In this document: piece by piece, positions 1 through 32,924 of the stretch
Layout: each line of letters opens with the position of its first letter
Numbering within the stretch: the stretch's first letter is position 1
Assembly: GCF_000429585.1 (NCBI RefSeq)
Contig: NZ_AUCD01000018.1
Coordinates: 1 to 32,924, forward strand
Length of the DNA stretch: 32,924 nucleotides
Source: Atopococcus tabaci DSM 17538
GTDB lineage: Bacteria; Bacillota; Bacilli; Lactobacillales; Carnobacteriaceae_A
Direction: 5' to 3'
Notes under the pieces: generated by a model
The model's database searches: none
What the model saw: the letters and a program-made list of their open reading frames with translations, nothing else
What the model was told of the DNA's origin: nothing
Program-made: the position numbers and the translations under genes

Positions 1-210
1 CTCACTGCAGAGAAAAATGGGCTTTTACAGACAGCTTTAACAGCTGAAATAACAGATAAAGTCGAATCACTAGGTGAAGAGATTAAAGGAGCTGTCCGTC
101 AAGCGTTAAAGAAAATAGATTCTACGGCCCAAACAATCCAAACGGGTTCTATCGTCAATTATGGTCCGAAAAGCAGCTTTATAGGCCAACTAGCCCTTTC
201 ATTTAGTTAA
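1..210 (+). CDS. C-terminal part of an unrecognised protein (truncated by window edge)
   Basis: An open frame runs from the first base to a TAA at 208-210, giving 69 residues with no start codon in view. The visible tail is hydrophilic and helix-rich (several Glu, Lys and Ala), then ends in a Gly/Ser-containing, more hydrophobic segment (ending SLALSFS-like: QLALSFS). I do not recognise a family and assign no function. It reads away from the left edge, 77 bases before the broken end of the IS30-like fragment, so it lies outside the block bracketed by the two IS ends. It could belong to an older accessory element or to ordinary chromosome; the fragment is too short to tell. Confidence 0.5.
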   Translation, partial: LTAEKNGLLQTALTAEITDKVESLGEEIKGAVRQALKKIDSTAQTIQTGSIVNYGPKSSFIGQLALSFS

Positions 211-262
211 ATGAATAGAAACAAATAACCGCATTTATATTAAGGGTCATTTAGAATAAAGG

Positions 263-481
263 TTACCGAGGAAAACTTGACGCATACCACTTTGATTTAT
301 TCTGTTTATACTGATCAAAGTATTCTATAATTGAACCGCCTTCCTTTAGGAAGGAAACGACATTATAGACCGGTTGATTTGATCGACCGATTTTCCGAGC
401 AATCTTATAAGGTTTTAATCCAGTATCAAAATAAGTTTCTATCCAGCTAAGTTCTTTCATGGTAAGATGTGTGTAGGCCAT
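263..481 (-). pseudogene. Broken IS30-family transposase, N-terminal fragment
   Basis: ATG at 481 with an SD-like GAGGAGTG upstream begins a product starting MAYTHLTMKEL, typical of IS30-family transposases. These open with an Arg/Lys-rich helix-turn-helix; here KIARKIGRS fills that role at about residues 27-34. After about 64 residues the reading frame leaves the element at 288 and runs through eight foreign residues to a stop at 263. The DDE catalytic domain is absent, so the product cannot transpose by itself. The intact start of the same gene is seen at 32720 on the other strand. Confidence 0.8.
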
Positions 482-576
482 TTGTGGTCACTCCTCTAAT
501 TTTCGTGGTTGGAACTTAGTGAGAGTGTATCACAAATGGTTTTCTATTTTTCTAGCTTAATTTTACAATTCAAGTT
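288..576 (-). mobile_element. Truncated 5' end of an IS30-like insertion sequence (left copy)
   Basis: These 289 bases are identical, in reverse complement, to 32625-32913 at the other end of the window; I checked them base by base. The copy holds the element's outer end, the transposase leader and the first part of the transposase. Identity stops abruptly at 288, where unrelated sequence begins, so the rest of the element is missing here. The outer end lies near 576, about 66 bases beyond the terminator of the V-ATPase operon. Exact inverted-repeat and target-duplication limits cannot be set from these two partial copies. Confidence 0.8.
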
Positions 577-641
577 CTATAAAAAATAGAGCCAAAAGAA
601 CAAAAATTGGCATGCAAGGTATCATGTTCTTAAAGAAAGAT

Positions 642-682
642 AAAAAACACACAAGCCCAATTCAGGACTTGTGTGTTTTTTT
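642..682 (-). terminator. Rho-independent terminator of the ntp operon, bidirectional
   Basis: A stem of about 14 pairs built on ACACACAAG/CTTGTGTGT encloses a short loop and is followed on the minus strand by a run of T. The 3' A/T tract on either side makes it symmetric, so it could also stop plus-strand transcription coming from the IS side. It begins immediately after the ntpD stop codon, so the operon ends at ntpD. Confidence 0.85.
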
Positions 683-684
683 GT

Positions 685-1320
685 TTAGCTCATGTCTTTT
701 ACTTTCATGAGTCGTGTGATAGACGCCCGTTCGTTTTCTTCCAGTTTCATCTGAATGAAATAGATGGTTTCTTCTAGTTGAGGAATGGTCATGTATTCCA
801 ACGCATTCACTCGACGTCGGGTTTTCTCGATTTCGTCTGCCATCAGTTGGCAGGTTTTCTCGATTTCAGACAACTCCAGTAATTCTGGCAACACTTCAGC
901 CAATTCCGCCAAAGAGGTGTCCAATTCACTGTTGGAGTTCAGATACCCGTACTGTAAGTCTTTCGGGTCATTGTCATCGTCGTACTCAAAGTCCATGGTA
1001 GGAACTTTAACACTCATGATGTTACGCTGGTCCATACGAAGATTAACTTCTGTTGTGGGCACAGCCATCAGTTCCTCAATAAAACTTTCATGAAGTAAAG
1101 ATTTAGCCATCATAAATGACTGCATGGCTTCCGTCAATTTTTCTTCTACTTGATTCCGCAACTCGTTGTTTTTCCGAATCAACGAAATAAATTGACGCAT
1201 CAACTCATCTTGTTTATCTTTTAGAAGCTTATGGCCTCTTGTGGCGAGTTTCAATCGATCCTTGAGGTTCGCCAATTCCATACGTGTCGGGTTCACATTC
1301 AGCTTAGCCAACAAGCTCAC
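685..1320 (-). CDS. ntpD: V-type ATPase subunit D (central stalk)
   Basis: This 211-residue product is a V/A-type ATPase subunit D, the long coiled-coil axle that turns inside the A3B3 head and passes rotation to the membrane ring. The start [13 protein letters not shown] (residues 8-20) and the helical C-terminus ([20 protein letters not shown]) are characteristic. The start is GTG at 1318-1320. It overlaps the ntpB stop as GTGA, with a GAAGGGGA sequence just upstream, so translation is likely coupled to ntpB. It is the last gene of the operon: E. hirae continues with ntpH and ntpJ, but here a terminator follows at once. Confidence 0.95.
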
Positions 1321-2693
1321 TCCCCTTCAGGCAAGTACTTGTCAAGCATATCATCCTTAATCCGTTTCAACTCAGCTCTTGGAAGGATAGACAGTAGTTT
1401 CCATCCAAGCTCCAATGTTTCTTCGATGCTACGGTTGGTATAGTTCCCTTGGTTGACATACTCCTCTTCGAATTTGTCTGTGAACTGTACATATTTTCTA
1501 TCAGTGTCTGACAAAGCCGCTTCACCAAGAACAACAGCCAATTCTTTGGCTTCTTTCCCTGCTGCATACGCTGCAAAGATTTGGTTCATTGTTGCTGCGT
1601 GGTCTTCACGAGTTTTGCCTTCTCCGATTCCTTTGTCCTTCAAACGGGACAAGGAAGGAAGAACGTTGATTGGTGGTTGGATACCACTGTTGTACAAGTC
1701 ACGGGACAAAATGATCTGTCCTTCGGTGATATACCCGGTCAAGTCAGGGATTGGGTGGGTGATATCGTCCTCCGGCATGGTTAGAATCGGAATCTGCGTT
1801 ACCGAACCTTTCGCACCTTCCAAACGTCCGGCACGTTCGTACAAGGTAGACAAGTTTGTGTACAAGTACCCTGGGAATCCACGTCGTCCAGGAACTTCTC
1901 GACGTGCTGCAGAAATCTCACGTAAAGCTTCTGCATACAATGTCATGTCTGTCATAATGACCAACACGTGCATGTCTTTTTCAAACGCCAAGTATTCAGC
2001 AGCTGTCAAAGCCATACGCGGTGTGGCAATACGTTCGATTGCCGGATCATCCGCCAAGTTGACAAATACGACCGAACGATCAATCGCACCTGTCTTCTTG
2101 AAGTCATTCAAGAAGAATTCTGCTTCTTCAAAAGTGATTCCGATAGCCGCAAAGACAACCGCGAATCCTTCGTCAGAGTCTTTAACGGAAGCTTGACGCG
2201 CAATTTGTGCCGCTAATTCTTTGTGTGGAAGTCCAGAACCTGAGAAAACAGGCAATTTTTGTCCACGTACCAAAGTATTCAAGTGGTCAATGCTTGAGAT
2301 TCCTGTTTGAATAAACTCATCCGGGTAATCACGGGCAATCGGGTTGATTGCGATTCCGTTGATATCCAAAGATTTTTCAGGAATCAAATCTGGACCACCA
2401 TCGCTTACACGACCCATCCCGTCAAACGTACGACCGATCATGTCTTCTGAAACATCCAAAGTAAGAGGGCGTCCCAAGAAGCGGGCTTTTGTGTCTTTCA
2501 AGTTGATGCCGCTGGACCCTTCAAAGATTTGAACCATTGCACGGTCTCCGTCGATTTCCAATACTTGTCCACGACGGCGTTCACCGTTTTGCAATTCAAT
2601 ATCAACAAGTTCATCAAATTTGACACCTTCAACGCCTTCAATCGCCATCAAAGGACCGACAACTTCACTGACTGTACGATATTCTTTAAGCAT
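1317..2693 (-). CDS. ntpB: V-type ATPase subunit B (non-catalytic)
   Basis: This 458-residue product matches the usual length of V-ATPase B subunits. Three copies alternate with subunit A in the cytoplasmic head and complete the nucleotide sites. The P-loop position carries [10 protein letters not shown] (151-160) instead of a true Walker A sequence, as expected for the non-catalytic subunit. The [15 protein letters not shown] segment contains the conserved Ser-Arg pair that reaches into the neighbouring catalytic site. The start is ATG at 2693 behind GGAGG, overlapping the end of ntpA by eight bases. Confidence 0.97.
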
Positions 2694-4470
2694 CTAGTTC
2701 CACACCTCCTCTTTCAATGATGTCTTGCATCGTATTAGTTATAGCTTCTCTTATTTCAGCGTAACGTTTGATTTCTTCTTCCGGAATGTATTTCATCCGG
2801 CCGATGCGTTCTCTTACTTCATCTGTGCCTTTAACAATCTCATCATAGTAAGAACCTAATTTCAATGCACGCACTGCCTGGTCTTCATAGTGCAAGATGG
2901 TGGCAAGCATTTCGAATTGTTTTTCACGAGAAGTATAGGTGTCCACATCGTCAAACGCGTTTTGTTGCAAGAAGTCCTCACGGATCATTCGGGCAACAAC
3001 CAACTTGAGTCGGTCACGCTCAGACAAGGATTCCACCCCGACCAAACGGACGATTTCTTCCAACTCAGACTCATCTTGCAACAGCAATCTGGAACGTCTG
3101 ACCATATCATTCCAATCAACTTCCAATTGTTTTCCGACAAAGTCGTTCATTTCATTGGAGTATTGAGAATATGAATCCAACCAGTTGATTGCTGGGAAGT
3201 GACGTCGTTGTGAAAGTGAACTATCCAAACTCCAGAACACTTTAACAACACGCAAAGTATTTTGCGTTACCGGCTCGGAAGTATCCCCACCCGGAGGAGA
3301 AACCGCTCCAATTGCAGTGATGCTTCCTTCACGTTGGTCGTTACCAAGAGTAATGACTTTACCAGCACGTTCGTAGTACTCAGCCAAACGGCTTCCCAAG
3401 TAAGCAGGGTAGCCTTCATCCCCTGGCATCTCTTCCAAGCGTCCGGACATTTCACGCAGCGCTTCTGCCCAACGTGAAGTAGAGTCAGCCATGATAGCTA
3501 CACTGTATCCCATGTCACGGAAGTATTCCGCAATAGTAATTCCCGTGTAAATAGATGCTTCACGTGCTGCAACCGGCATATTGGACGTGTTCGCAATCAA
3601 GATTGTCCGTTCCATGATGGATTGGCCGGTATTTGGGTCAATCAATTCTGGGAACTCGTTGATAACATCAGTCATTTCGTTTCCGCGTTCCCCACATCCA
3701 ACGTAAACCACGATGTCTACATCGGCCCATTTGGCGATTTGGTGCTGCACAACTGTTTTCCCTGCCCCGAAAGGACCTGGAACAGCAGCTGCTCCACCTT
3801 TAGCTACTGGGAAAAGTGTGTCAATAACACGTTGTCCAGTAATCAATGGTTCAACCGGGTTCAATTTACGTGCGATTGGACGGCTGCGACGGACCGGCCA
3901 CTTTTGAATCATGGTGAATTCTTTTACACCATCTTTTGTTTCAATCGTGTATAAAGGGTCGTCCACGCGGAATGTCCCGCTCTCAATTGAACGGACCGTT
4001 CCTTCGATTCCAACCGGAACCATAATTTTATGGTTGATGACACTTGTTTCTTGAACCGTTCCAACCACGTCACCGGCGGATACTTTGTCGCCTACGTTTA
4101 CCGCAGCTACAAAGTCCCATTCTTTGTTCCGGTTCAATGGATCGATTGCTTTTCCTCTTTCAAGGAAGTTGCTGTTGGTGATAGCTTTAAATTCATCCAA
4201 TGGACGTTGAATTCCATCGAACATCTGAGAAATCATTCCTGGAGCCAACTCTACGGAGAGTGGCTCTCCTGTTGTTTCAACCGGCTCTCCAGGTCCGACC
4301 ATGGAGGTCTCTTCATATACCTGGATAGAAGCCACATCGCCACGCATTTCAATGATCTCACCGATAAGACCTAAGTTCCCCACTCGGCAAATATCTTGAA
4401 TGTTGGCATTTTCCATGCCCTCTGCCCGAACTAACGGACCAGAGACACTTACGATTCTTCCTTTGTTCAA
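2686..4470 (-). CDS. ntpA: V-type ATPase catalytic subunit A
   Basis: This 594-residue product is the catalytic A subunit, which hydrolyses ATP to drive ion export. Walker A is GPFGAGKT at 232-239. The non-homologous insertion typical of A subunits (about 115-190) is present, as is the conserved GCGERGNEM region after the P-loop. I recall the E. hirae protein as nearly the same length with the P-loop at the same residues. The start codon is TTG at 4468-4470 behind AGGAGG with about eight bases spacing; its product, [14 protein letters not shown], aligns with the family N-terminus, so TTG is the real start. The gene sits 12 bases after ntpG. Confidence 0.97.
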
Positions 4471-4482
4471 ACTGGTAACCTC

Positions 4483-4794
4483 CTATAGAATATTTTGACC
4501 CACGGCTTTTTCGACATTCTCCTGGACGCGTTTTTTACCGATTCCACGCGAGCCAGAATGGTTCGGGATCAAAATGACGGCGGGCTTTACTAAAGCATCG
4601 TAACGCCGTATAGTGTCAGGAATCAGCTCTGCCAATTGCTCGGTCAGATAAATAATGCCGTATCCTTCTTTGGCCAAGCTGTCGACCGCTCTTCTTGCTT
4701 CGGTCGCTTCAGTTGCGAATCGAACATCGAATCCGAGCATTTTAAATGACAGTACAGAATCTTTGTCCCCGACGACTCCTATCTTATGCGTCAT
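4483..4794 (-). CDS. ntpG: V-type ATPase subunit F (NtpG)
   Basis: This 103-residue product matches the small F subunit of V/A-ATPases (named NtpG in E. hirae). It binds subunit D in the central stalk and stimulates hydrolysis. The N-terminus KIGVVGDKDSVLSFKMLGF is the family's typical Rossmann-like beginning, and YGIIYLTEQLAELIPD follows in the middle. The start ATG overlaps the end of ntpC by 11 bases and has only a weak SD (AAAGG, far upstream), so translational coupling to ntpC is likely. Position between ntpC and ntpA matches the E. hirae order. Confidence 0.93.
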   Translation of the reverse strand: MTHKIGVVGDKDSVLSFKMLGFDVRFATEATEARRAVDSLAKEGYGIIYLTEQLAELIPDTIRRYDALVKPAVILIPNHSGSRGIGKKRVQENVEKAVGQNIL

Positions 4795-5785
4795 AACTCA
4801 TCCGCAACCTTTCTCTGATCTTTTCCGCAGGCAATCTGTTTTCTTTTCCAGCCAAAACTAAGCGAATATTTTTCACTTCGTTTTCCTTTGAGTAAAGAAA
4901 CGCTAAAATTGGCAGCGGACCAAACACTTGCAATTTGGCATCTTGCATCCGTCTCATAAAGGCATCATCTGTCGACAAGTCAATTTTAACGGGAGACAAT
5001 TCCTGCGTTTCTTGATCAATCGATTCTTCAATGATTGAGCGGTACTTGCCTTCACGTAAGACTTTTCCTGCTGTGACAAGATTCTCTCTTCCCAGTTCAA
5101 CCAGTTCTTCTTTTGGAATAGTACCGGAGCTGGAAAGAATGGTCACAAGGAAATTTCGAGTACGTTTTTGCTTGATGGCTCTTGTCAATGTGGAAAGGTT
5201 ATTCAAATCAATGTAAAAGCCGACGATTTTTTTGACGTCCTCGTTCCCCATTTCATCAGCCAATTGCTTCATATGAGTGAAATACCGTCTATCCAAAATG
5301 ATATCAATTGCTTGAATATTTTGATACTCTTCATAATGGGTCATTGCTTCTTCTATGCTTTCAAGAAAAGCAGGGTGCAATTCAGCTGATTCTTTAGTGT
5401 GGATTGCTTGCCGAAGTTCGGAAACTCGAGGACCGACCGGAATATACAAAGAAGAAAAATCTTCTCCCGTAAACCGCTCTTTCAGCAGAACCTTCAGATT
5501 GTGGTAAGAATACCGCAACGCAGCAATGTCGACCAATTCTCTCTGAGGAGTGGATTGATACACTTCTTCAAATGTCTCATGCAACTGCTGCATGAGATAT
5601 TTGTCGTAGTTTTTTGTTTCTTTTAAATCGTCTACGATGTTTCGATAAGGAGTATCCCGCAATACGTTCACAGCCTCATCATAAGAGGGAGCATCAATCA
5701 TTCGCTCGTAATGAGAACGAGTCAGGAGGTTCGTTTCAAATACACGTATTCGCACATTCGCGGAAGCATATGCTGTATCTTCCAA
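4784..5785 (-). CDS. ntpC: V-type ATPase subunit C/d (NtpC)
   Basis: This 333-residue product is the d-type subunit that couples the central stalk to the membrane ring. It is helical throughout, as the family is, and keeps the N-terminal pattern of Arg-rich strand then ETNLLTRSHYERMI and a conserved LRDTPY. The start codon is TTG at 5783-5785, preceded by AAGGAGGG with about six bases spacing. No in-frame ATG lies near that SD, so TTG is the best start. It follows ntpE by 12 bases and overlaps ntpG. Assignment rests on operon position as well as similarity. Confidence 0.9.
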   Translation of the reverse strand: MEDTAYASANVRIRVFETNLLTRSHYERMIDAPSYDEAVNVLRDTPYRNIVDDLKETKNYDKYLMQQLHETFEEVYQSTPQRELVDIAALRYSYHNLKVLLKERFTGEDFSSLYIPVGPRVSELRQAIHTKESAELHPAFLESIEEAMTHYEEYQNIQAIDIILDRRYFTHMKQLADEMGNEDVKKIVGFYIDLNNLSTLTRAIKQKRTRNFLVTILSSSGTIPKEELVELGRENLVTAGKVLREGKYRSIIEESIDQETQELSPVKIDLSTDDAFMRRMQDAKLQVFGPLPILAFLYSKENEVKNIRLVLAGKENRLPAEKIRERLRMSYDA

Positions 5786-5797
5786 AATTATCCCTCC

Positions 5798-6379
5798 TTA
5801 TTGAAATAATTGCTGTGAAACTGGTTGAACAACGTCATTTTTCACATCTTCAATTAAAGCATCAAACAAATAGTTGTATTCAATGCCTTCTTTTCTGATG
5901 ATAGCGCCAGCTTTTTCTTTGATGGTTTCAGCCGACAAAGTCACTTGTGTGCCCTCAACAGCTAAATTGTCCACCCAGCTTGAGTCCACTTTGGAGGCAG
6001 TCTCTTCGCCGAGGACCACCTCTAGTTGACCTTGTTGTTCGAACTGGTGCAAAACATTGCTCAAGAAAGTTTGAGTGGTTTTTGCATCCATTGTCTTCAG
6101 AACATCATATGCATCGGCATATACATCAGATAAAATGCGCTGCTTCACAGCAAGAATCTCATTCCGTTTTTTTACTTGGAGCGTGTTTTTAGAGATTTCA
6201 TGTTCTCTTTTCAAACGCTCATCGATTTGTTTTTTACGGTTTTCTTTTTCCACTTCTGCATTTTGTTTAGCAGTTTCCAGTTTGGTCTGTGCTTTTTCTT
6301 CCGCCGCAGAAATTTGTTGCTGAACCGCACTTTTTTCTTTTTCAATCACTCGTTCAATGAGTAGTTTTAAGTCTGCCAT
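5798..6379 (-). CDS. ntpE: V-type ATPase subunit E (peripheral stalk)
   Basis: This 193-residue product has a highly charged, Ala/Gln/Lys/Glu-rich coiled coil over roughly residues 10-75, then a compact C-terminal domain. That is the normal architecture of subunit E, which pairs with NtpF to form the peripheral stalk (stator). The tail contains IRKEGIEYNYLFDALIED, resembling the conserved C-terminal segment. The start ATG has GGAGGGGG upstream at good spacing. It lies 40 bases after ntpK and 12 before ntpC. Confidence 0.9.
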   Translation of the reverse strand: MADLKLLIERVIEKEKSAVQQQISAAEEKAQTKLETAKQNAEVEKENRKKQIDERLKREHEISKNTLQVKKRNEILAVKQRILSDVYADAYDVLKTMDAKTTQTFLSNVLHQFEQQGQLEVVLGEETASKVDSSWVDNLAVEGTQVTLSAETIKEKAGAIIRKEGIEYNYLFDALIEDVKNDVVQPVSQQLFQ

Positions 6380-6419
6380 GTTTCCCCCTCCATTCTCTTC
6401 AGATTTCTAATGTTGTCTA

Positions 6420-6926
<507 letters not shown>

Positions 6927-8882
6927 TTAATCTTTGCTTCTCAAAGAAACATGTTTTTCCAATGTTTTCAGTGGGTTTAATGGACGTCCGCCGCCCTCAT
7001 AAAATTTACCGAAAAATTCTACGAATTGCAGACGTGCCGTATGCACATACGCACTCAAATATGTCAAGAAAATATTCAACGCATGAAGCGCCACCATCAA
7101 GAGTATCCCGACTGTGAAACGCGCACCGGTCGGCAAGAAACCAACAATCATGTTGAACGCCATTCCGATACTTGCACCAGAAACTCCCAGTGCCATCAAA
7201 CGGGTGTAACTGACGATGTCTCCGACATATCCTGAAATGCCGTATATATTATACGCACCCAAAGCCAATCCAAGTCCTTTGTTTTTGCTTGCCAAAGCTG
7301 AAACAAAAAGTATTCCAACCGCATTTACTGCTGCAAGCAAAATACCAATTGTACTCATGATCGAGTTGTTGAAGACCATCGATCCCAGTACCCACAACAA
7401 GATTCCGGTCAAAATCATTGCCCAAGCATATCCATCAATATAACTGGATGCACGTTGGCCTTGTTTGTTTTTTACTATACCATTGGTAACCAGACCCACC
7501 ATCATTTGAATGAATCCGAATGCCACTGATAAGAGCAGAACCGGAATAACGTCTTCTTGGATAGACAACAGCATAAATGGCAATTCAAACCCAAAGAAAC
7601 TTCCGTAAATCAATCCGAATCCCATCACTCCATATGAGAGCAGATGGAAGAACTTGAGATTCTTTTTCATACCGTCTTTCAAATGCAACGTTTTCAATGC
7701 TGCAAAGGTTGCTGCCCATAAAATTAATCCGTATCCTAAGTCGGCACTCATCATTCCGAAGAAAAGAATTTGGAATGGAACCAACAATGGTGTCGGATCA
7801 ATTTCATCATACTGAGGCAAGCTGTACATTTCGGTCACGGTTTCAAAAGCCTCGACAAACGAATTGTTTTTCAAGACTATAGGAACCGATTTATAATCTG
7901 CGCTGGTAACCTCATCTTCGATGATGGCAACTTGGTCTTTCCCTACTGTGTCTTCAATCAAACGAGTAAGGTTAGGAATTTTTTCTTCTTCCAACCAACC
8001 GCTTAGTACAAACAAATTCGTCGTGTTCAACAACAACGATTTGGCTGTCTCTCTTTGCGAGAGGTTGTAATAGTATTCTTCTGCAAGCTCCAAATCCCGT
8101 GGAGCTTTTTTGTACGAACGCAGCTCTTTTTCGAGATCTGCTTTTCGCTGGCGCAACTCTTCCTGCAGTTTTAGATTCTTTTTAAGCTCTTCTGCTGGAA
8201 TGGACTCAAAAGGATAGTCTATCGGAGTAAATTGGAACTCCAAGAGAAGGCGGTTGATTGTTTCTGTTTCTTCAGAAGGCCCCACAACCAAGAACGCTGC
8301 ATCATCATTTGTGCGGAAAATTTCCTCATAATAAATGGTTCCGGCGTCTTTAGCCGCGGTAGTAAATTCAGTAATCATTTCTGAATTGATTGTACCTACT
8401 TGTGCATTCATCATGCGGAAAGATTGCAACTCAGAAGGATGGAACGAGAGAGAACTCCATTTTCTCAGGTATTCTTCTTGTTCAACCAAAAGCTTACGTT
8501 CTTCCTGCAGTTCATTTAGTTGCTCTTCTTTTGAATTGATTTTTTCAACCCATGCCTGGATATCTGTTTGTTCCACAGATTTTTCCAATTCTTGAAGAGT
8601 CATTGTTTCAGGCCCTTTGCGCATACGTGCCATAAGACCTGGTTCCGGGATATACTCCCTTAGATAGTCCAGCGCATGGCGGACTTCTTGAAGTTGCGTC
8701 TCATACTCCCCTTGAGAGCGTGAAAAACTTTCTGACTCCACTTGGGTCAGAATCGCTTCCTCATCTTCTTCTGAGACTGGAACAATTTCTACTCTCTGCA
8801 ATTCTTGGACAGCTTTTAGCAACAAATCCTTATTGGACTGTTCCGCCAACAGCGTCAACTTTTTCATCTTGGCGATAGCCAT
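6927..8882 (-). CDS. ntpI: V-type ATPase membrane subunit I/a
   Basis: This 651-residue product has a cytoplasmic N-terminal half (about 1-350) with two long coiled-coil stretches, then a C-terminal membrane domain with roughly seven to eight helices. It is the stator channel subunit facing the c-ring. The key arginine is in SYTRLMALG (about 561), and a second is in HTARLQF (about 617). Their spacing of 56 equals that of the two arginines I recall for the E. hirae protein. The start MAIAKMKKLTLL is typical. The gene overlaps ntpF by 53 bases; AAGGAGG lies 12 bases upstream of the ATG, inside ntpF. Confidence 0.95.
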   Translation of the reverse strand: MAIAKMKKLTLLAEQSNKDLLLKAVQELQRVEIVPVSEEDEEAILTQVESESFSRSQGEYETQLQEVRHALDYLREYIPEPGLMARMRKGPETMTLQELEKSVEQTDIQAWVEKINSKEEQLNELQEERKLLVEQEEYLRKWSSLSFHPSELQSFRMMNAQVGTINSEMITEFTTAAKDAGTIYYEEIFRTNDDAAFLVVGPSEETETINRLLLEFQFTPIDYPFESIPAEELKKNLKLQEELRQRKADLEKELRSYKKAPRDLELAEEYYYNLSQRETAKSLLLNTTNLFVLSGWLEEEKIPNLTRLIEDTVGKDQVAIIEDEVTSADYKSVPIVLKNNSFVEAFETVTEMYSLPQYDEIDPTPLLVPFQILFFGMMSADLGYGLILWAATFAALKTLHLKDGMKKNLKFFHLLSYGVMGFGLIYGSFFGFELPFMLLSIQEDVIPVLLLSVAFGFIQMMVGLVTNGIVKNKQGQRASSYIDGYAWAMILTGILLWVLGSMVFNNSIMSTIGILLAAVNAVGILFVSALASKNKGLGLALGAYNIYGISGYVGDIVSYTRLMALGVSGASIGMAFNMIVGFLPTGARFTVGILLMVALHALNIFLTYLSAYVHTARLQFVEFFGKFYEGGGRPLNPLKTLEKHVSLRSKD

Positions 8883-9195
8883 AGCGACGCAACACCTCCT
8901 TCGCGATCAACTTTGCCACGTCTTCTCTTTTTTCTTGATAGACTTTGGCAAACCGCTCGGATTCCACAGAAACAGCTTGTTCCGCTTCTTCACGAACGAT
9001 AGAAAGTTTTTCTTCGTACTGACTGCGCTGCTCTTGTTCATATTGCTCCAACTCTTTTTCAAGCTGCTGCTGAACAACTGCCAACTCCTCGTTTAAACGA
9101 CTTTCAATTTCCTTAATCTCCGCCTTGCCGTTTTCGTGGAATTGTGCAGCTCGTTTTTCTGCATCTTTTACATACTCAACTGCCTCGCGGTTCAT
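8830..9195 (-). CDS. ntpF: V-type ATPase subunit G/H-like (NtpF, peripheral stalk)
   Basis: This 121-residue product is almost entirely one charged coiled coil rich in Glu, Gln and Lys. That is expected of NtpF, which twists with NtpE into the peripheral stalk. I chose ATG at 9195 because AAGGAGGG stands six bases upstream; an in-frame ATG 18 bases earlier lacks such a site. It is the first gene of the operon, about 115 bases downstream of a promoter with a perfect TTGACA. Its 3' end overlaps ntpI by 53 bases. Sequence alone is low-complexity, so the call leans on operon position. Confidence 0.88.
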   Translation of the reverse strand: MNREAVEYVKDAEKRAAQFHENGKAEIKEIESRLNEELAVVQQQLEKELEQYEQEQRSQYEEKLSIVREEAEQAVSVESERFAKVYQEKREDVAKLIAKEVLRRYGYRQDEKVDAVGGTVQ

Positions 9196-9210
9196 GCACT
9201 TCCCTCCTTC

Positions 9211-9283
9211 CAAAAAAAGGGCAGAGCCAACAAGCTTCCTCTCACCCCAGAAGAAGTATACCTTGAAAGCTCACGCCCAACCG
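9211..9283 (-). promoter_or_regulatory. Structured leader of the ntp operon, possible attenuator
   Basis: In the predicted leader RNA, CTTCTTCT and AGAGGAAG (around 9235-9256) pair over eight positions with a six-base loop. A wider and partly exclusive pairing joins GGGC..GAGC (around 9270-9280) to GCTC.GCCC (around 9219-9226). That second pairing is followed directly by eight T on the minus strand, then the ntpF SD. The combination resembles an attenuator, but the long stem is imperfect and no known riboswitch or T-box motif was recognised. Confidence 0.35.
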
Positions 9284-9310
9284 AAATTTATATTTTGTTC
9301 AACAAGCATA

Positions 9311-9339
9311 ATGTTAACAAATATTGCATTCGTTGTCAA
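9311..9339 (-). promoter_or_regulatory. Likely promoter of the ntp operon
   Basis: On the minus strand a perfect TTGACA (9334-9339) is followed after 17 bases by TAACAT (9311-9316), a weak but usable -10 match. The predicted leader is about 110 bases and contains hairpins before the ntpF start. No terminator is obvious after degV, so some read-through from degV is possible. Confidence 0.6.
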
Positions 9340-9382
9340 TTTCATCAAACAATATTACGGGCGTTAGGTTGCTCTTTTCTAT

Positions 9383-10261
9383 TTACCCTTCCAGTGTGCG
9401 CTCTTCTCCCAAGCTGAACAATGCCATCGAACCGAACCCGGTGTGCGAGGCAATGGTCGGTCCAAATGGAGAAACTATGATGTCTTTCACTTGGAGACGT
9501 TTTTCCAACTCAGATTTCACCCATTCAGCCTCTTCCGGGACACCTGCGTGTCCAATAAACATGGTTTGCTCTTCAGAACGTACTGCGCCTTCAACGGTCT
9601 TGTCGACCAAATACTGCAAGGATTTCTTTCTTCCACGCACTTTGGCAACAGGTACCAGCTTTCCGTTTTTTGTGACGGCAATAATAGGTTTGACACTCAA
9701 TAACGTACCAATTGTTGCTGAAGCAGCAGATACACGTCCACCGCGTTGCAAGTGCTTGATGTCATCCACTGTCACCCAAGAGTGAACACGTTTTTTATTT
9801 TCTTCCACCCATTCAGCTACTTCCGGAAGTGACTGCCCGGCTGCTTTGCGTTTGGCAGCCTCATAGACCAACAGCCCCTCCCCTAAGCAGGCAGCTTGGG
9901 TATCAATAATCGTAATTGCCGGGTTGTCATACTCTTCTTTTAACATATCCAATGCAGTCATCGCACTGTTATACGATCCACTCAGTCCAGAAGAAAACGC
10001 TAAATAAAGTAACGGGATGTTATTATCTGCATAGTATTTGAACTTTTCCAAATACGTGCCAGCATTGACTTGGGAAGTAGATGCCGTCGCGCCATTCTTC
10101 AAACGGTTGAAAAATTCCTCACGGTCAAACGATACTCCCATATCATCGCGCAACTCTTCCCCTTCCATATGGATGGTAAAGTGAACGATATCAATATCGT
10201 ATTTCCGGACGATTTCGATTGGCAAATCACTGCAAGAATCTGTCATTAACTTGTATTCCAT
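9383..10261 (-). CDS. DegV-family fatty-acid-binding protein
   Basis: This 292-residue product begins YKLMTDSCSDLP, the DegV family's N-terminal signature, and has STSQVNAGTY around residue 65 and the conserved FSSGLSGSYNSA loop. DegV proteins bind a fatty acid; in Firmicutes some act as FakB subunits, presenting fatty acid to the kinase FakA. No fakA is in view, so that role is inference. ATG at 10261 was chosen over an in-frame ATG 18 bases earlier because AAAGGAGG lies at ideal spacing. The gene is divergent from the SOS-type gene at 10400, with a shared 138-base upstream region. Confidence 0.9.
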   Translation of the reverse strand: MEYKLMTDSCSDLPIEIVRKYDIDIVHFTIHMEGEELRDDMGVSFDREEFFNRLKNGATASTSQVNAGTYLEKFKYYADNNIPLLYLAFSSGLSGSYNSAMTALDMLKEEYDNPAITIIDTQAACLGEGLLVYEAAKRKAAGQSLPEVAEWVEENKKRVHSWVTVDDIKHLQRGGRVSAASATIGTLLSVKPIIAVTKNGKLVPVAKVRGRKKSLQYLVDKTVEGAVRSEEQTMFIGHAGVPEEAEWVKSELEKRLQVKDIIVSPFGPTIASHTGFGSMALFSLGEERTLEG

Positions 10262-10339
10262 GTATAAACCTCCTTTCACTTGTTGCTTTTCCTATTATGC
10301 CATTGTTGCGCGGAAATAAAAAGTCCTATCAAAAAAAGG

Positions 10340-10368
10340 TTGCAAAAAGGAACGCTTGTTCGTATAAT
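10340..10368 (+). promoter_or_regulatory. Strong promoter with LexA box for the 10400 gene
   Basis: TTGCAA (10340-10345) and a perfect TATAAT (10363-10368) are separated by 17 bases, a near-ideal vegetative promoter. The start codon at 10400 follows about 32 bases after the -10. The spacer is occupied by a LexA/DinR operator (see 10349-10362), so repression by LexA would block polymerase directly. Confidence 0.8.
10349..10362 (+). promoter_or_regulatory. LexA/DinR SOS box, perfect consensus
   Basis: Read on the minus strand the 14-mer is CGAACAAGCGTTCC. It fits the Bacillus DinR consensus CGAACRNRYGTTYC at every position. It lies between the -35 and -10 elements of the promoter for the 10400 gene, the expected place for a repressor site. 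No lexA gene is in this window, so regulation is inferred from the site. Confidence 0.8.
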
Positions 10369-10399
10369 AAGAACACAAACAAACGTTCGGAGGTACATC

Positions 10400-10720
10400 A
10401 TGGAGAAATTGTTGCTCGAGAAGTATAGCCCAATCCATTTGTTTCAATTGAATCGCTTCAAGCCAAAGGACAGTGAGGCAGTCCGGCTGCTTCCTCAAAT
10501 GCCCTCAAAGCAACTTGCATTTTTCTTGCGTCAATCCATGGAGAAAAAAATGACCATCACCATCCAATTGAACCCTTCTGAAAAGAGAGGGCCTGTTCGA
10601 GAGCATACCGGTGTTCTGCGCCTTTCTTCCAAATCAGATAACCTCTTTATTGTAGAAAACAACAATACCCTTTACTTATGTCCGTTCGCCCAGATTCGGC
10701 ACATCCGTATTGCCAAATAA
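10400..10720 (+). CDS. Small SOS-regulated protein, possibly YolD-like
   Basis: This 106-residue product starts at ATG 10400 behind CGGAGGTACATC. A longer frame begins at 10280, but that start lies upstream of the promoter and has no SD. The protein has no signal peptide or membrane segment. Its first half is helical (LLPQMPSKQLAFFLRQSMEK); its second half looks like a beta-strand series (MTITIQ, TGVLRL, NLFIVE, TLYLCPF, IRHIRI). This layout resembles YolD-like proteins, SOS-linked partners found beside Y-family polymerase genes, but the match is weak and no polymerase gene is adjacent. The perfect LexA box is the firmest clue. A bidirectional terminator follows. Confidence 0.8.
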   Translation: MEKLLLEKYSPIHLFQLNRFKPKDSEAVRLLPQMPSKQLAFFLRQSMEKKMTITIQLNPSEKRGPVREHTGVLRLSSKSDNLFIVENNNTLYLCPFAQIRHIRIAK

Positions 10721-10733
10721 ATTTTGTCCATTC

Positions 10734-10777
10734 AAAAACGGCTCCTTTGGAGAACAATCTCCAAGAGGCCGTTTTTT
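10734..10777. terminator. Bidirectional terminator between the small SOS gene and opuCD
   Basis: AAAAACGGC at the left pairs with GCCGTTTTT at the right, and an inner stem TTGGAGA/TCTCCAA closes a four-base loop. A and T runs on both sides allow it to end the plus-strand gene at 10720 and the minus-strand opuC operon. Confidence 0.9.
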
Positions 10778-10780
10778 GGT

Positions 10781-11452
10781 TTATTTTTTTGTTCGGTTGG
10801 ACGGGTCCACTTTTTTCTCCAACCATCCTAAAAACAGATCGCTTATGATTGCCATGAAGGCAGTTGGAATGGTTCCCGCTAAGATGATGGATCCACCATC
10901 CGTTGCGTTGACGCCTCGAGTGATGATATCTCCGAGACCTCCCGCTCCGATAAATGTCCCAATCGCGGTGATTCCGATTGCTACAACCAATGCATTTCGA
11001 ATACCTGCCATGATAACGGACAGTGCAAGCGGCAGTTCAACTTTATACGTCAACTGCCACCGTGTCATTCCCATACCTTTTCCGGCATCCAATAAAGAAT
11101 GGTCGACGTTCCGTACTCCAGCGTAAGTGTTTTTCAAAATAGGAAGGAGCGAGTAAAGGAAGACAGTCATCACAACCGTATCTGCTCCCACTCCTAACCC
11201 GAGCATCAAAATCGACAGCATGGCCAGCGAAGGAATAGTTTGAATCACGTTTGCCGCCCCAATAGCCCAATCAGCCATCTTAGCATGTCTGGCCAGCCAA
11301 AAACCGATAGGAATTCCTACAATGGATGCGAACACCACTCCGTATATAGAAATAAGGAAGTGACGGAGAAACTGGCTCCATACATACGCACCGTTTTGGC
11401 CCATGTAATAAATAAGCTGTTGGATCATGGACATTTCAGTTACATCAACCAT
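10781..11452 (-). CDS. opuCD: Osmoprotectant ABC transporter, permease 2
   Basis: This 223-residue membrane protein has about five to six helices and the permease coupling loop (DAGKGMGMTRWQLTYKVELPLA) of binding-protein-dependent importers. It resembles its partner permease OpuCB closely, as is usual for OpuB/OpuC systems. The chosen ATG at 11452 has AAGGCGGTG upstream and overlaps the opuCC stop by eight bases; an in-frame ATG 54 bases earlier lacks an SD. It is the last gene of a four-gene operon that ends at the 10734-10777 terminator. The substrate (betaine, carnitine or choline) cannot be read from the permease. Confidence 0.92.
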   Translation of the reverse strand: MVDVTEMSMIQQLIYYMGQNGAYVWSQFLRHFLISIYGVVFASIVGIPIGFWLARHAKMADWAIGAANVIQTIPSLAMLSILMLGLGVGADTVVMTVFLYSLLPILKNTYAGVRNVDHSLLDAGKGMGMTRWQLTYKVELPLALSVIMAGIRNALVVAIGITAIGTFIGAGGLGDIITRGVNATDGGSIILAGTIPTAFMAIISDLFLGWLEKKVDPSNRTKK

Positions 11453-12419
11453 TCGTATCACCGCCTTCATTGTTTGCAGACTCGAGGAAAGGTTCTTTGT
11501 CCTCAAAGTAGTTGTTTTCTTCTAAAAACTGCGTGGCCACCACTTTAGGTTCAATCAAATTGTTGTCCGCCGCAAAGTTTAATTCCTGCATTTGTTCATT
11601 TGTAATGGTATTTTCCATTTTTAAGAATATGGATTCCAATTGTGGGTAAGCTTCCAATACTTCATAAGAAGCCAACGGACTTGCATCATAAGGCGGGAAC
11701 AATTGCCTGTCATCTTCCAGTACCACTAAATCATAGCTGGCAATCCGCCCGTCTGTGGAATAGCCCAAAACAATATCCATCTCTCCCGCCTGAAGAGCAT
11801 CATAAACCAAGCCGATTTGCATAGGCGTGACTCGCTGGAAGTCAAATTCATAGGTGTCCAGAAACGCACGGTAGCCGTCTCCTTCCCGTTCCATCCACGA
11901 GTTGTCCACTCCGGCCCTCAACTCACCGGCAATGGGTTCTAGATCACTGATCGTTTCCAAATCATGTTCTTCCGCCAATTCCCGTGTCACCATAAAAGCG
12001 TAGGTATTGGCAAAGCCATAAGTCGGGAACCACTTTTGTTGGTGTTCTTCTGCAAACAGCTCAACGACCGTATCGTATGCCAATTCAGGATCTGTAATCG
12101 GGTCTCTGCCCAAATCTCCCGTCAAAGAGGTGCCGGTGTATTTCACCCCTGTAATGTTAACGTCTCCGTTGACCATTGCTTGGTGAGCCATGGAAGAAGT
12201 TCCCAAGTTGTTGACCACTTGAGCATCCACATCCATGTAATGTTCCACCATTCCTTCAACCATAAAGGCCATAATCTGTCCTTCCGTACTGGCCAATCCG
12301 GCGATGGAGATGCTTTCCTCTCCAGCTTGGCCTCCGATGCCTGGCAGAGCACAGGCACTTAAAAGGAGTGTGGTGAACGTGAAAAAAAGCGTCTTTCCCA
12401 ATGTTTTTATTCGTTTCAT
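11445..12419 (-). CDS. opuCC: Osmoprotectant ABC transporter, substrate-binding lipoprotein
   Basis: This 324-residue product opens with KRIKTLGKT, a hydrophobic stretch and the lipobox LSAC with Cys23, so it is lipid-anchored outside the membrane. The mature part is an OpuAC-type glycine betaine/carnitine/choline-binding protein, with conserved segments such as NNLGTSSMAHQAM, YTGTSLTG and VLGYSTDGRI. The binding-site Thr and Tyr pattern of OpuC-type proteins seems kept. The start ATG lies 14 bases after opuCB and follows GGAGG. Specificity is not determined by inspection. Confidence 0.93.
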   Translation of the reverse strand: MKRIKTLGKTLFFTFTTLLLSACALPGIGGQAGEESISIAGLASTEGQIMAFMVEGMVEHYMDVDAQVVNNLGTSSMAHQAMVNGDVNITGVKYTGTSLTGDLGRDPITDPELAYDTVVELFAEEHQQKWFPTYGFANTYAFMVTRELAEEHDLETISDLEPIAGELRAGVDNSWMEREGDGYRAFLDTYEFDFQRVTPMQIGLVYDALQAGEMDIVLGYSTDGRIASYDLVVLEDDRQLFPPYDASPLASYEVLEAYPQLESIFLKMENTITNEQMQELNFAADNNLIEPKVVATQFLEENNYFEDKEPFLESANNEGGDTNG

Positions 12420-12433
12420 CGTTTGAAAGCCTC

Positions 12434-13069
12434 CTATTCTGCTAAACGTAAATTTCGAGGTGTGACTTTTTTCTCAAGCAAGCCCAGGAGCCAATCTACG
12501 ATCAAAGCCAATATAGTCACGGGAATTGTTCCTCCGATAATTAACTCTGGTATAAATAAGTTCAACCCATTAAATATGAAGTCTCCTAAGCCTCCTGCTC
12601 CAATATACGAAGCTAGAGTGGCCCAAGCAATGACATACGTCCCTGACAAACGAATTCCTGCCATGATCACAGGAGCAGCTTGAGGAATTTCGACTTTCTT
12701 GATCAGCTGCCATTCCGTCATGCCCATTCCACGGCCTGCATCAACCAGATCCGGCTTCACGCCTTTCATACCGATGTATGCATTTCGCAAAATCGGCAGC
12801 AACGAATAAATAAATAACGCAACAATGGCCGGTAATTTTCCGATTCCAAAGAAGGGAATCATGAATGCCAACAAAGCCAGCGATGGAATAGTCTGCAGAA
12901 TCGAGGCGGCTCCGATGACCAAAGAGGCGGCTCTGTCAAAACGAGTCAACAATATTCCCAAGGGTACCGCCACAAGGACACCTAACGCAAGCGCTGCGGC
13001 AGATATATAGATGTGCTCCCAAATTAATAACATCATTTGAGAACCATAGTTATTGAAAAAATCCAGCAT
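12434..13069 (-). CDS. opuCB: Osmoprotectant ABC transporter, permease 1
   Basis: This 211-residue membrane protein has around five to six helices and the coupling loop [22 protein letters not shown]. It is paralogous to OpuCD. The start ATG follows GGAGGGG. It lies between opuCA and opuCC with short gaps (11 and 14 bases), giving the order ATPase, permease, binding protein, permease that defines OpuB/OpuC operons of Firmicutes. Confidence 0.93.
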
Positions 13070-13080
13070 ACTACCCCTCC

Positions 13081-14259
13081 TTATTCATCTGTCTCTGACG
13101 TAAGAGCACCGAACGCTTCCGTTGTCTGACGTTCTTCTTCTTCGTCGCCCCAAATGATGTCGTAAACAATGTTGACCAAGGAGGCCCGCGTGACCAATCC
13201 AATCAATCTGTCTTTTTCATCCACCACCGGGATATTTTTAAACCCGCGCTTTAACATACGATCGACAGTATCTCTTAAATAAGAACCTGTCCGCACGTAA
13301 TACACCTTGCGTGTCATGATATCGCTCACACTTGTAGCGCGTTTCCGGTTGTGGTTGATGTCTTCAAAGTCGACAACGCCTTTCAATATTCCTGCATCAT
13401 CCGTCACAAATAATGCATCCACTCGCTTATCGCGCATCAATTTAATGGCAGTCTGCAAGGAAACACCTGGAGTCACAGAGACCGGGTCTTTAATCATCAC
13501 TTGGTCTACTGTTTGAATGTTTGGACGGGCTTGGATCAACCGTTCTTCCCCAATAAAGCTCTCTACAAATTCGTTGGCTGGGTTAGAAAGTATGTTATCT
13601 GGAGTATCATACTGCAGCAATTTCCCATGGGACATGATGGCAATTTTGTCTGCCAAATTCAATGCTTCGTCCATGTCGTGTGTAACGAATATCACTGTTT
13701 TTCCCATTTCTTCCTGCAGATGCTTGACCAATTCTTGCAGGGCATCCCGCGTGATGGGGTCCAGCGCTCCAAAAGGCTCATCCATCAAAATGATGTCCTG
13801 GTCTGCAGCCAACGCCCGGATAACGCCGATCCGTTGCTGTTGTCCCCCGGATAATTCTTGTGGGTAACGGTCTAGAAATTCTTCCGGCATGTCCACCCGT
13901 TCCAACAATTCCTTGGCCCGTTGGCGAATTTTACTTTCTTCCCATTTAAGCAGTCGCGGGACCATTACAATGTTTTCGTATACCGTCATATGCGGCATCA
14001 ATCCGGTTTGCTGAATAACATAGCCGATTCTTCTACGGAGTTGGACCGCATTCTGTTTCATGATGTCTTTTCCATCGATGCGAATCTCTCCAGACGTTGG
14101 TTCAATCATCCGGTTGATCATCCGCATAGTCGTGGTTTTCCCACTTCCACTTGTTCCAATAAATACGACAAACTCGCCGTCATTAATTTTGAGAGAAACA
14201 TCGTCTACTGCTTTTGTTCCATCTTCATATACTTTTGACACATGATCAAATTCAATCAT
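13081..14259 (-). CDS. opuCA: Osmoprotectant ABC transporter, ATP-binding protein with CBS domains
   Basis: This 392-residue product has an ABC ATPase domain (1-240): Walker A GTSGSGKT at 35-42, Q-loop [10 protein letters not shown], signature LSGGQQQR at 136-143 and Walker B ILMDEP at 157-162. A tandem pair of CBS domains follows (about 255-375), which in OpuC/OpuA-type importers senses ionic strength or nucleotides. The tail is acidic. I chose ATG at 14259 because AAGGTGGAAGG precedes it; a 21-codon upstream extension has no SD. It is the first gene of the operon, behind a promoter at 14334-14362 that carries direct repeats. Confidence 0.95.
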
Positions 14260-14333
14260 TTTCCTTCCACCTTCTTTTTTTAAAATATGTAACTCATGAT
14301 TCACTCCCGCTCTTAAGAACAAGACCCTTTATA

Positions 14334-14362
14334 ATTATGACAAAGATGTGACAAAGATTCAA
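14334..14362 (-). promoter_or_regulatory. opuC promoter with direct-repeat operator
   Basis: On the minus strand TTGAAT (14357-14362) and CATAAT (14334-14339) are 17 bases apart. The plus-strand sequence TGACAAAGAT occurs at 14338-14347 and again at 14349-14358. The two repeats are 11 bases apart, about one helical turn, and fill the spacer between the promoter elements. A regulator binding there would compete with polymerase. Confidence 0.6.
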
Positions 14363-14390
14363 CTTTACTTTCCTTTCCTTCATCAACCTG

Positions 14391-14425
14391 AAAATAAAGA
14401 GCCCAGGAATCTTGTCCTGAGCTCT
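14391..14425 (-). terminator. Rho-independent terminator of cls
   Basis: An 11-pair stem built on AGAGCTCAGGA/TCCTGGGCTCT (one G-U pair) is followed on the minus strand by TTTATTTT. It lies 12 bases past the cls stop codon and upstream of the opuC promoter, so the two units are separate. Confidence 0.85.
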
Positions 14426-14436
14426 AGGTTTTGCCA

Positions 14437-15888
14437 TTATAAAATAGGAGATAACAAACGACTGAATGTTTGTTTGAATCGTTCCCACAGTGAAAAGTTG
14501 GCCATTATCTCATCTGTTAACAAGTAACTCCCTTCCACATCTTTAAAGAACAACACTTCCTGTTCTTGAGCCAATTGTTCATCATAGAGGAAGACATTGT
14601 TTTCAAAATTCAATTTAAAGCTTCGGATGTCAAAGTTGGCAGAGCCGATAGAGCAAAGTTTACTGTCGATGACAATCGCTTTTGAGTGAAGAAACCCTTT
14701 GTCATAAATATATATTTCTGCGCCTAACCTGGCTAATTCTGAAGCATAGTACAACGTCGCACGGTAAATGAATGGATGATCCGGTTTGTTTGGAATCATT
14801 AGTTTAACGTCAACTCCGGAAAAAAGCGCAATCTCCAAAGCTTCCATCACACCCTCATCGGGAACAAAATATGGAGTTTGAATATAGACGGATTCTTCTG
14901 CCATGTAGATCATTTTCAAAAAACCTTTTTTTATGGCTTGGATTTCTGTATCCGGACCGCTTGCGACTACTTGCATATCGGTCGTCCCTTTCAAAGGGGA
15001 AATCGGAAAGTATTCATTATAATACGTCAGCTTGTGGTGCTTGACCGATGCATTCCAGTCCATGATAAACCGTGTCTGCAACGGCAAAACGCCATTTCCT
15101 TCAATTCGTAAGTGCGTGTCCCGCCAATACCCCATGTTCTCGTATTCGCCCAAATAGTCATCTCCGACATTAAAGCCTCCTGTATAACCTACCTTCCCGT
15201 CAATCACCACTATTTTTCTGTGGTTTCTGAAGTTCAGCCTCAAGTTAAGGAGAGGAAATTTCGATTTGAAGGAAGGCTCTGCGTATCCCCCCAATTCACG
15301 CAACCTTTTGAACGAACGTGAACGGAGTGTTCGTAAACCAAACGAATCAAACAACACAGCCACTTCCACCCCGTTGGCTGCTCGTTCCTCCAAAGCTTCC
15401 AATAATCTGCTGCCTATTTTGTCCATCTTAAAAATATAGTACATAACGTGTACATGGTGTTGGGCTTTTGAAATATCCTCTATCAGGCGGTCAAACTTTT
15501 CTTCTCCGTCCGCAATAATGGAAACTTTGTTGCCTTTTGTCAGTACGGACCCGGTAGTTTCCAAAAAAAGACTTGCTAGCTCACGTGTTTTGGGCGCATC
15601 GATTGATTCGTCAAGCACTGGAGCATCTTCTGCGATTAATTGCTGTTGTGCTTCCACCAATTCCGGCATCCCGATCGTTTCTTGGGTGCGGATATCAAAT
15701 ATTTGTTCTTTCGATATTTTCCTGCCTATGAATAGATAAAGAATAAACCCAATCACAGGTAATAAATTCAATACAAGAAGCCATGCCCAAGTAGCCGCGA
15801 TGTCCCTTTTTTCTCTGAACACAGTAATGATGGCTAAAATTGTGTTTACTACCAGTATGAAAATTACAATATTTCGAACTATTTCCAT
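14437..15888 (-). CDS. cls: Cardiolipin synthase
   Basis: This 483-residue product is a phospholipase-D-type cardiolipin synthase, which joins two phosphatidylglycerol molecules. Two N-terminal membrane helices (about 5-23 and 33-55) are followed by two HKD motifs: His223-Lys225-Asp230 in NHRKIVVID and His401-Lys403-Asp408 in HSKAIVID. Length and order are typical of Firmicutes Cls. The start ATG follows AGGAGA. The gene lies 73 bases downstream of thiT with no clear terminator between them, so partial co-transcription is possible. Being next to opuC fits a role in osmotic stress but does not prove it. Confidence 0.95.
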   Translation of the reverse strand: MEIVRNIVIFILVVNTILAIITVFREKRDIAATWAWLLVLNLLPVIGFILYLFIGRKISKEQIFDIRTQETIGMPELVEAQQQLIAEDAPVLDESIDAPKTRELASLFLETTGSVLTKGNKVSIIADGEEKFDRLIEDISKAQHHVHVMYYIFKMDKIGSRLLEALEERAANGVEVAVLFDSFGLRTLRSRSFKRLRELGGYAEPSFKSKFPLLNLRLNFRNHRKIVVIDGKVGYTGGFNVGDDYLGEYENMGYWRDTHLRIEGNGVLPLQTRFIMDWNASVKHHKLTYYNEYFPISPLKGTTDMQVVASGPDTEIQAIKKGFLKMIYMAEESVYIQTPYFVPDEGVMEALEIALFSGVDVKLMIPNKPDHPFIYRATLYYASELARLGAEIYIYDKGFLHSKAIVIDSKLCSIGSANFDIRSFKLNFENNVFLYDEQLAQEQEVLFFKDVEGSYLLTDEIMANFSLWERFKQTFSRLLSPIL

Positions 15889-15961
15889 TCTCTGTCTCCT
15901 AATTTTTTGAATCAGGTTAATGTCGTCTCATGTCCCTGCCGATCAGTCATTGGGGCATTGT

Positions 15962-16507
15962 TTACTCCTCAAAAAACACCCTTGGGGTCGAGGCATGAAT
16001 AAAAATCAATATAAGTGCTGTAGCAATTGCCGTCACTAAAGCGCTGAGGCCATTAGTGACGAAAGAATAAACAATTGGACTCATCCCTTCAGGAGCGTAA
16101 CTTCCCCAGAAAATGACACCTGCAATGAAATGCCAAAAAAATCTTGCACCTGTTCCTAAAAAGGATGCTGCAACAATCCAGCTCCACACATGTTTTTTGT
16201 CTGCGGAAACCTGAATACGGGAGGAAACAATTCCGGCTGCTCCAGCAAAAGAAAACGCAATAAAGTATTCGATAAATCCTTGCAAGAATGTCAAAATGAC
16301 GGCATTTCCAAGTAAAAAGTGCAGCACTCCCCACAGAAATCCAGCGACAAAGCCGGCGGTCATGCCTCTTCTCAAGGCATAAAGCGTCAAAGGAATCATG
16401 CCCAACGAAAGAGTCAATGACGAACCGATGTTTGTAGGCAAAAGTGAGAGGACAATGGCCAGTGCTGCAACAATGGTTCCTTCAATCCATACCCTTATAT
16501 TGTTCAA
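15962..16507 (-). CDS. thiT: Thiamine ECF transporter S component (ThiT)
   Basis: This 181-residue membrane protein has about six helices and matches ThiT (YuaJ), the thiamine-binding S component of an energy-coupling-factor importer. FFWHFIAGVIFWGSYAP is the conserved ThiT signature near the thiamine site. The ATPase and T components must be encoded elsewhere. An open frame extends upstream to 16597, but that part is riboswitch RNA. The best start is TTG at 16505-16507, about five bases after GGGAGGGG, giving LNNIRVWIEG, which lines up with known ThiT N-termini. The SD is also the 3' arm of the riboswitch terminator. Confidence 0.9.
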   Translation of the reverse strand: MNNIRVWIEGTIVAALAIVLSLLPTNIGSSLTLSLGMIPLTLYALRRGMTAGFVAGFLWGVLHFLLGNAVILTFLQGFIEYFIAFSFAGAAGIVSSRIQVSADKKHVWSWIVAASFLGTGARFFWHFIAGVIFWGSYAPEGMSPIVYSFVTNGLSALVTAIATALILIFIHASTPRVFFEE

Positions 16508-16554
16508 AAAAAGCCCCTCCCTACAGCAGATTACCCTGCAGCAAAGGAAGAGGC
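16506..16554 (-). terminator. Riboswitch-controlled terminator before thiT
   Basis: GCCTCTTC pairs with the G-rich arm GGGAGGGGC, and an inner CTGCAG/CTGTAG stem extends it. Seven T follow on the minus strand. It stands between the TPP aptamer and thiT, so it is the expression platform. The 3' arm contains the thiT SD and the T run overlaps the TTG start. Confidence 0.7.
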
Positions 16555-16577
16555 ACATAAAAGAATGCATCACCAGT

Positions 16578-16658
16578 TGCAATCCCTGCATTCGCATTAA
16601 CGAACAGGTTCAAAGGGTCAGGACCGATTCCACTCTCAGCACGAGGCTCCCCTTTGCA
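16578..16658 (-). promoter_or_regulatory. TPP riboswitch aptamer (THI element)
   Basis: On the minus strand the conserved THI-box pieces appear in order: GGGGAGCC, GCTGAGAG, GACCCTTTGAACCTG, then TAATGCG and GCAGGGA. The P1 stem is closed by TGCAA and TTGCA at the two ends. It precedes thiT, so thiamine pyrophosphate would shut off thiamine import. It starts only 36 bases after the rnjB stop and I see no convincing promoter of its own. Confidence 0.96.
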
Positions 16659-16693
16659 CAGGCTGCTATTTCATGTTGTTTTGTATGACTTTT

Positions 16694-18376
16694 TTAGTTT
16701 TTCTTTCTCTTTCGGCTGCTGACTTCCATGATGACCGGAAGGATGATCGGACGACGGCGTGTTTGTTTGAAGAGGTATTTTCCAAGCGCATCTCTCATTT
16801 CCTGCTTCAACGTACTCCAATCGAATTGCTTCTCTTGAAGCATGTTTTCTACCACTTCTTTCACAATCTCACGGCTGTCTTCAATCAAATCGATGCTTTC
16901 TTTTACATAGACAAATCCTCGAGTCACAATTTGTGGACCTGACACAATGACTTTCTTTTTCCGGTCGATGGTGACAACGGCCACAAAAATTCCATCTTCA
17001 GACAGCATTCGGCGGTCCCGGAGAACAATGTTTCCAATGTCTCCAATGCCAATTCCATCAACCATGGTATTCCCAGCCGGCACTTGCCCTGCGGCATGCA
17101 TTTTCCCTTTTTCGTATGTCAGCACATCCCCGTTGCCGGCGATAAAGACATTTTGGTACGGAATCCCTACTTCATGTGCCAAATCTGCATGAGCCGCCAA
17201 CATCCGGTATTCACCTTGAACTGGGATGATGTATTTCGGCTTCAATAGGTTCATCATCAACTTCAAATCATTTGGTGTGGCATGCCCTGACACTTTCATG
17301 TTATCAAAAATTTTCTGCACCGTACCGCCTGCGCGATAAATTAAGTTTTCAGTCTGTGCGACTGTCACTTCCATAGCTGTCGAAGGGCTTGTCACGATGT
17401 AGACTAAGTCCCCTTCTTTGATATTGACTTGTTTATGAGAGCCGGTTGCCATTCGGTTCAAGGTTTTAATCGGCTCACCTGTTGAACTGGTTTCCAAAAT
17501 GATGATTTCATCATCAGAATATTTGTCCAATTTGTTCATAGGTACAATTAAATCTTCATCCGGGAGTTCCAGTTTCTTCAAATTAATGGCTATCTCCACG
17601 ATTTCTTCCAATTGTCTTCCTGTGATGAACACTTTGCGTCCAGAGCGGTGAGCTGCATCAAATACTTGTTGGATACGCAAGATGTTGCTTGCCACTGCTG
17701 CCACAATGATGCGGCTGCTGGTGTTTTGGAACACTTCTAAGACTTCTTCCGCTACACGTCTGTCTGACACGTTCTCAACAGGGCTTTCTGCGTTACCGGA
17801 ATCGCTCAACAAAGCAAGTACGCCTTCTTTTCCAATATCACTGATGCGCGAGAGATCTGTTTGATATGCCGGAGTGGCGCTTTGATCAAACTTAAAGTTT
17901 CCGGTATAAACAACATTTCCCTCTGAAGTTTTCAGTGCAATTCCCATAGAATCTGGAATACTGTGTGTGGTCCGGAAAAAACGTATCAAGGCTTGATTGA
18001 ACTCGATTTCAGTGTGTTCATCAATCACATGGTAATCGTCGAACGTTGTTTTCATGCCGGAATTTTCCACGAACAATTTTGCCAGCTCAATCGTCAACTC
18101 TGAACCAAACACCGGCACTTGGAAGTCTGCCAGGAAATACGGCAAGGCTCCGATTGCATCTTCATGACCATGTGTCAAGAAAACACCTGCAATACGGTTC
18201 CGATTTTCTTCTAAGTAACTGAAATCAGGAATGACTGCGTCGATTCCAAACAATTCATCTTCCGGGAACATCAGCCCGCAATCCAATACAAATAGTTCGT
18301 CATCTACCTCAACGACGTACATATTTTTTCCGTTTTCTCTGACTCCTCCAAGAGGAATAATCTTTATTTTTTCCAT
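16694..18376 (-). CDS. rnjB: Ribonuclease J2 (metallo-beta-lactamase/beta-CASP)
   Basis: This 560-residue product has the RNase J layout: beta-lactamase core, inserted beta-CASP domain and C-terminal domain. RNase J enzymes process and degrade mRNA from the 5' end. Three metal-ligand positions differ from RNase J1: HGHEDA at 69-74 has Ala where J1 has His, TGNFKFD has Asn160 where J1 has Asp, and PVQGEYRM has Gln387 where J1 has His. This indicates J2, a weak enzyme that works with J1. ATG at 18376 follows AAAGGG by eight bases; an in-frame GTG three codons earlier is poorly placed. J1 is not in the window. Confidence 0.9.
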   Translation of the reverse strand: MEKIKIIPLGGVRENGKNMYVVEVDDELFVLDCGLMFPEDELFGIDAVIPDFSYLEENRNRIAGVFLTHGHEDAIGALPYFLADFQVPVFGSELTIELAKLFVENSGMKTTFDDYHVIDEHTEIEFNQALIRFFRTTHSIPDSMGIALKTSEGNVVYTGNFKFDQSATPAYQTDLSRISDIGKEGVLALLSDSGNAESPVENVSDRRVAEEVLEVFQNTSSRIIVAAVASNILRIQQVFDAAHRSGRKVFITGRQLEEIVEIAINLKKLELPDEDLIVPMNKLDKYSDDEIIILETSSTGEPIKTLNRMATGSHKQVNIKEGDLVYIVTSPSTAMEVTVAQTENLIYRAGGTVQKIFDNMKVSGHATPNDLKLMMNLLKPKYIIPVQGEYRMLAAHADLAHEVGIPYQNVFIAGNGDVLTYEKGKMHAAGQVPAGNTMVDGIGIGDIGNIVLRDRRMLSEDGIFVAVVTIDRKKKVIVSGPQIVTRGFVYVKESIDLIEDSREIVKEVVENMLQEKQFDWSTLKQEMRDALGKYLFKQTRRRPIILPVIMEVSSRKRKKN

Positions 18377-18446
18377 TCTTTTCACCCTTTATAAGCTTAA
18401 TAAGCAATTTCTAAATATTTTTATCTACATCTTTACTTCTCACCCA

Positions 18447-18468
18447 CTCTGCGCTCTTGTGCGCAGAG
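18447..18468 (-). other. Strong hairpin in the rnjB 5' leader
   Basis: CTCTGCGC and GCGCAGAG form eight perfect, GC-rich pairs around a six-base loop. No T run follows, so it is not a terminator. It lies about 70 bases upstream of the rnjB start codon and within the predicted leader. Confidence 0.7.
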
Positions 18469-18487
18469 ACGTATAGATTCCTGTTTT

Positions 18488-18496
18488 ATTGTAGCA
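18488..18496 (-). promoter_or_regulatory. Extended -10 promoter candidate for rnjB
   Basis: The minus strand reads TGCTACAAT, an extended -10 (TGn plus TACAAT). No good -35 is present at the normal distance, which is common for extended -10 promoters. The resulting leader would be about 105 bases and would contain the hairpin at 18447-18468 near its 5' end. Confidence 0.45.
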
Positions 18497-18604
18497 CAGA
18501 TTACAAGGAAATCATACTGAGTCGGGATAGAATGGTCTTTTGTTCTCTTTTCCTGTAGTATAATTTTTAGAGTAAATTTGCGGTAGAAACGAGGCGTTAC
18601 GTAC

Positions 18605-19435
18605 ATGACCAAAAAAGAACAAAACAGAGAAAGCACTGTTTCATTATCTAAAGAACAGATTATAGAAAAACTCACCACAACAGTTATTGGCAGAAATCTC
18701 TCGCTCTTTGACAGCGTCGAATCCACCAACCTGGTGGCGAAAGAACACATACAACGTGAGCTTGTAGACGGCGAGGTGCTGTTGGCATTGGAACAAACGG
18801 CTGGCAAAGGTCGATTGGGACGGGAATGGACTTCGTCAAAAGGGAAAGCCCTCACGCTGAGTATCGTTCTGAAACCTTTGGTCGAAAAACCTTATTTGTT
18901 GACGCAGTTGACCGCTGCAGCTTTAGCGGCAGCTTTGTCCCCTCTTGCAGATTTTGGTATTAAATGGCCGAATGATTTGTTGTTGAATAACAAAAAAGTA
19001 GCAGGTATCCTGACGGAAACCGTCTACTCCGGTTCCACATTGGAAGCTGTAATCATTGGTGTCGGCATTAATGTGAATCAGGATGCATCAGACTTCCCCG
19101 ATAGTATATTGAGCAAAGCCAGTTCGCTGAAAATGGAACTCGGTTCTCCTCTCGACCCGAATGCCATTGCAGCTGCCTTTCTGAATTCATTTGAAGTGAT
19201 GTATCAACAATACCTACAAACAAAAGACCCCTCACTTTTTTTAGAAATTTGCAGGGAGAAATCCTTGATTATTGGAAAAACTGTCTGGATAGTCAATGGC
19301 AAACAAAAGAAAAAGGCGCGGGTGAAAGACATTGGAACAGATGGCGAATTAAAGATAATAGATGACATGACCGGTATGGAAGAAGCATTATACGGTGGAG
19401 AAATTTCCATTCGTGGAATCGACGGCTACATATAA
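18605..19435 (+). CDS. birA: Biotin-[acetyl-CoA-carboxylase] ligase without DNA-binding domain
   Basis: This 276-residue product is a biotin protein ligase that attaches biotin to carboxylase carrier domains. The biotin/AMP loop is GKGRLGR at 67-73 (family form GRGRRGR), the catalytic lysine is Lys120 in KWPNDLL, and GVGINVN follows. The first 30 residues are too short for the winged-helix found in bifunctional BirA, so it is probably not a repressor. The start ATG has only a weak SD (GAGGCG). A TATAAT at 18559-18564 lies 40 bases upstream, without a clear -35. The gene is divergent from rnjB and followed 30 bases later by a DUF3592 gene. Confidence 0.93.
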   Translation: MTKKEQNRESTVSLSKEQIIEKLTTTVIGRNLSLFDSVESTNLVAKEHIQRELVDGEVLLALEQTAGKGRLGREWTSSKGKALTLSIVLKPLVEKPYLLTQLTAAALAAALSPLADFGIKWPNDLLLNNKKVAGILTETVYSGSTLEAVIIGVGINVNQDASDFPDSILSKASSLKMELGSPLDPNAIAAAFLNSFEVMYQQYLQTKDPSLFLEICREKSLIIGKTVWIVNGKQKKKARVKDIGTDGELKIIDDMTGMEEALYGGEISIRGIDGYI

Positions 19436-19465
19436 ACACCAACCAGTAAAAATGGAGGGAAACAG

Positions 19466-19867
19466 ATGGATGCACAAATGGATTTTTTGATTGGCGGAGG
19501 TATACCCGCTCTTCTCGGATTGGTTTTTTGGAGTGTCGGATTTTTTATGACAAAAGGGAAGAAAGCCTGGATTAACACAAAAGGAATCGTTATCGATAAC
19601 TTCCGTGCGAGCGGAGACGATAACCTGAGGCCAATTTTTCAATTTGAAGACAACAAGGGGGTTCTTTATGAAGTGAAATCGAAAGTCGGTCAACGCCCTT
19701 CCATTAAAGTTGGAACTCAAGTGCCCGTGTTGTATGATCCCAAAGAGCCTTCTCGAGCGGTTATTGATACATGGCTGCAGAGCGGACGGGGATTCCTCCT
19801 TTTCGGAAACATCTGGATTGGCATCGGAGCCGCTGTCCTACTTATCGGATTCTTTATGACCGCATAA
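19466..19867 (+). CDS. DUF3592-type membrane protein
   Basis: This 133-residue product has a membrane helix at each end (about 8-28 and 108-130). Between them is a soluble, beta-rich middle with RPIFQFEDNKG, a short valine-rich strand and VPVLYDPKEPSRAVID. That pattern, with the Y-D-P-x-x-P-x-x-A motif, is typical of DUF3592 proteins, whose function is unknown. The start ATG follows GGAGGG. The gene follows birA after 30 bases and probably shares its transcript. A bidirectional terminator lies just beyond. Confidence 0.85.
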   Translation: MDAQMDFLIGGGIPALLGLVFWSVGFFMTKGKKAWINTKGIVIDNFRASGDDNLRPIFQFEDNKGVLYEVKSKVGQRPSIKVGTQVPVLYDPKEPSRAVIDTWLQSGRGFLLFGNIWIGIGAAVLLIGFFMTA

Positions 19868-19888
19868 TAAAAAGTAGTCGGAAACACA

Positions 19889-19920
19889 AAAGAGGCTGGG
19901 AGTGTTATCCCAGCCTCTTT
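19889..19920. terminator. Bidirectional terminator between the DUF3592 gene and pnp
   Basis: AAAGAGGCTGGGA and TCCCAGCCTCTTT pair perfectly over 13 positions around a six-base loop. It lies between converging genes and can serve both the birA unit and pnp. Confidence 0.92.
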
Positions 19921-19929
19921 GCTATGCTT

Positions 19930-22044
19930 TTATTCCGCAGTGTTTTCTTTTTGAAGAACTGCTTTTCTTGATAAGTTGATTCGTCCTTGTCTATCGATTT
20001 CAGTTACTTTCACTCGGAGTGTGTCTCCTACAGAAACTTCGTCTTCGACATTGCGGACAAATTTATCAGACAATTCGGAAACGTGAACCAATCCGTCTTT
20101 GCCTTTTAACACTTCAACGAAGGCACCGAATTTTTCAATTCGTTTTACCGTTCCTTCGTAGATTTTTCCGACTTCCACTTCTTCTGTCAATTCCTCAATG
20201 ATTCGGACAGCCTCATTGATTCCCTCTTGGTTTTCACCATAGATGCTGACATTTCCGTTTTCATCGATGTCAATTTTCACGCCGGTTTCATCAATGATTT
20301 TATTGATGGTGTCGCCACCTTTACCAATAACAACTTTGATTTGTTCCGGTTTGATTTTGATGCTTTCAATTTTCGGTGCATACGCGCTCAATTCGGTACG
20401 AGGCGCGGAAAGTGTGGCTTCTAAGTTATCCAAAATTTGCATCCGAGCTTTTTTCGCCTGTTCCAACGCTTCTTTCAAAATTTGTTCCGTTACACCTTCA
20501 ATTTTGATGTCCATCTGCAACGCTGTGATACCTTCGCGTGTTCCGGCTACCTTGAAGTCCATGTCGCCCAAGTGGTCTTCCATTCCTTGGATGTCCGATA
20601 GAATCGTGTAGTTGTCACCGCTCATGACAAGTCCCATCGCAATTCCTCCGACTGGAGCTTTAATCGGCACACCGGCATCCATCAATGCCAAAGTTCCTGC
20701 GCAAATGCTGGCCTGGGAAGAAGAACCGTTTGATTCCAACACTTCTGAGACTACACGGATAGTGTATGGGAATGCTTCTTCATCCGGAATGATTGGGTAC
20801 AATGCCCGTTCACCCAAAGCTCCGTGTCCAATTTCACGACGTCCTGGAGCACGGCTGCGGCCTGTGCTCCCCACTGAGAATTGAGGGAAGTTGTAATGGT
20901 GCATGAATCGTTTATACTCTTCCACACCTAAACCATCGATGATTTGGTGTTCGTTCAAAGGTGCCAATGTCGCAACAGACAACGCTTGTGTTTGTCCACG
21001 CGTGAAGAGGCCGGATCCATGTGCACGTGGAAGCAATCCTACTTCAGAATCCAACGCACGGATTTCATCGATTTTTCTTCCATCCGGACGAATTTTCTCT
21101 TCCGTAATCAAACGGCGGACTTCGTCTTTTTCCATTTGTTCCACAATGGTACGGACATCTTTCATGATTTCGGAAGATTTTTCATCGTCAGCATATTTTT
21201 CTTCGTAATACGCGACAATTTCTTCTTTCACTTTTTCAATCTTGTCTGCCCGTTCCAATTTTTCAAGTGTTTGGATGGCATCAGACATACGAGACATGTA
21301 GCTGCCGTAAATCTCTTTCGACAATTCGGCATCTGGAAGAACCAATTTGACTTCCATCTTTTCTTTTCCGACTTCCGCAATGATTTCTTCTTGGAAGAGG
21401 GTCAATTCTTTGATTGCCTCATGTCCAAACATCAATGCTTTTAACATGCCTTCTTCATCAACTTGGTCTGCGCCGCTTTCCACCATGTTGATGGCGTCTT
21501 TGGTTCCTGCAACTGTCAGGTCGATATCCGATACTTCTTCTTGTTTTTCTGTCATGTTGAGGACGTATTCTCCGTCCACGCGCCCAACGTTAACACCGGC
21601 AATCGGGCCGTTAAATGGAATGTCGGAAATTCCTAATGCCAAGGAAGATCCAAACATTGCAGCAATTTCCGGAGAGCAGTCTTGGTCTACAGACATAACG
21701 GTGTTGGTCACTTGAACCTCGTTACGGAAGCCTTCATCAAACATCGGACGGATAGGACGGTCAATCATACGGGCTGCCAAAGTAGCTGCTTCTGAAGGAC
21801 GTCCTTCCCGCTTGATGAACCCACCTGGAATTTTTCCGACTGCATACATCTTCTCTTCGTAGTTGATAGTCAATGGGAAAAAGTCGCCTGTGCCCGCTTC
21901 TTTGCTGGCTACAGCAGCAGTCAATACCACTGTGTCTCCATAACGGACCAATACCGCCCCGTTCGCTTGCTTGGCCAATTGGCCGATTTCTACTGTCAGC
22001 GTTCGTCCGCCGACTTCTTTAGAAAATACTTTCTTTTCTGACAT
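19930..22044 (-). CDS. pnp: Polynucleotide phosphorylase
   Basis: This 704-residue product is PNPase, which shortens RNA from the 3' end using phosphate. It contains two RNase PH-like domains joined by a helical linker (about 1-215 and 310-545), a KH domain with [12 protein letters not shown] (about 565) and a C-terminal S1 domain (about 622-693). The second core has the conserved [20 protein letters not shown] and the acidic region [15 protein letters not shown]. The start ATG at 22044 lies 11 bases after AAGGAG, which is locked in a small hairpin (22056-22072). It follows rpsO, the order common in bacteria, but a terminator separates the two. Confidence 0.97.
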
Positions 22045-22055
22045 TGCTTACATTT

Positions 22056-22072
22056 CTCCTTTTCTAAAGGAG
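22056..22072 (-). promoter_or_regulatory. Hairpin masking the pnp ribosome binding site
   Basis: On the minus strand CTCCTTT-AGA-AAAGGAG forms seven perfect pairs with a three-base loop. The 3' arm is the only good SD for pnp. The structure would reduce initiation unless opened. A possible TTGACC -35 about 50 bases upstream suggests a local promoter, but the -10 is unclear. Confidence 0.65.
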
Positions 22073-22191
22073 CCATCTTTTCCGGATATAAGGACTACTA
22101 AACAAAGGTCAAGGCATCATCCAAATGGGTGATGTCGTCACATTTGCATAGTAGTTTCCGGATCAGAACAGGCTCCGTTTTTACCTGTAAT

Positions 22192-22225
22192 TAAAAACGA
22201 AGCGAGATCCTTGCGAATCTCGCTT
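22192..22225 (-). terminator. Terminator after rpsO
   Basis: AAGCGAGAT and ATCTCGCTT form a nine-pair stem with an eight-base loop, followed on the minus strand by CGTTTTTAATT. It lies 19 bases beyond the rpsO stop codon. Partial read-through into pnp would be consistent with related genomes. Confidence 0.88.
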
Positions 22226-22244
22226 CTCGAATAGCGTTCGTCTC

Positions 22245-22514
22245 TTAACGACGCAAACCTAGACGTTGAATCAATTCGCGGTAACGAGCGATATCTTTTT
22301 TACGCAAATATGCCAACAAGTTACGGCGATGACCAATTTTTTTCATCAATCCACGGTAGGAATGGAAATCTTTTTTGTGAAGACGAGCGTGTTCGTTCAA
22401 CTGGTTGATCTCTTCAGTCAACACAGCGATTTGAACTTCTGGAGAACCAGTGTCTCCTTCATGACGTGCGTAGTCACGAATGATTTCATTCTTGCGTTCT
22501 TTAGAAATAGCCAT
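22245..22514 (-). CDS. rpsO: 30S ribosomal protein S15
   Basis: This 89-residue product is the full-length S15, which binds the three-way junction of 16S rRNA early in 30S assembly. [22 protein letters not shown], then [29 protein letters not shown], are family signatures. The start ATG at 22514 follows AAGAGGTG. Its promoter is probably at 22614-22642, giving a leader of about 90 bases that begins with a small hairpin. Confidence 0.98.
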
Positions 22515-22613
22515 AGTTAGTGCACCTCTTTTCCCTTATTTTCTCCCTTTACTGAGAAGGCGGTGGTGAATCGCGTATCCAAGTAAAAGGTAGTGTGCTT
22601 TGCGCACATATAG

Positions 22614-22642
22614 AATTTACACGAAAATACGTGAAAATGCAA
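22614..22642 (-). promoter_or_regulatory. Probable rpsO promoter
   Basis: On the minus strand TTGCAT (22637-22642) and TAAATT (22614-22619) are 17 bases apart. A short hairpin TGTGC-GCAAA-GCACA (22594-22608) follows within the predicted early transcript. Confidence 0.5.
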
Positions 22643-22701
22643 GCAGAATTGCTAAACTTTCAAAAATCCACTCTCTTTTTTCTGTATATTTGTGTCTAGA
22701 A

Positions 22702-24684
22702 TTATAAATTATAATCAGCTTTCAATTCCAACACAATGTCACGCAAATTGGCTGCTTTTTCGAAGTCCAGTTCTTTGGCGGCCTGTCTCATTTCCAATTC
22801 CATCGTTTCAACCAATTCCCGACGTTCTGTTCGAGAGAGTTTCGCAATTTTATCGGAGGTGAGTTCTTCCTCTTCGACCACTGTGGACACGCGAACCAAT
22901 TCAGACACTTTTTTCTTGATGGTCTTAGGAGTGATTCCGTGTTCTTTGTTGTACTGCTCCTGAATGGCCCGGCGCCGTTCCGTCTCGTCAATCGCTTCAC
23001 GCATCGAATCCGTGATTCCGTCAGCGTACATAATAACTTTCCCTTTATCATTCCGTGCCGCGCGTCCTATGGTCTGAATCAAAGCACGCGAGCTCCGCAA
23101 GAACCCTTCTTTGTCGGCGTCTAAAATGGCAACCAATGAAACTTCCGGCACATCGAGCCCCTCTCTGAGTAGGTTGATTCCTACCAACACGTCATATTCT
23201 CCCAACCGCAATTCACGGATGATTTCTGTTCGTTCCAATGTTTTGACATCACTGTGCAGATACGCCACTTTGATGCCGACTTCCTTCAGATAATCAGTTA
23301 AATCTTCCGACATCTTCTTGGTCAAGGTCGTCACAAATACCCGCTCATCACGTTCTGTGCGCTGTAAGATTTCGTCAATCAAGTCATCTATCTGCCCTTT
23401 GATTGGATGGATTTCCACAATCGGATCCAACAATCCGGTCGGACGAATGATCTGTTCAACCACTTGGGAAGAGCGATCCATTTCATAAGGACCCGGAGTA
23501 GCAGAAACGTATATAATCTGATTGACATGATCTTCAAATTCTTTCAAGGTCAACGGACGGTTGTCCAATGCACTTGGCAGACGAAATCCGTGTTCAATCA
23601 AGTGTTGTTTCCGGGCTTGGTCTCCGTTGTACATCCCTCTGATCTGAGGCATGGTCATATGCGATTCGTCAATGATAAATAGTGAATCTTCCGGGAAAAA
23701 GTCCAAGAGTGTATACGGCGGTTCTCCCGGCTTCCGTCCGTCCATATGTCTGGAATAGTTCTCGATTCCCGGACAGTACCCCATTTCCAGCAACATTTCG
23801 ATATCATAATTGGTCCGTTGTTCCAGGCGCTGCGCTTCCAACAGTTTGTTTTCTGCGCGTAGTTCTTCCAGGCGGACTTTCAGTTCTGCTTGGATACTTT
23901 CTACCCCGATACGGGTTTGTTCTGCGTTGGTAACAAAGTGAGTCGCCGGAAAAACAGGAAAATGCGTCAAGTCGGCCTTTACCTCTCCTGTCAATACATC
24001 GACTTCCCGAATTCGGTCAATTTCATCGCCGAAAAACTCTACCCGGATGGCTTCGCTCTCTCTTGAAGCAAGAAAAATTTCGACGATATCTCCACGGACA
24101 CGGAACCGTCCCCGTTGAAAATCTATGTCGTTTCGTTCAAACTGCATGTCTACTAATTTACGTAATAAATCATCGCGGCTCATTTCCGTTCCTACCCGCA
24201 AAGACAACACATGCTCTTTATAATCCACCGGGTTAACCAATCCATAAATACAGGAAACAGAGGCGACCACGATGACGTCTCTCCGTTCCAATAACGCACT
24301 GGTGGCAGAGTGTCTTAACTTATCGATTTCGTCGTTGATGCTGGCTTCTTTTTCAATAAAAGTATCTGTTGAAGGGACATACGCTTCAGGCTGGTAATAA
24401 TCATAATAACTGACAAAGTATTCTACAGCGTTATTTGGAAAAAACTCTTTGAACTCGCTGTACAATTGTCCAGCGAGTGTTTTATTATGCGCGATAACCA
24501 ATGTCGGGCGGTTGACTTCTTGTATCACGTTGGACGCGGTGAATGTCTTTCCGGTCCCTGTCGCACCCAACAACACCTGTTCTTTTTGGCCTTGTTGGAG
24601 ACCAGCTATGAGTTGTTTAATGGCTTCAGGCTGATCCCCGCTTGGCTTGTACTCAGAAACCAATTCAAATTGTTCAGTCGGCAT
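22702..24684 (-). CDS. uvrB: Excinuclease ABC subunit B
   Basis: This 660-residue product is UvrB, the damage-verifying helicase-like subunit of nucleotide excision repair. Walker A is GATGTGKT at 40-47. The beta-hairpin rich in Tyr ([13 protein letters not shown], about 93-105) inserts between DNA strands. The DESH box, the RAARN helicase motif and the C-terminal UVR motif ([12 protein letters not shown]) that contacts UvrA and UvrC are all present. The start ATG at 24684 follows AAGGAGG. uvrA, often next to uvrB in Firmicutes, is not on either side here. A near-consensus LexA box stands 87 bases upstream. Confidence 0.98.
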
Positions 24685-24746
24685 CTTTTGACCTCCTTGA
24701 CTTCGTCGAGAAGACTGTTTCTCTCTTCGGCTATTCTACTGTTCTT

Positions 24747-24765
24747 CCATTTTATCATAAAATGG
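24747..24765. promoter_or_regulatory. Perfect 19-bp palindrome upstream of uvrB
   Basis: CCATTTTAT-C-ATAAAATGG is perfectly symmetric, nine bases each side of one centre base. It lies in the uvrB upstream region and overlaps sequences that could act as a -10 (TATGAT or TAAAAT on the minus strand). It may be a second operator or a chance palindrome. No matching copy was noticed elsewhere in the window. Confidence 0.45.
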
Positions 24766-24769
24766 ACTT

Positions 24770-24783
24770 CGAATAAACGTTCC
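24770..24783. promoter_or_regulatory. Near-consensus LexA/DinR box upstream of uvrB
   Basis: CGAATAAACGTTCC differs from the consensus CGAACRNRYGTTYC at one position (T for C). uvrB is an SOS gene in Bacillus, so such a site is expected. It lies just upstream of the likely -10 of uvrB. Confidence 0.65.
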
Positions 24784-24811
24784 CCTCTTGTGTGAAAATA
24801 AATGCAGACGG

Positions 24812-24845
24812 AAAAAGAGCTTGAGAAAGTCTCAAGCTCTTTTTC
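24812..24845. terminator. Terminator after rpsT, bidirectional
   Basis: AAAAAGAGCTTGAG and CTCAAGCTCTTTTT pair over 14 positions around the loop AAAGT. It lies 27 bases past the rpsT stop codon and separates rpsT from uvrB. Confidence 0.92.
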
Positions 24846-24871
24846 ACTATATCTTAGCGATTGTAATCAAA

Positions 24872-25126
24872 TTACTTCGCAAGTTTTGCAGCAAGACGAG
24901 ATTTGTCGCGGCTTGCTTTGTTTTTATGGATCAAGCCTTTAGATGCAGCTTTGTCGATAGCTTTAACTGCATTGTTGTACAATTCAGCAGAGTTTTCATT
25001 TCCTGCTTCTACAGCTTGCATAAATTTTTTCTTAGCTGTACGCATCGCGCTGATCTGTTGTTTGTTTTGAACTGCTACTTTTTCAGATTGACGGTTACGT
25101 TTAATTGCAGATTCGATATTTGGCAT
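24872..25126 (-). CDS. rpsT: 30S ribosomal protein S20
   Basis: This 84-residue product is S20, a helical 16S rRNA-binding protein. It opens [15 protein letters not shown] and ends in the Lys/Ala-rich [20 protein letters not shown] typical of Firmicutes. ATG at 25126 was chosen because GAGGGGTG precedes it at good spacing; a ten-codon upstream extension lies in the leader. It has its own strong promoter (25196-25224) and a terminator at 24812-24845, so it is a single-gene unit. Confidence 0.97.
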
Positions 25127-25195
25127 TCCATACACCCCTCTTTCGAATGACACCAATAATATTGGTTAAAATATTGGTTAATTTCAACGCTTCAT

Positions 25196-25224
25196 ATTAT
25201 ACAGAAAGATTTTTGTTTTTGCAA
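25196..25224 (-). promoter_or_regulatory. Strong promoter of rpsT
   Basis: On the minus strand TTGCAA (25219-25224) and a perfect TATAAT (25196-25201) are 17 bases apart. The transcript would start near 25189, giving a leader of about 60 bases that contains the repeat AACCAATATT twice (around 25154-25180). Confidence 0.85.
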
Positions 25225-25254
25225 TCATTTACTGTAAAGTTTTTTTACTTGATA

Positions 25255-26298
25255 TCATCTCATCGACATACGCTTTTGTCTTTCCGCGAATTTCAAGACG
25301 AATAATTCAAACTGCAGTTTTTGGTCTGCCTGCCCTGTTTTCATTTTATAATCAGACTCAATCAAGCCGATATGCGCTTTTGAAAGCGACTCTTTGTCGA
25401 ATTTTCTTTCTTGTTGAGCGGCCAGTTTCACCCGGTATGGATGTACCTTCAAAACGGAAGCAATCTCTGATTGCTGATACCCTTTTTCCCGCAAAATCTT
25501 TACCTGCAGCAGCAATCGGAATTGTGAAATCATCAATGCGATGATTTTAATGGGTTCTTCTTTTTGAAGCAGCAAATCCGCATACAAATCCAGGGCTCCC
25601 TGTACATCTTTTTTCAAGACTTTTTCATTTAATTCGAATATGTTTTGTTCCAAGGACTTGGGCACCAAATTTCGGACAGCCTGTTTCGTGATGATCCGGC
25701 TTTCATTAGTGTAAAGAATCAGCTTTTCCAGCTCATTCATGATTTTCGACAAGCTGCCGCCTGTCAATTGAAACAACAACTCAAAAGCTTCTGATTTTAT
25801 GGCTACTTCTTCAGCGGCCAGGAATTCTTTCACGTACTGCTTGGTTCTTTTTTCATCCATTGGCTGCACGTCAATCAGTTTGGCTTCTTTTTTCAATACT
25901 TTGCTGATTTTTTTCCGCTGATCCAATTTCTCATACGGTGCAAAAATCACAAACACCGTAAAATCTGCGGGTTGTTTTACATATGACAGCAGCCAGTCCA
26001 AGTCTTGTTCCGGCACATTTTTAGGTTTTTCGCTTGTAAGGAAGTATGGATTATCCACCATGACCAAGCGCCGATCTCCAAAGAAAGGAAAGGATTCCGC
26101 TTCTTCCAAAGCAGACGCAACAGAGAGTGTTTCCATATCAAAGCGTCCGAAATTGAACTCGTCTTTCATTCCTCCTAAGGCGCCTGTGATAAATGCATCT
26201 CGTGTTAAATTCATTAAATACTCTTCAGTTCCTGAAACGAGATAAACAGGGGCAAGATTCCCTTTGCGGATGGCTGCCAGTTCTTCTCCTATTCCCAT
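25255..26298 (-). CDS. holA: DNA polymerase III delta subunit
   Basis: This 347-residue product is the delta subunit of the clamp loader, which opens the sliding clamp. The N-terminus NLAPVYLVSGTEEYLMN and the following AAA+-like fold without a functional P-loop are typical of HolA (YqeN). The C-terminal helical domain contains HPYRVKLAAQQERKF. ATG at 26298 follows AAAGGAAG; two upstream in-frame ATGs overlap comEC and lack an SD. The gene follows comEC by 29 bases, the standard arrangement in Firmicutes, and is probably transcribed with it. Confidence 0.95.
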   Translation of the reverse strand: MGIGEELAAIRKGNLAPVYLVSGTEEYLMNLTRDAFITGALGGMKDEFNFGRFDMETLSVASALEEAESFPFFGDRRLVMVDNPYFLTSEKPKNVPEQDLDWLLSYVKQPADFTVFVIFAPYEKLDQRKKISKVLKKEAKLIDVQPMDEKRTKQYVKEFLAAEEVAIKSEAFELLFQLTGGSLSKIMNELEKLILYTNESRIITKQAVRNLVPKSLEQNIFELNEKVLKKDVQGALDLYADLLLQKEEPIKIIALMISQFRLLLQVKILREKGYQQSEIASVLKVHPYRVKLAAQQERKFDKESLSKAHIGLIESDYKMKTGQADQKLQFELFVLKFAERQKRMSMR

Positions 26299-26327
26299 TT
26301 TCGTCTTCCTTTCGTTCTTCATTTTTT

Positions 26328-28688
26328 CTATTCGCTCGAATGTAAAGGCAAGCTGGACTCTATATTTGTGCCCCACATACTGTATGTGAATATCACCGCT
26401 CCTTGTTCATCTGTTCTCCACACAGTGATATCTGCATCCTCCAATCGTTGGATGACTTCTTCATGTGGGTGTCCATAGCGGTTGTTCCTTCCAGACGAAA
26501 TCCAGGCTGCCTCCGGAGACAACTGCTGGAGAAAATCAGCACTTGTAGAGGTTTGACTCCCGTGATGCCCAACTTTCAATATATCTGCCTGCAACAAAGG
26601 ATATGCGCGCATCAATTCTTCCTCACCCGGTTGTTCCAAGTCTCCTGTAAACAACCACATGTCCGTTCCCAGTTTACCATAAAGCACAAGAGAATCGTTG
26701 TTGCTTCCAGATCCATGTTCAAACGGCCATAAAACGCCCAATCCAGAGCGGAGAACCACCGGCCTTTTTAATGAAGCATGTACGGTTAGAATATTGGTTC
26801 CACCAGAATGCAATTTCGCCGCAGACGGAAAAACATTGGGATGGGTTAGCGTTCCTTTCGCTAAAACAAGTTCTTTTATTTTAATTTTTTCGCCGATATC
26901 AAGCAGTGCACCGGTGTGGTCAAAATCTCCATGGGTGAGAATTACTTGATCTAGAGAACGGATGCCGTAAGACTTCAACACTGGAACAATCACGTCTTCT
27001 CCAACAGAATATGGCTCTCCTCGTTCCTGCCACTCTTCCTTTTCAAACGGCAGCACGCCGCCTGTATCAATCAGTGTTATCATCTGCCCAAACGGCTGCT
27101 TCACCAATATGGCGTCACCTTGACCCACGTCCATCATGATGACTTTTCCGGATGGAGCGTAGCGCTGTGAAGCAAGGCCTACCGTAAAGAAGAGCAAAAC
27201 AGTCATCAGGGCAGTTTTTTTAACCGGCTTCTTTTTTTCTAATATGTAAAAAAGCATGAGTATACTTAGAACAACACTAACCGTTCCAACCCACGGCAAG
27301 CGGCCGGTAACAACAGTCAAATTAGGAAGACGGCTGATTGCCTGCACCAACCATTCAATGGAAAGCAAGGCTGCATTCATGACTTTATTTAATGCATGAA
27401 ACGCTGCACTGCCGGATAAGAAGAATGCCCCCAACCACAACAGTCCTAATGTGGGCAACACAAACCAACTGAAAAGCGGCACAAACAACAAGTTCGCTAT
27501 CAGGCTGAACCAAGGAAACTCAAAAAAGTGATAACTAAGTATGGGGATTGACACCAAAGACAGCAATGCCGTCGTTAACATAGGCAGATATGGAGATGGG
27601 ACCAATTTTTTTAACCGGGATTGCTGCATCAACAGAAGAATGAAACTGAGCGTGTAACTTAATTGGAACCCTGCCGAATAAATTTGATAAGGATTCCATG
27701 TGCATGCCAGTATGAGCGTTGCCGCCCACGCATCCAAGCCGTGTATGCGTCGAGCGATACTTCGTCCTCCGTATACAATCCAAGACTGACAAACAGCACG
27801 GAATACGCTTGTGCCCCACCCCGCCAGCGTTCCATAAACCGGCAACAGGAATAGAAACAGCCACGGGATTCGTTCACGCGTCATTCCACTCCGCAACAGC
27901 ATCCATTCGATGCCTCCAATCAGAAAGTGAACATGAAGACCGGAAATACTCAGCAAATGTATTATTCCCAATTCTCGGAAACCATCCATCACATCTCTGT
28001 CAAATCCTCTTCTATCTGCAAACAACATCATCTTGGTATAATCCGCTGTTTTTCCTGAAAGACGTTTCTCCACGGTCTCCAGCACGTTGCTTCTCCACTT
28101 GTCCGGTTGGAGCAGCAAAGCGAAGTAGTTTTCCTCCTCGTCTGGAATGTTTGCAAGCTGCTCTACCGTGGTTGCTTCCAGCACCCAAAAGATGCCTTGC
28201 TGTTTCAAAAAAGCAGCATAATCAAACTGATGGGGGTTTCGTTTCCCTACTGGTTTTTCCAATGTTCCTTGAATCCGTATTTTTGAGGGCAAGGCTTGTG
28301 TTTCTAACCGTTCTTTTTCTTCTCTGCTGGAAATCGTATAATAAACAACGATTTTTTCCTCGATAGACTGCAGCCGGTCTGTTTGTTCGATTGTGCCGTA
28401 AAATTTAAGTTGATCGCCATCCACTTCAACGGACTCTTGAACGATTGAAACAATAAACTGCTGTGTTTCGGGAACCAGAAGAGTTTGCGCTTCAGCTGCT
28501 CTCCCAGCACGCCAACCCGTCACTCCTCCTGCCAGTAACGCCACCAACAAAAGAACCGGTCTTTTTAATCGCAACATTCGAACAATCCATATACTTAAAA
28601 TCAACAGACTGGTAACAGAAAACTCACTGAAGACAACCCACACCGTTAGAAGCGAAAAAAGAGCAGGAAACAAAAGGAATCCGTTCAC
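26328..28688 (-). CDS. comEC: Competence DNA channel protein ComEC
   Basis: This 786-residue product is the membrane channel that carries single-stranded DNA into the cell in transformation. An N-terminal membrane pair and soluble DUF4131-like domain come first, then the multi-helix competence domain containing LLSISGLHVHFL (about 245), then a C-terminal metallo-beta-lactamase domain. That domain has THGDFDH at 585-591, FTGDLE and KVGHHGSQTS, so its metal site looks intact. It begins nine bases after comEB. Length and domains are complete, so no decay is visible. Confidence 0.95.
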   Translation of the reverse strand: MNGFLLFPALFSLLTVWVVFSEFSVTSLLILSIWIVRMLRLKRPVLLLVALLAGGVTGWRAGRAAEAQTLLVPETQQFIVSIVQESVEVDGDQLKFYGTIEQTDRLQSIEEKIVVYYTISSREEKERLETQALPSKIRIQGTLEKPVGKRNPHQFDYAAFLKQQGIFWVLEATTVEQLANIPDEEENYFALLLQPDKWRSNVLETVEKRLSGKTADYTKMMLFADRRGFDRDVMDGFRELGIIHLLSISGLHVHFLIGGIEWMLLRSGMTRERIPWLFLFLLPVYGTLAGWGTSVFRAVCQSWIVYGGRSIARRIHGLDAWAATLILACTWNPYQIYSAGFQLSYTLSFILLLMQQSRLKKLVPSPYLPMLTTALLSLVSIPILSYHFFEFPWFSLIANLLFVPLFSWFVLPTLGLLWLGAFFLSGSAAFHALNKVMNAALLSIEWLVQAISRLPNLTVVTGRLPWVGTVSVVLSILMLFYILEKKKPVKKTALMTVLLFFTVGLASQRYAPSGKVIMMDVGQGDAILVKQPFGQMITLIDTGGVLPFEKEEWQERGEPYSVGEDVIVPVLKSYGIRSLDQVILTHGDFDHTGALLDIGEKIKIKELVLAKGTLTHPNVFPSAAKLHSGGTNILTVHASLKRPVVLRSGLGVLWPFEHGSGSNNDSLVLYGKLGTDMWLFTGDLEQPGEEELMRAYPLLQADILKVGHHGSQTSTSADFLQQLSPEAAWISSGRNNRYGHPHEEVIQRLEDADITVWRTDEQGAVIFTYSMWGTNIESSLPLHSSE

Positions 28689-28697
28689 AACATCCCT

Positions 28698-29213
28698 CTA
28701 TCTGTAGGCGGAGGGATGTTCAGTGTCGTCATTCGGATTCGGATCCGATTCAATCAGGCGGTCCATCTGTTGAAAAAAATCAACCGGCATATCGACCTGA
28801 TGGATTTGAACACCGGATTGACTCAACAGTTTTTGGGCATATGGATGGTTGCGATAGTCGTGGAGGTAATGAATTTTTTTGATACCGGCTTGAATCAACA
28901 TTTTAGTACATGACAAACAGGGAAAATGAGTCACGTAAATATCTGCACCTTTCGTCTGCACACCGAATTTTGCACATTGAAGCAATGCATTCATTTCTGC
29001 ATGAATCGTACGTAGACAGTGGCCATCTTCCAAATAACAACCTTCATCGATGCAGTGGACGTCGCCGCTTACAGAACCGTTGTATCCACCTGAAATAATG
29101 CGGCGGTCACGAACAATCGTCGCTCCTACCGTTAATCGTGTACATGTGCTTCTTAAGGATAAAACCAAACTTTGAGACATGAAATATTGATCCCAAGGAA
29201 TTCTCTGATCCAT
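28698..29213 (-). CDS. comEB: ComEB, dCMP deaminase-family protein
   Basis: This 171-residue product is a zinc-dependent cytidine/deoxycytidylate deaminase-family protein. The catalytic HAE is at 71-73 and the zinc pair PCLSC has Cys99 and Cys102. Further Cys and His residues (Cys24, Cys54, Cys59, Cys66) may bind a second zinc, as in phage-type dCMP deaminases. ATG at 29213 has GAGAGG upstream and begins DQRIPWDQYFM, the usual start; a 23-codon extension lacks support. It sits between comEA and comEC. Its competence role is not firmly established in the literature, so a nucleotide-metabolism function is equally likely. Confidence 0.92.
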   Translation of the reverse strand: MDQRIPWDQYFMSQSLVLSLRSTCTRLTVGATIVRDRRIISGGYNGSVSGDVHCIDEGCYLEDGHCLRTIHAEMNALLQCAKFGVQTKGADIYVTHFPCLSCTKMLIQAGIKKIHYLHDYRNHPYAQKLLSQSGVQIHQVDMPVDFFQQMDRLIESDPNPNDDTEHPSAYR

Positions 29214-29298
29214 CTTCTTAGTCCTCTCTATCCATTTTTCGAAAGTTTTCTTCAGTATACAGAAGCTCGAAGTCCGTTTCAATGTGAAACCATGTGCA

Positions 29299-29952
29299 TC
29301 AATCAGTCACAGAAATGAATTCTTTCAGGCTTTCAAATGTCTTATCCCCGATTCCAGATACGCTTTTTAGGTCTTCAATCGTTTTGAACGAACCATTTTC
29401 TTCACGGTATTGGATAATTTTTTCCGCCTTCTTCTCTCCAATTCCATTTAATGTTGTTAATTCTGAAACATCTGCAGTATTCAAGTTCACCTTCTTGCTT
29501 GCATCGTCTTCAGAAGAGAGCTGAGGAAGCACCGGGATGTTTGTTTCTTCCCCGATTCGAGGAATATAGACCATCATCTGATCCGTCAAGCGAAGTGCCA
29601 GATTAATCATGGTTTCGTCCGCTTCGCTTGTAAAGCCCCCTGCTTTTTGGACAACATCCTGGATACGGTCGCCTTCCTGCATTTCATACACTCCGGGCTC
29701 TTTCACCTCTCCTTTAATGTCTACGAACAGAACACTTTCTTCATCCTGCGTGTTTTCTTCTGCTTCATCCTCTTCCTCTGTGATTGTTTCGCTGCTTTCT
29801 GCGTACATGGACTCTAACAAGTGCACCATTTGTTCTTCATCCATATTTTCTTTAGAAAGAAGTTGAAGCCCTATAAACAATAGTCCTATAAATGCCACTA
29901 CTGCTCCTGCAAGCAACAAGCGGTTCTTATTTTCTTCCATCCAAGAGTTCAT
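29299..29952 (-). CDS. comEA: Competence DNA receptor ComEA
   Basis: This 217-residue product has one N-terminal membrane helix (about 11-29), an acidic linker, an SLBB-type domain (VDIKGEVKEPGVYEM, about 75-135) and a C-terminal double helix-hairpin-helix (VNLNTADVSELTTLNGIG, about 152-215). The hairpins bind double-stranded DNA outside the membrane and pass it to ComEC. The start ATG follows AAAGGAG. It opens the comE operon after the sepM terminator. No clear -35/-10 pair or streptococcal ComX box was seen upstream; a TTGATT and TATATT 19 bases apart are the nearest candidates. Confidence 0.94.
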   Translation of the reverse strand: MNSWMEENKNRLLLAGAVVAFIGLLFIGLQLLSKENMDEEQMVHLLESMYAESSETITEEEDEAEENTQDEESVLFVDIKGEVKEPGVYEMQEGDRIQDVVQKAGGFTSEADETMINLALRLTDQMMVYIPRIGEETNIPVLPQLSSEDDASKKVNLNTADVSELTTLNGIGEKKAEKIIQYREENGSFKTIEDLKSVSGIGDKTFESLKEFISVTD

Positions 29953-30028
29953 TCATCTGCGTCTCCTTTCATCTATCGGTTTGGATGCCTTCGACAGTTA
30001 ATATACGCAAAAAAACTGAAATCCAATC

Positions 30029-30061
30029 AAAAAAAGAGGAATCTAAAAAAGACTCCTCTTT
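30029..30061 (-). terminator. Terminator after sepM
   Basis: AAAGAGGA(G)TCT pairs with AGA(T)TCCTCTTT around a T-rich loop, and seven T follow on the minus strand. It separates the ylbG-sepM unit from the comE operon. Confidence 0.85.
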
Positions 30062-30080
30062 ACTGTAAACGGGATTAAGT

Positions 30081-31133
30081 TTATGAGTGTTCTTCCAAGT
30101 ATTCCACTGCATCTTTCAGATGTTTTACCGGAACGACTTTCATCTCCGTTCCGATTGCTTCTGCTGCGTCCACAGCTTCTTCATAATTGGATTTTAAATC
30201 CGGATTAATTTGTTTCATCTCTGAAGTGATGTCATCATCCGGGGCAAAAAAGATGTCCGCTCCTTCGCCGTCTGCCGCTACGACTTTTTTAGCGATTCCT
30301 CCGATTCTTCCGATTGTTCCGTCTGGCGTGATTGTTCCGGTGCCGGCAATCTCCATGCCTCCTGTTAAATCGGGGTTCTCCAAAAGAGTATAAATTTGAA
30401 GAGCGAACATAAAGCCCGCAGAAGGGCCACCGATCAAACCTGAATCAATTTCAACAGATGGTTCCGTTTCGATGGTAGAATGGTCAACCAGAGAAATTCC
30501 GATTCCCGGATTTCCTGTTTCACTTAATTGTATCAAGTCACCAGAGACCGTGTCTGTATGTCCGTCTCTTTCATATGTGATGGTCACTGTTTGGTCGACT
30601 TCTTGAGCCTTGATATAATCCATAAATTCTTGCGAGCTTTCAAATGTCATGCCGTCAATTGCGCTGATCGTATCCCCTGGATGGATTTTTCCATAAAAAT
30701 CCGATTCTTCCAGAACCCGCATAACATAAATGCCATGGTATTCGCGAGTAATAGGCAAACCTGCCGCATTAAAAGCCGCTTCGATGGCGGTGTTTTTAGA
30801 ATTTTCCATATAAAACTGTTGCAGCGTATCGTATTCTTCATAGTTTTCGGCTGTCCCCAGTAAGGAACTGCGGGACAAACCATCATGAAAAGGCAGCAGT
30901 GCAGTAAGGGAAAGAACAGGAGTGGCCTGCATGATTCGAACCGTTGTTAGCATATACGTTCCGGGCATTTCTTTTTCTTGCCCGTCAATCTTGACCAGCG
31001 GTTCCAATGCAACAGCTGAACCTGGACTTTCAATATAATAGGGAATGGGAAGCCTGAAAAAGAGAATCAAAAGAAAAAGAGCGAGAAGAATCTTCCCCAT
31101 TCTGTTGGTTGATTGTCTTTTTATTTTTTCCAT
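30081..31133 (-). CDS. sepM: SepM/YlbL-family membrane serine protease (PDZ plus Lon-type domain)
   Basis: This 350-residue product has an N-terminal membrane helix (about 13-32), a PDZ domain (about 133-205) and a Lon-type protease domain (about 225-345). The catalytic pair is Ser238 in GPSAG and Lys283 in IAKKVV; the spacing of 45 equals that of the B. subtilis YlbL pair. In streptococci the relative SepM trims a competence peptide outside the cell; YlbL in Bacillus is linked to cell-division control. Which role applies here is not shown. It follows coaD by 43 bases, as in many Firmicutes. Confidence 0.92.
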   Translation of the reverse strand: MEKIKRQSTNRMGKILLALFLLILFFRLPIPYYIESPGSAVALEPLVKIDGQEKEMPGTYMLTTVRIMQATPVLSLTALLPFHDGLSRSSLLGTAENYEEYDTLQQFYMENSKNTAIEAAFNAAGLPITREYHGIYVMRVLEESDFYGKIHPGDTISAIDGMTFESSQEFMDYIKAQEVDQTVTITYERDGHTDTVSGDLIQLSETGNPGIGISLVDHSTIETEPSVEIDSGLIGGPSAGFMFALQIYTLLENPDLTGGMEIAGTGTITPDGTIGRIGGIAKKVVAADGEGADIFFAPDDDITSEMKQINPDLKSNYEEAVDAAEAIGTEMKVVPVKHLKDAVEYLEEHS

Positions 31134-31176
31134 CTTTCACCTGTACTTTCCATTGATAGTTGCGTCCATAAAAAAC

Positions 31177-31659
31177 TTAGCGTAAAAATTTTTCTTTGAT
31201 CGCTTCATTTATATGTGCAGGAACAAGCTTCGACACGTCTCCTTGGAAACTGGCCACTTCTCTGACAAGGGTGGAACTGACGAAACTGTGAGCTGGATCG
31301 GCCAACATGAAGAGCGTCTCAATTTCTTCATCTTGTGTTTTGTTCATCGCCGCAATTCCTACTTCATACTCGTAATCTTTCACTGTCCGTATCCCTCTAA
31401 TCATGACAGATGCTCCCAGCTCTTTAGCCAGCCCCACCGTCAACCCTCCAGAATGGTCAAGGACAGTCACATGAGGGAGATCCTTGACCGCTTCTTCGAT
31501 CATTTTCTTCTTCTCCGGTGCTGTGAATAATCCCTTTTTGGTTGTATTCGTTGCCACTGCAACAACTACTTCATCGAACAACCGTGTGGCTCGTTTAATA
31601 ATATCCAAATGGCCGTTAGTCAAAGGATCAAAACTGCCTGCGTACAAAGCTTTTGTCAT
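31177..31659 (-). CDS. coaD: Phosphopantetheine adenylyltransferase
   Basis: This 160-residue product makes dephospho-CoA from phosphopantetheine and ATP, the penultimate step of CoA synthesis. GSFDPLTNGHLDII (8-21, His17) and VSSTLVREVA (the ISSTxxR motif) are the nucleotidyltransferase signatures. MIRGIRTVKDYEYE is also conserved. The start ATG follows AGGTAGG, 15 bases after the rsmD stop, so the two are co-transcribed. Confidence 0.97.
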   Translation of the reverse strand: MTKALYAGSFDPLTNGHLDIIKRATRLFDEVVVAVATNTTKKGLFTAPEKKKMIEEAVKDLPHVTVLDHSGGLTVGLAKELGASVMIRGIRTVKDYEYEVGIAAMNKTQDEEIETLFMLADPAHSFVSSTLVREVASFQGDVSKLVPAHINEAIKEKFLR

Positions 31660-31674
31660 TAGCCTACCTACTTC

Positions 31675-32226
31675 CTACTCTTTTTCATATACGGTGATGC
31701 GAATTGTTCCGTACTGATTTTCTTTTATTTTGACCAAACCTTTTATGCTAGAAGGCAATACAGTCTCTTCAGCTGTTTCACATACTACTACAGCGCCATC
31801 GTTTAACAGCTGATGTTCTTCCATCCATTGAATATCTTTTTCAATCTGTTGATTGGCGTATGGCGGATCGAGAAAAACCAAATCAAATGCCTGCCCCGAA
31901 TTTTCCAGCATGGACAAAGCTTGGGAAGCACTTTTCTTCTCCACTTGAAAGCGATCCGGCGCACGGGTCAATTCCACATTTTCATGAATTGTCTTGACCG
32001 CTTTATACTGTTTATCTACCAATACCGCATGCTCAATTCCTCTAGAAACAGCTTCAATACTCAATGCTCCGCTGCCTGCATATAAATCCAAGCAATGGCC
32101 GCCGTCGAAGTACGGTCCGATGATGTTAAAAATGGATTCCTTCACTTTATCTGTGGTGGGACGTGTATTCTGTCCCGGTACAGCTTTTAAACGTCTTCCT
32201 TTAAAATCTCCTGCAATAACTCGCAT
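31675..32226 (-). CDS. rsmD: 16S rRNA (guanine966-N2)-methyltransferase
   Basis: This 183-residue product is RsmD. The N-terminus RVIAGDFKGRRLKAVPG, the AdoMet loop DLYAGSGALSIEA (47-59) and the catalytic DPPY (120-123) are diagnostic. It methylates G966 (E. coli numbering) in the 30S subunit. The start ATG follows AGGGGG. It lies 31 bases after ylbG and just before coaD, a conserved gene order. Confidence 0.97.
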   Translation of the reverse strand: MRVIAGDFKGRRLKAVPGQNTRPTTDKVKESIFNIIGPYFDGGHCLDLYAGSGALSIEAVSRGIEHAVLVDKQYKAVKTIHENVELTRAPDRFQVEKKSASQALSMLENSGQAFDLVFLDPPYANQQIEKDIQWMEEHQLLNDGAVVVCETAEETVLPSSIKGLVKIKENQYGTIRITVYEKE

Positions 32227-32257
32227 GTGGTTCCCCCTGAAAACTCGTTTTTATCTA

Positions 32258-32602
32258 CTATAGCGTGCCGAGAATATCGTCATTCGAGAAGAAACTGTCT
32301 TCCTTAAGTGACTCATTGTCTTGAAAATCATCCAAGCTGCTTGACTCCGTCACCCGGCCCAATACATCCTCAAAATTCATATCCACCTCTTGGCGAGGGG
32401 AATCTTCCACTTTCCGCACAAAATGAAGTTTGGACAATTTGCGTGTGATTTCTTCTTTTTTCGATTGATCAACGTACATGACTACATAATTCATACGTTT
32501 TGAGGCGTAGTGAATCATGCCGTATCGTTTTAATTTGTTGAAATGTTTGAGTGTGTAGACCCATACAATCAACTCTTGTCGTTCTTTTTTTTCGCTGCTC
32601 AT
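32258..32602 (-). CDS. ylbG: YlbG-family (DUF2129, UPF0298) protein
   Basis: This 114-residue product matches the small YlbG family of unknown function: ELIVWVYTLKHFNKLKRYG, then HYASKRMNYVVMYVD. Its C-terminal third is acidic and probably disordered. I chose ATG at 32602, six bases after GAGG and eleven after AAGGA; an ATG two codons earlier (32608) is also possible. The open frame continues upstream to 32692, but that part lies in the IS30-like element, so it is not genuine. The element ends only 23 bases before the start codon, so the natural upstream sequence has been lost. Confidence 0.88.
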   Translation of the reverse strand: MSSEKKERQELIVWVYTLKHFNKLKRYGMIHYASKRMNYVVMYVDQSKKEEITRKLSKLHFVRKVEDSPRQEVDMNFEDVLGRVTESSSLDDFQDNESLKEDSFFSNDDILGTL

Positions 32603-32624
32603 TTTCATCCTCTTCCTTTTTGCT

Positions 32625-32924
32625 AACTTGAATTGTAAAATTAAGCTAGAAAAATAGAAAACCATTTGTGATACACTCTCACTAAGTTCCAACCACGAAA
32701 ATTAGAGGAGTGACCACAAATGGCCTACACACATCTTACCATGAAAGAACTTAGCTGGATAGAAACTTATTTTGATACTGGATTAAAACCTTATAAGATT
32801 GCTCGGAAAATCGGTCGATCAAATCAACCGGTCTATAATGTCGTTTCCTTCCTAAAGGAAGGCGGTTCAATTATAGAATACTTTGATCAGTATAAACAGA
32901 ATAAATCAAAGTGTGGCGCTAAGA
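32625..32924 (+). mobile_element. IS30-like insertion sequence, 5' part (right copy, cut by window edge)
   Basis: Bases 32625-32913 are identical to the reverse complement of 288-576. The element starts just upstream of ylbG and reads away from it. Its outer end is AT-rich (AACTTGAATTGTAAAATT). Because identity with the left copy begins at 32625, this is the best estimate of the element border, give or take a few bases. The remainder lies outside the window. Confidence 0.85.
32720..32924 (+). CDS. IS30-family transposase, N-terminal part
   Basis: ATG at 32720 follows GAGGAGTG with good spacing. The 68 residues seen begin MAYTHLTMKEL and contain the helix-turn-helix KIARKIGRSNQPVY (about 27-40), then FLKEGGSIIEYFDQYK and NKSKCGAK, where the left copy breaks off. 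This is the usual beginning of the IS30 group found in enterococci and lactobacilli. The catalytic DDE part is beyond the window, so integrity cannot be judged. Confidence 0.85.
   Translation, partial: MAYTHLTMKELSWIETYFDTGLKPYKIARKIGRSNQPVYNVVSFLKEGGSIIEYFDQYKQNKSKCGAK

Follow-up and report, generated by a model that had tools for sequence, protein, structure and literature searches.

The analyzed sequence, hereafter the window, comprises positions 1-32,924 (32,924 nucleotides) of contig NZ_AUCD01000018.1 of Atopococcus tabaci DSM 17538, and the finding described here lies on its minus strand. Read in that direction, the end of the RNase J gene is followed by a TPP aptamer, a hairpin, a U7 run, thiT, and the cardiolipin synthase gene. 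The individual features, in window coordinates and with their basis in parentheses, are as follows:

16696-16694, minus strand: stop codon of the RNase J gene
16566-16663, minus strand: TPP riboswitch aptamer (Rfam RF00059), full length, model positions 1-105 (covariance model; own-genome scan)
16647-16662, minus strand: predicted 5' strand of the antiterminator, CCUGUGCAAAGGGGAG, formed by the 5' side of aptamer P1/P2 and the preceding bases (computed duplex; two-sided changes in relatives)
16654-16658, minus strand: 5' strand of P1, UGCAA, pairing with 16582-16578 in the TPP-bound fold (model alignment; pairing checked)
16595-16597, minus strand: upstream in-frame ATG within the aptamer, not conserved as a start (ORF list; leader comparison)
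16578-16582, minus strand: 3' strand of P1, UUGCA (model alignment; pairing checked)
16545-16554, minus strand: 5' arm of the terminator, GCCUCUUCCU, anti-SD-like (computed fold)
16535-16552, minus strand: predicted 3' strand of the antiterminator, overlapping the 5' arm and loop of the terminator (computed duplex; 15-nt overlap in the window)
16513-16522, minus strand: 3' arm of the terminator, AGGGAGGGGC, holding the SD (computed fold)
16516-16520, minus strand: Shine-Dalgarno (SD) sequence GGAGG, 8 nt before the start codon (all 5 nt paired within the hairpin)
16506-16512, minus strand: terminator U-run, T7; the start codon takes its initial TT from the end of this run (sequence)
16505-16507, minus strand: TTG start codon of thiT (sequence; same arrangement in L010 and six order-wide rows)
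15962-16507, minus strand: thiT, 181 aa, S component of the ECF thiamine transporter (profile matches; translation from TTG)
15888-14437, minus strand: cardiolipin synthase

The thiT product belongs to the ThiT/YuaJ family, as the curated cut-off was exceeded in both profiles, i.e. Pfam Thia_YuaJ (PF09515; E 2.8e-54, 184.4 bits vs a cut-off of 25.8) and NCBIfam TIGR02357 (E 7.8e-55, 185.7 bits vs 108.45). The genome carries a second thiT (G000:C43; L001, L005) that is 67% identical and has its own TPP switch and an ATG start, and a search of the other 26 genomes of the family returned one thiT match in 24 and none in two. An RNase J gene upstream of the TPP switch and thiT was also found in Lacticigenium (L006) and in 17 family loci (L048-L064; compared with window region 14437-18385), while a cardiolipin synthase gene downstream of thiT occurred in the same 17 loci as well as in L009 and L010. 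Because these neighbors are common to the family loci, the window copy of thiT seems to occupy the original location. The 110 nt upstream of the window leader (16664-16773) contained no convincing sigma-70 promoter (simple score 9.5); the score was equally low in six of 24 leaders and reached up to 12.5 in L009 and L010. Transcription of thiT may proceed by read-through from the RNase J gene. The Rfam scan also located a Na+ riboswitch aptamer (RF03071, 47.8 bits) on the minus strand at 9236-9282.

The TPP aptamer of the window was absent from the list produced by the Rfam scan at default thresholds, since its score of 53.8 bits (E 6.2e-10, permissive scan) is 0.5 bit below the gathering score of 54.3. 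Its alignment to the model nevertheless contains the conserved TPP core, that is CUGAGA, ACCCUUUGAACCUG, and the paired elements, with some non-standard pairs in the P3 region. When 60 related loci were compared with Rfam, the TPP aptamer scored over the cut-off in 59 of them (19 of 20, 20 of 20, and 20 of 20), L016 being below it, and for this reason the window aptamer very likely belongs to RF00059.

In the computed fold, the terminator hairpin spans 16554-16513 and consists of a 10-bp lower stem (16554-16545 with 16522-16513) and an inner stem. Together with the U-run it has an energy of -24.6 kcal/mol vs a mean of -13.7 for dinucleotide shuffles (z -4.5; one of 200 shuffles was as good), and it was absent from the list of a simple consensus terminator scan. 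The original prediction, made from the sequence alone, held that the 3' arm of this TPP-linked terminator is also the SD of thiT and that the T run overlaps a TTG start codon. Both claims were borne out: GGAGG (16520-16516) lies inside the arm 16522-16513, and U7 (16512-16506) shares two T with TTG (16507-16505). We also compared the platform with the rule given for dual attenuation by Barrick and Breaker 2007 (PMC2258182), namely a terminator hairpin no more than 10 nt from the start codon and an RBS in the 3' side of the hairpin. In the window, the computed hairpin with U7 is present, the stem-to-start distance is 5 nt, the RBS is in the 3' side, and 5 of 5 nt of the SD are paired.

The leader sample comprised 40 named thiT loci, 26 matches found in 25 of the 27 genomes of the window's family, and three TPP switches of the A. 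tabaci genome itself. After removal of the duplicates L026 and L047, 59 distinct leaders were scored, including the window and L016, which is below the Rfam cut-off. An interlock was counted if at least 4 nt of the SD were paired in the terminator 3' arm, the U-run contained 5-8 T, its end overlapped the start codon or lay no more than 2 nt before it, and the stem-to-start distance was no more than 10 nt. The interlock was scored automatically in 57 of the 59 leaders (58 if L042, given a wrong start by the script but judged by eye to fit, is included; L043, for which the script located no suitable start, was a misfit), ranging from Bacillaceae (L038, L040, and, by eye, L042) to Enterococcaceae. 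All SD bases were paired in the terminator arm in 48 of the 57 leaders, while the U-run ended 0 nt from the start codon in 51, 2 nt before it in four, and overlapped it in two, the typical order being U-run then ATG (53 of 57). We therefore regard the SD-terminator-start layout as confirmed, that is, real and common to most of the relatives examined. An alignment of orthologs with a different SD had been named in advance as evidence against the proposed interlock; most orthologs have the same element in the same place, but in at least two members of the window's family (L066 and L068), read by eye, a thiT with a TPP-like core is preceded by a terminator and then by a separate SD outside it. 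These two loci may serve as a natural control for the interlock. Loci L065-L070 were read by eye and stand outside the Rfam check and the counts; L065 and L069 fit the interlock, L067 had no aptamer upstream in the stretch covered, and L070 is a fragment.

Besides the TTG start, it had been proposed that a gene caller choosing the upstream ATG would add 30 false residues to ThiT. The first-ATG ORF begins at 16597, exactly 30 codons before TTG, and the extension is encoded by the aptamer and the expression platform. If ThiT did start at this ATG, the aptamer would encode 30 residues of a longer protein, and two observations are in line with that reading: in the window, 34 codons before TTG can be read in frame without a stop, and the ORF finder chooses 16597. 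On the other hand, an in-frame ATG at least 20 codons upstream was present only in the window and L063 (2 of 57 leaders), in-frame ATGs at any distance occurred in 18 of 57 at varying places, and the matches to the ThiT profiles of Pfam and NCBIfam set in at residues 37 and 35 in the numbering of the long ORF, equivalent to residues 7 and 5 when counted from TTG. In addition, no purine-rich SD was recognized by eye in the 15 nt before 16597, and this codon lies inside the aptamer. We consider a start at 16597 extremely improbable and rejected it as a chance 30-residue extension at a position unconserved in leaders. The orthologs thus speak for the falsity of the 30 residues, and the start-codon call is corrected at a site where a mechanical ORF finder goes wrong. 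Across the 57 leaders, the upstream frame was open for a median of 17 codons.

The TTG start is likewise upheld by the orthologs. Start codons in the 57 well-scored leaders were ATG in 53, GTG in two, and TTG in two, namely the window and Carnobacterium jeotgali (L010). A TTG within the U-run and in frame with ThiT was also found in L100, L101, L105, L106, L107, and L114, which represent four genus codes in the order; L105 and L106 are apparently identical in the compared stretch, and in L107 ATG codons, possible alternative starts, follow a few codons after TTG. Since this arrangement recurs in other genera, we rejected the notion of a trait confined to A. tabaci. In a rapidly built protein tree (68 rows), the seven TTG rows require at least five changes, of which the well-supported branches force only one, and 12 of 500 shuffles of the TTG label gave a number as low as the observed one. 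The row nearest to the window is Lacticigenium (L006), the start codon of which is ATG. From the tree, as well as from the SD-exposure, covariation, and upstream-frame counts, L043 and L002 were left out, and L106 and L111-L113 were also left out of the tree.

The aptamer itself supplies a candidate partner for the terminator 5' arm. The computed duplex of CCUGUGCAAAGGGGAG with CUCUUCCUUUGCUGCAGG, i.e. the 5' arm and loop of the terminator, has an energy of -22.6 kcal/mol. Over 58 leaders (L043 left out; L043, L042, L002, and L016 left out of the first duplex computation), the mean antiterminator energy was -19.4 kcal/mol with the leader's own platform vs -12.8 with platforms from other sequence classes, and shuffled platforms were beaten by more than 2 sd in 50 of 58, although the own platform was better than all platforms from other classes in only 26 of 58. 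Positions adjoining the conserved GGGG change on both sides, for instance position -2, which is A-U in 39 of the 57 leaders and U-A in another 17, with the reservation that the pairs were picked by energy, which favors pairing. At least 4 nt are shared between the 3' strand of the antiterminator and the terminator 5' arm in 57 of 57 leaders. The aptamer 5' strand is therefore likely to be the ON-state partner of the terminator 5' arm, as far as computed pairing can tell. In minimum-energy folds of the growing window RNA, P1 (3 of 5 pairs) was present at ends 16565-16553, the antiterminator at 16541-16517, and the terminator from 16513 on. For the RNA reaching the end of the U-run, the terminator (-54.4 kcal/mol) was better than the antiterminator (-51.9) by 2.5 kcal/mol, and since the terminator wins at full length, the ON state must be a kinetic one, chosen during transcription. 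When the leader was folded to 16470, the terminator was present and P1 absent, energy models being blind to the ligand. With 20 nt of coding sequence, the mean probability of an unpaired SD in 57 leaders was 0.04 for the platform alone vs 0.53 with the antiterminator forced, and the rise was at least 0.2 in 54 of 57 (window, 0.00 to 0.47). With 60 nt, the means were 0.04 and 0.46, 50 of 57 leaders passed, and the window ON value was only 0.29. When the coding sequence was extended to 78 nt under a forced antiterminator, the SD of the window was unpaired at 0.01-0.27 per base and mostly paired with coding RNA.

A search of the A. tabaci genome for the pattern of SD, T-run, and start codon gave 32 occurrences (28 sites, four counted double by overlap) vs 10 for the reversed pattern. 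Among 27 pattern sites that were read, 16 open an ORF of at least 60 aa, and in nine of these 16 the computed fold pairs all five SD bases. The nine include the three TPP switches of the genome, all of which carry the interlock. The interlock is hence not peculiar to riboswitch genes. At L071, L079, and L098 of the same genome, every SD base is paired within a hairpin of -20 kcal/mol or lower, which precedes a T-run at the start codon; by eye, we take their genes to resemble xerC, a YfcC-like permease gene, and radC. The leader of the paralogous thiT (L001, G000:C43) is like the window in having a TPP aptamer (64 bits), an SD in the terminator arm, and T7, but differs in its ATG after the T-run and in a promoter-like TTGCCA-17-TATCAT upstream. 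The third TPP switch (L002, 1253-1450, G000:C12) also has its SD in the terminator arm and precedes a gene that is presumably YkoF-like. A more stringent hairpin pattern, not matched by the window, was searched in 295 genomes of the order: 15 matches were obtained for a T-run followed by G and 28 for a T-run followed by ATG, and the backward control gave zero, each over the 295 genomes. The 15 comprise six TTG in frame with ThiT and six cases in which an ATG or GTG lies only a few bases away; in the other three (L111-L113), the CUGAGA core was absent within 150 nt. In L111 and L112, an SD hairpin, a long T-run, and an in-frame TTG precede a membrane-like protein.

We consider it probable that the locus is a TPP-responsive OFF switch with an expression platform of the dual type, and that ThiT is made from the U-run TTG. 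The elements, their overlap and conservation, and the computed pairing are shown by the analysis; we infer from them the response to TPP, the sequence of events in vivo, and any separate translational effect. With TPP bound, P1 would hold the 5' strand of the aptamer, the terminator would form, and polymerase would be released in the U-run, leaving an RNA whose 3' end does not go beyond the start codon and whose SD is base-paired. Without TPP, 16662-16647 would pair with 16552-16535, so that the terminator would be blocked, transcription would continue, and the SD would no longer be held by the terminator 5' arm. The pyrimidine arm would in this way choose between two purine tracts, AAAGGGGAG of the aptamer or the SD, and the start of ThiT would be a TTG taken from the U-run. 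We expect termination to do most of the regulatory work. A broader version is more speculative and in our opinion rather doubtful: a pyrimidine arm with two purine suitors may be general to the thiT leaders found in Lactobacillales and in some Bacillaceae, with the aptamer 5' strand acting as a decoy SD, the U-run being repeatedly recruited as TTG, and termination and masking being truly coupled, so that SD masking would form a second, measurable layer on read-through RNA.

The closest competitor has the same anatomy as the dual switch and differs from it only on the translational layer, so that the probabilities of the two overlap; we would give it somewhat less than an even chance. It assumes that the switch acts on transcription only, that the leader is compact, with the purine arm serving as both stem and SD, and that masking has no regulatory effect, because the terminated RNA contains no gene anyway. 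The thiT leader of L. lactis is informative here. According to the available part of the report (PMC8862789), it responds to thiamine over an approximately 10-fold range and needs its U-stretch, and replacement of a part of this stretch made expression constitutive and independent of thiamine, so that masking alone gave no repression. This suggests that termination carries the effect in L. lactis and that SD masking is insufficient there by itself, although the mutation may also have altered the hairpin or the spacing. In that leader, U8 stands directly before AUG, and AAGGAG lies just upstream (published primer, reversed). That the window SD is poorly exposed once 60 or 78 nt of coding sequence are added, even if the ON fold is forced, points in the same direction. 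In contrast, the thiT leader of E. faecium was scored "translational/transcriptional", though weakly, in Table 1 of PMC12632268 (available part), and the arrangement is kept from Bacillaceae to Enterococcaceae, even if L043, L066, and L068 show its possible absence. The idea of a single hairpin acting on transcription as well as on translation stands only as a description of the architecture; in L. lactis, SD masking alone seems insufficient.

Conversely, the switch might act on translation only, with the hairpin and U7 being inefficient as a terminator. The authors of the E. faecium study, as far as its available text goes, predicted a translational mode for thiT (PMC12632268), and the window hairpin was missed by the simple consensus scan. 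The 10-bp lower stem followed by U7 (z -4.5), the fact that 57 of 59 leaders have 5-8 T in their U-run, and the need for the U-stretch in L. lactis (PMC8862789, in the part available) argue against this possibility, which we judge highly unlikely.

The window switch is a further case of the already described class of "dual transcription and translation attenuation" (Barrick and Breaker 2007, PMC2258182), in which the same mechanisms had been predicted for TPP switches (reference 48 of PMC2258182); relative to that class, the window has a spacing of 5 nt and a start codon partly made of the U-run. The L. lactis RSthiT resembles it in having a TPP switch before thiT and a U-stretch directly before the start codon, but there AUG follows the U-stretch, and the available text discusses this stretch as a terminator and does not mention an overlap with the SD (PMC8862789). 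E. faecium Ef02, compared through its published results, is likewise a TPP switch before thiT with an effect in both transcriptional and translational fusions; unlike what is proposed here, its response was weak, and it was assayed in E. coli (PMC12632268, available part). Another dual TPP mode, combining RBS and Rho, has been named for other switches in a review available in part, which also treats strand exchange in TPP switches as well known in general (PMC10907184). The odc1 motif has a sequestered RBS and a UUG start but, in the portion available, no TTG start in a terminator U-run (PMC8632094), and such a start was also absent from the available part of PMC7724050. Among the papers listed, none dealt with TTG starts in terminator U-runs by title or opening of the abstract, which is not proof of absence. 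A genome-scale attenuator analysis of 2010 (PMC2965389, available part) gave the bifunctional, SD-burying terminator as being without an experimental case to that date, and the 57 scored leaders constitute a family in which simple mutants can test translational control by a terminator-buried SD, an old question. Compared with these systems, what is less familiar about the present one is that a TTG built from the U-run recurs and that a strand of the aptamer would compete with the SD.
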